From contig CALCCA010000112.1 of NCBI GenBank assembly GCA_937899725.1, positions 1 through 64,000 of the forward strand: a DNA stretch of 64,000 nt, read 5' to 3'. The notes below the pieces were generated by a model. The model did not search any database and was not told where the DNA came from. It saw only the letters and a program-made list of their open reading frames with translations. Position numbers and translations under genes: made by a program. Positions 1 to 64,000 of the stretch are shown piece after piece. Each line of letters opens with the position of its first letter. Position 1 is the stretch's first letter. Source of the stretch: an uncultured Halomicronema sp. (GTDB lineage: Bacteria > Cyanobacteriota > Cyanobacteriia > Phormidesmidales > Phormidesmidaceae).

Positions 1-165
1 GAACGTCGGCTGAGCGGAGTCGTTCGCATCGCGTCTCCCCGAGGGAGAAAGCTGAATTGTATGTGTAGCTGTAATTCGTAGAACTGGTATAAAGGGTATT
101 GCCGGATTGAAGATGCGTTGGATCAGTCAGCGGGGGGCGGCTGGGCGATCGCGGGCACCAGCGGT

Positions 166-654
166 CTATCTCGACGATTGCAAAAGTTGGGCGATCGCGT
201 CATCTTCACCGCGCCGCAGAGCATAGTCTAATGCGGTGCGCCCCCACTGATCGACAACGGTTGGGTCGGCATCGTTGTCTAGCAAGAGTTCCACCAGTTC
301 TACATGGCCTTTAAAGGCCGCCAGAATCAGGGGCGTGACGCCTTCGCCATCGACCCAGTTGACCTCTGCCCCGGCTGCGATCAGCGCTGCCGCAATCGCG
401 GTGAAACCGTCGCGGGCGGCGTAAGTCAGCGCCGTATTGGTGTGATAAACCAAATTGGGATCGATGCCACTGTCGAGCAGGGCTTGCACCCGATCGCGAT
501 CGCCCGCCAAGGTAGCCGCAATTAGTGGTGGTGGGGCTGACTCACTCGCCGGGGATGACGCCACGCTCGACGTTGGAGGAATTAGCCTGCAAGCTGGGGC
601 AAGGATGAGTAGAACTGCGATCGCGCTGCCGGTCAAAAATCGTCCAGAATTCAT
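166..654 (-). CDS. Ankyrin-repeat protein, putative lipoprotein
   Basis: The protein has about 162 residues. It opens with a hydrophobic export segment (LTGSAIAVLLILAPAC) ending at a Cys, which looks like a lipoprotein signal although the lipobox is not canonical. A Ser/Pro/Ala linker follows, then three to four ankyrin repeats, with typical phrases such as TALTYAARDG, TPLILAAFKGHVELVELLL and TALDYALRRG. Ankyrin repeats mediate protein-protein contacts, so the partner and role are unknown. I chose the ATG at 654 because it leads straight into the signal sequence; an in-frame start at 678 adds eight polar residues. It is transcribed away from the phosphoglucomutase gene. Confidence 0.75.
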   Translation of the reverse strand: MNSGRFLTGSAIAVLLILAPACRLIPPTSSVASSPASESAPPPLIAATLAGDRDRVQALLDSGIDPNLVYHTNTALTYAARDGFTAIAAALIAAGAEVNWVDGEGVTPLILAAFKGHVELVELLLDNDADPTVVDQWGRTALDYALRRGEDDAIAQLLQSSR

Positions 655-2628
<1,974 letters not shown>

Positions 2629-2709
2629 CTGCCCGCTGGCCCGCTGCGTTCGATCAGGAGGGGCGAACAGTCCTTCGCCCCTGCCCACTGACCTTTATCG
2701 AGATTTGTG

Positions 2710-3348
2710 ATGGGCCTTTGCGTTTACTTGCTACGTCACGGCGAGACCGAATTTAGCAAAACCGGGGGCTTTTGCGGGGCTCTCGATCCCGAACTCACGG
2801 CAGAAGGCACCGCGATGGCAGCGGCGTTTGCCCAGCGCTACCAATCGATGGCGTGGCAGGCCGTGTATGTCAGCCCCATGAAACGCACGATCGCCACCGC
2901 CCACTACCTCTGTGACGCCCTCGGCCTACAGATGGAAATTCGCGATGGCCTGAAAGAAATTCAGTATGGCGAGTGGGAAGGCAAAACCGCCGAAACCGTC
3001 AAAGCCGACTATCCTGACGATTACATGGCCTGGTTGACGGAGCCCGCCTGGAACCCGCCCACTGGCGGCGAATCATCAGTGCAAATTGCCAGTCGAGCCG
3101 CTCTCGTGATGGCGGAAATCGAGGAAAAATATACCACTGGCAACGTCCTCGTCGTCTCCCACAAAGCCACCATCCGCATTATTTTGTGCAGTCTGCTCGG
3201 CATCGATCTGGGTCGCTACCGCGATCGCATCGCCCTGCCCGTCGCCTCCGTTAGTGTCGTTAAATTCGACCGATACGGCCCGCTGCTAGTTAAACATGGC
3301 GATCGTAGCCACCTGCCCGCCGAACTCGATGCCCGCCCCGGCACGTAG
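2710..3348 (+). CDS. Histidine phosphatase family protein (phosphoglycerate-mutase-like)
   Basis: The roughly 212-residue cytoplasmic protein has the RHG signature near its N-terminus (YLLRHGETEF), the phosphate-pocket Arg in SPMKRTIATA, the acid/base Glu in LKEIQYGEWEG and the second catalytic His in VVSHKATIRIIL. These place it in histidine phosphatase branch 1, together with GpmB, CobC and broad-specificity phosphatases. The true substrate cannot be read from sequence. A GTG at 2707 directly precedes the ATG I chose. It lies just downstream of pgm in the same orientation. Confidence 0.85.
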   Translation: MGLCVYLLRHGETEFSKTGGFCGALDPELTAEGTAMAAAFAQRYQSMAWQAVYVSPMKRTIATAHYLCDALGLQMEIRDGLKEIQYGEWEGKTAETVKADYPDDYMAWLTEPAWNPPTGGESSVQIASRAALVMAEIEEKYTTGNVLVVSHKATIRIILCSLLGIDLGRYRDRIALPVASVSVVKFDRYGPLLVKHGDRSHLPAELDARPGT

Positions 3349-3445
3349 CAATCAAGCCGCCGCCCGAGAGCGAGCCAAGCCGTTGCGAAGCATGCCTTGA
3401 TGCGGTGAATCCCAATTAGAACAATATTTTCTGATTAATAGGGAA

Positions 3446-3468
3446 AGTTTTCTGTAGGCCAGAAAACT
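3446..3468. repeat. Small inverted repeat (hairpin)
   Basis: Arms AGTTTTCTG (3446-3454) and CAGAAAACT (3460-3468) pair perfectly around a 5-nt loop. The repeat sits between the histidine phosphatase and the isochorismatase-like gene. No T-tract follows it, so it is not a clear terminator. Confidence 0.45.
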
Positions 3469-3638
3469 GCAATAAGGGGGATGAGCTGGAACTCAACTCG
3501 CCCGGGGCTGCGCCCAGGCTAGCCCCAATGTGCCAACCAAGCTGGGACAAATCGACGGTTAGACCAGTTGCCAGTTTGGGGACTATAAGAGCAATTGCGT
3601 TAATAATTTCCATATCACTAATTCCATCCTTTAAACCC

Positions 3639-4250
3639 ATGAATCCAAACAAGACGGCTCTACTCCTGGTTGGTTTTCAAAATGATTATTTTTCTCAAGA
3701 CGGTATTCTGACCAGTGTCATTGAAGAATCCGCAAAAACGACTAACACCGTCAGCAACACGATTCAACTATTAAACGGTCTGATTAAAACACCGGCACTG
3801 ATTATTGCTACACCAATCTTTTTCACAAAAAACTATGAAGAGTTGGTTGAGCCCGTCGGTATCTTAAACACGATCAAGGAAGTTGGAGCTTTTCAAGAAG
3901 GCACCAAAGGGTCTCAAACAATTGCAGAACTAGCACCCTTTCAACACAGAATTCTAGAAATTCCTGGCAAGCGTGGTTTGAATGCGTTTGTGAATACCGG
4001 GTTGGGTGACGTCCTCAAGCAAAACAATATTAAAAATCTAGTTTTGGCCGGTGCTGTCACGTCTGTTTGTATTGATTCCACCGGGCGCTCAGCTTACGAA
4101 CAAGGTTATCAGGTGTCAGTCCTGCAGGATTGCACCTCCGCTCGAACCAACTTTGAGCAAGATTTCTATTTTGAAAACGTCTTTCCGCTTTACGCTAAGC
4201 CGATGACCTCGACACAGTTTTTAGAACAACTAGAGCCCTCGGCTGTGTAG
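3639..4250 (+). CDS. Isochorismatase-family cysteine hydrolase
   Basis: The protein has about 203 residues. The family catalytic triad is visible: Asp in LVGFQNDYF near the N-terminus, Lys in the PGKRGLNAF segment, and the nucleophilic Cys in AGAVTSVCIDSTGRSAYE. Relatives hydrolyse isochorismate, nicotinamide, N-carbamoyl compounds or peroxyureidoacrylate; which one applies here is unknown. An in-frame upstream start at 3528 would add 37 residues with no family similarity, so I chose the ATG at 3639. The stop is 15 bp before a histidine kinase gene, suggesting an operon. Confidence 0.85.
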   Translation: MNPNKTALLLVGFQNDYFSQDGILTSVIEESAKTTNTVSNTIQLLNGLIKTPALIIATPIFFTKNYEELVEPVGILNTIKEVGAFQEGTKGSQTIAELAPFQHRILEIPGKRGLNAFVNTGLGDVLKQNNIKNLVLAGAVTSVCIDSTGRSAYEQGYQVSVLQDCTSARTNFEQDFYFENVFPLYAKPMTSTQFLEQLEPSAV

Positions 4251-4265
4251 CGACAACCATCGGAA

Positions 4266-5651
4266 ATGTTAGTACGTATGTCAGAGCACAATACCCAAAA
4301 TGAGCTGCATACGCAGATTCAATATCGCCTGATCGAAAAGCTCACTGAATCGGAACGGCGTTATCGTGAACTCGTTGAAAGTCTGCGGGAGATCGTGTTT
4401 GAGTGCGATCGCCAGAGCCACCTCACGTTTATCAACCAGGCTTGGACAGAAGTGCTCGGCTACTCTGTAGAAGACTCTAAGGGTCGCAAGCTCGAGGATT
4501 TTATTGATCAAAGTGATACTGCCGCCTGGCAATCTGCCTTACAGCAGCAAGCAGATTGCACTTTGGAGCTGCGGTTTGCTGATCTTCAGGGGAGTAGGCT
4601 TTGGTTAGAACTCTCGATCCGCTTTGGTTCCCATGATCGATTGTCAGGCTCACTTATTGACATCACCGAGCGCAAGCGAGCCGCCACGAGTCTCAAGCAA
4701 ACCAATGAGGAGTTGGAAACTCGAGTTCAAGAGCGCACTAACGCACTGGTGCAGACGAATCATGAGCTCACCAGGACGCTAAAGCAGTTAAAAAAAGCTC
4801 AGATACAGCTCATCCAACAGGAAAAAATGTCTGGCTTGGGGCAACTGGTTGCCGGTATCGCCCACGAAATCAATAATCCTGTCAATTTCATTCACGGCAA
4901 TATTGGCTATATCCAAGACTATGTCAAAGATTTACTAGATCTGTTACGGCACTATCAGGATTATTATCCTGAGCCAGTCAGTGAAATCCAAGCCGAGATT
5001 AAACGCATCGATCTGGACTTTCTGCAGACAGACTTGTTGAAGATTTTGGCTTCGATAAAAACTGGTGGCAGTCGAATCCATGAAATCGTCAAGTCTCTGC
5101 GGATTTTTGCCCGTTTAGATGAAGCTGAACTCAAATTTGTTGATATTCATCATGGTCTAGATAGTGCGCTGACAATCCTGAATCATCGACTGAAAGCTCA
5201 CCCAGATCGGGCGGGGATTCAAATTGTCAAACACTACGGCGATATCCCTCCCATTGAATGCTATGCCAGTTTGCTAAATCAAGTTTTCATCAACGTTCTA
5301 GCCAATGCCATTGATGCGTTAGAGCCCTTTTCGAAAAAGTGCTTGTTTGAGAACGGTAGTCTTGATGTCAGCCAGATCACGATTCGCACTGCTTTACTCA
5401 ATGACGCCCGAGTGCAAATTGAAATCTCTGATAATGGGTCTGGCATCCCTTTAGAACTCCAAGAACGAATTTTTGAGCCGTTTTTCACCACTAAATCTGT
5501 GGGTAAGGGCACCGGCATGGGGATGTCCATCAGCTATCAGATTGTGACAGAAAGACACAACGGTCGACTAAAGTGCTTGTCCTCTCCTGAAGAAGGAACG
5601 ACCTTTTTAATTCAGATTCCGGTTCAACAACCAGCTGATATTCCCCGCTAG
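4266..5651 (+). CDS. PAS-domain sensor histidine kinase
   Basis: This 461-residue kinase has no predicted membrane segment. The order is one PAS domain (about residues 25-140), a coiled coil (about 140-190), a dimerisation/phosphoacceptor domain with the H-box GIAHEINNP (His near residue 200), and an ATPase domain with N-box LNQVFINVLANAIDAL, G1 box DNGSGIP and G2 box GKGTGMGMS. This is the large cyanobacterial kinase class that shares a QLVAG(I/V)AHEINNP core with the Amt-kinase at 22380. No response regulator is adjacent. It probably shares a transcript with the isochorismatase-like gene. ATG 4278 is an alternative start. Confidence 0.9.
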   Translation: MLVRMSEHNTQNELHTQIQYRLIEKLTESERRYRELVESLREIVFECDRQSHLTFINQAWTEVLGYSVEDSKGRKLEDFIDQSDTAAWQSALQQQADCTLELRFADLQGSRLWLELSIRFGSHDRLSGSLIDITERKRAATSLKQTNEELETRVQERTNALVQTNHELTRTLKQLKKAQIQLIQQEKMSGLGQLVAGIAHEINNPVNFIHGNIGYIQDYVKDLLDLLRHYQDYYPEPVSEIQAEIKRIDLDFLQTDLLKILASIKTGGSRIHEIVKSLRIFARLDEAELKFVDIHHGLDSALTILNHRLKAHPDRAGIQIVKHYGDIPPIECYASLLNQVFINVLANAIDALEPFSKKCLFENGSLDVSQITIRTALLNDARVQIEISDNGSGIPLELQERIFEPFFTTKSVGKGTGMGMSISYQIVTERHNGRLKCLSSPEEGTTFLIQIPVQQPADIPR

Positions 5652-5950
5652 GCATGAGCAGCTGCAGGGGCTGACCTCAGCAGGTGACCATGATTGCCAG
5701 GATCATCCTTGAGCGATCTCGATCATTCAGGCAGACAGGCAACTCTGATCAAAGATTGACTCAGAGGGTCGGTATGATTCTTTAAGAAGAGAAAATCACC
5801 CTAAGCTTCACGCTTCCTCTAAGGCGAGTTCAATCGTTAGCCATCCGTCACGGGCTCAGGTGGCGACCCCACATGCAGTCCGGCCCCAAACGTCGGTTTC
5901 AGCTCTGGCTTGGTTTTGTCTAGAGAATCCCCCCTACCCCCTTCTCGGTC

Positions 5951-7150
5951 ATGAAAACGCTTGTTCTCAATGCTGGTTCTAGCAGTCACAAAGCCGCTCT
6001 GTTTGACTTTGCTAAAGGCGAAACAGCGCTATGGCGATCGCAGCTCGATTGGACGCATCAGGCGGGCCGCGTCGAGCTGACGGCGCAGACCGCCGATGGT
6101 CGGCAGCACCAGGCCGTTTTAGCCACCGAAGACAAGACCACCGGGCTGCGATGGATGCTCGACACGTTAGTTGAAGGCCCCGTGCAGGTGTTATCAGCGC
6201 TGAACGAGATCAAGGCGGTAGGGCACCGGGTCGTCCATGGGGGACGCGACTATCAGCAGAGCATCCCGATTACGCCAGCAGTCAAAGCCACTATTCAGCA
6301 GCTTTTTCCGCTGGCACCGTCGCATAATCCTGCCAATTTGCAGGGCATCGAAGCGATGGAATCTATTTTGGCGGCGGTGCCTCAGGTGGCCGTTTTTGAC
6401 ACGGCCTTTCATGCCCAAATGCCTGCTGCTGCGAGCACCTATCCCGGCCCCTACGAGTGGGTTGAGCAGGGCATTCAGCGCTATGGCTTTCACGGCGTTA
6501 GCCATCGCTATGTGGCCCACCGCACTGCTGAATTGATGCACTGCGAGTTGTCGGATCTCCAGCTAATTACCTGTCATCTGGGCAATGGCTGCTCGCTGTC
6601 TGCCATTCGTGATGGCATTAGTGTCGATACCACAATGGGCTTTACGCCGCTAGACGGATTAATGATGGGCAGCCGTTCGGGATCGGTCGATCCTGGCATT
6701 TTGTTTTATCTAATGCGCCAAGATCACTGCACGCCTGACGAGTTAGACACGCTACTCAACAAAGCGGCGGGACTGAAGGGCATTTCGGGTTTATCAAATG
6801 ACCTGCGGCAGGTGCTAGAGGCGGCAGAGCAGGGCAGCGATCGCGCCCAACTTGCTTTCGATATGTTTATCCACATTCTGCGCCGTCAAATCGGGGCCAT
6901 GCTCGGTAGCCTGGGCAGGCTAGATGCGCTGGTGTTTACTGCCGGGATCGGAGAAAACAGTGCCACTGTTTGGCAAGCCGCCTGTCAGAACTGGGAGTTT
7001 TTGGGTCTGCAGCTCGATCCGGCTAAACTGCAGCGTTCGTCCACCGATCAGGATATTGCCGCTGCCGAGTCTAAGGTGCGGGTTTATGTCATTCACACTC
7101 AAGAAGAATGGGCGATCGCGCAGGATTGTCTCAAGATTCTGGGCGCGTAA
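5951..7150 (+). CDS. ackA: Acetate kinase
   Basis: This 399-residue enzyme converts acetyl phosphate and ADP to acetate and ATP, or the reverse, in fermentative or overflow carbon metabolism. It begins with the family signature MKTLVLNAGSSSHKAALF. It also has GHRVVHGG, the substrate-site phrase VFDTAFHAQMP, the second family signature around YGFHGVSHRYVA, HLGNGCS, GSRSGSVDPG and the adenine-site FTAGIGENS. Length is standard. No phosphotransacetylase or phosphoketolase gene is adjacent, so its acetyl-phosphate partner must be encoded elsewhere. Confidence 0.97.
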   Translation: MKTLVLNAGSSSHKAALFDFAKGETALWRSQLDWTHQAGRVELTAQTADGRQHQAVLATEDKTTGLRWMLDTLVEGPVQVLSALNEIKAVGHRVVHGGRDYQQSIPITPAVKATIQQLFPLAPSHNPANLQGIEAMESILAAVPQVAVFDTAFHAQMPAAASTYPGPYEWVEQGIQRYGFHGVSHRYVAHRTAELMHCELSDLQLITCHLGNGCSLSAIRDGISVDTTMGFTPLDGLMMGSRSGSVDPGILFYLMRQDHCTPDELDTLLNKAAGLKGISGLSNDLRQVLEAAEQGSDRAQLAFDMFIHILRRQIGAMLGSLGRLDALVFTAGIGENSATVWQAACQNWEFLGLQLDPAKLQRSSTDQDIAAAESKVRVYVIHTQEEWAIAQDCLKILGA

Positions 7151-7192
7151 TCCGCCGATCAGCGAGCGCCATTCATCGGCTGTGTACCCCCA

Positions 7193-7786
7193 CTACAAAG
7201 AGCGATCTTGAATGTGGGAAATCGCGGCCATTAACGCCTCTAGCATCACGTCATAGCTCTGGTCAGGCGATCTCCCCAACGTCATCAAGCCTGCTTGCTC
7301 AACCGCAACAAAGCCATAAATGGCCGCATTGACCATACGCATTACATCAATCAACTGGGTTTCATTGAGGTCATAGGCCTGCAACGCCTGGTGCAAAAAG
7401 CCGAGCAGGCCGCGAATCACGTCAGCCGCCTCCGGATCACTGGGCTGCAGTGGCACCTGCATCATCACCTGATAGCGAGCCGGATGCGCCTGGGCGAAGT
7501 TGCGAGCAAAATGCCCTAACTGCTTCAGCAAATCAGCCGTCATCGCCTGTCCAGCGATCGCTTGCTGACATTGGGTGAGGTACTGCCGCCACAGCTCAAT
7601 TGCGGTCGCCCGCTGCAGCGCAGCCCCACTAGCCAAATGTTTATAGATAGCGGGTGGCTTAATCCCCAAACGCCGCGCCACTCGACTCACCCCTAGAGCC
7701 GCAGCACCTTCCTCATCGATGCAAGCCACCGCCGCCAAGATCACATCCTGACGCGATAGAGAATTTGCTTTAGTCGGACGACCCAT
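7193..7786 (-). CDS. TetR-family transcriptional regulator facing an amidase
   Basis: The 197-residue regulator carries an N-terminal three-helix DNA-binding domain (about residues 10-60; VSRVARRLGIKPPAIYKHLA is the recognition helix-turn-helix). An all-helical ligand-binding and dimerisation domain of the WHG type follows. It is divergent from the amidase gene, and the 85-bp gap holds a near-perfect operator at 7793-7815 that touches its own promoter region. The likely role, by inference from this standard arrangement, is ligand-relieved repression of itself and the amidase. Its 3' end is convergent with ackA. Confidence 0.88.
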   Translation of the reverse strand: MGRPTKANSLSRQDVILAAVACIDEEGAAALGVSRVARRLGIKPPAIYKHLASGAALQRATAIELWRQYLTQCQQAIAGQAMTADLLKQLGHFARNFAQAHPARYQVMMQVPLQPSDPEAADVIRGLLGFLHQALQAYDLNETQLIDVMRMVNAAIYGFVAVEQAGLMTLGRSPDQSYDVMLEALMAAISHIQDRSL

Positions 7787-7792
7787 TGCAGA

Positions 7793-7832
7793 TTTAGTTA
7801 ATACAATTAACTAAAAGTGAATACAATTAACT
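7793..7832. promoter_or_regulatory. Inverted-repeat operator between TetR and amidase genes
   Basis: Arms TTTAGTTAAT (7793-7802) and ATTAACTAAA (7806-7815) are perfectly complementary around ACA. The 13-mer AATACAATTAACT at 7800-7812 recurs at 7820-7832, exactly 20 bp (two helical turns) on, giving an extra half-site. Position and symmetry fit a TetR operator; binding is inferred. Confidence 0.7.
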
Positions 7833-7871
7833 TTATCAAGCCCGCAGGTGTAATTCTGGGGAAATCAATAG

Positions 7872-9350
7872 ATGAGTGATTTAGTTTTTTACCCGGCCTA
7901 TCAGCTCGCGCAGCTGATTCGAGATCGCCGAGTTTCTGCCGTTGAGGTGCTGGAGGCCCATCTGGCGCAAATCGCCCGGCATAATACCATCCTGAATGCG
8001 ATCTGTACTCTGGATGAAGAAAACGCCCGCCTGAGAGCCCAACAGGCTGACGCCGCGATCGCCCAAGAGGAATGCTGGGGGCCTTTGCACGGCGTCCCCA
8101 TCACCATCAAAGACTTTTATGAAACACAGGGATTGCGGACAACTGCGGGATACGCCCCGCTGCACAACTACATGCCTGAGCGCGATGCCACAGTGGTTGA
8201 TCGCCTGCGGCAAGCCGGAGCCGTGCTGCTGGGCAAAACCAATCCCTCCGATGTCAACGGCGCATATCAGGGTCTGAACGACCTCTTTCCCCGCGTTAAC
8301 AATCCCTGGAACATCAACTACACACCTGGTGGCAGTTCTAGCGGGACGGCGGCGGCGATCGCGGCGGGATTCTCAGCCCTCGATCTGGGCAGCGATATTG
8401 CCGGATCAATTCGTCAACCTGCTCACTGTTGCGGTGTCTACGGGCTCAAACCCACCGATCAAAGACTGTCATTAGCTGGTCATATTTTCGAAGTGCCCGG
8501 CCAGCCCCACTGCATTCGGCAAATGCTCGTGCCTGGCCCTCTAGCACGGTCGATCAAAGACCTGCAGCTGTGCTTTTCCCTATTGGTGGGGCCTGATCGG
8601 CGTCGCCCCAGTCTGCCTCCCGTACCACTCGATGTAGTGAGCGACAAACCACTGCAGGCGTTACGCATTGCCTGGTCTGATGATTTCCGGGTGCCGATCG
8701 CACGAGAGATCCAAACGGCCCTCCGGCATGCCGCCCAACAACTCAGCGAGCAGGGGGCCAGGGTCGAAAATTGGTCGCCCCCCGACATTGATTGGACGGC
8801 TGCTCAAACCCTCTATTACCAAATCGCCGCCTTCAATTTCCGCTATGCTCAGCCTGTCACGTTAAAGGCAGCGCAAAAATCGCTGACGTTTCTCTGGCGA
8901 GAAACGACTCAAGGTGATCGCGCCCTCCGCCAATCGGGCAGTCCGACCCAAGCTTTATCGGCGATGTTTACACCGACGCTGTTGGCCTACTTTGAGGTGC
9001 TGACTCAGCGCGATCGCTTCACCACTCAATTAGATGCTGCCCTTGCTGATTGGGATGTCTGGCTAACCCCCGTGGCGGCAACCGTGGCCTTTACCCACCG
9101 TCCCGCCTGGAGTGCTATTGAAATTGATGGCAAAGTATATCCTCATGCTGTGGCCAACGGCGCTTACACCATGCCTTTCAATTTGAGCGGCCATCCTGCC
9201 GTGGTCATGCCTATCGGCTACACGCAGGCGGGCCTGCCCATCGGCCTGCAAATTGTGGGTCACCGCTGGCGAGAAATGGAATTGTTGGCGATCGCCCAGC
9301 AGATTGACGAAGTCGTTGGCAATTTCCAGCATCCGCCTGGCTACGAATAG
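7872..9350 (+). CDS. Amidase (amidase-signature family)
   Basis: The 492-residue hydrolase carries the Ser-cisSer-Lys triad: Lys in VPITIKD (about residue 79), the cis-Ser in GGSSSGTAAAIAAG (about 155) and the nucleophile in GSDIAGSIRQPA (about 179). The family includes GatA, fatty-acid amide hydrolases, indoleacetamide hydrolases and arylamidases that cleave anilide or urea herbicides. The GatB/GatC partners are absent, so a stand-alone amidase is more likely than tRNA amidation. The divergent TetR gene and the operator at 7793 suggest substrate-inducible expression. The exact substrate cannot be told from sequence. Confidence 0.9.
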   Translation: MSDLVFYPAYQLAQLIRDRRVSAVEVLEAHLAQIARHNTILNAICTLDEENARLRAQQADAAIAQEECWGPLHGVPITIKDFYETQGLRTTAGYAPLHNYMPERDATVVDRLRQAGAVLLGKTNPSDVNGAYQGLNDLFPRVNNPWNINYTPGGSSSGTAAAIAAGFSALDLGSDIAGSIRQPAHCCGVYGLKPTDQRLSLAGHIFEVPGQPHCIRQMLVPGPLARSIKDLQLCFSLLVGPDRRRPSLPPVPLDVVSDKPLQALRIAWSDDFRVPIAREIQTALRHAAQQLSEQGARVENWSPPDIDWTAAQTLYYQIAAFNFRYAQPVTLKAAQKSLTFLWRETTQGDRALRQSGSPTQALSAMFTPTLLAYFEVLTQRDRFTTQLDAALADWDVWLTPVAATVAFTHRPAWSAIEIDGKVYPHAVANGAYTMPFNLSGHPAVVMPIGYTQAGLPIGLQIVGHRWREMELLAIAQQIDEVVGNFQHPPGYE

Positions 9351-9521
9351 CCTGTAATGTGAGTTTACGCACTGTAGTCAATGGCTCCCACTGTTGGGGC
9401 AGTTTGCCAACGTGGAAACTTCTTGAGATCGCCAGCAGCACCAGTCAACTTTCATCACGCCGAGTCCAGAGGTATCGGACTTTGCGCAATTGATGCAGGC
9501 AGTTGCCCAGTCAAACCACCC

Positions 9522-9555
9522 AAAAAAATGCGCCCATTCATAACAACGGGCGCAT
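9522..9555 (-). terminator. Rho-independent terminator of psbA
   Basis: Read on the minus strand, stem ATGCGCCC/GGGCGCAT (9548-9555 with 9528-9535, 12-nt loop) is followed by a run of T (complement of the A-run 9522-9528). It lies 46 bp past the psbA stop. Confidence 0.85.
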
Positions 9556-9600
9556 GACAATCATCACAACTACACGACTTAAAACAAATCAACGCGATCG

Positions 9601-10698
9601 CTAACCGATGGCGGGCGCTTCTCGGTTGGCGACGGGAATCGCCTCACTCGCCGCTAAATCAAGGGGAAAGTTGTGCGCATTGCGTTCATGCATCACTTCC
9701 ATCCCCAAGTTCGCCCGGTTAATCACGTCGGCCCAGGTGCCAATCACGCGACCCTGCGCATCCAGCACCGACTGGTTGAAGTTGAACCCGTTCAGGTTGA
9801 ACGCCATGGTGCTGATGCCCAAGGCCGTGAACCAGATGCCGATCACCGGCCAGGCCGCCAGGAAAAAATGCAGGGTGCGGCTGTTGGCCCGAGCGCCCAA
9901 AAGAATCTCATTCGTCCGCCCGACGAGACGGCCAAAGTAACCGTGGGCCGCCATGATGTTGTAGGTTTCTTCCTCTTGGCCGAACTTGTAACCGTAGTTC
10001 TGCGACTCGATTTCGGTGGTCTCTCGAATCAGCGTGGAAGTGACCAGAGAGCCATGCATGGCACTAAAAAAGGCCCCGCCAAAAACGCCCGCCACCCCCA
10101 ACATGTGGAAGGGGTGCATCAAGATGTTGTGCTCAGCCTGGAATACCAACATGAAGTTGAAGGTGCCGGAGATCCCCAAGGGCATACCGTCGGAAAAGGA
10201 ACCTTGACCCAAGGGATAGATCAAGAAGACTGCAGTGGCAGCAGCAACGGGTGCTGAGTAAGCCACACAGATCCAAGGACGCATGCCGAGGCGGTAGCTC
10301 AGTTCCCACTCACGACCCATGTAGCAGAAGACGCCAATCAGGAAGTGGAAGATCACGAACTGGTAAGGACCACCGTTGTACAACCACTCATCAAGGGAAG
10401 CGGCTTCCCAGATGGGGTAGAAGTGCAGACCAATGGCGTTGGAGGAAGGCACCACCGCACCAGAGATGATGTTGTTGCCGTACATCAAGGAGCCCGCGAC
10501 AGGCTCGCGGATGCCGTCGATGTCGACGGGAGGAGCGGCGATGAAGGCGATGGTGAAGCAAGCGGTCGCAGCTAAGAGAGTGGGAATCATCAACACGCCG
10601 AACCAGCCAATGTAAAGGCGGTTTTCGGTGCTGGTAATCCAGCGGCAAAATTGCTGCCACAGACTGGCGCGATCGCGCCTTTGCAAGGTTGTGGTCAT
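9601..10698 (-). CDS. psbA: Photosystem II D1 protein, variant with a rewritten QB loop
   Basis: D1 binds P680, pheophytin, the Mn cluster and the QB quinone in the thylakoid membrane. The protein is 365 residues, five longer than the usual 360. All Mn/Ca-cluster ligands are present in standard numbering: Asp170, Glu189, His332, Glu333, Asp342 and Ala344. Tyr161, His190, His198 and the iron ligands His215 and His272 are also kept. Gly80, Phe158 and Thr286 point to the standard (G4) type, and residue 130 is Glu, the high-light form. The anomaly is residues 259-271: [13 protein letters not shown] replaces the near-universal IFQYASFN, so Ser264 and Phe265 of the QB/herbicide pocket are gone while the frame and both flanks are intact. 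The gene is divergent from a TetR gene. Confidence 0.96.
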
Positions 10699-10750
10699 AG
10701 GTCTAATTAAAACGATGATGAAATAACGAAAGCTAACTAACTAGATAGTC

Positions 10751-10772
10751 AAATTAACTTGTTAGTTAATTT
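10751..10772. promoter_or_regulatory. Palindromic operator overlapping the psbA promoter
   Basis: Arms AAATTAACT (10751-10759) and AGTTAATTT (10764-10772) pair perfectly around TGTT. On the minus strand a candidate psbA promoter has TTGACA (complement of 10792-10797), a 17-bp spacer, and CTAAAT as -10 (complement of 10769-10774). The palindrome therefore covers part of the -10 element, as expected of a repressor site. Confidence 0.6.
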
Positions 10773-10804
10773 AGTTCAGGAATCTAGGATCTGTCAATCG
10801 TTTT

Positions 10805-10818
10805 TAACTAATTAGTTA
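10805..10818. promoter_or_regulatory. Second palindromic site upstream of TetR gene
   Basis: TAACTAATTAGTTA is a perfect 14-bp palindrome, 36 bp before the first candidate start of the TetR gene. It shares the octamer TTAACTAA (10804-10811) with the sites at 7793 and 10762. A third cluster, TAACTAAC at 10734-10741, can pair with GTTAGTTA at 10761-10768. Autoregulation is inferred. Confidence 0.55.
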
Positions 10819-10854
10819 GTTCTTGGAGCGTGAAGCTCCCATGGCTGAACCGAT

Positions 10855-11577
10855 ATGGGGCGTCGTATTCTAGAAGTAGATACTTGTATGGAACTTGTTG
10901 TGAAGTCATCAGCCAGAGGTCGGCGATCGTCAACAGCGCGAACCGCCCGCAATCCAGAGGCCACTAAGACGCAGATTCTCGATGCGGCTGAAGAGGAGTT
11001 TGCTCGCTATGGACTGGCGGGGGCTCGAACGGAACCGATCGCCGCCAATACCGGCGTGACGAAGGCAATGATTCACTACTACTTCGGCACGAAAGAGGAG
11101 CTGTATCAAGCTGTCTTGAAACGTCAGGCGGCTTTGTTTCATAATGCGGTTGAGCAAATTGATGTCAGCGATTTATCACCGGAAGCTGCCCTGAAAAAGT
11201 TTCTGAGATTAGCCGTTGACTATGAAAATACTCAGCCCTATCACGGTAAAGTGCTGCTCCATGAAGCGATGACCAACGAGGGCAAGTATTTCAAGCTCAC
11301 CGGCTGGGAAGTCCCCATTGGCTTAGGCGCTGCTGTCTTGCAGCGAGGGGTTGATGAGGGCTGCTTTCGCCCCCTTGACCCCTGGTTGACGATGGTTCAC
11401 ATCATGGGCGTCATGTCGTTTTACTTCAATGCGGCGAATAACCTTAAGCAGCTGGAACCGTTGAGCGATTGTCAAAGCCCAGAGGCGATTGAAAACTATG
11501 CCGACTCGGCGATCGCTTTCGTTTTAGCGGGGGTGTTGAAGCATTCTGGCCCTTCCCACTCGATGGCTTTGGAGTAG
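10855..11577 (+). CDS. TetR-family transcriptional regulator facing psbA
   Basis: The 240-residue protein has a basic N-terminal tail (RGRRSSTARTARNPEATK) followed by a TetR DNA-binding domain (ILDAAEEEFARYGLAGARTEPIAANTGVTKAMIHYYFGTKEELY). The C-terminal helical domain resembles the AcrR/CecR-type ligand domain (EAMTNEGKYFKLTGWE). ATG 10888 is an in-frame alternative start. A 10-codon ORF in another frame (10841-10873) overlaps the first start and follows a small GGAGC/GCTCC hairpin; it may be chance. The only divergent neighbour is the variant psbA, and TAACTAA-type palindromes fill the gap between them. Confidence 0.9.
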   Translation: MGRRILEVDTCMELVVKSSARGRRSSTARTARNPEATKTQILDAAEEEFARYGLAGARTEPIAANTGVTKAMIHYYFGTKEELYQAVLKRQAALFHNAVEQIDVSDLSPEAALKKFLRLAVDYENTQPYHGKVLLHEAMTNEGKYFKLTGWEVPIGLGAAVLQRGVDEGCFRPLDPWLTMVHIMGVMSFYFNAANNLKQLEPLSDCQSPEAIENYADSAIAFVLAGVLKHSGPSHSMALE

Positions 11578-12245
11578 GGGATCAGCCCCACCCTCAAAGG
11601 AGATGCCCGCAAACCTCGGTGATCAGAGAGCTGCATTCACAACGCTGCAGCGTTGTGTGGTGTCTGCTGAGTTTGCGACTGGGCTGGTGGCGGCTGCCGT
11701 GGCATGGGCTCAAACTTATGGTGTACCCGCGATCGCTAATGGCCATCAGTCCTGTCCGGTGGCCACTCACCGTGTCTATCGCGGCTTGGCGTGCTCATGA
11801 TGCCGTCAACTTCCTGAGCAAGGTTCTGATGTCTCCCATGGCTGACACCGAGTCGGTCAAGAAATCTGCTCTAGAGTTGGCGATTAAAAGCCTGGCAGCA
11901 CTATGGCCTGCGCTTTAGCCAAATATTATTGACTTAAAGTGGAGCCGAAGTAGCGTTAAATTTGATTTAGTTCATCCGGCATTTCGACCGGGTATTCCCA
12001 AGAAGTCCGGAGTCTTGAACTACACTGATGAAGATTTTAGGCATCTTGCTCAGCCTGGGTAAATACCCAATGGCTGGCAGCGATCAAGTAAGCGGCGTGA
12101 ATTCTCGCGAGTCTGGCTTGAGTGTAAGGTCTAAACCTTAACCTCAAGCCTCTACGCTGGGTCAAGTAATCATCAGGCTCAGTTTGGGCAAACTTGGTCG
12201 CAAAGACCGCAGCAAGCACACCATAAAACTATAGACAGCAAGGGT
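11578..12245. other. Intergenic region without a supported gene
   Basis: Two overlapping ORFs (65 and 99 codons) read through 11603-11918, but neither shows a recognisable motif. I see no RNA gene. The promoter of the secretion operon must lie near 12000-12240; the first gene there has the weak ribosome site AAGGGT. Confidence 0.35.
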
Positions 12246-15227
12246 ATGACGGCAACTTCTCAGTCCCTGCAAAACCAACTCTCGCGCATTGCCCCCTTTG
12301 ATCGACTACCAGGGGCCGCGCTGACGGGCATTATCCAGGGGGCACAACTGCTGCGCTATCGCATTGGCCAGCCCATTGCCCGCCCAGAAGCCCTGCCTCA
12401 GCTCATCTTGATTATGGAAGGGCAGGCTCGCCTGTTGGCCGAAGATCCTCGCACTGAGAAGCCGGTCACCCTAAGTTTATTAGAGGCGGGAGCCCTGATC
12501 GGGGTGGTCGGCCTGCTGCGCGGCAAACCCTGTGAAACGGCGATCGCTTCCTCTGAGGTGGTGGGGCTGCAATTTTCGATGGGGGCCTTTCAACAAGCGT
12601 TAGATCGCCATGAGGACTTTGCGCAAGCCCTGCGCAACCAGCTGTATCTGGCCGAAGTCTTTGATCTGTTGGCGCGCCAGATTAGCGAACAGGCCGAAGA
12701 TGTGGGCGATCTGGCCCTGTTTTCTCGGCGGACGCATAAAGCGGGCGTCGTGCGCTATTTGCCTTACGGCAAACGGGCGCTCAGCATGGATGCTGACGGC
12801 GAGCTGATGTGGTTTGTCAGTAGCGGCACCATTATCAATCAGCCGATGGGCAGTCGCCTCAACCTTGAGTGGGCGGGCCATGAGTTAGATGTCATCAGTC
12901 CCCAAGGGGCGCGTCTGGTGGGCTTGCCCAATTTATCGCCGCCCCCAGTGTCTCCCCCCCCAGCGGTGGCGGCCAATGGTGGGGCGCTAGCGCCGACGGC
13001 TGGCAGTAACCGCGACGCGATTCCTTACGCGCCGGCTCAGCTGCCCGATGCGGAGCCCGATACGAGCGGGGCCATTCCGGAGTATCCCTTTGTGCGGGGC
13101 CGGGGTGACGTGGAAGGCATGGTGGCCTGCATGGAGATGGTCAGCCTACACTTTGGCATGCCCTTTCGGCGCGATATTATTCGGCGCATTCTGACCAATC
13201 AGCGCGATCGCCTGGGCCAGCTATCACTGCCCTTAGCGGGCAAAGTAGCCGAATTCATGGGGTTGAGAACGCAGCTGACGAAGGTGCCTGCCAGCGCCAT
13301 CAGCCGCTTGCCGACTCCGGCCCTCGTGGCCTGGCAAGAGGGCTTTGCCATTTTGTATGAAACCAGCTCTAAGACGCGGGTGCTGGCAATCCCTGAAGCG
13401 GGGATCGTGCAGCGATCGCCCCAAGCGTTTGAAGAAACCTGGGGCGGCGAAGGCGAAGTTTTACTGCTCGAAACCACCCGGGAAACGCCCCAAGAGCGGT
13501 TTGGTCTCAGCTGGTTTTTGCCTTCCCTGAAAAAGTACCGTTGGGTACTGGTGGAAGTGCTGATCGCCTCGTTCTTTGTGCAGCTGTTTGGCTTGGCCAA
13601 CCCGTTGATGGTGCAGGTCATCATCGATAAGGTGATCGTCCAAAACAGTACCGATACCCTGCAGGTATTGGGCGTCTTTCTGTTAGTGATTGCGGTCTTT
13701 GAGGCGCTCTTAACCGCTCTGCGCACCTACTTATTTGTCGATACGACCAACCGGATCGACATGACGCTGGGCACGGAGATTATCGATCACCTGCTGCGCT
13801 TGCCCCTGCGCTATTTTGACAAACGGCCTGTGGGCGAACTCTCTAGCCGCGTGAACGAGCTAGAGAATATTCGCAAGTTCCTCACCGGTACCGCCCTGAC
13901 CGTCGTGCTAGACGCCGTGTTTTCGGTGCTCTACATCGTGGTCATGTTCATCTACAGCTGGCTGTTGACCCTGGTGGCGCTGGCGACGATTCCCCTCTTT
14001 GTCTTTTTGACTGTGTTGGTGGCCCCGATTGTGCGGCGACAACTGCGCCAAAAGGCGGAGCGCAATGCCTCAACCCAATCTTATTTGGTGGAAGCGCTGT
14101 CAGGGATTCAAACCGTTAAGGCCCAAAACATCGAGCTGCGTACCCGTTGGCAATGGCAAGAACGCTATGCCAGCTACGTCAGTGCGGGCTTCAACACGGT
14201 GCTGACCTCCACCACTGCCGGAGCCGCCAGCAACTTTTTGAACAAGCTCTCGGCCCTGTTAGTGCTGTGGGTCGGCGCGTACCTGGTGCTGCAGGGGGAG
14301 CTGAGCTTAGGTCAGCTGATTGCCTTCCGGATCATCTCGGGCTATGTGACCGCGCCGATTTTACGTCTGGCGCAAATCTGGCAAAACTTCCAAGAGACGG
14401 CGCTATCGCTAGAGCGCCTGAGCGACATTTTGGATCATCCCTGCGAAGCCGAAGACCAAGGTCGCAATCAGATTCAAATGCCGGATATTCAAGGCACCGT
14501 GCGCTATGAAGATGTGGCGTTTCGGTTTGGCCCCACGGGGCCGATGCAGCTGGTCAACATCAATCTGGAATTTCCCGCCGGTGAGTTTGTCGGCATCGTC
14601 GGTCAGAGCGGGTCGGGCAAAAGCACCCTGATGAAGCTCTTGCCGCGCCTGTATGAGATCGAATCGGGTCGTATTTTGATCGATAAATACGACATCAGCA
14701 AGGTGGAGCTGTATTCGCTGCGGCAGCAGGTGGGCATCGTGCCCCAAGACAGCTTGCTGTTTGAAGGCAGCATTCAAGAAAATATTTCACTGACGCGCCC
14801 TGACGCCGATACCGAGGCCATCATTGAGGCGGCGCAAATCGCCTGTGCCCATGAATTCATCATGGATTTGCCCTTGGGCTACAACACCCGGGTGGGAGAA
14901 CGGGGGGCCTCCCTCTCGGGCGGACAGCGCCAGCGGATCGCGATCGCCCGCACCATTTTGCACAATCCCCGGCTGCTGATTTTAGACGAGGCCACCAGTG
15001 CCCTCGATTACGATACCGAAAAGCAAGTCTGTAATCACCTGAAAGACTGGGGTGAAGGCCGTACAGTATTTTTCATTACCCACCGCCTCAGCACAATTCA
15101 GGACTCGGACACTATTCTAGTAATGGATCGCGGTGCCGCCGTTGAGCAAGGCAGCCATGAAGAGTTGATGGCACTGAGGGGTCGCTACTACACGCTGTAT
15201 CAACAACAGATTCATACCCCTGAGTAA
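12246..15227 (+). CDS. Type I secretion ABC transporter with N-terminal cyclic-nucleotide-binding-like domain
   Basis: This 993-residue inner-membrane exporter is HlyB-like. Order: a cNMP-binding-fold domain (about 15-150), a Pro/Ala-rich linker (about 230-275), a C39-peptidase-like domain (about 280-405), six-helix ABC transmembrane domain (about 430-720) and nucleotide-binding domain with Walker A GQSGSGKST (near 787), signature LSGGQRQRIAIA (near 892) and Walker B LLILDEATSALD (near 912). The C39-like domain lacks the catalytic Cys and His, as in HlyB, so it probably binds cargo rather than cutting leaders. The membrane fusion protein follows 71 bp on. No outer-membrane TolC or RTX-type cargo is nearby. 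Confidence 0.92.
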   Translation: MTATSQSLQNQLSRIAPFDRLPGAALTGIIQGAQLLRYRIGQPIARPEALPQLILIMEGQARLLAEDPRTEKPVTLSLLEAGALIGVVGLLRGKPCETAIASSEVVGLQFSMGAFQQALDRHEDFAQALRNQLYLAEVFDLLARQISEQAEDVGDLALFSRRTHKAGVVRYLPYGKRALSMDADGELMWFVSSGTIINQPMGSRLNLEWAGHELDVISPQGARLVGLPNLSPPPVSPPPAVAANGGALAPTAGSNRDAIPYAPAQLPDAEPDTSGAIPEYPFVRGRGDVEGMVACMEMVSLHFGMPFRRDIIRRILTNQRDRLGQLSLPLAGKVAEFMGLRTQLTKVPASAISRLPTPALVAWQEGFAILYETSSKTRVLAIPEAGIVQRSPQAFEETWGGEGEVLLLETTRETPQERFGLSWFLPSLKKYRWVLVEVLIASFFVQLFGLANPLMVQVIIDKVIVQNSTDTLQVLGVFLLVIAVFEALLTALRTYLFVDTTNRIDMTLGTEIIDHLLRLPLRYFDKRPVGELSSRVNELENIRKFLTGTALTVVLDAVFSVLYIVVMFIYSWLLTLVALATIPLFVFLTVLVAPIVRRQLRQKAERNASTQSYLVEALSGIQTVKAQNIELRTRWQWQERYASYVSAGFNTVLTSTTAGAASNFLNKLSALLVLWVGAYLVLQGELSLGQLIAFRIISGYVTAPILRLAQIWQNFQETALSLERLSDILDHPCEAEDQGRNQIQMPDIQGTVRYEDVAFRFGPTGPMQLVNINLEFPAGEFVGIVGQSGSGKSTLMKLLPRLYEIESGRILIDKYDISKVELYSLRQQVGIVPQDSLLFEGSIQENISLTRPDADTEAIIEAAQIACAHEFIMDLPLGYNTRVGERGASLSGGQRQRIAIARTILHNPRLLILDEATSALDYDTEKQVCNHLKDWGEGRTVFFITHRLSTIQDSDTILVMDRGAAVEQGSHEELMALRGRYYTLYQQQIHTPE

Positions 15228-15298
15228 ACGCCCAAGCCGCTGCTGAGGCAGCTGTGTCAAAACTGTACTGTTCCCCTGGCTAATCCTAAGGATGACCT

Positions 15299-16867
15299 AT
15301 GACCCCCGGCTCACGCATTACCCAAAACGGTCAATCACAAAACGGGCACCTGTCTAATGGCCGGATGCAGAACGGTCAGGCCCCGCCGCCCCCACCGCCA
15401 TCAGCCCCGCTGCCGAATTCGCCTAACTTTGAGCGATCGGTAATTTTGCGGCAGTCACCCCGCTGGGCGCGCTATGTCGTGTGGGGCATTGTGGGTGTTA
15501 CGGTTTCCACCGTGACTTGGGCCTGCCTCGCCAAAATCGAAGAGGCGATTCCGGCTCAAGGCAAGCTCGAACCAGAAGGGGTCGTGCAGCCGGTGCAGGC
15601 ACCTGTCGGCGGTGTCGTCGAAGAGATTCGGATCAACGAAGGCGAGAGCGTTGAGCAGGGGGATGTGCTGGTCACCCTTGATCCCAAGGCCACTGAGGCG
15701 CAGTTAGAAGCGCTGCAAGAGGTGCGCGATAGTTTGGTAGAAGAAAACGACTATTACCGCTCGCAATTGAGCCCCGATCCTGAGCTTGAGGGAGCGCCCA
15801 CAACGGTCGCCCCAGAGGTGGCACGCCTGACCAGCAACCGCGTCGCCCTGGTGGAAGAGAACGAACTTTATCGGGCGATTCTCCGGGGGGATTTAACCGC
15901 AGTCAACCTATCGCCGCGTCAGCGCCAGCGAGTGCAAACCTCTCTCGGCGATATCAATTCCCAATTGGAGATCAACCGGCTCGAAATTGAGCAGCTAGCC
16001 AAACAGCTAGATCAAGTGCGAGTGCAGTTAAGTAACGCTATCCAGGCGTTATCGGTAGAGCAAGAGATTTTGGGCCGGATCGAACCGCTGGTCGAACAGG
16101 GCGGCATCTCCGAGCTGCAGGGGTTGCGCCAAGCGCAAGAAGTCAACAACCGCCAAACTGAAGTCAACAGTCTGCAAGAAGAGCAGCAGCGCCTCACGCT
16201 CGCGATCGATCAGGCTCAAGAAGAACTGCGCCGCACTTCCGTCGTCTCTAACGAAGAACTGCTGGAGCGCATCGCCGCTAACGATAACCAGATTGCTAAC
16301 ATCGACAGCCAGCTGACCAAGGTGGTGGTGGATAACGAAAAGCAGCTAGAAGAAATCACTGGCCAAGTCAGCCAGCTAGAGTTTGCCTTGGATAACCAAG
16401 AACTTAAGGCTCCCTTAGACGGTCAGGTCTTTAACCTGAGGGCCAACCAGCCGGGCTACGTTGCCAACGCCACCGAGCCCATTTTAGAAATCGTGCCCAA
16501 TGACACGTTGGTGGCTCGGGTGTTTGTGACCAACCGCGATATCGGTTTTGTCACGCAGCGGTTTAGCGACAGCGGTGAGCCGTTGAAAGTGGACGTCCGC
16601 ATTGACTCATTTCCCTTCAGTGAGTTTGGCGATGTCGAAGGTACCGTGATTCACATCGGTTCAGACGCCTTGCCTCCCGACGAAATCAACCCGTTCTACC
16701 GCTTTCCGGTCGAAATTGAGCTAGAGACCCAATCTCTGAGTGAAACTCTGCCGTTGCAGTCGGGCATGTCAGTGACCGCCAACATCAAACTGCGCAAGCG
16801 TCGCGTCATCACGATGCTGAGTGATCTCTTCGTGCGCAAAATTGATAGTCTGCGTTCAGGCGGCTAG
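15299..16867 (+). CDS. HlyD-family membrane fusion (periplasmic adaptor) protein
   Basis: The 522-residue adaptor links the upstream ABC exporter to an outer-membrane channel. A cytoplasmic tail rich in Asn-Gly repeats and Pro is followed by one transmembrane segment (about 55-78, YVVWGIVGVTVSTVTWACLA). Then come the first biotinyl-lipoyl half (QAPVGGVVEEIRINEGESVE), a long coiled-coil hairpin (about 140-360), the second lipoyl half (LKAPLDGQVFNL) and a C-terminal beta-barrel. AAGGA lies 7 bp before the ATG. It forms an operon with the exporter gene. Confidence 0.92.
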   Translation: MTPGSRITQNGQSQNGHLSNGRMQNGQAPPPPPPSAPLPNSPNFERSVILRQSPRWARYVVWGIVGVTVSTVTWACLAKIEEAIPAQGKLEPEGVVQPVQAPVGGVVEEIRINEGESVEQGDVLVTLDPKATEAQLEALQEVRDSLVEENDYYRSQLSPDPELEGAPTTVAPEVARLTSNRVALVEENELYRAILRGDLTAVNLSPRQRQRVQTSLGDINSQLEINRLEIEQLAKQLDQVRVQLSNAIQALSVEQEILGRIEPLVEQGGISELQGLRQAQEVNNRQTEVNSLQEEQQRLTLAIDQAQEELRRTSVVSNEELLERIAANDNQIANIDSQLTKVVVDNEKQLEEITGQVSQLEFALDNQELKAPLDGQVFNLRANQPGYVANATEPILEIVPNDTLVARVFVTNRDIGFVTQRFSDSGEPLKVDVRIDSFPFSEFGDVEGTVIHIGSDALPPDEINPFYRFPVEIELETQSLSETLPLQSGMSVTANIKLRKRRVITMLSDLFVRKIDSLRSGG

Positions 16868-16890
16868 GGGCCATGATCGAATAAAACAAC

Positions 16891-16978
16891 GGAAGCGGAG
16901 GGATTCGAACCCTCGAGGGAGGTTACCCCCCCTACCTCCTTAGCAGGGAGGCGCTTTCAACCGCTCAGCCACGCTTCC
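16891..16978 (-). tRNA. trnS-GCU: tRNA-Ser (anticodon GCU)
   Basis: The 88-nt cloverleaf reads on the minus strand. The acceptor arms GGAAGCG and CGCTTCC pair. The anticodon stem CCTCC/GGAGG encloses the loop CTGCTAA, giving anticodon GCU for AGC/AGU codons. A long variable arm typical of tRNA-Ser and the T-loop GGTTCGAATC are present. CCA is not encoded. Confidence 0.96.
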
Positions 16979-17122
16979 AAGGAGTGTCTCAAAGAGACAG
17001 CTTGGTTATTATAGCCCCCGATTGTCTGCAGCGTAACCCCTGGCATTAGAAGAATCGAGGGGCCGTACCAATCCCTACCTTCCTGTTGAGCGGTGTGATG
17101 CGGTAGGCCTGAAGAACCGGTC

Positions 17123-17159
17123 GAGCAACTGTGCGGCGCTGCTAGCGGCACAGTTGCTC
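17123..17159. repeat. Strong inverted repeat downstream of lipase-like gene
   Basis: Arms GAGCAACTGTGC (17123-17134) and GCACAGTTGCTC (17148-17159) are perfect 12-bp complements around a 13-nt loop. It lies 39 bp past the stop of the minus-strand hydrolase, so it could act as that gene's terminator, but no T-run follows. Confidence 0.55.
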
Positions 17160-17197
17160 AGCTAGGGCCGGCTTTGCCGACGTCCGCTCAGGACGCG

Positions 17198-17818
17198 TTA
17201 AACCGAGGCGGGCTGCGGGGCAGGCTGTCCGCTCAAGATATCGGCAATGGTGGCAAGCGATCCCGCATCGGTCACCATCAGCGGATGGCCCAGCACCGGT
17301 AGTTGAATCATCCTACCGACAGCGAGCTGAGAACTATTAGCGGGCAAAATCATTAAATCATAGGGTGTCCAGACTGAAGTGAACTCAACCTGCTGCAGTT
17401 CATCCATCGTCTGGTTCAGGTCTTGCAAGAAGGCGCTGTGGGGTCGCATCTGACTTGCTCCGGGATTTTGTCGCAAATACCCTGTCCACGTCCCGTTGTG
17501 GGGTGACGAGAGCGTGACGAATCGCTGCACTCGCTGCCCGCCCCCTAACCGCTGAATGTAGTAGCGGCTGACCATGCCGCCCATGCTAAACCCGACAATA
17601 TCGATCGCGTCGGCATCAGCCAGGTGGCGATCGATGTACTGCTGCACCTGCTGCGCTAGATGATCTAAGCCAACATCCCCGTTACTCGGCTGAAGATTGA
17701 GCGGGTGGATAGCTGACCAGCCGCGATCGCTCAAATAGGCCACCATCTTGTCAAAAATCCGGGCGGTGTCATCAATGCCCGGCACCAGCAGAATTGGATT
17801 TTGAGGAGAGTTTGTCAT
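17198..17818 (-). CDS. Alpha/beta-hydrolase, lipase-like
   Basis: The 206-residue protein starts with the oxyanion-side motif LLVPGIDDTARIF and carries the nucleophile elbow GFSMGG (near residue 96). A plausible catalytic Asp lies in WTPYDLMI and the His in VLGHPLMV. Composition and length resemble small bacterial triacylglycerol lipases and LipA/EstA-type esterases. No signal peptide is visible, so cytoplasmic action on an acyl ester is likely; the substrate is unknown. It is a single gene between tRNA-Ser and a conserved hypothetical on the same strand. Confidence 0.82.
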   Translation of the reverse strand: MTNSPQNPILLVPGIDDTARIFDKMVAYLSDRGWSAIHPLNLQPSNGDVGLDHLAQQVQQYIDRHLADADAIDIVGFSMGGMVSRYYIQRLGGGQRVQRFVTLSSPHNGTWTGYLRQNPGASQMRPHSAFLQDLNQTMDELQQVEFTSVWTPYDLMILPANSSQLAVGRMIQLPVLGHPLMVTDAGSLATIADILSGQPAPQPASV

Positions 17819-18000
17819 GCCATCATGCCCGCAGATGTGTTGAAGGTTTCAAGACATCTTTACGATACTCATCCCATCAGCGGTCGCCAAAAGTGATTGT
17901 GACAGTTTGACTGGCTTCGCTCACAGCCTCATCGTTCTTAAAAAGGACTGCCTCGGTGGTCACTGACGACCTATAAAGGCTATTAACCTCGTAATGACCG

Positions 18001-19374
18001 TTAAGAAGAGGTTTCAGTATTGGTATCTTGGGCCGATATCATGCGCGAAAATATGCGGCAGGCCTCGATCTCTTCTTTGCTCCAAAGCTTTTGTTCGTAG
18101 GCTTGCGCCGCTTGCTCGGGAGACTGACCGGGAGCAATGAGATTGTATTCGACATTTTCAGCGTGAATGGCAAAGGTCACCTGAAAAACTTCCAAAAAAT
18201 TGATCACCCAGCTGCACTGATCGCGCGGAAACTGCTCGTAATATCGAATTAAATCAGCAATTCTTGCTTCTAGATAGTGGTGCGAGCTTTTAGAAATCAG
18301 CACCAGCTTGAGCAACAAAATGGCCAGTAAGATCGAGCTGCTCTGCGAGAGTAATAAGGTGAACAGGGCCGAGGGCGATCGCTGATCTTCCGTCATTAAG
18401 CAGTCAATCATGCGGTTGCAGGTGCGCAGCTGCAGAGAGGTGTCCACCGGATCCTGATCGCGCTCTATGTAAAGTCGATCGAGATTTTGACTGAGATGCT
18501 GTCTGAGAGTCTTGACGACTTCAGGCTGTTTGACTGAGTAGGTGAGATATTCCACCAAGCTCTTTTTGAAGTTCGCGTAACTGAGATCTTTGACCTGCTC
18601 AAGAAAGAGACGCGCTAAATTTTTATAGCCAAATTGCCCTTTACGGGCCACGATGGCCTTAATCAACCGCAAGGCCCCTTCGCCCAGCACCGTGGGATTT
18701 TTAGGTTGATTTTCACCATCGACAGAATTTTGATGAGAATGGGCCGTATATAAGGCCAGCTCCATTTTGTAGCGGTCTTTGAGCTTGCGTGATAGGGCTC
18801 TGGCTGCCTCTCTTTGCTCAACCGGATTTTCGATATTGGTGTATTGCGGTACGAGCAGATACGAGGTGTAGCGCGAAGTCCAAGGCCCCGTATCAATTTC
18901 GCCCGCAAAGCGCGCAACGAATAGCTTAAGCTCCTGAAAATCACCACTCTCAATGAAGTCGAGCATCCACTCACGCAGGCGTCTGAGCGTGGGTGAGACG
19001 GTATATCGAAATAGATTGGGCTGATCAAACTGATCGACTAACGCTTGAATGGAGTTGTATTGGCGGGAGACTTCCCAGTTGTTGATCAGAATGTAGCAAG
19101 ACCGCTTCAGCGTATTGTGAAATTCGTTTTCGTCATTGCTGAACAGCAGCGTATACATCGCGGCTGAGACGTCGGAGCTAGCGGTTTCGCCATACTCAAA
19201 AAAGAGCTGCTGAAATTGGTTGAGAACGTCTTCTGGCTCCCATTGCTTAACAATGCTGAGCAGAAAGCTATAAATGTTTTCTTGAGCGTCTCTCAGGGTC
19301 AATCCTGACCGCCGAGAACGCTTAGAACCTTGCTCTTGGCTATGATCCAACACAGAATTTGCAACCCCTGCCAT
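18001..19374 (-). CDS. Conserved hypothetical protein, paralogue of the gene at 35540
   Basis: The helical protein has about 457 residues, with no signal peptide and no recognised domain. It aligns by eye along most of its length with the protein at 35540-36796. The matching landmarks are EFHNTLKRSCYILINNWE against EFKYTLNRCSYTLINPWS, YANFKKSLVEYL against FRDFKEEFLEYL, and a shared C-terminal block with a hydrophobic LLLKLVLI-type helix. I started at the ATG at 19374; the ORF continues upstream to 19437 with unrelated residues. The function is unknown; the paralogy suggests a cyanobacterial family. Confidence 0.75.
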   Translation of the reverse strand: MAGVANSVLDHSQEQGSKRSRRSGLTLRDAQENIYSFLLSIVKQWEPEDVLNQFQQLFFEYGETASSDVSAAMYTLLFSNDENEFHNTLKRSCYILINNWEVSRQYNSIQALVDQFDQPNLFRYTVSPTLRRLREWMLDFIESGDFQELKLFVARFAGEIDTGPWTSRYTSYLLVPQYTNIENPVEQREAARALSRKLKDRYKMELALYTAHSHQNSVDGENQPKNPTVLGEGALRLIKAIVARKGQFGYKNLARLFLEQVKDLSYANFKKSLVEYLTYSVKQPEVVKTLRQHLSQNLDRLYIERDQDPVDTSLQLRTCNRMIDCLMTEDQRSPSALFTLLLSQSSSILLAILLLKLVLISKSSHHYLEARIADLIRYYEQFPRDQCSWVINFLEVFQVTFAIHAENVEYNLIAPGQSPEQAAQAYEQKLWSKEEIEACRIFSRMISAQDTNTETSS

Positions 19375-19437
19375 GCGAATACCTATCCCAAAAGTGGCCC
19401 TCTGTGAACTTAGAGGCCTTAAACAATCAGCAAACAT

Positions 19438-19784
19438 GGCTGATCACGTCGAGACCCGAGCGATTTCACGAAAATCACAGGGTACTGCGACCTGATTCTA
19501 CAAGCTCAGTACAACGAGCTGTAGAGGTGTCTTCAGCCTGGGCAAGACTGATTCCGCGCAAAAGATCCGTAAAGTTGCGGATAAACTTCAAACAAAGAGA
19601 ACTTTTAGAAAAAATCTGGGCAATTTGCGATCGCAAAAATCAGCGATCGCCCATGTTCCTTATAGATGGAGGTGTACAGCTCATCAAAGATGCAAAACTA
19701 TGGATGGTATCTAGAGACCCATGAGGGATTTACGGAGATCCCTTCTTTCAAGATTATTATCTAGAGTCAATTTTTTCAATGAAT
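19438..19784. other. Intergenic region before tRNA-Leu
   Basis: A 121-codon plus-strand ORF enters this region but has no motif and overlaps the start of the minus-strand hypothetical. I see only HIP1-like sites and the 3' flank of the tRNA. Confidence 0.3.
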
Positions 19785-20152
19785 GGGGGCGGAGGGACTT
19801 GAACCCTCACGACCGTTAAAGTCAACGGATTTTCATCCTCCCGCAGCTTTCGCTGCTGCCGAAAACCAGTCTTGCGAATGATTTTGGCTTTGAGAATTGG
19901 ACCCTCCCTTTACCCTCGTCATTAACGTTAGGGTAGCTCCCGTCGGGCCTCTGCACCTTCCAACGAAGTACGGCGATCGCCGCTACAGTCCGTTGGCTTG
20001 GCTCAGGATTGCCTTGTCCGCTGGCGTGGCCGTTCACCGTCCAGCCCAATCGGATTTAGGTTTCCCTGAGTTTGAGAGCTTCCACTCAACAGATTTCTCC
20101 ACTGAGGCTCAGTTTTCTAAGTCCGCAGCGTCTACCATTCCGCCACGCCCCC
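19785..20152 (-). tRNA. trnL-UAA: tRNA-Leu (UAA) interrupted by a group I intron
   Basis: On the minus strand the 5' exon (20152 to 20119) ends in CGGACTT and the 3' exon (19833 to 19785) begins AAAATCCG. Together they give the anticodon loop with UAA. The acceptor arms GGGGGCG and CGCCCCC pair, and a T-loop GGTTCAAGTC is present. The 285-nt insert between U34 and A35 is the well-known cyanobacterial/plastid tRNA-Leu intron position. CCA is not encoded. Confidence 0.95.
19834..20118 (-). other. Group I intron in tRNA-Leu(UAA)
   Basis: The 285-nt insert starts AGAAAACTGAGCC, ends with the terminal G typical of group I introns, and carries no ORF. Its splice position after U34 of the anticodon matches the self-splicing cyanobacterial tRNA-Leu introns. 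A HIP1 octamer lies within an internal hairpin (near 19972-19981). Confidence 0.92.
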
Positions 20153-20329
20153 GATAACCTGGCTATCGATCCCGACAGTCAGGAATGTCTATATTACAGA
20201 TGAAACTCCCCAATTGATCATCTTTCTAGATTGATTCGCCTTGCCCTTAGAATATGTTTACGCCGGTTATGCGGCTTGAGGGCTAATCGCGGCGGTGACC
20301 CCATCACTCAGTCAATATTTGAGAGCACT

Positions 20330-20575
20330 ATGCTAGACAACTTGCCAGTTTCAACTGATACGCTGTTGGTTTTGGGCGTATACGGAGCACTCGCCGTCAC
20401 CTATTTGCTAGTGATTCCGGCGGCGATTTTGCTTTATCTCAAAACCAAGTGGACCACGATGGGGTCAGTCGAACGTTTTCTCGTTTACGGACTGGTGTTT
20501 GCGTTTTTTCCGGGAATGCTTTTGCTCAGCCCCATTCTCAACTTTCGCCCCCAGCCGCGATCGCTTAACTCTTAA
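20330..20575 (+). CDS. ndhL: NAD(P)H-quinone oxidoreductase subunit L (NdhL)
   Basis: The 81-residue protein has two membrane helices. The family hallmarks are visible: YLLVIPAAILLYLKTKW, then SVERFLVYGLVFAFFPGML and LLSPILNFRPQPR at the C-terminus. NdhL is a small membrane subunit of the photosynthetic NDH-1 complex, needed for cyclic electron flow and carbon uptake. The open frame extends upstream to 20231, but family similarity starts only at the ATG at 20330. Confidence 0.92.
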   Translation: MLDNLPVSTDTLLVLGVYGALAVTYLLVIPAAILLYLKTKWTTMGSVERFLVYGLVFAFFPGMLLLSPILNFRPQPRSLNS

Positions 20576-20777
20576 ACTGAGTTGATTGCTCGCAGGGCTC
20601 AACGCCACCGGCTTGAGTAGCACCCGTGTGGCATCGATACTGCCATCGAGCGACGCGCAGCGGACTAGAGCCCGCAGACGCTTGCCTCAGATGGTCGGTT
20701 CGCTTCCCTGGGTTCAAACTTCAGATTCTTTGCACAGCTGGCTTACTGAATCCACAGATGAGTGAGCCAGCTATATC

Positions 20778-20818
20778 ACTTTGCGCCGAGGTCAAAAGCT
20801 TTGACCTCGGCGCAAAGT
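20778..20818. repeat. Perfect 19-bp inverted repeat with 3-nt loop
   Basis: Arms ACTTTGCGCCGAGGTCAAA (20778-20796) and its exact complement (20800-20818) flank AGC. No T-run follows on either strand, so it is not a standard intrinsic terminator. It lies about 200 bp after ndhL. Confidence 0.8.
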
Positions 20819-21015
20819 AAGTGGCGCTAGTGCTATCGTTGCACCTCAATAAAAACCGGCTAATACCCATTCTCTAAGTTTGGACCACCCATAGAATTGC
20901 TGCGGTGATCTCCCCAATCCCTTCAAAAACTATCCTTTAGGCAAAAGTCGGTCAAAGCGATGGCAGTAGAGGATTTGAGATTACGCTTGAGTGGGCAAAC
21001 CTCACCGCCTACGGT

Positions 21016-21063
21016 ACCTCTCCGAAGCCCGCCGGGCAGGCTTCGCCAACAATAAGGAGAGGT
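21016..21063. repeat. Nested inverted repeat
   Basis: Outer arms ACCTCTCC (21016-21023) and GGAGAGGT (21056-21063) enclose an inner stem CGAAGCC/GGCTTCG. A hairpin element of this kind could be the end of a mobile repeat or part of an RNA. Confidence 0.5.
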
Positions 21064-21089
21064 TTATTGGACAATCTGACCAATGATTG

Positions 21090-21144
21090 AACCTCAGTGA
21101 AGCAGGATTCCGGTTCCTCTCCCTTCATAAGGCTAGGTGAGGTT
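21090..21144. repeat. Degenerate copy of a cyanobacterial dispersed repeat
   Basis: Ends AACCTCA and TGAGGTT are 7-bp inverted repeats. On the minus strand the interior (AGGGAGAGGAACCGGAATCC) resembles the widespread cyanobacterial CCTCACCC...GGGAGAGGG repeat family as I remember it. It looks like a decayed non-autonomous element. Confidence 0.4.
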
Positions 21145-21498
21145 ATGCCGCCCCGACAGCCATCACAACTGACCTCTAAAAGTCTCGTTGTGGAAAGCGT
21201 ATAGCAACTTGTGTGTGGGGAATAGCTGAAAAAGGGGCATCTCATCCAGGCATGCAATCGCTCCCTTTTTTGTAGCGCAGCCTGCTCAGATGGCGTCAGG
21301 GCAGCGACAGCAAGGGATCTTCGATCAGTAGCGCTATTTTGCCGAATTGGTATTAGCTGCAGTTCCTCAGCACGGGCCGATGTCAAAAATCAGGGTCAGC
21401 TCCCCAGCAATCTGGGCAGCACAGAAGAACTGAGCGCGCGCAGGGGGCGAGGTTATCGTCGATGTTAAGAGCATCGGTACTAGACAGCTCGCAATAAC

Positions 21499-21574
21499 TT
21501 GCCAAGAGCCTGTGTGTAGGCAGCCGTCACGCTTCAAAAGCACGGGTTTTCGCGATTAAAACTGCTCTTGGCAA
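21499..21574. repeat. Inverted repeat with 54-nt loop
   Basis: TTGCCAAGAGC (21499-21509) is exactly complementary to GCTCTTGGCAA (21564-21574). It could close a structured RNA; nothing else supports an RNA gene. Confidence 0.35.
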
Positions 21575-22379
21575 ACTTTACCGCCCCACAGGTTTTGATC
21601 TTTCAAAAATCCTGCTAGATCCGCACTATATCTTTATCTGGCGATGAGATAAAACACTTACTATTGGGGCAAATTAGGAACACACTCACTAGCAAAGTGA
21701 TCGCTGACACGTCTTTCTGTGGTCAAGGTCACCCCAGTATTTGTTGGCAAACGCTAACAGTCTGGGCTTGGCAACCAAAACCATACGGATTGCGACGATA
21801 GAGTGCTGTAAATGAAGATATCGCTTTGCTTAGAGTTTGTTCAGGACGTAAGGCTGTAACAGTTTCCCAGCGTTCATTACACGTCTAGGGAGCTGGGGCA
21901 GCCGGTCTGCTCAATCGGCCCAGCACTTTAGCTGCAGCGCTAACTAAGCTTGAGCCTCAACGGTGGGCTGTGTAGCTGTCACGGGGCCGAATTTGTCAAT
22001 GATTGGGGAAAGGCTGGTGGCTAAGCATTGAGAACCGAGCTGGGCTGGGGGAGGATCGCCGATGATTCGCGTCTGTCGCCTCTGCCAGTCGCGCGATCGC
22101 GGCTGACGAAGAGCCATTGTTCTGGCTTTCTCCGACCGCTGTCAGAAATCGCCCCCCAGTCCAAATTTTTGTCCCCCACCGATGAGTCGCTAGCGTGCAT
22201 TTTCCCCAGATTGATCATCAACACCCGCTGCGATACTGGGCCGCAATGCGCCCAGCGGTGACGTTAGGCCATCAACAGCTAGAGAGGCCAATCATGGGGC
22301 CGAAGTCTCTGCCTCCGCCAACCGGGCTAGAGGCTTGGGCAATGCTAAAAATTTCACCATTCGCAGTTGATTAAAGGGT

Positions 22380-25094
22380 ATGGAGCGATCGCTAATTGAT
22401 GTGTTGTGGGTGCTGATCAGCGCCAGCTTGGTCTTTCTGATGCAGGCAGGCTTTTTGTGTCTTGAAGCTGGATCGACCCGGAGCAAAAACACGATTAATG
22501 TCGTGATCAAAAACATTTCCGACTTTGGTATTTCGGTGCTGTGTTTTTGGCTGTTTGGCTATGCGTTGATGTTTGGCGATACCCACAATGGGTGGTTGGG
22601 GATCACTAGGCTTGCCCCGGAGGTCGGGCAGGGTGAGACCTGGCTGGTGGTATTTTTCCTGTTTCAAGCCATGTTTTGCAGCACGGCAGTCACTATCGTC
22701 TCAGGTGCGGTGGCTGAGCGCATGCGATTTGGTATTTACCTGGCGGTTTCGCTGCTGGTGTCTGGCCTGATTTACCCTGTCTTTGGTCACTGGGCTTGGA
22801 ATGGACTCGATGGCGGCGCGAGTCATGGCTGGTTAGGCCAGCTCGGCTTTGTGGATTTTGCGGGTTCCACGGTGGTGCATAGCATTGGCGGCTGGGTCGC
22901 GTTAGCCGCCGCAATTTTGGTCGGCCCCCGCATCGGACGCTTTTCTCGTAAGCGACGACGGCCCCTGTTGGTGGGCTATGACTTGCCCCTGGCGCTGCTC
23001 GGCACTTTGCTGCTGTGGTTTGGCTGGTTTGGCTTTAACGGCGGCAGTGTATTGGCCTTAAATGAGCAGGTACCCGGCATCATCTCGAACACCGTGTTGG
23101 CAGGAGCTGCCGGGTTAGTCACCCCGATCACTCTGAGTTTGGCGCAGCAACAAAAGCTCCGCGTGAATGCCGTGATGAACGGTTCTCTGGCCGGGCTTGT
23201 GGCGATCACGGCCAACTGCCATGTGGTCACTACCGCTGCCGCGATCGCCATCGGGGCGATCGGGAGTCTTTGCATGATGGCGGCAGAAGCCCAACTGCAG
23301 CGCTGGCAAATTGATGACGTGGTGGGGGCCATCCCGGTGCATCTGGCGGCGGGTATTTGGGGCACTTTGGCGGTCGCGCTGTTCGCGGATTTGGAGCTGC
23401 TGGGCACGGGGCTGAGTCGGGTTGAGCAGCTGGGGGCACAGCTAACCGGCATTGTTGCAGCGGGCCTGTGGGCGTTTGGGATCACCTTTTTATTGCTGTG
23501 GCTGACGAACCGTCGCTGGCCCCTGCGCGTTCGCCGGCGGGATGAGCATATCGGCCTAAATGTGGCCGAACATGGTGCTGTCAGTGATTTGGTCGATTTG
23601 TTTACGGTGATGCGTCGTCAGCAGCGAACGGGTGACCTGCAATTGCGGGCACCGGTCGAACTCTTTACCCCCGTTGGCCAAATTGCGGCCCGCTATAACC
23701 GCGTCATCGCCAGTCTCGAGCAGGCCCTGGCGCGAACGGACGCCATTGTGGCGAGCGCGATCGAAGCAATTGTGACGGTATCGGCTCACGATTTAGTCAT
23801 TCGCACCGCCAATCCAGCCGTGCGCAAAATGTTTGGTCTGTCAGAGACCCTGCTAGTGGGCAAACCCCTGGCAGCGGTGTTAGCGGCTGAGTCGATCTCA
23901 CCACCCACAGTGCCGCCCCCGCCGCCCCCGTCAGTTCATAGTCTGCGCAACGGCCACCGTCCTCCCGCCGGTGGAAAGCTCAAACAGCTATTAGAAACCG
24001 TGAGTCGCAAGGGCACTCCCTATGAGGTGACGGGGCGACGGCGCAGTGGCGGGGCCTTTCCCGCAGAGATTACGGTGGCGTTTTTGAGCGATCGCCGCGA
24101 AGACTGCTATACCCTGATCGTGCGTGACATCACCCTGCGCAAACAGGCCGAAGATGCCATCCAACTGGCGGAAGCCAAAGATTTAGAAGCGCGTCAGCTT
24201 GAGCAGACCTTAATAGAATTGCAGCAGGCGCAATTGCAGCTCGTGCACAGTGAAAAGATGTCGAGTTTGGGGCAGTTAGTGGCAGGCGTTGCCCACGAAA
24301 TCAACAATCCCATTAGCTTTATTTACGGCAATCTGGACTACGTTGATGAGTATGTTAATGACCTGCTCGAACTGGTGGCGCTCTATCGCGCAGAAACCAC
24401 TGATGTTGATTTGGCCATCATCAGTCATAAGCTGCGGGCGATCGATCTGGACTATCTGGCGACCGATTTACCCCAAATCTTAGGCTCGATGCGGGGCGGC
24501 ACTGAGCGCATTACCGAAATTGTGCAGTCGCTCAAAGATTTTTCTCATCAGGGGGGCACCCAGCTCAAACAGATCGACGTGCGAGATGGCCTAGAAAGCA
24601 CGCTGACCATTTTGGGCCACAAGCTGAAAGAGCGACATCATCGACCAGCCATTCAGGTGCTGCGCGACTATGATGAGCTGCCCAAGCTGGAATGCTACCC
24701 TGGCCAGCTCAATCAGGTCTTTATGAATCTGCTCAGCAATGCCATTGATGCCATTGACGAAAAATGGGAAAAACAGGCGGTTGGCCCACCCCCTCCCTCG
24801 CTGCAGGTATCGCCGCGCATCATTTTGCGGACTAAGGTGGTCGCAGGGGGCGATCTCGTTCACCTACACTTCACCGATAATGGCGTGGGCATTCCTGACC
24901 AGGTCAAGCAGCGTATCCTCGATCCGTTTTTTACGACCAAACCTGTGGGCAAAGGCACCGGGTTGGGGATGCCGATCAGCTATCAAATTATCGTCGAGCG
25001 CCACCAAGGTCGGCTCGATTGCCTATCGGTTCCGGGCAAAGGCACCCGCTTTCTGATTGAGTTGCCGATCGCCCAAACCAAGCCCGCTCGTTAA
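22380..25094 (+). CDS. Ammonium transporter fused to a PAS histidine kinase
   Basis: This 904-residue membrane protein starts with a full Amt domain (residues 1 to about 385, eleven helices). The pore twin histidines sit in [13 protein letters not shown] (near 168) and [12 protein letters not shown] (near 320), and the Phe gate region reads [26 protein letters not shown]-like linker, a PAS domain (about 440-590) with a proline-rich insertion near 510, and a coiled coil follow. The kinase core has H-box GVAHEINNP (His near 638), N-box [16 protein letters not shown] and G-boxes DNGVGIP and GKGTGLGMP. It probably senses ammonium at the membrane and signals by phosphotransfer. No regulator gene is adjacent. 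Confidence 0.92.
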
Positions 25095-25127
25095 GAGGCA
25101 TGGCGGGCGATCAAACTGCCATGCCTC
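25095..25127. terminator. Hairpin between convergent Amt-kinase and asparaginase genes
   Basis: GAGGCATGGC (25095-25104) pairs with GCCATGCCTC (25118-25127) immediately after the Amt-kinase stop. The genes converge here, so it could stop transcripts from both sides. There is no strong T-run. Confidence 0.5.
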
Positions 25128-25175
25128 ACAACATCCACATTGCCGGAACGTTCTGGACATTCCGAGCTGATGACG

Positions 25176-26129
25176 CTACATCAAATCCAGATCGCCTTGC
25201 ACATCGAGACGTTTGTATTCGCCCAGCACCATATATTTTTCGGCCAGTTCCTCTGACACGTCGGGCGACAGCCAGCCTAACTGTTTTAGCAGGTGAACGG
25301 CGACGGCATATTTCGCCCGCTTGGTGCCGTCACGGGCTTTGATGGCCAGCCCCATGCCCTGCCCCACGCGCCCAATGCATTGAATGCCTTCGGCACCAGA
25401 TTTACTCACGACCTCGCCATTGGTCAGGCGCATCACCTCAGTGTCGAAGGCTGCTGAGCCAGCCACCAATTCAGGATGGTGGGTCATGGCGCGGACAATT
25501 CGCTCCATTTCTAGATTGTCGCCCGAGGACAATTTGGCAAACAGCGCTGCCATCTGGTTGAGGGGCATCAGATAGGTTGGCGCGCCGCAGTCGTCATGGG
25601 CCCCGATAAACTCATCGGCAGGCATCTTAAGCAGGTCAGCCACCGTCGCCAAAATCTGCACCTGCAAGGGATGGTTGCGGTGCAAGTAGCTTTCTAGCGG
25701 CCAATTATGCAGCTGGCAGAGGGCGAGCATCCCCGCATGTTTGCCCGAACAATTGTGTTCGAGGGGGCTCTTGCCACCAGCGGGCACTGGACACTGCAGC
25801 TGATTCGGTTCTAACTCTGCTTTCCAAAGAATATGAAAGGCCTGCCTGACCTGCTCGATGTGACCACGATGAGACGCACACATAATGGCGAGGTCGCGAT
25901 CGTCCAGTCCAAAGCGTTCTAGCGTGCCTGAAGCCGCCACTGCCAGGGCTTGAAACGGCTTTAAAGCGGAGCGAATAAAGGTGGCGGTTTCGGCATCACC
26001 AGCCACCGACAACAGGCGCCCTCGGCTGTCACACACAACGGCATGCACGGTATGCACTGATTCGATAATGCCTTCGCGCAGCAGCTGCACCTCAAGCTCC
26101 GGCGATTGATACCGTTTAGCCCTAGTCAT
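25176..26129 (-). CDS. Asparaginase II (Rhizobium-type family)
   Basis: The protein has about 317 residues. It lacks the threonine motifs of E. coli-type asparaginases and instead shows the Asparaginase_II family pattern: a Ser-x-x-Lys pair in IRSALKPFQA (near 55), CASHRGH, HNCSGKHAGMLALC and the Asp/Cys-rich HDDCGAPTY. It hydrolyses L-asparagine to aspartate and ammonium. Its position next to the Amt-kinase gives a nitrogen theme. I chose the ATG at 26129; 26144 is an alternative start. Confidence 0.9.
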   Translation of the reverse strand: MTRAKRYQSPELEVQLLREGIIESVHTVHAVVCDSRGRLLSVAGDAETATFIRSALKPFQALAVAASGTLERFGLDDRDLAIMCASHRGHIEQVRQAFHILWKAELEPNQLQCPVPAGGKSPLEHNCSGKHAGMLALCQLHNWPLESYLHRNHPLQVQILATVADLLKMPADEFIGAHDDCGAPTYLMPLNQMAALFAKLSSGDNLEMERIVRAMTHHPELVAGSAAFDTEVMRLTNGEVVSKSGAEGIQCIGRVGQGMGLAIKARDGTKRAKYAVAVHLLKQLGWLSPDVSEELAEKYMVLGEYKRLDVQGDLDLM

Positions 26130-26180
26130 GGCTAAGACTCCCACATAGACAGGTCATAAACGCACTGCTCGATAAACGAA

Positions 26181-26678
26181 TCACAAAAATTGCCAGGCCG
26201 TGATTAATGCTACTCCAAGGGCTAGCAAGCAACCTAATGTATTTCGCACCCGCTGCAATACCGGCTTGACCTGATAGTCCATAATCAGGCGATCACGGTT
26301 CAAAATGTCTTCCGGTTTTTGCCACATCTGGCCGTCATACCAGCCCGACTCTTCGTAAAATACGGCCGCTTGCTGCAGCCGCTGCCCCACGTGGAACCAG
26401 CCCACATACAGCTGTGCCAAGGCTAGACCGGGCAGAATCAGGGCGGCCGCCGCCGCCAGCAAGCCAAACGGTAACGGATAGCGACTCGGCCCGTAGCTGG
26501 CCCCGACAATGGGTCCGGTGACGAGCCAACTCAAAATCCAGAGCACGACGACCGGTTTGAGATAGCCTTTGAGGCTGCGGCCACCCCAGCCGTAAAACCA
26601 GGAGTCACGCACGTCTTCGTATTGATTGATGGGTAGCTGCTCAGGGGGGACAGGGCAGCGAGACTTAATCACGGACAT
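26181..26678 (-). CDS. CGLD27-family (DUF1230) membrane protein
   Basis: The 165-residue protein opens with the family phrase CPVPPEQLPINQYEDVRDSW and FYGWGG. It has two membrane helices near 42-62 and 72-92 and a third at the C-terminus. The family is conserved in cyanobacteria, algae and plants (the name comes from 'conserved in the green lineage and diatoms'). From memory, the plant member is linked to iron or chloroplast homeostasis; I cannot confirm that here. It is followed by trmO on the same strand. Confidence 0.8.
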   Translation of the reverse strand: MSVIKSRCPVPPEQLPINQYEDVRDSWFYGWGGRSLKGYLKPVVVLWILSWLVTGPIVGASYGPSRYPLPFGLLAAAAALILPGLALAQLYVGWFHVGQRLQQAAVFYEESGWYDGQMWQKPEDILNRDRLIMDYQVKPVLQRVRNTLGCLLALGVALITAWQFL

Positions 26679-26740
26679 GGACGCGCGACACAGATTTACA
26701 CCGCTACCTTAACGTGATTTTTGAACGCAAAAAGTGTTGT

Positions 26741-27379
26741 TTACAAAGAATTCCCCATTCCATCTGGAGTCGCTTCTGCCGCTAACGGTGACGCGTCTGT
26801 CGCGGTGGATGGCTGTAGGGGATGACCAGCCTGCCCAAAAATATCGGGTTCTGCTGCCGTGGCTTGTTCGGCCTGATCAACATAGCCTGCGCGCGCCTGC
26901 GGAAACGCATCACAGTAGGGCACGTAGGGCTTAATGTCTAAAACCGGCGTTTGATCTAAAAAGTCAATGCCTTCAATGTGGATCGTTGTACCTTCAATGT
27001 GGCGGATGCGGGTGGCGCTAAGGCCAATGGGATTGGGGCGATGGGGGGCGCGGGTGGCCAGCGTGCCCCGTCGCACGCGTGGCCCGCGTGGCGGCATCAC
27101 CGTGGGATTCCAATGATGATTGAGGTGCAGCCAGGCCATTACCCAAAGATAGTCAAACCCGCCGAGGTCTTTGAGGGCAATCGCGGGAATCATCTCGGGA
27201 AACAGCTCAATGCGGGCGATCGCTGGTTGATAAGCCGCTGGCGGCGTGGCCAACTGCGCCTGCCTCGGGGTGCCGTGACGTTCGGTATAGGGCGATCGCA
27301 CCACGCCAATCGGTGATACCGTCAGCTGCTGCGGAAACTCGACGGCTTGACGATAGTCTTTGGGCGGAAGTTTAGGCAT
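26741..27379 (-). CDS. trmO: tRNA (N6-threonylcarbamoyladenosine-37) N6-methyltransferase, TrmO/TsaA family
   Basis: The protein is about 212 residues. The beta-barrel SAM-binding fold is recognisable: SPIGVVRSPYTERHGTPRQ at the start, the core RRGTLATRAPHRPNPIGLSA, and the C-terminal LDIKPYVPYCD. TrmO methylates t6A37 of some threonine tRNAs. The frame runs upstream to 27520, but that extension has no family similarity, so I chose the ATG at 27379. It is divergent from the response regulator gene. Confidence 0.9.
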   Translation of the reverse strand: MPKLPPKDYRQAVEFPQQLTVSPIGVVRSPYTERHGTPRQAQLATPPAAYQPAIARIELFPEMIPAIALKDLGGFDYLWVMAWLHLNHHWNPTVMPPRGPRVRRGTLATRAPHRPNPIGLSATRIRHIEGTTIHIEGIDFLDQTPVLDIKPYVPYCDAFPQARAGYVDQAEQATAAEPDIFGQAGHPLQPSTATDASPLAAEATPDGMGNSL

Positions 27380-27536
27380 GGCGGTGGCTCTGAATCGAGG
27401 CAGTGAATACAAATCAACGCTACCCGGTCGCGATCGCTTTGCTAGGCCTGCCAGGCCGGTTGCCGGTAGGGCCATGGCGCGATATCTGACGGCAGTGAGG
27501 GCTTTCTCCTCAGTCAACATAGTCTTTTAACATAGA

Positions 27537-27548
27537 GCTAACGTTAGC
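27537..27548. promoter_or_regulatory. Perfect palindrome in the trmO/response-regulator gap
   Basis: GCTAACGTTAGC is a perfect 12-bp palindrome about 85 bp before the response regulator start. It could be an operator, for example for autoregulation by the adjacent OmpR-type regulator, but those usually bind direct repeats. Confidence 0.25.
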
Positions 27549-27633
27549 CGGTTGAAAAATTGTGGCGACGGTGGCCGATGACGACGATCGTGCGGCCAAA
27601 ATAACAGCATCCTCTCCCTCCCACACCTGACCT

Positions 27634-28347
27634 ATGGATATTCTGGTCGTCGATGATGAACAAGAGATTGCCAATCTGATTAAGCTCTACCTGGAAAAAG
27701 AAGGGTTTACGGTACATCTCTGTCGGGATGGTCACCAGGCCTTGCAGCTCGCCCAGACGCTGCAGCCCGATGTCGTGGTGTTAGACCTGATGCTACCCGG
27801 CCTCGATGGGTTGGAGGTCTGCGCCCAGATTCGTCAAAAGCCCGGTGACAAAGATCCTTACATCTTAATGGTGACCGCTAAAGGAGAAGAGCTCGATCGC
27901 ATTATTGGCCTATCAACCGGGGCCGACGATTATTTAGTCAAGCCCTTTAGTCCGCGTGAGCTGGTGGCGCGGGTGCGGGCCTTGCTGCGCCGTAGCCTGC
28001 GTCAAGGTGGCCAGACTCCGCAGCTGCAGAGTCCTCATTTTCAGCTCGATCCGCAGCAGCGCTTGGCCATGCGATCGCACCCCGACGCCCCTCCCGAGAC
28101 GCTCTCGCTGACCACGCTAGAATTTGACTTGCTCACCACCTTTGTCAGCTATCCCGGTCGAGTCTGGACCCGACCTCAGCTCATTGAGAAGCTGTGGGGG
28201 GATGACTTTTATGGCGATGAGCGCATCGTCGATGCCCATGTCGCCCGCCTGCGGAAAAAGGTCGAGCCCGATCAGGCCCAGCCGACCTTCATCAAAACGG
28301 TGATTGGGGTGGGCTATAAGTTTGAGGATGACGCCACCCCGCTATGA
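27634..28347 (+). CDS. OmpR/PhoB-family response regulator
   Basis: The 237-residue regulator has a receiver domain (1-120) with the acidic pair VVDDE, phosphoacceptor Asp51 in VVVLDLMLPG, Thr in MVTAKGEE and Lys in YLVKPFSPREL. A winged-helix DNA-binding domain follows (LTTLEFDLLTTF, RIVDAHVARLRKKVE, IKTVIGVGYKF). Its last codons overlap the ATG of the sensor kinase by 4 bp, so the two are translationally coupled. The stimulus is unknown. Confidence 0.95.
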   Translation: MDILVVDDEQEIANLIKLYLEKEGFTVHLCRDGHQALQLAQTLQPDVVVLDLMLPGLDGLEVCAQIRQKPGDKDPYILMVTAKGEELDRIIGLSTGADDYLVKPFSPRELVARVRALLRRSLRQGGQTPQLQSPHFQLDPQQRLAMRSHPDAPPETLSLTTLEFDLLTTFVSYPGRVWTRPQLIEKLWGDDFYGDERIVDAHVARLRKKVEPDQAQPTFIKTVIGVGYKFEDDATPL

Positions 28348-29492
28348 GTAAGCCCAGCCTCAGAAGTCGTCTGTTTCGCGCCCATCTGATCGTTTTAGCG
28401 ATCGGCATTTTGACCCTGACTGCTGTGGGCTGGCTCTATACACCCCGGTTGTTTGTCTTGCGGCTGCGGCGTATTGAAGGGCAAAACTTTCGCATGGCCC
28501 AGGTGCAGGGGCAGCTGGTCGAAGTTTTTCAGTTTGCCTGGGGGCGAGGCATGCTTTGGGCAGCGCTGCTGGGGGGGATTTCGGCCAGCTCCCTGAGTTA
28601 CTGGCTGTCGCAGCGGGTTGTCAAGCCACTGCTAGAGATTGAGGCTGTGACGGGGGCTTTTGCCGCTGGTGATTTAGAACGACGACTGCCCGACTATGAA
28701 ATTTTGGAACTGACCCAGCTGGCGAACAGCGTTAATCACATGGCGGCTGACCTGCAAAGTGTTGAACAGCGTCGCCGCGATTTGGTTAGTGATTTATCCC
28801 ATGAGCTGCGGACCCCGCTGACGATTATTAAGGGCTATCTCGAAGCCCTCTCCGACGGCACGCTAGAGGCTGATCCGAAGGTCTATGAGCGGCTGGCGCG
28901 GGAGACTACGCGGCTGCAGCGGCTGGTGAACGATTTGCAGGAGCTGTCTCAGTTGGAATCAGGCTATTTATCCATTACGCTGCAGCCCACCGATATCGGC
29001 GAGCTGCTGGCTTCGGTGGTGGCTAGATTTGCCGATCAGCGATTGCCGGGCCAGGCCGTGCAGCTCAAGCTCGACTGTGCGCCGTCGTTGCCCCGCGTGC
29101 CCGTGGATGCCGAGCGTATTGAGCAGGTGCTGGTGAACCTATTGAATAATGCGCTGCGCCATACTCAAGCCGGTCACGTGACCGTTCAGGCCTGGCTCGA
29201 TGGTCCCCGTCTGTGGGTGGCAGTGGAAGATACAGGGCCTGGCATTGCCCCCGCTGACCTGCCCCATGTGTTCGATCGCTTTTGGCGGGCCGATCGCTCC
29301 CGCGATCGCGCTTCAGGGGGCACTGGCATTGGCTTAACCATTAGTCGCCGGTTAATCGAGCTGCACGGCGGCCAAATTGAGGTGCAGAGCACTGTTGGCC
29401 AGGGTAGCCGTTTTCAGTTTTGGTTGCCGGTGACAGCTGCCGTCGTCTCTCCTCCCGCAGCGATCTCCCCACTTCCCCAAAAAACCGTGTAA
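28344..29492 (+). CDS. HAMP sensor histidine kinase
   Basis: The 382-residue membrane kinase is the partner of the preceding regulator. Two membrane helices (about 14-32 and 72-92) enclose a short periplasmic segment of about 40 residues, too small for a large ligand domain. Then come HAMP (about 93-145), a phosphoacceptor domain with DLSHELRTPLTIIKGYLEAL (His near 153), and an ATPase domain with VLVNLLNNALRHT, EDTGPGIAP and GGTGIGLTI. The architecture resembles BaeS or ManS-like kinases. It ends 52 bp before the Ser/Thr kinase start. Confidence 0.94.
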   Translation: MSKPSLRSRLFRAHLIVLAIGILTLTAVGWLYTPRLFVLRLRRIEGQNFRMAQVQGQLVEVFQFAWGRGMLWAALLGGISASSLSYWLSQRVVKPLLEIEAVTGAFAAGDLERRLPDYEILELTQLANSVNHMAADLQSVEQRRRDLVSDLSHELRTPLTIIKGYLEALSDGTLEADPKVYERLARETTRLQRLVNDLQELSQLESGYLSITLQPTDIGELLASVVARFADQRLPGQAVQLKLDCAPSLPRVPVDAERIEQVLVNLLNNALRHTQAGHVTVQAWLDGPRLWVAVEDTGPGIAPADLPHVFDRFWRADRSRDRASGGTGIGLTISRRLIELHGGQIEVQSTVGQGSRFQFWLPVTAAVVSPPAAISPLPQKTV

Positions 29493-29543
29493 CCTTGAGA
29501 TGCTTGTCCGTTGTCGGCATTGTTTTATTCCACCCTGGCCACC

Positions 29544-30677
29544 ATGCAGGAATCGCCTCCCCAATTATCGGACTATCGAGACTCACGTGGACGCCAGTCT
29601 CGCCGCAAGTTGCTTCACCGACCGGGGCAACTGTTTCGCGATCGCTATCGAATTGTGAAAGTGCTGGCCTCAGGCGGTTTTGGTGTCACCTACCTGGCTC
29701 AAGATGGGGGGATTCCGGGCAGCCCGCTGTGTGTGATCAAGCAGCTGTGCCCAAAAGTGAGCAATCCCCTAGCCCTTGAGCGGGCTAAGCGCCGCTTTCG
29801 CAAAGAAGCCAAAGTCCTTGCCAAAGTGGGCAGCCACTCTCAAATTCCTCGCCTGCTCGATTACTTCACCATCAACGATGGGTTTTATCTGGTGCAAGAA
29901 TATGTGCCCGGTCAGGTGATCACGCGAGAAGTCCGGCGCTCTGGCCCCCAGAATGAGCTGCAGGTCAAGCAGTTTCTGCAAGAGCTGCTGCCCGTCGTCA
30001 AGTTTATTCATCGCTGCCGCATCATTCATCGCGACATCAAGCCCCCCAACATTATTCGCGCTGACGATGGCCGCTTGGTGCTGATCGATTTTGGTGCCGT
30101 GCGGGAGTGTCTAGGCGGGCTCGATGAAGGTAGCTACCAGCATCCTGCCACCCAGTTTGTCGGCACGCCGGGGTTTGCCCCGCCTGAGCAGCAGGCGCTG
30201 CGCCCCACCTATGCCAGTGATATCTATGCGCTGGCGATGACCTGTCTGTTTTTGCTGACGGGGCAAACCCCCGCTGAGTTTGACTCTGACCCTAAAACGG
30301 GGGCGATTCTCTGGCGGCATCTAGTCGCAGTAAGCGATCACTTTGCCAGCATTTTGAATAAAATGTTATGCCCTGACGTGATCGATCGCTATGAGACGGT
30401 GGATGATGTGATGCGGGTTCTGTACCTCGAAGAGCATTTCAACGATCTGGCGCCGGGTTTAAGCTATCAGCCCCGGCCCCACGAGTCAGAGCTGCCCAAT
30501 CTAGAGATGACGTCTTTGGAAGCGGTGACCAGCAGCCACCACGTCACACCGATTCAGCGGCAGGCGATCGCGATTCGCCGTTGGCGATCACGACAGCAAA
30601 AGGCGAATCCTCAAGCGTTTCCCAACACTGGCTTTTCAATGAACACCAGCACGGCATCTCCCCATCGCAATTTTTAA
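29544..30677 (+). CDS. Serine/threonine protein kinase
   Basis: The roughly 377-residue cytoplasmic Hanks-type kinase has a glycine loop ASGGFGVTYLAQD, Lys in LCVIKQL, catalytic loop IIHRDIKPPNII, DFG in LVLIDFGAV and APE-like FAPPEQQ. It is the short cyanobacterial form, without repeats or a membrane anchor in the C-terminus, which is a low-complexity tail. I chose the ATG at 29544; a TTG at 29511 could add 11 residues. It may share transcription with the two-component pair. Confidence 0.9.
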   Translation: MQESPPQLSDYRDSRGRQSRRKLLHRPGQLFRDRYRIVKVLASGGFGVTYLAQDGGIPGSPLCVIKQLCPKVSNPLALERAKRRFRKEAKVLAKVGSHSQIPRLLDYFTINDGFYLVQEYVPGQVITREVRRSGPQNELQVKQFLQELLPVVKFIHRCRIIHRDIKPPNIIRADDGRLVLIDFGAVRECLGGLDEGSYQHPATQFVGTPGFAPPEQQALRPTYASDIYALAMTCLFLLTGQTPAEFDSDPKTGAILWRHLVAVSDHFASILNKMLCPDVIDRYETVDDVMRVLYLEEHFNDLAPGLSYQPRPHESELPNLEMTSLEAVTSSHHVTPIQRQAIAIRRWRSRQQKANPQAFPNTGFSMNTSTASPHRNF

Positions 30678-30737
30678 CACCGTTGAGTACGGGGCACTCG
30701 CCGCTCTCGTGACGCGTTCGTTCGAAAGAATTGGGAT

Positions 30738-31676
30738 TTAGGTCTGAACCGGGCTCAACACCGGCCTGGCATCGAGCCAATCGAGAATAGTCTGATTGAT
30801 GAGGTCAGGTTTGTCGTCGTAGGCACAGTGGCCGACGCCAGGCACAATCGTCAACGTTAGCTGAGGATTTAACGGCGCGACCTGCTGGCCCCACGTCAGA
30901 GGAATCACGCGATCAGCCTGCCCCCACAGCAGCAGCGTCGGCATCGTCAGCTGCGGAATCAACTGTCGGGTTTCAGGAGTGAACTGCAATTCGGTGCGTG
31001 ACCGCACCAGATAGCACAATGTGCGGGCCGCACCGCGCTCTGACGTGGGCCGGACAAACTGCTCTACCAAAGCCTCATCGACGCGATCGCGCACTTGATA
31101 ATCGCTCCGCAGGACACCCCGAATCATCCCCGGTCGCCGAAAGATTTGAAAAATCGGTCGAATTAGGAGCGGCGTTGAAAACAACCGCTCGGCGGTGCGA
31201 GATAGCGTCTCCAGCCATCCTGACAACAGTTCCTCGCGGGCGGCGGGCAGCGTTAGCATAATCAGCCGTGCCACCATGCCGGGATAAACCACCGCACTGT
31301 TTAACGCCACCAGTGCTCCCAGAGAATGGCCAACTAACACTATCGGTTGCCCGATCCACGCCTGCCAAAAGTCATGCACCTGAGCACTCCACAGGTCGGC
31401 GTTAAAGATGGCGGCAGCCTTTTGCGAATCGCCAAATCCCAACAGATCGAGGGCGTAAACCGTGCGTGACTGGGCCAGCACCCGCGCATTATCGCGCCAC
31501 TGTTCCAGACTGGCCCCAAAACCGTGGAGCAGCAGTACCGGCGGCTGATGAGGCTGGGGCGTCACCGCCGGCATCACCTGATAGTGAATGCGCCAACCGC
31601 GCCAATACCAATAGCGATCGCGAGTGACCGGTGGGGGCGGTATCGTGAGGGGCGTCGATTCGTCTGCAGCAGTCAT
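30738..31676 (-). CDS. Alpha/beta-fold hydrolase
   Basis: The 312-residue protein has the oxyanion motif LLLHGFGASLEQW, nucleophile elbow LVGHSLGALVAL, acid in LLWGQADRVIPL and His in VPGVGHCAYDDKP, a complete triad with a cap domain between. It resembles the chloroplast/cyanobacterial pheophytinase- or epoxide-hydrolase-like group. The substrate is unknown. It lies 25 bp downstream of the MscS gene on the same strand and is probably co-transcribed with it. Confidence 0.87.
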   Translation of the reverse strand: MTAADESTPLTIPPPPVTRDRYWYWRGWRIHYQVMPAVTPQPHQPPVLLLHGFGASLEQWRDNARVLAQSRTVYALDLLGFGDSQKAAAIFNADLWSAQVHDFWQAWIGQPIVLVGHSLGALVALNSAVVYPGMVARLIMLTLPAAREELLSGWLETLSRTAERLFSTPLLIRPIFQIFRRPGMIRGVLRSDYQVRDRVDEALVEQFVRPTSERGAARTLCYLVRSRTELQFTPETRQLIPQLTMPTLLLWGQADRVIPLTWGQQVAPLNPQLTLTIVPGVGHCAYDDKPDLINQTILDWLDARPVLSPVQT

Positions 31677-31700
31677 GGCAAACTCAGCACAATATTTCCT

Positions 31701-33590
31701 TTAGGGTAACCGTTGGGGTGAGGGGATTACGGTGGGGTGCGAGGGCGTTTCGGTCACGCCCTTTGGGGCCGCATTGGTGCCCACCAGTCCCCTGTCTGCG
31801 GCCTCTAAGGGAGCAACCTGCACTACTTGTTGCGGTACGCCGAGGGGAATCTGAGCCGCTTCAAAGGCAATTTTTAAGCGACGCCGATACTCGCGTGCGA
31901 CATCCCACTGCTTGAGGGGTTGGGTCTTAATCCAAATACGGATAGTGGCTCCAGCGTGGCTCAGTTCATCGACCCCCAAGAGCAAGGGGGGCTCCAGGAT
32001 CAGCGCCCCCCAAATTGCATCCTGACGTAGCTGATTGGCTTCTTGTTCAACCATGGCCAGTGCCTGATCGATGTTAGCCGTGAGCCCAATCGGGATCATT
32101 AAATCGACGCGAGACCACTCTTTAGACAGATTTTGCACGATGTCAATCTGGCCGTTAGGAATCGTGATTAGTTGGCCATCGGTGGCCCGTAGTTGGGTAA
32201 TGCGCAGGTTCATCGTTTCGACCAAACCGGAAAGGTGACGCACGGTAATGACGTCACCGACGCCATACTGATCTTCGATCAGCACTAAAAAGCCGTTGAT
32301 GATGTCTTTAATGAGGCTTTGCGAGGCAAATGAAATGGCAAAACCAAGTAAACCGGCCCCAGCTAGTAAGGGAGCCACTCTGAAGCCCAATAAACTCAGC
32401 ATTGTCAAGGCGGCAATACTGGCGATGACGAAGGCCACAATGCCTTTGATCACTTGGGAAAAGGTCGATAGTCGTAACACCAGTCGCTGCGATCGCTCAA
32501 TCGTGGCCGTGGTGCGTCCTTGAAAAGCCAAAAATAGCCGATCAATCCAAAGGCCAGAAACGCGAATCAACCCGTAAGCCACCAGAGAAACGAGGAGAAA
32601 GCGAATTGGTAGTCGCATCACGCCAATCGCCAAGGGCTGTAGCCAGCGGGTGTAAGGGAAAAAGCCAACCACGAGCAAACTGCTGCCGAGCCAAAGGGCC
32701 ACCTGCAGCAGCTGCAAAAACTGTTGGAGCATGCCTAAGCTATTGACTTGCTGTCGTTTCAACAGGGTTAAGCGCACCGGGTTGACCGCCGGGGGTCGGG
32801 TGGGATGGGTTAGCGGCAAGTCAGCGGGGGACGCCCCCTCGCCTTGCTTAAGTTGCTGGCGGCGCTGGCTGAGACCGTGAGCGAAGTGACTGATGGCGAA
32901 ACTGGCGAGCAAGGTAATGAGCAGCATGGCCAGCAGCCAACGTATCTGCTGCCATAAAAACTCGGGCTGCCGTTCGTCGCTGTAGCGCTGAATTGCATCG
33001 GTCACCTGCTCGACCATCTGAGCCGCTCTGACGGTTAAGCTGTTGGAGCCATCTAAGCGGGCATCGAGATAAGTCACCGTCATTAATGGCGAATCGTTCA
33101 CTTCTATGATGGGCTGGTTACTCTCGGGATCAGTGTAAGAATCAACCACCAAGGTCTCCAGGCTCTCGATAGAGACAAACTCCTGGGCCATGTCGACCAA
33201 CCGCTGCTCAATTTCTTGCGCCCGTTCAACGGCGGTCAACGTGCCCACGGTGGCAGAGGGGGCCGCGACATCAAATACCGCCCGGCCATCGAGGTGAATG
33301 GCGGCGATATCAACCTCGGTCGTGGGGCTGTCAAACAGCTCCGACCACTCGCTCGGGGCCAAATTTTGCAGGCTACGAGGCAGATCAGCCTCGGGCAACG
33401 TCAAGGCCGGGGCCGATTCATCCGCTGGGGGGAGGGAGTCGGTTGGGCCCCCCACGGCACTACTCGACCACCAGATACATAACAGCGCGATCGCGCCCCC
33501 CAGCAGCCCATAGCGCCACCGCCATCGCCCCGTTGACCCCTGACTCTTGCGGCTGTGATTGATCAAGTCCGGCTCTCCATCCACGCTCAC
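31701..33590 (-). CDS. MscS-family mechanosensitive ion channel
   Basis: The 629-residue protein has an N-terminal signal/anchor (about 27-47), a large periplasmic domain (about 50-215), several membrane helices (about 215-410), and the MscS pore and beta domain (LLGFAISFASQSLIKDIINGF, then YGVGDVITV and the Asn/Gly-rich IPNGQIDIVQNLS). A C-terminal alpha/beta domain follows. Channels of this type release solutes on hypo-osmotic shock. The periplasmic extension sets it apart from short MscS and resembles the YbdG/MscM-like or plant MSL class. Confidence 0.9.
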   Translation of the reverse strand: MSVDGEPDLINHSRKSQGSTGRWRWRYGLLGGAIALLCIWWSSSAVGGPTDSLPPADESAPALTLPEADLPRSLQNLAPSEWSELFDSPTTEVDIAAIHLDGRAVFDVAAPSATVGTLTAVERAQEIEQRLVDMAQEFVSIESLETLVVDSYTDPESNQPIIEVNDSPLMTVTYLDARLDGSNSLTVRAAQMVEQVTDAIQRYSDERQPEFLWQQIRWLLAMLLITLLASFAISHFAHGLSQRRQQLKQGEGASPADLPLTHPTRPPAVNPVRLTLLKRQQVNSLGMLQQFLQLLQVALWLGSSLLVVGFFPYTRWLQPLAIGVMRLPIRFLLVSLVAYGLIRVSGLWIDRLFLAFQGRTTATIERSQRLVLRLSTFSQVIKGIVAFVIASIAALTMLSLLGFRVAPLLAGAGLLGFAISFASQSLIKDIINGFLVLIEDQYGVGDVITVRHLSGLVETMNLRITQLRATDGQLITIPNGQIDIVQNLSKEWSRVDLMIPIGLTANIDQALAMVEQEANQLRQDAIWGALILEPPLLLGVDELSHAGATIRIWIKTQPLKQWDVAREYRRRLKIAFEAAQIPLGVPQQVVQVAPLEAADRGLVGTNAAPKGVTETPSHPTVIPSPQRLP

Positions 33591-33644
33591 CCTTACAATA
33601 TCGATACAGAACTAAAAATCACGCTACTCATATCAGATTCCCCT

Positions 33645-34238
33645 ATGAAAGCAATGGACTTCTTTCGGATGAGTGAAGGGCGTTGGATTTCTCAACGCAC
33701 CACTCACCATCTTGCAATGCGGCGCACGGAATTGGGCCAACTCGAGATCACCGCTTCGGTGCTCGAAGCCACGGCCCCTCAAGTGCTTGAGATTTGTGCG
33801 ATGCATGACATTGACCCCAGTCGCGCGATCGGTGGCGCGGCCGTGAGCTGGCAAGGCTCGATGGCCTGGGACGACGCCGACCAAAAGCAAACCGGTGCCA
33901 CCGTCCTGGTTTTAGTGCCCGACGCCGATAATGATGCCGCCGGGCAACTCTTGAGAGAAAAAGGCTATGCCGAAACCGCGCCGGTGGTCGGTCATTATGC
34001 GGTCGATCGCCAAGACGGTTTGTTGCTCACTACCGACTACTCCACCATGAGTTCAGTTGAGCGGTTTCACTTCCTGAGCCCATCTACCCGCATCCGCACT
34101 AGCACCGTCATTGGCTTGTCGAATACGGCTTCCTTCTGCATTGAAAATCGGGTTGATCTTGAGCCGCCGCCCGCCGCCATATCTGCCGCTGCTGTTGAGG
34201 AGCTGCCGACCGCTCAGTATTCGGTTTGGGGCTGGTAA
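33645..34238 (+). CDS. cpcS: Phycobiliprotein lyase, CpcS/CpeS family
   Basis: The roughly 197-residue lipocalin-fold lyase attaches phycocyanobilin (or another bilin) to Cys of phycobiliproteins. The family N-terminus [20 protein letters not shown] and the barrel strand [15 protein letters not shown] are present. I cannot distinguish CpcS, CpcU and CpeS from sequence alone. The frame extends upstream to 33555, but family similarity starts at the ATG at 33645. It is upstream of cpcG, so two phycobilisome assembly genes sit together. Confidence 0.88.
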
Positions 34239-34461
34239 AGAAAGGTATCAGAACTCAGCATCCAGAGATTTACCCGCCGTTAATCTAGGTTTTGGTGCCG
34301 CTGAAGCCTCGCCCAAAAGCCCTCAAAGCAAAGCGCTGCCTGCCTTAGATCGAATGTTAAGCTCTGTGATGATTTGTTCAGAATCTCCAGAGGCGTTCAC
34401 CGTCTTCCCCTATCATTGGCATTACGATTGTGAAAAATTCTCAGATATCGGAGATTCAGAC

Positions 34462-35223
34462 GTGGCGCTTCCATTGTTGAATTATTCCCCCTCGAGCCAA
34501 AACCAGCGAGTTGCTGGGTACGACGTGGGCGGTGACGAACAGCCTCGCGTTTTCAGCACTGACGACCTGCTGGACTCGACCAGTATGGGCGCTTTGATTG
34601 ACGCGGCCTATCGCCAAATCTTTTTCCACGCCTTCAAGTGGGACCGCGAGCCTTTCTTGGAGTCTCAACTGCGTAACGGCCAAATCACCGTGCGTGACTT
34701 TATTCGCGGTCTCCTGCTGTCCAAAACCTTTTACAACAGCTTTTACGAGAAAAACAACAACTATCGATTTGTTGAGCACTGCGTAGAGCGAGTTTTGGGC
34801 CGTCAAGTTTACAGCGATCGCGAAAAAATTGCCTGGTCGATTGTGGTGGCTACCAAGGGCATCCAAGGCTTTGTGGATGAGCTTTTAGACAGCGATGAGT
34901 ATCTCAACAACTTTGGCTTCAACCTGGTGCCTTATCAGCTGCGGCGAGTGTTGGCGAGTCGCGAAGAAGGCGAAATGCCGACTAATCTGCGACTGCCTCG
35001 CTACGACGAGTACTACCGTTCGATTCTGGGCTTCCCTCAGGCGATCTGGCAGACTCAAGTGCGGCGCTTTGTGCCTCAAGAAAAAAAGCCGACCGAGGGC
35101 AATCCTCAGCTGTTCTTAGACATGGCTCGGAAGATTCAGCCGATGTCGAAAGTTCCCGCCCGCGTGACGACAGCGGACATCAATATTGCCACCAAGGTCC
35201 CTTACCGTCGATTAGCCTCTTAG
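34462..35223 (+). CDS. cpcG: Phycobilisome rod-core linker CpcG (GTG start)
   Basis: The 253-residue linker attaches phycocyanin rods to the allophycocyanin core. It matches the family from its first residues: (M)[20 protein letters not shown], then [33 protein letters not shown] and the [12 protein letters not shown] block of the Pfam linker domain. The start is GTG at 34462, with GGAG 8 bp before it; no ATG fits the conserved start. The C-terminus is not hydrophobic, so this is the core-attached CpcG1 type and not membrane-anchored CpcL. An intrinsic terminator follows. Confidence 0.94.
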
Positions 35224-35251
35224 CTACGTTTAACGGGAACTCGTTAAAAAA

Positions 35252-35279
35252 GGAGGGCGCTGACGCCCTCCTTTTTTTT
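35252..35279 (+). terminator. Rho-independent terminator after cpcG
   Basis: Stem GGAGGGCG (35252-35259) and CGCCCTCC (35264-35271) with loop CTGA is followed by eight T residues. Confidence 0.95.
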
Positions 35280-35539
35280 GATGTTCAACCGCTGTGATTT
35301 TCTGCAGCGGCGATTACAGAGAACTGTAGTCTTTGTCCATGTGGGACGACAGCCGCACGGTTCATAGGTATGATTTTTGGTATGGCATCTACACATTCAG
35401 CAGGGACACCTATAAAAGTGTCATTTCACCTTCCTGCAATCGTGAATCGATCTGTACTCTGCGCTTAAGCGTTTCTATGACAACTTGCAGCGCTCTTTAT
35501 CGCCCGCATCTTTATAACTGAATTGGGTAATCTGCCAGC

Positions 35540-36796
35540 ATGAGCAATATGGATTCTTACGAGTCGTGGTCAAGTCATCAGGCGGCCTCGGCGTCTGAAC
35601 TTGAAAACCACCTCTATCTCTATCTCAAACAATGTCGGCAGCAGGAATCCGCTGATCATGTGCTGCGCCGCTTCCAAGATTTATTTATACAAGCTAACCC
35701 TCATCCCGAGTCGCTTGTTTGGGAAGCTTTAGTCGAGCTAGCGCATCGGCCCCACTCTGAGCGTGAGTTTAAGTACACCCTCAACCGCTGTAGCTATACG
35801 CTTATTAACCCCTGGTCAACGGAGCCCAAAAATCATTGGGCGGTGCCGGCGCTGGTGCAGATGTTTGAGACCATTCCGGAAGCGCCGACCCAGGAGACTG
35901 AGACCCAGCGGGTGCGTGAGTTAGGTCGCCTCTTTACCACGACCGACCAGTACGCGGCTCTGCGCCGGTTTGCTAACCTGATTGACGCGCCGGCTCCCGA
36001 AATGGTGCCGCCCTTAGCCGATCAGCCGGTCGCCAAACAGCTCAAGCGCTATCCGTTTTTGTATGACAGCAGCCTGCTGACCAAAGACAGCGACCAGCAT
36101 CAAAAAGCTCAGGTCGGCAAACTGCGCCAAGATGCTGAGGCCACGTTGGGGGTCAAGCTCGCGCGGTATTGTCACCAACAGAAGCAAGGCGCAACTTGCC
36201 ATATTCCGAACCCGACCCGCCTCTCTGCGACGGAGCTGAATCAGGCCTTGGCTTACTACACCGGCAAGGTAGAAGGGAGTCGTAGCCACCGAGATTTGGC
36301 TCAAATGTTCCAGACCTACAGCAAAACGGTGCGCTCTTTCCGAGACTTTAAAGAGGAGTTTTTGGAATATTTGCTGTCGCCGCTAGCGGATGCTGACCCC
36401 AAATATGTCAACAATCATTTTGGTAAGGCGCTGCGGCAATTTTTGCGGGATACCCTCAGTGACTTTGACGGCCAACGGCTAACTAATTTCATCATCATCA
36501 CGACCTGCCAAAAGCTCTTGAACTTTTTGGTGGTGCAAGGCCGACAGCAGCCGGTTTTCCGCCGGTTTTGGCAACTCCTGAGGGAAACCGGCCATACGCT
36601 GACGGTCGGATTACTGCTGCGGATCGTGCTGTTTTGTGGCCCGGTGAAGCCCTGGTTAGAAAATCGGATGACCGTGCTGTTTAACTACCACGAAAGCCGC
36701 ATGTGTAAAGAAGTGCCCTGGCTGATGGATGCGCTGGAGCATGTCAATGTGGCGCTGCTCACCAACTTTGGTAAGTTTGGCTATTCCTTTACTTAA
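35540..36796 (+). CDS. Conserved hypothetical protein, paralogue of the gene at 18001
   Basis: The 418-residue, mostly helical protein has no recognised domain. It shares with the 18001-19374 protein the EFKYTLNRCSYTLINPWS landmark, the RxFxDFKEEFLEYL block and a C-terminal hydrophobic helix (LTVGLLLRIVLFC). The two appear to be members of one cyanobacterial family of unknown function. It overlaps the start of the downstream membrane glycosyltransferase, suggesting co-transcription. Confidence 0.78.
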   Translation: MSNMDSYESWSSHQAASASELENHLYLYLKQCRQQESADHVLRRFQDLFIQANPHPESLVWEALVELAHRPHSEREFKYTLNRCSYTLINPWSTEPKNHWAVPALVQMFETIPEAPTQETETQRVRELGRLFTTTDQYAALRRFANLIDAPAPEMVPPLADQPVAKQLKRYPFLYDSSLLTKDSDQHQKAQVGKLRQDAEATLGVKLARYCHQQKQGATCHIPNPTRLSATELNQALAYYTGKVEGSRSHRDLAQMFQTYSKTVRSFRDFKEEFLEYLLSPLADADPKYVNNHFGKALRQFLRDTLSDFDGQRLTNFIIITTCQKLLNFLVVQGRQQPVFRRFWQLLRETGHTLTVGLLLRIVLFCGPVKPWLENRMTVLFNYHESRMCKEVPWLMDALEHVNVALLTNFGKFGYSFT

Positions 36797-38312
36797 CCTG
36801 CTGCGATCGCGTGCTGGCTGGGCGATCGTGCTCGGCGTGATCTTAGGAGCTTTACTACGATGGCTGCAGCTATCGGGTAAAGTTTTTTGGCACGATGAGG
36901 TGTATACCGCTCTGCGGGTGGTGGGCTACCAGGGCAATCTGGTCGAACCCAGCCTGTTTACCGGCCTGCCCTTTACGGCTGCGACGCTGCAGCAATATCA
37001 GACCTTTGCCCCTGACAGCACCTTTGCCGATACCTGGCGATCGCTAGTCGGCAACCCGGAACATCCGCCCCTGTTCTACGTTTTAGAGTGGAGCTGGGTC
37101 AAGCTGTTTGGCCCCTCCGTGACCGCGTTTCGGAGCCTCTCAATGGTGCTGAGCTGGCTGACATTTCCGGCGATAGCAAGATTTGCCCGTGACCTGTTTG
37201 GCCCGCGGCAGCCGGCCATCGTCATTGCCCTGCTGCTGTTTGCGACCTCGCCGGTGCAGGTGCTGTATGCCCAAGAGGCGCGGGAATATAGTCTGTGGAC
37301 TGGCTTGACGGTGGTGTCGAGCTGGCTGCTGCTGCGGGCAGTACAACAGTCGACTCGGCGCAATTGGCTGTTGTATGTTGTCGCCACGGCGCTGCTGTTT
37401 TATACCTCGCTGCTGTCGGCCCTGGTGGCCTTAGCCCACAGTTTGTATGCGCTGGTGGTGCTGCCCCGCCGCCGCTGGTGGACTTTCGCCACAGCGATGG
37501 CGGCGGCGGGGCTCCTCTTTGCCCCCTGGCTTCTGACCCTATTGATTCAGGCCGATCGCTTCCAAAAAGTGACCGCTTGGACGTTGGATGCCTTTCCGCG
37601 TGCTCTGTTAGTCAAACTTTGGGGGCTGCATTTTTCGGCGCTGCTGATCGATCCCAGCCTGCCGCTCAATCATCCCTACACGTATCTCGTGCCGCCGCTG
37701 GTGCTGGTGCTCATCGGCGTCAGCCTCTATGGCTGCTGGCGACAGCTGCCGCCGACCACCGCCTGGTTGCTGATCTGGCTGACTGTGGTGCCCACCGCTG
37801 TGCTCATCGGCAGTGATTTGGTGCGGGGCAGTCGCCTCTCATCGGAAACGCGGTACTTTTTTCCGGCGATGACGGCGGCGCAGCTGGCGATCGCGGGATG
37901 GCTGGGCCTGCAACTGCAAACCCGGCGCCGCGTCACGACCTTTTGTGTCGTGGGGGTGGTGAGCTGGGGGCTCATCAACAGCTATCACGTGGTTACTGCC
38001 GACACCTGGTGGAATAAGCGCACCGGCACCTTTAACCAGGAAATCGCGGCGGCGATCGCGACCGTTGATGAGCCCCTCGTCTTGTCGCAAAAAAACAGTG
38101 TGCTGCTGGGTGAGCTGATTTCGCTGAGCTACTACCTCTCCCCAGAGACCCCGTTTCAAGTCACCTATGCGCCAGACTTGCCCCAGCCTCAGGGCGATCG
38201 CGCCGTGCTGCTGTTTTATCCCTCGGGGGAGCTGATTCAAGCCTATGACTGTGCGACTTCCTTGCCCGGTGTCACCGCCAACCTGTGGCGCACCGACTGT
38301 GCTCAACCTTGA
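36729..38312 (+). CDS. GT39/PMT-like membrane glycosyltransferase
   Basis: The protein has up to 527 residues, with about ten to twelve membrane helices. The catalytic-type acidic pair follows the first helix (KVFWHDEVYTALR), and a second family motif NPEHPPLFYVLEW is present. Both are typical of the GT39/GT83 (dolichol/undecaprenyl-phosphate-mannose or ArnT-like) superfamily. It probably glycosylates a lipid, glycan or protein on the outer face of the membrane. The start is uncertain: ATG 36729 overlaps the upstream gene by 68 bp, and a TTG at 36768 is possible. Its end overlaps the convergent gene by 10 bp. Confidence 0.8.
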   Translation: MRWSMSMWRCSPTLVSLAIPLLNLLRSRAGWAIVLGVILGALLRWLQLSGKVFWHDEVYTALRVVGYQGNLVEPSLFTGLPFTAATLQQYQTFAPDSTFADTWRSLVGNPEHPPLFYVLEWSWVKLFGPSVTAFRSLSMVLSWLTFPAIARFARDLFGPRQPAIVIALLLFATSPVQVLYAQEAREYSLWTGLTVVSSWLLLRAVQQSTRRNWLLYVVATALLFYTSLLSALVALAHSLYALVVLPRRRWWTFATAMAAAGLLFAPWLLTLLIQADRFQKVTAWTLDAFPRALLVKLWGLHFSALLIDPSLPLNHPYTYLVPPLVLVLIGVSLYGCWRQLPPTTAWLLIWLTVVPTAVLIGSDLVRGSRLSSETRYFFPAMTAAQLAIAGWLGLQLQTRRRVTTFCVVGVVSWGLINSYHVVTADTWWNKRTGTFNQEIAAAIATVDEPLVLSQKNSVLLGELISLSYYLSPETPFQVTYAPDLPQPQGDRAVLLFYPSGELIQAYDCATSLPGVTANLWRTDCAQP

Positions 38313-40594
38313 GTCGTGGGCAGGGGCTTAATGCGGAGGTTGCCGGTGAGAAACCGAGGCTGAAACAGCACGCGCAGCAAAATCCATAGCGATCGCAATT
38401 CACCCGGCGAGTTCCACCGCTTCCACTGGCCGGGACGGCAAAAGAGCATTTCGATCAGCTGTCGTTGTTGGGTCATGGTCAGCGGCTCAAAGGCCACCAT
38501 CGCTAACGGAAAATCTTCCTGATCTGATGTCTCAATCAGTTTGCCGGGGAGCGAGAGTGCTGCCTCGGCAATCACTAAGGTCACGCTGCGCTCCTCCCCC
38601 GGTGCCAGTGGCGGTAGCCCCCGCTGAGTGAGGGCAATAACGGTCCCCGTTTCGGCCATGTGCTCGGTGACGCCCCACCAGGACGTTAGCCGAATTTGCC
38701 CCGTGGCCTCGGGCGTTTCTACCACCAGCCGCACGACTCGCCGCAACGCGAGCCAAACGTCGTTCTGGGGGGTGGGCACATCCAGCAAAATCAACAAGGC
38801 GATCGCCAGCATGATGAGGTTGTAGGCACTCCACATCCAGCCGATGGCCAACCCGCGGGGATAGTAATCACTGCCGCCCATCATCGCTAAGCACCAGCCT
38901 AAATTACGCCAGAGGCTAATCGCCGTGAGAAAAAAGACGATGAGTAGGGGCCAAGCCAGTTTCCAGTTAAAGACAAACCGTTGGCGGCTGATGCCCTTGG
39001 GCGTCACGTGAAACCCTTGAGAAAAGGGCTGCAGCAGGGCCTGAATCACCGTCGCGGCTAAAGGAAACACCAACACGAGGGTATAGACATCGGACAACAG
39101 TGCCGATCGGGCTCGATGATTTAGCCAGCTAAACACCGTGAGCTGCACCAAATAGTAAGGCAAAAAGAAATACAGCACCTCTGCCGTTGAGGCCTGAATC
39201 GGAATCACCTGCAAAAACGTATAGGCTAGCGGCATGAGCAGAAACACAATGCGGGGGATGCTGCTAAACCAGTGCAGCAGCCCTTCTAAGTGGGCCAACC
39301 GCTGAATCGGCGTCAGCCCCGGAATGGTGAGCGGGTTGGACTCGATGAAAAACGCCTGCAGCGTGCCCTGAGCCCAGCGAATTCGCTGTGTGGCATGGGC
39401 GGCGATCGTCTCTGCCGCCAGACCCGCGCTGAGCTTTTCCTCCAGATAAATGACCTGGTTACCTTGGGCCGCGAGCCGCACAGCGGTGAAATAGTCTTCG
39501 CTTAGGGACTCAGTCACAAAGCCACCAGTTGCTTCGAGCGCGGCGCGGCGCACTACAAATGACGTGCCCGAGCAAACCACTCCGCCGACGCCATCACGCA
39601 TGGGCTGAATCTGGCGATAAAACACCTCCTCATCAGGCGTGAGAATGCCTTCGAGTCCGAGGTTGCGAGCGATCGGGTCAGGATTGTAGAAACTTTGCGG
39701 CGTCTGCACTAGCGCCACCTGCGGGTCTTGAAAAAAACCGACGGTGCGCCAGAGAAAATTGCGAGTGGGCACAAAATCTGCATCAAAGGAAACGATCAGC
39801 TCGCCTGCAGTCTGGGCGATCGCATGATTTAAGTTACCGGCCTTGGCGTGGTGATTGTCGGGCCGGGTGAGATACTCACAGCCGAGTTCTGCCGCTAAGG
39901 CTTGAATGGCAGGACGCCGGGTGTCATCCAGCAAGTAAACGGTGGTGTCGGGATAGTCCATTGCCTGGCAGCCAATCACCGTTCGTCGCAGAATAAACGC
40001 TGGCTCATCATAGGTGGGAATAAACACATCTACCCTTGGCGTATAGCGCCCCGCGATCACCTCACCCTGCAGCTGATCGGCCTGGGGGCGGCGATCGCTC
40101 ACCCGCAGCAGCAGTACCAGCTGAATAATGCTGCCCGTCACCCCTAACAGCTCCATGACCAGCAACAAAATGCTCAAGGTGCCGCTCAGGGGCGTCGCGA
40201 GGTTGAGCGTTGAGAGAATGCGCCAAGATAAGTAGCGCAACAGCAGCCCAAGCAGAATCGCGATCACGATAATCCGTGACCAGGTTTGGGGCCTCGGGGA
40301 CACTTTGGTAATCATCCAGGCCACCAAAAACAGTGTCACCGTGGGGACTAGCAGATAGCGCCCAGCCAGCATCGGTGCTTCGGCCCACACGGGTGGATTG
40401 GCCTGAATGCCAGCGATTTGCGCAAAAATGCTGGAAATTTGCGACTGGCCCGCAAACCAGGCGATCGCAATGCCCGCTGCACCCACCACAATGCTGATGA
40501 GGACAAACGTGGCCCAACGCACGGAACCGACCGCTGGCTGGGTCGGCTCCGGCGAGGCCGTTGACCGTGTCTGAACGGGAGGCAAGGTCTTCAT
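38303..40594 (-). CDS. Cellulose-synthase-like family 2 glycosyltransferase
   Basis: The protein has about 763 residues. It is a processive membrane beta-glycosyltransferase with N-terminal helices (about 30-50, 75-95, 105-170), the GT2 catalytic core and four or more C-terminal helices. Active-site motifs: VDVFIPTYDEP, LDDTRRP, SFDADFVPT, SLSEDYFTAVRLA (the TED position) and QRIRWAQGTLQ (QxxRW). A C-terminal cytoplasmic region (about 630-730) resembles a PilZ domain in place but its c-di-GMP motifs are weak. No BcsB or BcsC genes are adjacent. The polymer could be cellulose or another beta-glucan. ATG 40663 is an alternative start. Confidence 0.88.
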   Translation of the reverse strand: MKTLPPVQTRSTASPEPTQPAVGSVRWATFVLISIVVGAAGIAIAWFAGQSQISSIFAQIAGIQANPPVWAEAPMLAGRYLLVPTVTLFLVAWMITKVSPRPQTWSRIIVIAILLGLLLRYLSWRILSTLNLATPLSGTLSILLLVMELLGVTGSIIQLVLLLRVSDRRPQADQLQGEVIAGRYTPRVDVFIPTYDEPAFILRRTVIGCQAMDYPDTTVYLLDDTRRPAIQALAAELGCEYLTRPDNHHAKAGNLNHAIAQTAGELIVSFDADFVPTRNFLWRTVGFFQDPQVALVQTPQSFYNPDPIARNLGLEGILTPDEEVFYRQIQPMRDGVGGVVCSGTSFVVRRAALEATGGFVTESLSEDYFTAVRLAAQGNQVIYLEEKLSAGLAAETIAAHATQRIRWAQGTLQAFFIESNPLTIPGLTPIQRLAHLEGLLHWFSSIPRIVFLLMPLAYTFLQVIPIQASTAEVLYFFLPYYLVQLTVFSWLNHRARSALLSDVYTLVLVFPLAATVIQALLQPFSQGFHVTPKGISRQRFVFNWKLAWPLLIVFFLTAISLWRNLGWCLAMMGGSDYYPRGLAIGWMWSAYNLIMLAIALLILLDVPTPQNDVWLALRRVVRLVVETPEATGQIRLTSWWGVTEHMAETGTVIALTQRGLPPLAPGEERSVTLVIAEAALSLPGKLIETSDQEDFPLAMVAFEPLTMTQQRQLIEMLFCRPGQWKRWNSPGELRSLWILLRVLFQPRFLTGNLRIKPLPTTQG

Positions 40595-41143
40595 AGGGGG
40601 CGCCGGGGTAGAAAGAGTAGAGGGTCGGGCGTGGAGAATGAGTGGGATAACGGGTATCGCCAATGGGGCGCCGGGGTCGCTTCAGGGCTCCATAGCTGCG
40701 CCCTGAACGGCCATCAGCTAAGCAATCAGGTCAACTACTTTCCTCGCTCGGCAAGGGCAACGCCTTATCCGATCTCACCGTAATTCACCCATTTAATATT
40801 CATAGTGGGGCTTTAAAGGTTTTAAAAAGCTGCTAAATGTGGCCGAATCAGCCGCCTTCAATCAATAAAATTACTGAGACAAGTCACTGCATAATAAATG
40901 CGAACAGGGATGCTTTGGTCGGAAAGTCAAGGTCGATGGACTCCCTCAAGGCAACCTGTTCTCTATTGTGCCAAGTTAACCGACCGACTGCTGACTCATC
41001 TAAATCCCCCGCGATCGCGCGATCAGAACGCTGCTGCTGCCCGGAAAAAGCAGCGGGAAGGAGAACCGCGATCGCCGCCCTGCAGTCAGCCGCCGCACGT
41101 TATCGTAAGACTGACGAGCCCGTGAATTCAGAGATATCACCCT
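40595..41143. other. Intergenic region between divergent genes
   Basis: This is the gap between the glycosyltransferase and the GST-like gene. Short ORFs overlap in several frames without motifs. It presumably holds both promoters; I cannot assign elements. Confidence 0.3.
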
Positions 41144-42349
41144 ATGGCGACGCAGTGCCTGAGCTGGCAAGAGCTGGAAACCCTGACAGATTACGCGATC
41201 GACCGCGTCAATGGCCCGACCAATGCCCAAGCGCGACTGCGGCTATTTGGCCAAGACGAGTCGGCGGTGCGCGTCACGCTCTACCGCGATAATCATGCCT
41301 GGTGTCCCTATTGCCAAAAAGTCTGGCTCTGGCTGGAAGAACAGCAGATTCCCTATCGCATCGAAAAGATCACGATGTTTTGCTACGGCAAGAAGGAAGC
41401 CTGGTACAAACGCAAAGTTCCCTCAGGCATGCTGCCGGCCCTAGAACTCGATGGTCGCCTGATCACCGAAAGCGATGACATTTTGCTGGCCCTAGAGCGT
41501 ACCTTTGGGCCGCTGGCCTACGGCATGCAAGATCGGCAAGTGATGCCCCTGCGCCAGCTCGAACGGCTGCTGTTTCGCGCTTGGTGCTATTGGTTGTGCT
41601 ATCAGTCACGATCGCCCCGCGAAGAACAGCACAATCGCGAGCAGTTCATTCAAGTCGTCGCCCAGGTCGAAGACGCCCTCAGTCAGACACCAGGGCCGTT
41701 CTTTCTCGATCCCTTCAGCACGGCTGACGTGATCTTCACGCCCTACGTCGAGCGCATGAATGCCAGCCTGTATTACTACAAAGGCTATTCCCTACGGGAA
41801 GCGAATCCCCATCTGTCGGTCTGGTTTGACGGGCTAGAGAGCCGCTCCACCTATCGCGGTACCCAGAGCGATTTTCACACCCATGTGCATGATTTGCCGC
41901 CGCAAATGGGCGGCTGCTATGACAACGGCGAACCCCCAACCCTGGCCTATCAGCAGCGGGTCGATCAGGGGCCGTGGCTGGGGTTGCCCGATGTCACCTA
42001 TCCCGAACCGGAGTCGGCACGAGCCGAAGCACTGCAGCGAGTGTTGCGGCATCGCCCGAATCTGCTGCGCGTCAACCCGATAGAGAGCGACACGTTTGAC
42101 CCGGCCCTGCGCTGTGCGCTGACTCACCTGATGACGGGCGAAACCACATCGCCGCCCCCCGGCACGGATAAAGGTTTGCGATATTTGCGCGATCGCATCA
42201 GCGTGCCCCGCGATATGTCGATTTATGCGGCCAAGCGCCTCCGCGCCTCGTTAGAACACACCGCCGCCCTCGTTGGCGATCAGCAAGGCCCCGAAATTTC
42301 GCCTAAACATCGCCACGACCAAAACCCACTCGATTTTGCGCCAGTGTGA
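41144..42349 (+). CDS. Glutathione S-transferase family protein, long cyanobacterial form
   Basis: The 401-residue protein has a thioredoxin-fold N-terminal domain with a CPYC active site (near 55-58, [16 protein letters not shown]), the cis-Pro in [14 protein letters not shown] and the GSH-binding ESDDIL. A helical GST C-domain follows ([17 protein letters not shown]), then an extra 130-residue C-terminal part typical of a cyanobacterial/plastid subgroup. It probably reduces or conjugates with glutathione, but the substrate is unknown. A dispersed repeat follows. Confidence 0.88.
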
Positions 42350-42408
42350 GTCCTGGATCGCAGGGGTTTGGCAGTGCCAAACTACCTGTTTAGCCCAGCA
42401 TCCTCCTA

Positions 42409-42496
42409 GATCCCCCTCAATCCCCCTTGAAAAGGGGGACTTCAAAGCCAGCTCATGAATAGCTCCCTTTTTAAGGGGGCAGCGCAGCGGGGGATC
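42409..42496. repeat. Dispersed palindromic repeat (MITE-like)
   Basis: Terminal inverted repeats GATCCCCC (42409-42416) and GGGGGATC (42489-42496) bound an 88-bp element that itself contains CCCCCTT/AAGGGGG and CTCCCTTTTTAAGGGGG. It matches, from memory, a repeat scattered through many cyanobacterial genomes. It lies in the gap between convergent genes. Confidence 0.75.
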
Positions 42497-42597
42497 ACAG
42501 ACTACGCTAAACACATACGGGCCAAAACCCCACAGAAAATTGTCTATTCTGGGGGCGGCTTTTAAGAAGCATCCCTGCCCCGATTTGTGTCAGCAGC

Positions 42598-43347
42598 TTA
42601 TTCTGAGGAACAGATCTGATCGGCGTAGGGCGCGGGCACCACAATGTAGCCCGCTGCGCCATCGCCCAATACCCAGTTGCGAGCCAAGCCCCACCACCAC
42701 CAGTGAGCCCCGGCATAGGCACAGGTCACACTGTCGAGCTGATCTTCCACGACCTTGAGCGCCTGACCGCCGCTGGGCACTGCCGGCAAAACCTGTGCCG
42801 GTAGCGGTAAGGCCGGTGTCAGGGTCGGAAAGGTGGCAATTTGCAGACTGCGCAGCTGGTCGAGCGCTTGCCGCCGCGCGGCAATCCGGCCCTTCTTATA
42901 CTTCAAAATGCGCTCTAACCGAAACAGGTGAATCGTGGCGGGGTGAGGAAACAGCTCAATCTGATAGCGGCCCACCTTCTGGGGCGTCATGGTGGGTGCA
43001 TGGCGAAATCCTCGCGCCTCGAGTGCTAAGCCAAAGTCAATTAGTGTGGCCGCAAAGGGCCGATCGCGATTGGCCGGATAACAGCCCGCATCATATTTAC
43101 CAAAGTAGCGGTGGGCCAGGCGATCGCAAATCCGCATCCCCGTTGCGTTAGGAATGAGGGTCGGCGCATCCACCGCAATCAGGGCGGGCTCATCGGGTGC
43201 CACTTGGCGATCAATCCACGCTAAAACGTCGGCCCGCGAGGCATAGTGTGCCAGCGTGACCAGTTCTAGCCCCGCTGCGGTGCGCTGCAGACAGCAAACG
43301 CCGCTGCCGCCAGACTGCCAGCCCAAATCAATTCCTAAAAAGCGCAT
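42598..43347 (-). CDS. DUF429-family protein, predicted RNase H-like nuclease
   Basis: The 249-residue protein begins MRFLGIDLGWQSGG, with the first Asp of an RNase H fold. It continues with LIAVDAPTLIPN and the family phrase RICDRLAHRYFGKYDAGCYPAN, and a late Asp in LDSVTCAYAGAHW. These are DUF429 hallmarks. The biological role of the family is not established. It is a single gene between the GST gene and a G-rich tandem repeat. Confidence 0.82.
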   Translation of the reverse strand: MRFLGIDLGWQSGGSGVCCLQRTAAGLELVTLAHYASRADVLAWIDRQVAPDEPALIAVDAPTLIPNATGMRICDRLAHRYFGKYDAGCYPANRDRPFAATLIDFGLALEARGFRHAPTMTPQKVGRYQIELFPHPATIHLFRLERILKYKKGRIAARRQALDQLRSLQIATFPTLTPALPLPAQVLPAVPSGGQALKVVEDQLDSVTCAYAGAHWWWWGLARNWVLGDGAAGYIVVPAPYADQICSSE

Positions 43348-43383
43348 CCACCACCTGGTGATCTCCCCTTAAGCACTGTAAGG

Positions 43384-43461
43384 GGTAGGAGGTGGGGAGG
43401 GGAGAGTCGGGGAGTGGAGGGTGGAGGGTCGGGGGTTGGAGGGTAGGGGGCAGGGGACGAG
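43384..43461. repeat. G-rich heptamer-type tandem repeat
   Basis: About ten degenerate units of 7-8 bp (such as TGGAGGG, TCGGGGG, TAGGGGG) run in tandem on the plus strand. They resemble the heptameric short tandemly repeated repetitive (STRR) sequences of cyanobacteria. The G-runs could also form G-quadruplexes. Confidence 0.75.
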
Positions 43462-43623
43462 GCTGCAGAAGAGTCGTTGTGATGCAGACGGAGCCTGAGT
43501 TTAGGAGGCTTTCAGGGCATGGGTGCGCTGGCTGGCGCGAGCAAAATCTCTCGTGAATTCCCGGATAGCTTGGGTAAACTCTTGAGTGCAGGGTTATATG
43601 CACTTTTTCCCTAGGAACTTTAT

Positions 43624-45090
43624 ATGGCGATCGCACTCTCCCCCTCCACTTTTATTCATAAGCCCATCAAGTTTGGCACTGACGGTTGGCGGGGCATGAT
43701 GGCGGCTGATTTCACCTTTGAGCGTGTGCAGCAGGTCGCGCAGGTGGCCGCCCACGTGCTCAAGCAGTGCTACGGCGAACAAACCGGCAGCAACACCGTG
43801 ATTGTGGGGCACGATCGCCGATTTCTCTCGCCCGAATTTGCCCGCACGGCAGCGGAGGCGATCGCGGCGCAGGGTTTCGATGTCATGTTGTCAGAGGATT
43901 TTGCTCCCACCCCAGCCTTTAGCTGGGCGGCGAAAGATCAGGGTGCTCTGGGTGCGGTCGTGATTACGGCCAGTCATAACCCGGCCGCTTACAACGGGTT
44001 CAAAATCAAAAGTGCCTTTGGCGGATCGGTGCCCCTAGAGGTCACGCAAAAAGTAGAAGCTCAGTTAGATCAAACCTTTACTCCAGCAGCTCAGCCCGGT
44101 AAGCTAACGCGCTTTGATCCGTGGGCCAGCTATTGCCAAGAGCTGCAGTCGAAGGTGGATCTGGCGGCGATTCAGGCGGCGATCACCAATGGTCAGCTGA
44201 CGGTGTTTGCCGATGTCATGCATGGGTCGGCAGCGACGGGGCTCGCCCGCTTGCTCGGTCAGCCAGTACAAGAGTTGAACACCGACGCCGATCCCCTGTT
44301 TGAAGGGGGCGCCCCAGAACCGTTGCCCAAGTATCTGCAGCGCATGTTGAAGAAGATTGCCGCCTATCAGCCCGAAGTGGCGGGTGGCTTGGTGGCTGGC
44401 CTGGTGTTTGATGGTGACAGCGATCGCATCGCGGCGGTCGATGGTCGGGGCCAGTTTCTCAGCTCGCAGATTTTGATTCCTATCCTGATCGACCACTTAA
44501 CGCAGGTGCACGGCTACTCGGGCGAAGTGATCAAAACGATCAGTGGTTCTAATTTGATTCCTCAGGTGGCGGCACTCCACAACTTGCCGCTGCATGAAAC
44601 CGCTGTCGGCTACAAATACATTGCCGATCGCATGCTGGAGTCACAGGCGCTGATCGGCGGCGAAGAGTCGGGCGGTGTCGGGTATGGGCACCACATTCCG
44701 GAACGGGATGCCCTGCTGTCGGCCCTCTATGTGCTGGAGGCGGTGGTGAAATCAGGCATGGACCTGAGCGATCGCTATCGGCAGCTGCAAGAAAAAACGG
44801 GCTATTTTTCTGATTACGATCGCATTGATTTGCCGCTGCCCAACATGACCATCCGCGATCAGCTGCTGCAAGAGTTGCAGACCAACTGTCCGCAAACCGT
44901 GGCGGGCAAAGCGGTTACCCACTGTCTCTCCATCGATGGCTATAAGCTGACGCTGGCCGATGGGAGCTGGTTGCTCATCCGCTTTAGTGGCACGGAGCCC
45001 GTGCTGCGACTCTACAGCGAGGCCAGCACGTTAGAAGAGGTGCATAAACATCTCAATTGGGCGAAAGACTGGGCCACCGCGATCGGCTAA
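43624..45090 (+). CDS. Phosphoglucomutase/phosphomannomutase family protein
   Basis: The 488-residue member of the alpha-D-phosphohexomutase superfamily has FGTDGWRGMMAADFT, phosphoserine loop VVITASHNPAAYNGFK, metal loop FDGDSDRIAAV, sugar loop GGEESGGVGYGHH and phosphate-binding IRFSGTEPVLRLY. The bacterial PMM/PGM subfamily differs from the PGM at 991 and may act on mannose or glucose phosphates. It is a single gene with a start close to the G-rich repeat. Confidence 0.93.
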   Translation: MAIALSPSTFIHKPIKFGTDGWRGMMAADFTFERVQQVAQVAAHVLKQCYGEQTGSNTVIVGHDRRFLSPEFARTAAEAIAAQGFDVMLSEDFAPTPAFSWAAKDQGALGAVVITASHNPAAYNGFKIKSAFGGSVPLEVTQKVEAQLDQTFTPAAQPGKLTRFDPWASYCQELQSKVDLAAIQAAITNGQLTVFADVMHGSAATGLARLLGQPVQELNTDADPLFEGGAPEPLPKYLQRMLKKIAAYQPEVAGGLVAGLVFDGDSDRIAAVDGRGQFLSSQILIPILIDHLTQVHGYSGEVIKTISGSNLIPQVAALHNLPLHETAVGYKYIADRMLESQALIGGEESGGVGYGHHIPERDALLSALYVLEAVVKSGMDLSDRYRQLQEKTGYFSDYDRIDLPLPNMTIRDQLLQELQTNCPQTVAGKAVTHCLSIDGYKLTLADGSWLLIRFSGTEPVLRLYSEASTLEEVHKHLNWAKDWATAIG

Positions 45091-45141
45091 TCTACAGGTT
45101 CGACCATCGACAGCCCACTCATTGAGAATTGAGATTGGCCG

Positions 45142-46701
45142 TTAATTGATTCGTTTATTTTCGCCCTCTTCTTTGCCCGAATTTTTGACGTTCACAATTC
45201 GCTTTAACAAGCTGAACCAGAAGTTCGCCCCCATTGAGAGCGCGAAGCCAGTGATTAACCAGCCGATCGCCCGGCGGGGAATCAAGGGCACGAACCAGCT
45301 TTCTTGCGCCAACTGTTGCTTGTCGGTCACGGCTTCGCTGTAGCCCAGCGGAATCGGTAAACCGCTCAGGACGCTGTCCACTTCTTCTTCTAACTGCGCG
45401 ATTGCTGCGCCCTCAGGATTGGCCGTGGCGAATTCTTCAGCGGCTTGGGTAACGGCATTGCGAATCGCCGGATCCCGCGATAGCCGATCTAACATATGCA
45501 GCGAGTCAGCGTTGAGTGAAATGGCGATCGCGAAACCAATCAAAAGGCTCACTGCCTTGGCATTGCGGCGATAGACGCCAGAAGCTCGATTCATGCCTCG
45601 ATCAAACCACGCCTCGACTTCTATCCCCAGAGACTGCACGTCGCTTTCGAGATCGGCCAGATAGATCTTGAGATTGCTGACGGAATCATCCTTCAGATCT
45701 TGCATGGTGCTGAGCACGGTATCGCTCGCCGTTGCGGCTAACGAACTGCGCGCCTTTTCGGCCAGTGAAATGAGATTGGCCTGCAGACTTTTCGGAAACA
45801 CTTGGCTGTCGAGCCGACTAATAATGGCTTTGGCCATCCCCGCATCTTTGCCGACTAAGCTTTTGAGTTCGTAGTAGGCTGGGCTGCTGCGATCGACAAT
45901 GGAAACGAGTTCTTGCAAGTTGGGCTGAATCGTTTTTATCAGGGCCGATTTATCTAAGGTGGTGCTGGCCAAAGTCTTTTTGAGATACTGCAGTCGCCGC
46001 ATAAAGGTCTCAGTGAGATGGTGATTGTCGGGCAAGACGTCTTGCGCAGCAGCAATAAACTCATCCAGCCGAAAAACCAGCCGATCAATAGTTTCTGATA
46101 GCGTCGTGCGCTTTTCTCTGAAATCACTGATCAGCTGACCAATTGACTGCTCTAAATCGCGAAATTCGGCATTGAGCAAAAATTCATTCGCCGTGCTGGC
46201 TCTGAGATCATTGACCATGTGATTAAGTGGCAGCAGCAGTTTGTCTTCCACAAATCGCCCAAGTCGACCTTCGAGCAAGACTTTCCTCAAATCTTCGATC
46301 TGCAGATTTTCTAACAGTGCCTGGGCAAAAGTTTTGCCGGGAATGTATGAGGGGCCGCTGGTTTTGTCACCAAAGACGTTGCGCGCGCGAGTGATTGTGC
46401 GATAAATCTGACCCACTATTTGGTTGATCAGCCGAAAGAAACCGGCGATGGGGCCAGTGGCTTCTTGGTTTAAGCTCCGCACAATTGGCGTGTCGTACAA
46501 CTGATCAGCAAAAGCCTGTGCCGCTTCTTTGCTCTCATCGTCATTTGCCGCAATCAACACTTCAATCGATCGCTTTAAATGCTCCGCCCGCCATTGCAGT
46601 AGCGTGCCAATGATTTCTTGAATTTCACTCGCCAGTAGGCTCAGGGTTAAGTAAATAAAAACTAAGCCGATCGCGATTTCTAAAATAAACGGGATGGTCA
46701 T
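45142..46701 (-). CDS. Membrane protein of unknown function with long helical domain
   Basis: The 519-residue protein opens with a membrane helix (IPFILEIAIGLVFIYLTLSLLASE). A long hydrophilic, strongly helical stretch follows (about 40-370), probably with coiled coil. Two more membrane helices near 395-415 and 490-510 frame a segment with RAIGWLITGFALSMGANFWF. I recognise no catalytic motif. The start residues are typical of a conserved bacterial membrane family, but I cannot name it. It is a single gene, convergent with the mutase. Confidence 0.7.
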   Translation of the reverse strand: MTIPFILEIAIGLVFIYLTLSLLASEIQEIIGTLLQWRAEHLKRSIEVLIAANDDESKEAAQAFADQLYDTPIVRSLNQEATGPIAGFFRLINQIVGQIYRTITRARNVFGDKTSGPSYIPGKTFAQALLENLQIEDLRKVLLEGRLGRFVEDKLLLPLNHMVNDLRASTANEFLLNAEFRDLEQSIGQLISDFREKRTTLSETIDRLVFRLDEFIAAAQDVLPDNHHLTETFMRRLQYLKKTLASTTLDKSALIKTIQPNLQELVSIVDRSSPAYYELKSLVGKDAGMAKAIISRLDSQVFPKSLQANLISLAEKARSSLAATASDTVLSTMQDLKDDSVSNLKIYLADLESDVQSLGIEVEAWFDRGMNRASGVYRRNAKAVSLLIGFAIAISLNADSLHMLDRLSRDPAIRNAVTQAAEEFATANPEGAAIAQLEEEVDSVLSGLPIPLGYSEAVTDKQQLAQESWFVPLIPRRAIGWLITGFALSMGANFWFSLLKRIVNVKNSGKEEGENKRIN

Positions 46702-47055
46702 ATCGATTTCTCAGTGCAGACACACAAATGAAACGGCAGCTATCCGCAAAACGTCCTCAGCGACGACCAACTTGTTTTCATACAGCCGTGGCAAATCGGC
46801 ACTTAAGCGGCATCCAAGATGGTTGAGCAACCCCTCAAAATCTTTGACCTTTTAAGGTGACGAGGTTGACGGGTCGCATCAATCTAATCAACTATGGGCA
46901 CCGCAACAGCCCTGGGAAATTGAAGCACAGAGAGTTAGGAACTGCAGCTAGCGCCCTGATCAAGTCAAGCCAATTTGGCATATTGGGCGAGATGCTAACG
47001 TCGCCCCACCGGATGACTGCCAGACTCGCCGTCAGGAGCCATGCGATTCAATCTT
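46702..47055. other. Intergenic region upstream of the membrane hypothetical
   Basis: No ORF with a motif and no RNA recognised. It lies between two minus-strand genes and should hold the promoter of the hypothetical and the 3' end of the cyAbrB transcript. Confidence 0.3.
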
Positions 47056-47445
47056 TTAGTCTTCGGCATCGTCTTCGCCGAGCTGTTTGAGATGAATATG
47101 CTTACGACCCAGCGAAATCTCAAACTCATCCCCCGGTTTCAACCCCATCTGTTTGGTATAGGTTGAGCCAATGAGCAAATTCCCGTTAGATTGCACCGTA
47201 ATCCGATAGCTGGCACTCCGTCCCCCGCGTCCGTTCGTGCTCTGTTCGCTATCAAGTTCGATCCCTTCAGCGGCAATCAGCGCATTCATGAACTTCATCA
47301 TGTTGACGCGCTCGGCCCCACTTTTGGTGATGGTGTAATAGCCACACGCCTTCGCCTTTTCCTCTTTGGTGTAGTCTTCTAATTCCTTTACTTTTTGGAC
47401 AAGTGCCTGTCCAGTTAGCATCTCAACCTTTTGCTTTTCAGCCAT
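47056..47445 (-). CDS. AbrB-like transcriptional regulator (cyAbrB)
   Basis: The roughly 129-residue DNA-binding protein belongs to the cyanobacterial AbrB group: an N-terminal basic helical part (LTGQALVQKVKELEDYTKEEKAKACGYYT) and a C-terminal AbrB-like domain (SYRITVQSNGNLLIGSTYTKQMGLKPGDEFEI). These regulators affect carbon/nitrogen balance and hydrogenase genes in model strains. I cannot assign cyAbrB1 or cyAbrB2. I chose the ATG at 47445, which gives the conserved MAEKQ start; the frame extends to 47481. Confidence 0.92.
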   Translation of the reverse strand: MAEKQKVEMLTGQALVQKVKELEDYTKEEKAKACGYYTITKSGAERVNMMKFMNALIAAEGIELDSEQSTNGRGGRSASYRITVQSNGNLLIGSTYTKQMGLKPGDEFEISLGRKHIHLKQLGEDDAED

Positions 47446-48130
47446 TGTTGATGTCTCGTGATCTACAACAGTTCCGTACACATAGCGAAGGATGCATTAA
47501 AAATATTGCAAATCCTACCGCCGTTAACTGTAATCCCAAAATCAAAAAACAGATCTATCAGATTGCGTTTCTTAGCATTAATGTTGATTATGAAAAATAG
47601 AGATATTTGCTCCGGCGGCTGATTGAACTAATCCACCGAACTCATTGATCAAGGCAAAAATAATAGCGCAGAATCGGAAGCGTGAACGACTAATTTTGAC
47701 GTGATGTGTGTAGAAGGTAACTATCAAACCACTGAACACTAATTGTTAAATAACGCAGTCTGAGTCTGGAATTTTTAGCTCGATCCAGTACTGGCAGAGC
47801 GTAATCTTTATGGTTTTCACGCTGCTCATTGACGGGTTAATTAATCTCAGTCCTGGCCATTCCCCAACTGTCGACCACGTGGTCTCACTGTTGTCATTGG
47901 ATTCTGGTTGCAGCAGGTAAGTCGCGGTGAGTGGAGGCGATGGCGGTATGACGCCGTGGCTTTTGGCTGAAGCGACGAATGGGGGAAGTGGAGAAGCGGG
48001 TTGAAATTGCACGGCAAAGGGGCAGCGTAGGCCTGTGTCGCGATCGCCGATCGCGGCTGCCGTCACAGCCCTCCTACCAATGCCATCCCATGGGCTAAGT
48101 TAAATGAGCCATTGAGATCGGGAAATCGCC
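47446..48130. other. AT-rich intergenic region upstream of cyAbrB
   Basis: This 685-bp gap between divergent cyAbrB and Rrf2 genes is noticeably AT-rich near 47480-47760. A 106-codon minus-strand ORF (47746-48066) shows no motif and is not called. Long upstream regions are plausible for autoregulated cyAbrB. Confidence 0.35.
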
Positions 48131-48574
48131 ATGAAGCTAACGAAGCGAGGGCATTACAGCGTTAAAGCGCTCTTGGATTTAAGTTTGCAATCGGCTAGCG
48201 GTCTCGCCTCAGTGAACGCGATCGCCCAGCGGCAAGATTTACCTGCGCCTTATTTAGAGAAACTGCTGATTGAGCTACGGCGAGCGAATTTGGTGGTCTC
48301 TGTGCGGGGGGCGCAGGGCGGCTATCGGCTGGCCCGGACCGCGGCCAATATTTCCCTCGGTGAAATCTTAGAGGCCGTGGGTGAGACTGTCGCGCCGCTG
48401 CCTCACTATCAGCCTGATCTAGCCCAGGCCGAAGATTGGGTGACTTTCAGCATTTGGAAACGGCTGCACGAAAAGATGAAGGCGGCGCTCTTTAGCATTT
48501 CGCTAGAAGACCTGTACTACGATGCCCGCAGCTGGCAGGCCGCTCAAGGAGAAAATGCCAGCTTTGTGGTGTAG
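48131..48574 (+). CDS. Rrf2-family transcriptional regulator without cysteines
   Basis: The 147-residue protein has the Rrf2 winged helix: MKLTKRGHYSVKALLDL, IAQRQDLPAPYLEKLL and VSVRGAQGGYRLAR. It contains no cysteine at all, so it cannot bind the Fe-S cluster used by IscR and NsrR. It may sense something else or act constitutively. The 3' end overlaps cbiB by 20 bp, making a coupled pair. Confidence 0.9.
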   Translation: MKLTKRGHYSVKALLDLSLQSASGLASVNAIAQRQDLPAPYLEKLLIELRRANLVVSVRGAQGGYRLARTAANISLGEILEAVGETVAPLPHYQPDLAQAEDWVTFSIWKRLHEKMKAALFSISLEDLYYDARSWQAAQGENASFVV

Positions 48575-49547
48575 TGGGCCAATTTTTGTCCTGTGGTTGG
48601 CGAGTCTGCTCGATTTTGTGGTTGGCGACCCTTGGGGCTGGCTGCATCCGGTGCAGGTCATGGGCGGGGCGATTCGCGCCTATGAGCAGGTGGTCTTTAA
48701 TTGCGTTAAAAGTCCCTTGGGGCAGCGTTGCCTGGGGGTTGGACTCGGTTTAGGCTTGCCCGTACTGAGTGGCGCGATCGCGATCGCCCTCACCTCGGGA
48801 GCCTGGCAGCTACATCCGCTCCTGGGCGGCGGGGTAGCCACAGTGATGTTGGCGAGCTGTCTGGCGGGCCGGAGCTTGCGCCGCGCCGCCGATGACGTGC
48901 TCTTACCGCTCCATGCTGGTAACTTGCCCGAAGCGCGCAACCGCCTCAGACTCTACGTCGGGCGTGACACACAGAACCTCTCGGCCACTGAAATCTTGCG
49001 CGCCGTTATGGAAACTATTAGCGAAAATGCGACCGACGGCGTGATGGCGCCGCTGTTTTATGCGCTGGTGGGCATGGCGATCACGCCGGTACTGGGAGTG
49101 GGTCTGGCGATCGCCTACAAAGCGCTCAGCACGCTAGATTCCATGGTGGGCTATCGTTCCGCCCCTTACACCGATTTGGGCTGGTTCAGCGCCCGGCTAG
49201 AAGATGCGGCGACCTGGTTACCTTGCCGTCTGACCGTGCTGACGGTGGCGCTGCTGGCCGGTCAGCCAGGCCGAGTATGGCGCTTGTGTCGGCGCGATGC
49301 GGCGGCCGATCCCAGTCCTAACGCGGGCTGGAGTGAATGCGCCTACGCGGCGGCATTGGGCGTGCAGTTGGGCGGCGTCAATGTTTATCGTGGTGCGGTC
49401 AAACAGAAACCGCTGTTGGGTGAACCGCTGCGCCCAATCACAGCTGGCCTGATTGCTCAAGGGTTACGACTCACCCGGTGGTCATTTTTGACTTGGCTCG
49501 TCGGGGGCAGCTTGCTCCTCAGCCTGCGCTATCCGCCCCTGTGTTGA
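48555..49547 (+). CDS. cbiB: Adenosylcobinamide-phosphate synthase
   Basis: The 330-residue membrane protein (CbiB/CobD) attaches the aminopropanol arm in cobalamin or pseudocobalamin synthesis. The family motifs are DFVVGDPWGWLHPVQVMG, RDTQNLSATEILRAVMETISENATDGVMAPLFYALVG (here cited by parts) and ALSTLDSMVGYRSAPY. AAGGAG lies 4 bp before the ATG at 48555, which fixes the start although the frame runs on to 48522. It overlaps the Rrf2 gene. Confidence 0.93.
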   Translation: MPALWCSGPIFVLWLASLLDFVVGDPWGWLHPVQVMGGAIRAYEQVVFNCVKSPLGQRCLGVGLGLGLPVLSGAIAIALTSGAWQLHPLLGGGVATVMLASCLAGRSLRRAADDVLLPLHAGNLPEARNRLRLYVGRDTQNLSATEILRAVMETISENATDGVMAPLFYALVGMAITPVLGVGLAIAYKALSTLDSMVGYRSAPYTDLGWFSARLEDAATWLPCRLTVLTVALLAGQPGRVWRLCRRDAAADPSPNAGWSECAYAAALGVQLGGVNVYRGAVKQKPLLGEPLRPITAGLIAQGLRLTRWSFLTWLVGGSLLLSLRYPPLC

Positions 49548-49847
49548 GGGCATATGGCTAGGCAAGGGCTCGATGCGAAAGCTTTCCCCTGCGATCAGGC
49601 TGCTATTTTTGAGCCCCTCACCACATAGGATTTGTGTGGAGCAATCGGGCTAACAATCGAATTTGGCCAGCGTTCGAGCCCCCTGAAAGCGGTAAGTGAT
49701 GGATAATCCAAAAAGGCCGCCGCTCAAACATCATGATTGGGCGATCGCGGCACCAACCCAACCCACCGTCCGCTTGCTCTTTGCAGTCCGCTGAGCCGTG
49801 CCCACACTGTGAACTGATTGTTTTTGAGCTTTTATGAGTTTTAACTG
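49548..49847. other. Intergenic region before pyrR
   Basis: 300 bp with no ORF of note. It holds the pyrR promoter; no cobalamin or pyrimidine leader structure is obvious. Confidence 0.3.
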
Positions 49848-50384
49848 ATGGCTAGCTTTGTTGACATTCTCACCACAGAAGAACTGCGGCGCACCGTCAA
49901 CCGCCTCGCTTCAGAAATTGTGGAGCGTGCTGGAGCGTTAGACAACCTTGCTTTAGTGGGCATTCACACTCGGGGCGTGCCTCTCGCGCACTTGCTAGCC
50001 GAACAAATTGCTCACTTAGAAAATTTTGCCGTGGCCCTCGGCACGCTGGATATCACCTTTTATCGAGACGATCTCGACAGTATTGGCATTCGCACCCCCG
50101 AGCGCACTGACATTGACTTTGACCTGTCAGGCAAAACGCTGGTGCTAGTGGATGATGTGATCTTTAGTGGGCGCACTATTCGCGCTGCCCTCAACGCCGT
50201 GACTGACTATGGCCGACCAGAAATGATTCAGCTGGCAGTCCTCATTGATCGCGGCCATCGGCAACTCCCGATTCACCCTGATTTTGTTGGTAAAGCGGTG
50301 CCCACTGCTCGCCATGAAGTGGTCAAGGTCTTTTTGTCAGATATTGATGGCCACGATGCCGTGCAGCTGTTGCGCCGCGACTAG
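49848..50384 (+). CDS. pyrR: PyrR bifunctional regulator / uracil phosphoribosyltransferase
   Basis: The 178-residue protein has the PRPP-binding motif [17 protein letters not shown] and the PyrR phrases [12 protein letters not shown] and [16 protein letters not shown]. In Bacillus it binds pyr mRNA leaders and makes UMP from uracil; in cyanobacteria the RNA-binding role is less certain. No pyr operon genes follow; the next gene is on the other strand. Confidence 0.94.
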
Positions 50385-50516
50385 GCCATTAAGCTGGTTG
50401 CCGTGACCTAGATGCGTTTCTTCATTGAGGGGAATGGAGCCTGGGAGCAGCGGCGCAAGGGGGCGAAATTTCGAGCGCTTGTTTCGCTATCTGGCAGAAC
50501 GCGATCACTCCGAGCG

Positions 50517-51659
50517 CTAAGAGTTGGAAAGACCGCTGAGGAAACCGCCGCTGAGGCGACTGATGGCGCGTTGGGCGACTTCGCTGTAGCCCAGCTTGCC
50601 GTTAAACAGTTTCACGATAGTCGGGGCGGCATTGGGCCGCTTGACGCCAATGCGATAGGCCAGCTTCGGCGCTTTGTAAAACACCTGGGCCAGCCGTTTT
50701 GCCCAGCGCATATCTTGCCCCCATTCGGCTTGCATCACGTGGGTATAGCCCTCTAGAGCGTTGAGGTCGCCCGCGATCGCTCGGTCAATTGCCGCTGCCG
50801 CCTTGACCCCGCTAAACAACGCGGGCCGAATGCCCTCTGCCGTAAACGGATCGACCACGCAGGCAGCTTCCCCCACTAACAGGGCGTTTTGGGTATGCAG
50901 TCGCTGGTCGCCATCCCACGCCAAGATGGGGTGCCCGTGGGCCTTTTGCTGCGACATCGTCACATCAAACTGGGTGGCATAGTCAGCAATGGGCGCTCGC
51001 AGATCTTGACGACGCTGGTCACCCACTCGCATGACGCCCCCCCCGATGGAATAGCCATCCGCTTTCGGAAAATTCCATAGGTAGCCGTGCTGCACCATGC
51101 CCATTTCTAGGTAAAGCAGCGGCTCGTCCGGCATTTCTAAGCGCGGTTCAATCTCGACGGCGGCGGCCAGCAAGTGACGCCGCTGGGTAAAGCCCAACCA
51201 TTTGGCCATGACCCCGCGTCCGCCATCGGCAGCCAGTAGGTACCGGCCCTCAACTGGCCCGCGCGACGTTTCGACCTGCCAGCGATCGCCCTTAAATTCG
51301 ATCCCTTTGGCCTTGGTCTCTTGCCATAGTTCGGCTCCTTGGCGCTGAGCTTGCTGCACCAAAAAATAGTCAAACTGATCACGGCGCACCATCCACAGGG
51401 CTTCGTCGTCGGGCACCTCCGCATCAACCGGGTCGGTCATCTTCCAGGTGCAGCGAATGCGCTTGACCCGGACCGAAATGGCGGGTGAAAAGTCGAAGTC
51501 AAACCACTCGGCCACTTGGGGGGAGACGCCGCCGCCACAGGGCTTATAGCGCGGTAACGCTTCCCGCTCAATCAGCAAAACCGAGTGGCCTTGCTTGGCC
51601 AGATGATAGGCCGCCGCGCCGCCGCCTGGTCCCGCCCCAACAATAATGCAGTCGTACAT
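50517..51659 (-). CDS. Geranylgeranyl-reductase-family FAD-dependent oxidoreductase
   Basis: The 380-residue flavoprotein has the FAD-binding MYDCIIVGAGPGGGAAAYHLA, the substrate-side RYKPCGGGVSP, and VGEAACVVDPFTAEGIRPAL before the C-terminal domain. It belongs to the family that includes ChlP and archaeal GGR, but it lacks the length of cyanobacterial ChlP. It probably reduces an isoprenoid or related double bond; the substrate is unknown. It is a single gene, followed upstream by the 846-residue fusion gene on the same strand. Confidence 0.88.
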   Translation of the reverse strand: MYDCIIVGAGPGGGAAAYHLAKQGHSVLLIEREALPRYKPCGGGVSPQVAEWFDFDFSPAISVRVKRIRCTWKMTDPVDAEVPDDEALWMVRRDQFDYFLVQQAQRQGAELWQETKAKGIEFKGDRWQVETSRGPVEGRYLLAADGGRGVMAKWLGFTQRRHLLAAAVEIEPRLEMPDEPLLYLEMGMVQHGYLWNFPKADGYSIGGGVMRVGDQRRQDLRAPIADYATQFDVTMSQQKAHGHPILAWDGDQRLHTQNALLVGEAACVVDPFTAEGIRPALFSGVKAAAAIDRAIAGDLNALEGYTHVMQAEWGQDMRWAKRLAQVFYKAPKLAYRIGVKRPNAAPTIVKLFNGKLGYSEVAQRAISRLSGGFLSGLSNS

Positions 51660-51944
51660 AGTGAGCTCAAATCCGAATAATGCCTAGTCTGAAAACTGGG
51701 ATGATTTACCAGTTGCTGCTCGGTGCCAATCCATCTGACGTGACCGATGCGAATGCACTTAAAGTCAGCAGGGGTAGGCGATCGCCGTTGCCTGATTGAG
51801 ATTGTGGGCTGGCTGGACGGTTTCGTCAAACCGCGCTGCCCGCTCAAACCATGGCATGCCGATCAAATCTACGGACTGGGTCAGGCCCCCTCTGTGAACA
51901 TTCCCCCAAATTTAGAACAACCCTGCTCTGGGCCAACATCACTG

Positions 51945-54485
51945 TCAAATACCAACGACTAGGCGCCATAGTCCGACCGTCAAACCCAAAATAGCCAGAT
52001 GCTGAGGCAGCATGAGCCGCAGGGGGTAGCGAGCAATTTTTTGCGTCAGGATGATCGACAGCAGCGCTCCGACGAGTAGCGCCGTCCCCTGCAAAAAGGC
52101 AATGACTGCTGGGTGCGCGACCACCACCGGTAGGCTCACACCCGATAGACCAATCGTGGCCGCCCCCACAGGCAACACCCGCCCTGCTTCGGTCAAAAAT
52201 AACCGCAGATAGTGCGCCAGGGTGCCGGTCAGCACCAGCGGCAAATAACCATAGGCCAGCTCGACAAAGGGACGGGGCGATCGCGTCACGGCCAGCCGAT
52301 GCATCAGATGGAGCAAGGCTTGCGCCGCCAAGGGAATCAGGGCGGGTAGGCTCAAAAGGGCGATCGCCACGCCGCCGTGCACCCAAAAGTTTGCCAAATC
52401 AAGCGGCCAGTCAAGCGCGGTCAGCAGCTCCGGCAGGCGATGCAAAAACACCGCATCGAGCAGCAGCAACAGCAACGCCACCTCGTAGGCGCGGGGTGTA
52501 TGGGTCGTCCATAGCTCAATGCCTGGTGGCCGTAGGTTGAACTCAACTGAGCGATGCGGGCAAGCTTTGAGACAGGTCATGCAGAGCACGCAGTCGCGAT
52601 TTTCTTCTAGCTGCGCGGGATGGGAATAAATCGGGCAACCGCCAGTGTCCTGACCTTCGCCTTTGGCTGGCCCCCCTTTGTAGCACTGGTAGGTGGTGCA
52701 TTCAGCCGAACAGGTGCCTTGCTGTGCCCGCAGCTCCGTCATCGAGAGCTTGGCATACAGGCCATTCATGCCGCCGATGGGGCAGAGATAGCGACACCAA
52801 AAGCGCCGCTCAAAAATTTGAGAAAAGACGATCGCCCCGGCGGTAATCAACAGCAGCAGACAGGATGACAGATAGGCCGTGTTTTCCAAATTCCACAGCT
52901 CTTCCCACAGCAGAATGAGGGCAAATAGACCAAACAAAAACCAGCCGCCCCAGCGATCCGCTTCTTCACGGGGCCAGCGTTTGAGCGATCGCGGCCAGAG
53001 CTTGAGCGACAGGGTTTGCAGCGCTTCGCCGTAAATCATAAACGGACACACCGCACACCAAGCGCGCCCCAAAAACGGGAACACCAGCAGAATTAGCGGC
53101 CACCACCAAGCCCAAAACAAATTGAGCGCCACGTTGTGATCGCGCGTTTGCGGCCCCAAAAACAGCATCGCGTTGAAGAGGGCAAAGGCGGTGAGCGTTA
53201 GCCCATAGTTGATGCGATCGGGCCACCAAGCACTGCGCAAAAAGCGCCGCAGATTGGGGTAGGCATTGAGCAAATTGGTGCGAAACTGTTTCTTTTTGCT
53301 CTGAGACGGCCAGAGAATTTCTTCGGTCAGCAGACACCCGACGGCCACCTGCGAGAGCGCTCGCGACACCAGACTCTCCAGCTCGCGCAAATTGTTGGGA
53401 AAGTCGTAAGCCTGCAGGCGACGAATCGCCTCAGGGGTCACGCCAATTCGCCGCTGGCCTTTGGCTCGGCTAATCAGGCTGATGTAGTACTTGACATAGT
53501 CTTCAATGTCGGCTTTGCGCACCCGCAGGGGAGGGACTTTAATTTGGCTATTCACCACTGCGCTCAGTGTCGGCACGGGTCGTTCTGCAATCAAAATAAA
53601 ACGGGCAGCGCTGGAGCGCTCAGGAGCAGACTCGGTGGAATCGTGGGGAATAGGCCGATAGGTGCCGGTCTTGAGCAGGGTGGCAATCGCCCCCACCAGA
53701 TTTGACGGCAACTCCCCCACATTGTTTAGCACTAGCGTGCCGCGATCCAGCGCTTCGAGCAGACTGGGCTTGCCCCCCGCGCGACCAAACAGTTCCGCGC
53801 CACTGGTTTGCAGGCGCGCACAGTCAACCTGGATGATCGGTTGTCGCCGATAGACCGACCCGTAATGGATGAGCGCGGCAATATTGTCTTTTTCGACCCC
53901 TGGCTCCCCAAAAATCAGCACCGAGCCACAGCCATCAGGGCAATCTTTAAACGCCTCACGAATCTGCTGTCGCAGTCGGGTGGCATAGCGACTGCGACCA
54001 ATCACCCCCCGCCGCGCTTTGGTCACCAGGTACGGCCGCAAAACATCCTGGCGCTCTTGCTCATAGGTCAACTGTGAGGTGACCTGCCGCAGTTCTGCCG
54101 TCACCTGCTGCGAAAACACCTGAATCACGTCGGGATGCGCTGCTGTGAAAACCTGAAACCGTTCCGCTGAGAGATACCAAACTTCAGAGTCACAGAGAGA
54201 TAGAACCGTCTTTTCGACGGGCTCATCTAGCAGCAGCGATCGCAAGTTGAGCACCGAACCCGGCAAAAAGCTTCTCGGTAAGCTAGCTCCAGGCTCATGC
54301 TCTAGTCGCCCCGACACCAAGATGTACAGCCCCGTTGGTGCCGTCTCAGCCACCACCACCACTTGCTCGGGCGGCACGTGACGAGTCTCCAGCTGTTCAC
54401 TCAGGGCCGTTAGGGTCGCCTGACTCAACCCGCTGAGGGCCGATCGCTCCTGCAGCCAGGTTGCCCGCGCTTCCACCGTCATCAT
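51945..54485 (-). CDS. Fusion of CNB domain, degenerate sigma-54-type AAA+ domain and membrane polyferredoxin
   Basis: The 846-residue protein has a cyclic-nucleotide-binding fold (about 15-140), then an AAA+ module related to NtrC-type activators (about 160-395): Walker A-like GEPGVEKDN (193), sensor region ADIEDYVKYYI and FPNNLRELESLVSRAL. The Walker B acids are replaced by Asn (LVLNN, 251-255). The GAFTGA loop and the C-terminal HTH are missing. Then come NapH/CcoG-like membrane helices with WCAVCP (near 476) and WCRYLCP (near 563), two Cys clusters (592/596/601/617 and 632/635/638/642, the latter CxxCxxCxxxCP), and five or more C-terminal helices. It may couple a ligand signal to membrane electron transfer. 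Confidence 0.88.
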   Translation of the reverse strand: MMTVEARATWLQERSALSGLSQATLTALSEQLETRHVPPEQVVVVAETAPTGLYILVSGRLEHEPGASLPRSFLPGSVLNLRSLLLDEPVEKTVLSLCDSEVWYLSAERFQVFTAAHPDVIQVFSQQVTAELRQVTSQLTYEQERQDVLRPYLVTKARRGVIGRSRYATRLRQQIREAFKDCPDGCGSVLIFGEPGVEKDNIAALIHYGSVYRRQPIIQVDCARLQTSGAELFGRAGGKPSLLEALDRGTLVLNNVGELPSNLVGAIATLLKTGTYRPIPHDSTESAPERSSAARFILIAERPVPTLSAVVNSQIKVPPLRVRKADIEDYVKYYISLISRAKGQRRIGVTPEAIRRLQAYDFPNNLRELESLVSRALSQVAVGCLLTEEILWPSQSKKKQFRTNLLNAYPNLRRFLRSAWWPDRINYGLTLTAFALFNAMLFLGPQTRDHNVALNLFWAWWWPLILLVFPFLGRAWCAVCPFMIYGEALQTLSLKLWPRSLKRWPREEADRWGGWFLFGLFALILLWEELWNLENTAYLSSCLLLLITAGAIVFSQIFERRFWCRYLCPIGGMNGLYAKLSMTELRAQQGTCSAECTTYQCYKGGPAKGEGQDTGGCPIYSHPAQLEENRDCVLCMTCLKACPHRSVEFNLRPPGIELWTTHTPRAYEVALLLLLLDAVFLHRLPELLTALDWPLDLANFWVHGGVAIALLSLPALIPLAAQALLHLMHRLAVTRSPRPFVELAYGYLPLVLTGTLAHYLRLFLTEAGRVLPVGAATIGLSGVSLPVVVAHPAVIAFLQGTALLVGALLSIILTQKIARYPLRLMLPQHLAILGLTVGLWRLVVGI

Positions 54486-55033
54486 GATGAGTCTGCCCCC
54501 TTTGCCGTAATCTGAGGTCGTCAGACTTATTGGCGTGTCCCCATGATAAATCTCTTCGATCTGTGGGTTCCCTGTGCGTTACTTGCGTTAATCCTCGGGG
54601 CTGCCATCTACTTTGCGCGGCTGTAGACTAACTCAAAATCCGGTAGCTCACGCTCCGCAGTCGTCAGGATTGAGGGCACCTGTCATAGGACGATCTAGGG
54701 CGCGGGTCTGGGGGTGCGATCGCCGCCGCTCTATGCCATCGTCCCGCTTCCCACGAACGACAAAGATATCAACAAAAGCTGATGCATTTACCGTATAGGG
54801 TTTTCTCTATGCATGACTGAGGTACTGCCGTTTTCTGACCTGAGATGAAGAGCCTACGGGTTAGAAGGAAAAGGTTTCAGAACGCTGCTCAAACTTCCAT
54901 GAGTAGCTTAAACAGGCAATATGCTTTAGGTTCACAACAACAATATTTTGTGTTGCAGGCTATTGACTTTGGCGTAGTACCATGGACTTTAAGATTGACA
55001 GTATCATAAGCTAGATGCAAGGAAAATATAGCT
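54486..55033. other. Intergenic region upstream of ado
   Basis: This 548-bp region between divergent genes holds a possible 27-codon ORF (54543-54626). Near the ado start there is a TTGACT (54963-54968) with ACTTTA 17 bp on, a possible but weak promoter. The ado ribosome site AAGGAA (55019-55024) is clear. Confidence 0.4.
54543..54626 (+). CDS. Possible small single-helix membrane protein
   Basis: A 27-codon ORF encodes a short polar start (MINLFD) and one hydrophobic helix ending in Arg-Leu (LWVPCALLALILGAAIYFAR). Size and shape match the tiny subunits of photosystems, cytochrome b6f and NDH-1, but I do not recognise it as any of them. No strong ribosome site precedes it. The support is only composition and position. 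Confidence 0.3.
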   Translation: MINLFDLWVPCALLALILGAAIYFARL

Positions 55034-55729
55034 ATGCAACAGTTGGATATCTCTCCTACCTTTGATTATCAGTCTGAAGGCTATAAAGACGCCTATAGTC
55101 GAGTCAACGCGATTGTGATCGAAGGTGAGCAAGAGGCTTTCGATAACTACTGCAAATTAGCGGAGTTGCTCCCTGATGCTAAGGATGACCTGCTGCGGTT
55201 AGCTAAGATGGAAAAGCGCCACATGAAGGGTTTCCAAGCTTGTGGTAAGAATTTGGCGGTCACCGCCGACATGGCCTTTGCTGAAGTTTTTTTCAAGCAA
55301 CTCCATCAGAATTTTCAAACGGCCTGGGCTGAAGGCAAAATCGTGACTTGCCTGTTGATTCAGTCTTTGATTATCGAAACTTTCGCGATTTCTGCTTATA
55401 ACATCTACATTCCCGTGGCGGATGACTTTGCTCGCAAGATCACTGAAGGCGTGGTCAAAGATGAGTACATGCATCTCAATTTTGGCGAAGAATGGTTGAA
55501 AGCTAACTTTGAGGCGTCTAAGGCCGAACTCGAAGCCGCTAATCGCGAAAATCTGCCGATCGTTTGGGCCATGCTCAATGAAGTCGCTGACGACGCTAAC
55601 GTGCTCGGCATGGAGAAAGAGGCGCTGATCGAAGACTTCATGATTACCTACGGTGAAGCCCTCGGTAACATTGGCTTTTCTAGCCGCGAAGTGATGAAGC
55701 TCTCCGCTCAAGGCTTAGCGACGGCATAG
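55034..55729 (+). CDS. ado: Aldehyde-deformylating oxygenase
   Basis: The 231-residue ferritin-like di-iron enzyme turns fatty aldehydes into alkanes/alkenes and formate. It has the same length as the Synechococcus elongatus enzyme. The six metal ligands are present at Glu32 (IEGEQEAF), Glu60 and His63 ([10 protein letters not shown]), Glu115 (LIIETFAIS), Glu144 and His147 ([14 protein letters not shown]). It precedes acyl-ACP reductase, its usual partner, and ends at a likely terminator. The Cys of KVVTCLLIQ is also present. Confidence 0.98.
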
Positions 55730-56138
55730 GCTGCTGATTAGCAGTCGGCTCCTCAGCATCAATTAGGCAAAGGCATGACTCTGGTGGCACAAGCTAGCCT
55801 CGGGTCATGCCTTTTCTGTAGTGCTGGATGTTCTCCGTACCGATCATGAATCGGCCTCGCCGCTCACCGGGTGAATGCGACCCAGAAGACTCTCTGGCGC
55901 GGGCGATCGCCTGACTCAGCCATACAGTAGACCCGATCACGGCTTGATCTGAGAGGCCGACGTAGCTTTAAAGCGTCAGATCGGGCAGCTTAGCTTGTAG
56001 AATCCTTGATATTCCGCCTTGCGCCTAAAACCTCTTACAGTAACTTTGATGATTTAGGTGCAGCTTGAGATATCTTGCGAAAGCTAAACGCTTTTGCAGG
56101 TTTTGCATTCCCTTTTGAGGTGACAACGCAGGATCACG
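55730..56138. other. Intergenic region between ado and aar
   Basis: A hairpin at 55769-55814 probably terminates ado. The rest should hold a separate aar promoter. No other feature is recognised. Confidence 0.4.
55769..55816 (+). terminator. Probable ado terminator
   Basis: AAAGGCATGAC (55769-55779) pairs with GTCATGCCTTT (55804-55814), followed by TTCT. The loop is 24 nt, which is long for an intrinsic terminator. Confidence 0.6.
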
Positions 56139-57191
56139 ATGTTTGGCCTAATTGGACATTTAACAAGTATCGACCACGCACAATCCGTAGCCCGCGATTT
56201 GGGATATCCCGAATATGCCGATCAGGGGTTGGATTTTTGGTGTAGTGCCCCGCCACAAATTGTGGACACGATTAAGGTAACGAGCGCGACCGGACAAACC
56301 ATTGAAGGGTTTTATGTCGAGTCCTGCTTTTTGCCTGAGATGTTGGCGGCTCGCCGCATCAAAACAGCGGCTCGCAAAGTGATCAATGCGATGGCGCACG
56401 CCCAAAAGAACGGCATTGATATCACCGCGCTAGGCGGGTTCTCATCGATTATTTTTGAGAATTTTAATTTGCATCAGATGAAGCAGGTGCGCAACGTTTC
56501 CCTAGAGTTTGAGCGGTTTACCACGGGCAACACCCACACGGCTTACATTATTTGTCGACAAATTGAGGCGGCATCGCAAAAGCTAGGCATCAATTTATCC
56601 GAGGCCAAAGTTGCGGTCTGTGGCGCGACCGGTGATATCGGCAGTGCCGTTTGCCGCTGGTTAGATGCCCGCACCGATGCCAAAGAGCTGCTGCTAATTG
56701 CCCGCAACCAAGAACGGCTGAAAAATCTGCAGCAAGAGCTCGGGCGCGGCACTATTTCCACGGATATCGAATCGGCGCTGGCCCAAGCCGATGTCGTGGT
56801 CTGGGTGGCCAGCATGGCCAAGGGCATCGAAATCGATCCGCAGATCCTCAAGCGGCCTTGCCTGATGATTGATGGTGGCTATCCCAAAAATTTAGATAGC
56901 CACTTCAACGCCGAGGGCATTCACGTCTTAAAGGGCGGCATCGTTGAGCACTCTCTAGACATTGACTGGCGCATCATGAGCATCGTCAATATGGATGTGC
57001 CCGCCCGGCAGCTGTTTGCCTGTTTTGCTGAGTCGATGCTGCTGGAATTTGAGAAGTGGTATACCAACTTTTCTTGGGGACGCAATCAAATCACCCTGGA
57101 GAAGATGGATCTGATTGGTCAAGCTTCAGTCAGGCACGGCTTTAGGCCCTTGCTCAACCTCAACGCCACACCGTTGACCTCGGAAGCTTAA
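56139..57191 (+). CDS. aar: Long-chain acyl-ACP reductase
   Basis: The 350-residue NADPH-dependent enzyme reduces acyl-ACP to fatty aldehyde, the substrate of ADO. It is slightly longer than the 341-residue S. elongatus enzyme. The conserved start [10 protein letters not shown], substrate-domain [16 protein letters not shown], Rossmann motif [18 protein letters not shown] and the active-site Cys in [11 protein letters not shown] are present. It is separated from ado by about 400 bp and followed by accA, the usual cyanobacterial arrangement. Confidence 0.97.
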
Positions 57192-57550
57192 TCCACTGGT
57201 CGATCGCGATGAGTTTGCAGTGACTGCGATTGCTGCAAACTCATGGTTATGGTCTGCGCGGGTGATGCCGGCGAATAGCCAGATGAGCGCTCCCTCCCTA
57301 CGTTAGTCACTCTGAGCGGCGTTGAGCGGTTGGGGTTGCCTACCTTGATGGCGAGTTGATTCTGCCGCCTGAGCAAGCCTGTGGTTGCGGGGCGATCGCT
57401 ACGAGCGTCCGCGCTCGCAAGGGGAATCATCGCGGAAAGGAAATCAAGAACCGCTATGCTTACTAGATAGAGAAGTGGGTGCCTGCCGACTGTGGCCGTT
57501 TAGCACTTGTGGGGAGCCCACTTTATCTTTGCCCCGCTGTAGCTGAAATT
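57192..57550. other. Intergenic region between aar and accA
   Basis: A perfect 12-bp-arm hairpin at 57209-57244 follows the aar stop. The remainder shows no feature I can name. Confidence 0.35.
57209..57244. repeat. Inverted repeat after aar
   Basis: ATGAGTTTGCAG (57209-57220) and CTGCAAACTCAT (57233-57244) are exact complements around 12 nt. There is no T-run; it could be a terminator or mRNA-stabilising hairpin. Confidence 0.55.
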
Positions 57551-58549
57551 ATGCCGACGACTCAACGCAAAACGATCCTCCTAGACTTTGAAAAACCCCT
57601 TGTGGAACTAGAGGATCGGATTAGTCAGATTAGAGATCTTGCTGAAGACAATGATGTTGATGTCTCAACCCAACTGCGGCAGTTACAAACCCGTGCTGAT
57701 CAGCTGCGTCAGGAGATCTTTGCCAGCTTGACTCCTGCTCAACGGTTACAGGTGGCGCGTCATCCGCGGCGGCCGAGCACCCTCGATTACATTCAAGCTG
57801 TGAGCGACGAGTGGATTGAGCTGCATGGCGATCGCGGTTCGGGCAAAGATGACCCCGCCCTAGTCGGTGGCATCGCTCGGTTTGAAGGGCGCCCTGTCGT
57901 TATGCTGGGGCATCAAAAAGGCCGTGACACCAAAGACAATGTGGCCCGCAATTTTGGTATGGCCTCCCCCGGTGGCTATCGCAAGGCCATGCGCCTGATG
58001 GCCCATGCCAACCATTTCAACATGCCGATTTTTGCCTTTATCGATACGCCAGGCGCTTTTCCCGGCTATGAAGCGGAAGAAATGGGGCAGGGTGAAGCGA
58101 TCGCCTACAACCTGCGAGAAATGTTTTCCCTTGACGTGCCGATTATTTGCACCGTCATTGGTGAAGGAGGCTCCGGTGGGGCGTTAGGCATTGGCGTGGG
58201 CGATCGCCTGATGATGTTTGAGCATGCCGTCTACACCGTCGCTAGCCCAGAAGCTTGTGCGGCCATTTTGTGGAAAGATGCGGGCCGCGCCAGCGAAGCC
58301 GCGGAGGCGCTCAAAATCACGGCCACCGACCTCAAGAATTTAGGCATTTTAGACGTCCTTTTACCAGAGCCCCTCGGCGGTACTCATGCGGATCCGCTCA
58401 GGGCGACGCAAATTTTGAAGGATGCGCTGCGCGAAAATTTAGAGATGTTGCTGACGCTGGCCCCGGCTGAGCGGCGTGACCGGCGCTATCGAAAATTCCG
58501 AGATATTGGAGTCTTTACGGAAACGGCGCAAAATGGCCAGGTTTCTTAG
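57551..58549 (+). CDS. accA: Acetyl-CoA carboxylase carboxyltransferase subunit alpha
   Basis: The roughly 332-residue subunit moves the carboxyl group from carboxybiotin to acetyl-CoA, with AccD. It starts [19 protein letters not shown] and has family landmarks [67 protein letters not shown] and [15 protein letters not shown]. The frame extends upstream to 57479 without similarity, so I chose the ATG at 57551. It supplies malonyl-CoA for the acyl-ACP used by AAR and ADO. Confidence 0.97.
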
Positions 58550-58902
58550 GCCCCGACAAAATTTCACTTCAGGGCAGGCTGTTATGATAGGCAAGGCAAA
58601 AATGAGACGCCGCCAAAAGAGCTTTACATTTGTTAATATTGGTCGTGTGAACAATATTTGAGGCATTTGCACGGAACGGTGGCAGCAATTAGGCGTACTA
58701 CGGGAGTGGCCATATTTGCTGACTCAGGGCTCACAACTAGACGACAGCGCTATCGGTTAACAGCAGTGAGGCGCCCAGTTCGGTTGTTTTTAGCCTTTCT
58801 TCAGACGTTCCTCAGATTAATCTGACAGTCTCAGGAATAGCGAGCCTCTCGCTGACGCTACAGTTTTAATCAGCCAGCATTTTTTGGACATTGGGTTTAT
58901 TC
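58550..58902. other. Intergenic region between accA and the SDR gene
   Basis: No gene or clear hairpin seen. Short frames here overlap accA in another phase and are not called. Confidence 0.3.
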
Positions 58903-59628
58903 ATGAATTCTGAAACGCGACAGCGGGCGCTCATTACCGGTGCCAGTAGCGGAATTGGGCGCGAAACGGCGATCGCGTTTGCCCAGGCTGGTATGGATGT
59001 TGCCTTGGTCGCTCGCTCTCAAGATAAGCTCCAGGCATTGGCCTCAGAGTTGGCAGAGCTGGGGGTCAACGCGAAAACCTACGTGATTGACCTCAGTCAA
59101 ATTGACGCGTTAAAGACGGCCCTGCAAAGTTTGCTTGCTGATTTCGGAGCCGTCAGCATTTTGGTCAACAACGCGGGTATGGGCTACACCGGCTCACTGG
59201 CCGATATGCCGCTGGAGGACTGGCAAACCCTGATGGATTTGAATTTGACGAGCGCTTTATTGACGATGCAGGCGGTGATTCCGGCCATGCGGACGCAGGG
59301 CCACGGCATCATTTTGAATGTGGCCTCCATCGCGGCTCATAACGCTTTCCCCACGTGGGGAGCCTACAGCGCCAGCAAAGCTGGATTGGTGACCCTCTCC
59401 CGCGTTCTGGGCGCTGAAGAAAACGAACATGGCATTCGCGTCATGACCGTGTCTCCTGGCGCGGTAAATACCCCGCTATGGGATACCGAGACGGTACAGG
59501 CAGATTTTGAGCGATCGCACATGCTGACCCCAGCGATCGTGGCCCAAACCATCCTCCATGCTGTCCAACTTCCAGATTCCGCTGTCATCAACGAAATCAC
59601 GCTGATGCCTAGTGGTGGTGCCCTCTGA
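58903..59628 (+). CDS. Short-chain dehydrogenase/reductase
   Basis: The roughly 241-residue NAD(P)-dependent oxidoreductase has the cofactor motif ALITGASSGIGRETAIAF, NNAGMGY, catalytic Ser in ILNVASIAAHNAF and YSASKAGLVTLS (Tyr-x3-Lys). It belongs to the classical SDRs. An SDR sits at this spot, downstream of accA and before folE, in many cyanobacterial alkane loci as I remember them; a role in lipid or aldehyde metabolism is possible. A TTG at 58891 precedes the ATG chosen. Confidence 0.92.
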   Translation: MNSETRQRALITGASSGIGRETAIAFAQAGMDVALVARSQDKLQALASELAELGVNAKTYVIDLSQIDALKTALQSLLADFGAVSILVNNAGMGYTGSLADMPLEDWQTLMDLNLTSALLTMQAVIPAMRTQGHGIILNVASIAAHNAFPTWGAYSASKAGLVTLSRVLGAEENEHGIRVMTVSPGAVNTPLWDTETVQADFERSHMLTPAIVAQTILHAVQLPDSAVINEITLMPSGGAL

Positions 59629-59697
59629 TCGGTCGTTTTTCAGCGATCAAGGGGCGAGTTTTCCATTGCTACTGTGTAGAGTTACCACTGATTTAAT

Positions 59698-60420
59698 ATG
59701 ACTACTGTTTCTTCCAACGCCAACAATGGCGCAAATTTGTCGACCACATCGGATGATCTTGACCTGCGGCAGTCGGGCGCTCCGGTGATTCGCCCTGATC
59801 GCAACACCGCCCACGGCCAAAGCACCAACGCCAAGCCCGTGTCTGATGAAGACCAACTGGCCATGATGGACTCGGTGCGGACGATGTTATTGTCGCTGGG
59901 TGAAGACCCCGATCGCGAGGGGCTGCTCAAAACGCCCAAGCGCGTCGCTGAAGCGATGCGATTTTTGACCAGTGGCTATAGTCAGTCGCTCGATGAATTG
60001 GTCAACAATGCCATCTTTGACGAAGGTCACAACGAAATGGTGCTGGTGCGAGACATTAATCTATTTAGCCTGTGTGAGCACCACATGCTCCCCTTCATGG
60101 GTCGCGCGCACGTGGCGTATATTCCCAAACAGCGGGTGGTTGGGCTGAGCAAGCTGGCCCGCATTGTGGAAATGTATTCCCGCCGTTTGCAGGTACAAGA
60201 GCGTCTGACTCGTCAAGTTGCAGAAGCGATTCAAACCGTTCTGGATCCGCAAGGCGTCGCGATCGTGGTTGAGGCTAGCCACATGTGCATGTCGATGCGC
60301 GGTGTGCAAAAGCCGGGCTCTTGGACGGTCACCAGTGCCATGTTGGGCTGTTTTCAAGAAGATTCTAAAACCCGTGAAGAATTTCTCAGCCTCGTTCGTC
60401 ATCAGCCCTCACTGTTTTAG
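59698..60420 (+). CDS. folE: GTP cyclohydrolase I
   Basis: The 240-residue enzyme makes 7,8-dihydroneopterin triphosphate from GTP, the first step to folate and pterins. The zinc ligands and substrate residues lie in [23 protein letters not shown] (cited by parts) and [18 protein letters not shown]. The N-terminal 45 residues are a low-complexity, likely disordered extension. Downstream of the SDR on the same strand; a strong hairpin follows. Confidence 0.96.
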
Positions 60421-61109
60421 TCAAGGATGGCGCTGAAGACAGCCTCTCTACACAGGATGATTCAGAACAGGATGATTCAGAGTATGGCGATTCAGCGCTG
60501 TTAATTGATTTCTAAGGTTGAGGACATTCACCAAAGCGGCAGGGCGGCGATCGCTGCCCTGCCGCTTTAGGGAGCGCTCGGGACTGAGCAATCTGTCTCG
60601 ACCTATGGTCAGATAATAACAAGCTGCCCTTTGATTAAATTATTCGGAATTGCCGAAATAGTTATCTGATTAGCCTTTCACTGCCATCGGCTGGCCTTGT
60701 CCGCAGGAGATGACGGCCTCTGTAGGCTACGGGCTACTCTCCGAATCACGGCTGTGCGTCTAGTCCTCCACGGCAGCAGTAAGACAACTATGCCAGTTCT
60801 TTGGCCCCCTTTGCCCCCACGGCTCCCTAGCCATCGGTAATGATTGCGCAGTCTACTCGTGCCCTGCTCGCCAAGGATGTCGTGATGGCACCGCTCATGC
60901 CCTGTCCCTAAGTGTTGTGGCTATGCCTGTTCTCGCAGGGTGATCGGCGATCGACTACATCAATGCTATCCCTGAGAGATATGTAAAGAGGTATTAACTT
61001 TTAGGCCGAATGGTAAGTGTTTACGCGGCATAATTAAGCTTAGATTAGGTTTAGTTGCCGCATCCTACCGTCAGCTCTTCAGTATTCACTCGCACGCCAG
61101 CCTTCCTTC
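60421..61109. other. Intergenic region after folE
   Basis: It starts with a hairpin (60533-60568) and then 540 bp without a supported ORF. The latter half should contain the promoter of the DUF1997 gene, but no element is clear. Confidence 0.35.
60533..60568 (+). terminator. Hairpin downstream of folE
   Basis: AAAGCGGCAGGGC (60533-60545) pairs exactly with GCCCTGCCGCTTT (60556-60568); the 10-nt loop contains GCGATCGC-like sequence. The T-run is short (CTTTAGG). Confidence 0.6.
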
Positions 61110-61679
61110 ATGCTTCGTCTTTCTTCTCAACAGACTGTAAATATGCAGATCGCTCAGCGCTCTGTCCCGTTACATCATTACTTGAAGCAGCCTCGGCGTT
61201 TAGTGCATGCCCTGATGAACCCGAGCCAGGTTGATCAGCTGAGCCGCAATACTTTTCGGTTTCGGCTACGAGGGTTTCAGTTTTTGATGCTGAATATTCG
61301 ACCAGTCGTCGATCTGCAGATTGATGCTAGTCAAGACCATGTGCTGCGCGTGCGCTCGGTCGGCTGCAAAATTCAGGGCAATGACTTTGTCGACAGACAA
61401 TTTGCCCTCAAGTTGACCGGCATTCTGCAGCTAACCGAGCGCCATGGCTTTACCCAGTTAACGGGTGAGGTCAAGCTCGACATTGCCGTGGGGCTACCGC
61501 CAATGTTGCAGTTGACTCCGTACGCCATTTTAGAAACGACGGGTAACCAAATTCTGAAAGGGGTGCTGATGACGATCAAGCAGCGGTTGATGCGTCAGCT
61601 CGCCGCTGATTATGAACGTTGGAGCAAGCAGCAGCCGCTTCTCGTGACCTCAGATTTTGCCTTAGGCACCCAGAGCTAA
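61110..61679 (+). CDS. DUF1997-family protein
   Basis: The 189-residue protein matches the DUF1997 pattern of cyanobacteria and plastids: HYLKQPRRLVHALMNPSQVDQL near the start (cited in part), FRFRLRGFQFLMLNIRPVVDLQI in the middle and a C-terminal helix ending in RWSKQQ. The fold may be START-like, and the role is unknown. ATG 61143 is a possible later start. An intrinsic terminator follows. Confidence 0.82.
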   Translation: MLRLSSQQTVNMQIAQRSVPLHHYLKQPRRLVHALMNPSQVDQLSRNTFRFRLRGFQFLMLNIRPVVDLQIDASQDHVLRVRSVGCKIQGNDFVDRQFALKLTGILQLTERHGFTQLTGEVKLDIAVGLPPMLQLTPYAILETTGNQILKGVLMTIKQRLMRQLAADYERWSKQQPLLVTSDFALGTQS

Positions 61680-61736
61680 TCGGGGCCGGAGTGGTGGGCG
61701 ATCGCGGTTACCCACCTTAATCTTCTCTTGGTCATT

Positions 61737-61772
61737 TGCGATTGTTTTTTAACTTGAAAACAATCGCATTTT
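61737..61772 (+). terminator. Rho-independent terminator after DUF1997 gene
   Basis: TGCGATTGTTTT (61737-61748) pairs with AAAACAATCGCA (61757-61768), loop 8 nt, followed by TTTT. Confidence 0.75.
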
Positions 61773-61859
61773 AGGCCGCAGAGACGGTGTCTTCTGCATA
61801 ATATTTGCTTAAATGAGCACAGCTACGGTGGTCTTGGTTGTTGGGGAGTGGTCAGGTTT

Positions 61860-63815
61860 ATGGACAAGCCGTCAGAGCGGGATGCGGAAGCGCCGAAGCG
61901 GGATGCGGAAGCGGCCAAAATTGATGTAGAAACACCCAAAAGTGATCCGGAAATGCCCAAAAGTCGCAAATGGCTGTTGGGTAAGATCGGTTTTGGCTGC
62001 TTTGTGGTCGGCGCCGCTACGTCGGCAGCGCTCACCCTAGGCCCGCGATTTGCCCTCAGCAGCAGCGAGGCGGTTTCAGCTCCGAAAGTAGTGGGTTTGG
62101 GGCCGATCGCTCAGGATGTGAGTACCCAAGGTTTAGGCGCATTTCCCGGCGAGATCTCAGCCAGCTATCTCTGCCTGCCCCAGGCCAAGCCCCGTCACGC
62201 TGACAGGGCAATTCCCCCGGCGATCGCGGACGGTCTCTTCAACCCAGCATTGAGCAATTTGCAAAGCGGCATCGACCCCGACATCGTAAATCAGTTTAGG
62301 GCCGCCCCTTGGCCCAACATTCATGAAGCCGCTCGCCAGGCTCGCGTGCCCATCTTGATGTACCACGACATCTTGGCTGAAAAAGAAGTCTTTTTTGATG
62401 TCACCGTCGAAGAATTTGAAGAACATCTGGAACTCATTCAAGCTGCAGAGTTAACTCCCATTACCTTTGACCAACTCTATGATCACTTGCGGATGGGGTC
62501 TCCCCTGCCGCCGAAACCCGTCTTGTTGACCTTTGATGATGGCTATGTGGGCCATTACACCCATGTCTATCCACTGCTCAAAAAATATCAGTATCCTGCC
62601 GTTTTTTCGCTCTTTACCGGCAAGCTAGATGGCGATATTGTAGGGCGTTCCACCGTCACGTGGGAACAGGCCAAAGAGATGGCTGCTGATCCGCTGATGA
62701 CGATCGCAGCTCATAGTGTGATGCACCCCCGCGACCTACGCGACCTCAGCGATGCCGAACTGCAGGTAGAAGTGGTGGAATCGAAACAGCGTTTAGAGGC
62801 GCAGCTCGGTATTCCCATTCGCTACTTTACCTATCCTGAAGGCAACTATGACGAGCGAGTGGCCGACGCCGTGGCCGCTGCAGGCTATGATGCCGCCCTC
62901 ACCATGAGCAACGATCGCGAGTGGTTTGCCGGCGAATCTGATGATTTGCTCAGCATTGGTCGCTTTGGTCAATCTCAGCTTGAGCGGGTGATTCCTGAAG
63001 CTTGGGAAGGCTTGGGCATGGAGGTTGTGGGCGCGAATACTTTCGACTTTTACTCCCCCATTCGGGTAGTAGAGCGGCTCGAAATGGAAGAAGTGCCCCT
63101 CGCGCTGATCACGGGTGGCCGCCCGGCGACCGTCCACGCTGACAGTCGTTACCAACTCGAAGAGATTCTGGTTCGCACTAATGCGACGGCGGCGGTGGAT
63201 GGTGCGTTCTTTAACCTGCGGTATCTTGATTCCAACGTGATGATTGGGCCGGTGCTGAGCCAGGCGACGCAAACCTTTGTACCCGGTAACCCGAGCGAAA
63301 ATCCCCTCCTCGACGGTCGGCCTTTAGCCTTAATTAGCGCCGACGCCGTCAAATTTGTCCCCTTTGATCACGCTCAGCACAATACCCTCCGAGGTATCCA
63401 ATCAGAGATGTCGACGGTCACCGATGCTTTTGTCGGCGCTGCTTGGCTAGTGCGCGATGGCAAAGCTCAACCCGCATCGTCTTTTGGCACCCTGTTTGAT
63501 TTTGAAGCCTATCGCCACCGTGCCTTTTGGGGCATTAATAACGCCGGGCAACCCGTCATTGGTGTGACCAAAGGCCGCGTCGATTCCGTGGCGCTGGGCG
63601 AGTTGCTCCATCAAGTTGGGTTTCGTGATGCCATGATGGTGGACTCTGGTGCCAGCACATCCCTGACTTATAAAGGCGAGTCTTTAGTCGATTACACGCC
63701 CCGACCCGTGCCCCATATGGTGGCTTTGCTGGCCGAGGAAGAGGCGATCGGCGCTTGCCCGCTGGTCTTTGAACCCCCGGTCCATGATGAGGATGACTGG
63801 GCCAACTCTTTTTAA
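61860..63815 (+). CDS. Polysaccharide deacetylase fused to phosphodiester glycosidase domain
   Basis: The roughly 651-residue protein starts with an Asp/Glu/Lys-rich repeat region (units like RDAEAPK), then a membrane anchor near 45-65 (IGFGCFVVGAATSAALTLG), which would place the rest in the periplasm. A NodB-type deacetylase follows: ILMYHDI, VLLTFDDGY (near 228), HSVMHP (near 288) and the YPEGNYD motif, all metal and catalytic residues in place. The last 240 residues match the NAGPA/phosphodiester glycosidase (DUF2233) fold: LITGGRPATV, VDGAFFNLR, FVGAAWLVRDG and MVDSGASTSL. It probably edits cell-wall or exopolysaccharide. GTG 61848 is an alternative start. Confidence 0.88.
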   Translation: MDKPSERDAEAPKRDAEAAKIDVETPKSDPEMPKSRKWLLGKIGFGCFVVGAATSAALTLGPRFALSSSEAVSAPKVVGLGPIAQDVSTQGLGAFPGEISASYLCLPQAKPRHADRAIPPAIADGLFNPALSNLQSGIDPDIVNQFRAAPWPNIHEAARQARVPILMYHDILAEKEVFFDVTVEEFEEHLELIQAAELTPITFDQLYDHLRMGSPLPPKPVLLTFDDGYVGHYTHVYPLLKKYQYPAVFSLFTGKLDGDIVGRSTVTWEQAKEMAADPLMTIAAHSVMHPRDLRDLSDAELQVEVVESKQRLEAQLGIPIRYFTYPEGNYDERVADAVAAAGYDAALTMSNDREWFAGESDDLLSIGRFGQSQLERVIPEAWEGLGMEVVGANTFDFYSPIRVVERLEMEEVPLALITGGRPATVHADSRYQLEEILVRTNATAAVDGAFFNLRYLDSNVMIGPVLSQATQTFVPGNPSENPLLDGRPLALISADAVKFVPFDHAQHNTLRGIQSEMSTVTDAFVGAAWLVRDGKAQPASSFGTLFDFEAYRHRAFWGINNAGQPVIGVTKGRVDSVALGELLHQVGFRDAMMVDSGASTSLTYKGESLVDYTPRPVPHMVALLAEEEAIGACPLVFEPPVHDEDDWANSF

Positions 63816-64000
63816 TGCCTGGCGTCGCGTGACACCCCCGAGGACACTATCTCTGAGCAGCTCTTGGCCCTTTGGCTAAGACTTTATGACAGCGATAGCA
63901 TCACCTCGACGCTCTGAAACCAGGCGACAAATTCGGTTTCCTGCCTGCTCTGTTCCCCAGTATCGCCAAGCTTGCAGGGGGCGATCGCGAGGGATTGCCC

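Follow-up and report, generated by a model that had tools for sequence, protein, structure and literature searches.

A degenerate NtrC-type AAA+ domain fused to a membrane iron-sulphur module in cyanobacteria: a candidate regulated electron-transfer protein

What is the function of a protein that carries the ATPase domain of a sigma-54 activator on a membrane-integral iron-sulphur module, in a cell that has no sigma-54? This question is raised by a gene in the window, the stretch of 64,000 nucleotides from an uncultured Halomicronema sp. that was analysed here. A sequence-only reading had described its product as a cNMP-type sensor, a degenerate AAA+ domain and a NapH/CcoG-like module in one polypeptide, recycled as an intramolecular switch on an electron-transfer unit. 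Here, we follow this description through domain profiles, structure matches, residue conservation, phylogeny and gene context.

One reading frame, three modules

The gene is a single open reading frame with an ATG start and zero internal stops (Table 1), present in one copy in the host genome. The encoded protein of 846 amino acids consists of a CRP/CNB-like fold, followed by an NtrC-type AAA+ domain with its lid and a nine-helix membrane module with 12 cysteines. Homologues that are 57-80% identical align over the full length and in a single frame in dozens of genera, which excludes a frameshift as the origin of the fusion. Also, no internal frameshift was found in the window ORF. The idea that two separate genes were read as one by error could draw on a divergent relative (L097:3039-5761) in which the AAA region is broken between overlapping ORFs of 424 and 513 aa, with cysK downstream. 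But dozens of genera have the fusion as a single frame, which refutes the idea for the window protein and leaves it a negligible probability. Thus, the single polypeptide postulated from the sequence was confirmed.

Four Pfam domains scored above their cut-offs: cNMP_binding (PF00027; 34.6 bits, cut-off 27.5), Sigma54_activat (PF00158; 42.4 bits, cut-off 20.2), AAA_lid_14 (PF25601; 41.3 bits, cut-off 27) and two copies of Fer4_5 (35.1 bits, cut-off 22). Fer4 (aa 631-644) was the only one of the listed Pfam domains below cut-off. For the middle of the protein, NorR, NtrX, NifA and similar NCBIfam profiles ranked top, all of them far under their own cut-offs. The mean identity of the homologues to the window protein is 89.5% in the ferredoxin-like segment, 77% in helices 1-4, 62% in the lid, 58% in helices 5-9, 57% in the AAA+ core and 37% in the CNB-like domain. 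This gradient shows the tightest constraint on the electron-transfer part and a variable head. A possible ORF of 27 amino acids with a single helix (MINLFDLWVPCALLALILGAAIYFARL) is located at 54544-54627 on the plus strand, within the divergent intergenic region.

Table 1 Coordinates of the gene and of the protein features it encodes (window positions)
Feature	Position	Strand	Basis
Whole gene, 846 aa	51945..54485	-	ORF; full-length homologues
CRP/CNB-like domain, aa 35-114; phosphate-binding cassette residues not conserved	54144..54383	-	PF00027, alignment
NtrC-type AAA+ core, aa 163-284; GAFTGA loop deleted inside, Arg-finger segment gone just after	53634..53999	-	Pfam, structure matches, alignment
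Walker A GEPGVEKD, aa 193-200	53886..53909	-	Residue conservation, n=59
Walker B LVLNN, aa 251-255	53721..53735	-	Residue conservation, n=59
AAA+ lid, aa 321-397	53295..53525	-	PF25601
Membrane helices 1-4 with C477xxC480P and C564xxxC568P, aa 402-580	52746..53282	-	Pfam, helix prediction
Cytosolic ferredoxin-like segment, aa 581-655; C592, C596, C601, C617 and C632, C635, C638, C642	52521..52745	-	Alignment
Membrane helices 5-9, aa 656-844	51954..52520	-	Helix prediction; counterpart region in Deinococcus and haloarchaeal stand-alone proteins

The head and the membrane iron-sulphur module

The fold of the head is that of a bacterial enhancer-binding protein (Foldseek and VIA-align, Z ~20 to NtrC1/FleQ). 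Its catalytic equipment is gone, and this is a conserved state. In clade A, the group of the window protein, the P-loop reads GEPGL(E/G)KDN (n=59), with G193, E194, G196, K199 and D200 in all 59 sequences and N201 in 58. Both Walker B acids are replaced by asparagine (N254 in 58 of 59, N255 in 59 of 59); E301 (58/59) and R321 (59/59) are conserved as well. Alignment with a true activator of this phylum revealed that the GAFTGA loop is deleted in all clades and that the Arg-finger segment FRxDLxYRL is missing. Pfam found no HTH in the 846 residues, the lid running directly into the first membrane helix. The P-loop of clade B is closer to the standard (PGSGKT in most), and its Walker B reads D-N. 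An AAA+ domain that is still an active ATPase through non-standard catalytic residues, as a motor for the membrane module, could be argued from the invariant P-loop lysine and from the conserved E301 and R321, but the replacement of both Walker B acids and the deletion of the Arg-finger segment make this improbable: no alternative catalytic residues were found in the domain, since the Arg-finger segment is missing as well.

Sigma-54 (PF04552) was not found in the host genome, and two short marginal matches were obtained among 145 genomes, so that rpoN is essentially absent; a published survey of 29 cyanobacteria agrees (PMC3162934). This bears out the earlier statements on the degenerate ATPase and on the missing sigma factor. 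An active sigma-54 activator is ruled out by the lost GAFTGA loop, the lost Arg-finger segment and the absence of rpoN. Two relatives have different heads. In one genus of clade A (L198:7643-11008) the AAA+ domains form a tandem pair, the first with a near-normal P-loop (GEAGVGK) and an aspartate at the first Walker B position. In a non-photosynthetic relative within the phylum (L098:8249-10210, genome G106) two AAA+ domains resemble genuine activators, the first with GAYTGA. G106 was considered as a donor by way of genuine activators and was discarded, as PF04552 found no rpoN in its genome.

The N-terminal domain has the CNB fold, and the proposal of a cNMP-type sensor was not upheld. When the cassette columns were assigned by eye from the CRP pattern, the glutamate (position 77) was found in 1 of 59 sequences and the arginine (position 92) in 12; at the matching place clade B has Gly-Asp/Glu and no arginine. 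The domain is missing in clade C and in a few members of clade A that have kept the AAA+ domain and the membrane module. Because the cassette residues are mostly lacking and the segment is the least conserved and dispensable, we do not call it a cyclic-nucleotide sensor. Slr0593 from Synechocystis, described as a 'cAMP binding membrane protein', may be an orthologue.

In the membrane module, all 12 cysteines given in Table 1 are invariant in 59 sequences of three clades, and these include the membrane motifs CxxCP (C477/C480) and CxxxCP (C564/C568). The NapH profile TIGR02163 covers aa 471-650 with an E value of 9e-13 and 48.3 bits (cut-off 213), and NF007013 gave 37.5 bits (cut-off 234). Together with the Fer4_5 matches, this supports the earlier assignment to a NapH/NosR/CcoG-like Fe-S module. 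Predicted helices and loop charges place the cysteine-rich loops on the side of the AAA+ head, i.e. in the cytosol. The Fe-S segment was modelled at pLDDT <50, and the nine-helix module gave no Foldseek match to solved structures at E <= 0.001 (best Z 5.8). The module also occurs without a head: a stand-alone protein from Deinococcus (WP_027463891.1) is 30% identical over 97% of the module, C-terminal helices included, and all 12 cysteines are recognisable by eye. On a plasmid of Deinococcus ficus (L201:7042-9323) the gene of the stand-alone module overlaps by 4 bases the gene for an exported, His-rich, membrane-anchored protein. On a plasmid of Sulfurovum mangrovi (L205:6028-11258) a 4Fe-4S membrane protein is encoded in an operon with 2-hydroxyacyl-CoA dehydratase-like, activase and TauE/SafE exporter genes.

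Distribution and gene neighbourhoods

The same domain order is widespread in cyanobacteria, as the sequence-only reading had proposed to check. At a threshold of E <= 1e-60, which takes in clades A, B and C, the family was found in 263 of 390 sampled Cyanobacteriia genomes and in 124 of 159 genera; relatives come from Halomicronema (80%), Hydrococcus, Moorena, Nostoc, Fischerella, Calothrix, Acaryochloris and many others. The tree has three groups, A, the sister group B (~40% identical) and C, the latter being family f20 from small genomes. B and C are each set off by a fully supported branch, the branch separating A is weak (54), and the long branches of B and C call for caution. A literature search for this domain combination revealed no study of the family.

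In the window, the neighbours are genes for a GG-reductase-like FAD protein, ADO, AAR and accA, a set that was not common to the other clade A loci fetched. A conserved clade A operon was sought in 49 plus 80 loci, and none was found beyond local synteny, mostly in Nostocales; an example is an ORF of 112 amino acids downstream in 15 loci. The electron partner can thus not be read from the context. A general link to ADO/AAR was dismissed: among six close relatives ADO was ~0.6 kb away in G490 only, and it was nearby in none of the clade A loci fetched. The same holds for a link of clade A to cysK, which was near two copies only (L077 and L086), about the chance expectation by our estimate. The suggested co-occurrence with quinol or nitrogen-oxide reductases did not show up, and strong linkage exists only in the sister clade, with cysK and with sulphide/low-oxygen genes. 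Elsewhere in the window (48131-48574), a small ORF that looks, by eye, like a regulator of the Rrf2 kind overlaps the start of the cobD/cbiB gene.

Clade B is different in this respect. Of 26 loci fetched, 25 (including L089, L179-L197, L199 and L200) remained after L198 was assigned to clade A. In 16 of them cysK follows downstream on the same strand, no more than two genes away; seven of the 16 have a gap of <20 bases or an overlap. Genes for rhodanese, a psbA copy, a Rieske petC copy, cytochrome bd, FeoB, NrdG, heme oxygenase, DsbA and NifX-like proteins recur around the clade B gene, part of these names being given by eye from sequence. In L089, a type III SQR-like gene and an HdrABC-like operon lead directly into the clade B gene. 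Two plasmids, one from Aulosira laxa and one from Pseudanabaena galeata, again carry the pair with cysK together with copies of psbA and petC; that of P. galeata has an FAD oxidoreductase and an ArsR regulator in addition. This ensemble resembles the association of sqr, arsR and low-oxygen psbA described for Geitlerinema (PMC5061849); neither 'cysteine' nor 'cyclic nucleotide' occurs in the text of that paper. Clade B most likely serves sulphide/low-oxygen metabolism, beside cysteine synthase. For one copy from clade B the annotation reads 'nitrogen assimilation regulatory protein', a label that the tests for an enhancer-binding protein do not support. A second ADO-like gene is present in L089 (451-1149) and, by clustering, in L179, L181 and L185.

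Proposed function and relation to known systems

We consider the family to be membrane proteins of the NapH/NosR/CcoG type that face the cytosol and transfer electrons under regulation, with a pseudo-ATPase as scaffold, and assign this reading a probability of about 0.5. Regulated electron transfer is probable because a worn-out ATPase domain is joined to a conserved Fe-S carrier and the sister clade resides in sulphide/low-oxygen islands with cysK. According to this model, the cysteines would coordinate two cubane-type [4Fe-4S] clusters and form two pairs at the membrane edge, all on the cytosolic side, and electrons would pass via clusters and pairs between a donor in the cytosol and the quinone pool, in analogy to NapH. 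The head would be a relic of a sigma-54 activator that has kept the AAA+ fold, and its P-loop lysine may still hold a nucleotide; the residues for hydrolysis, sigma-54 remodelling or DNA binding are gone. We infer that the AAA+ domain oligomerises and, as a nucleotide-occupancy scaffold, sets the exchange of electrons between the Fe-S part and ferredoxin or quinone, with the variable and sometimes lost CNB-like domain tuning this gating. Clade B, with its P-loop PGSGKT, would perform gated electron transfer under sulphide exposure or low oxygen, and clade A would be the general version. The earlier notion of an intramolecular switch on an electron-transfer unit fits the conservation gradient and is plausible.

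The main rival has the flow of information reversed: the Fe-S module would sense the redox state or the plastoquinone pool, and the AAA/CNB head would be the output, acting on RNA polymerase with a sigma-70-type factor or on another protein. The head does come from a family of transcription activators, and extreme conservation of the Fe-S part could suit a sensor too. Among the nearest solved structures is VpsR, an NtrC-like regulator that is reported to work with sigma-70 and also has an asparagine at the position of the first Walker B acid. However, the protein has no HTH or other DNA-binding domain and no GAFTGA loop, and evolution is slower in the Fe-S part than in the head, so we regard a sensor of this kind as unlikely. 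Somewhat less likely still is a reductase or assembly factor for a metal or cofactor, as CcoG (copper) or NosR, in which the electrons reduce a metal or mature an enzyme. CcoG and NosR have the same class of module, the Deinococcus module gene overlaps that of a His-rich protein, one clade B gene and one stand-alone module from haloarchaea each have a chromate transporter gene nearby, and arsenic genes lie near another stand-alone module. But in cyanobacteria no conserved metal-handling neighbour and no metal-enzyme partner was found.

The membrane Fe-S protein is retained in three quarters of the sampled cyanobacterial genera with a ferredoxin segment that is ~90% conserved, and is therefore probably part of the core redox physiology. 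Gating of the electrons by the dead AAA+ head, if it indeed takes place, would be a clear example of a transcription ATPase put to use in a different process. To our knowledge, such gating is a mode of control not known for NapH/NosR-type carriers. The modules are all known singly, the combination was not found in the literature searched, and there is a fair chance that the mode of control is new. The sister clade with cysK offers an entry point to the cyanobacterial handling of sulphide and anoxia, with a bearing on early-Earth photosynthesis. More tentative is the wider picture of an ancient, phylum-wide class in which a dead ring of sigma-54-activator AAA+ domains is a nucleotide-occupancy gate on an Fe-S carrier in the absence of sigma-54, with a general copy and a mobile sister for sulphide/low oxygen beside cysteine synthase.

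With NtrC, NifA, FleQ and PspF the window protein has the AAA+ core and lid in common, by sequence and by fold, but it has lost GAFTGA, Walker B acids, Arg-finger segment and HTH, and its cell has no sigma-54. VpsR (PDB 7v2b; E 1.7e-16) is likewise a degenerate NtrC-type AAA+ protein outside the usual sigma-54 role; it is a soluble, DNA-binding c-di-GMP regulator, whereas the window protein is a membrane Fe-S protein. The best solved match for aa 14-126 is mycobacterial Cmr (PDB 5w5b; E 2e-4); unlike Cmr and other CRP-fold proteins, the window protein has neither a DNA-binding domain nor the phosphate-binding cassette. The stand-alone 4Fe-4S proteins of Deinococcus and haloarchaea have no AAA+/CNB head; the haloarchaeal protein shares the full module including the C-terminal helices but not several of the cysteines. 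Compared with NapH, NosR and CcoG (RdxA), the window protein has about five extra C-terminal helices and the N-terminal AAA+/CNB head, it stays far below the NapH cut-off (48 versus 213 bits), and no Nap, Nos or cbb3 genes were seen beside this family. The features that it shares with NapH, NosR, CcoG (RdxA) and YccM are CxxCP and CxxxCP at the cytosolic edge of the membrane and cytosolic 4Fe-4S ligands.
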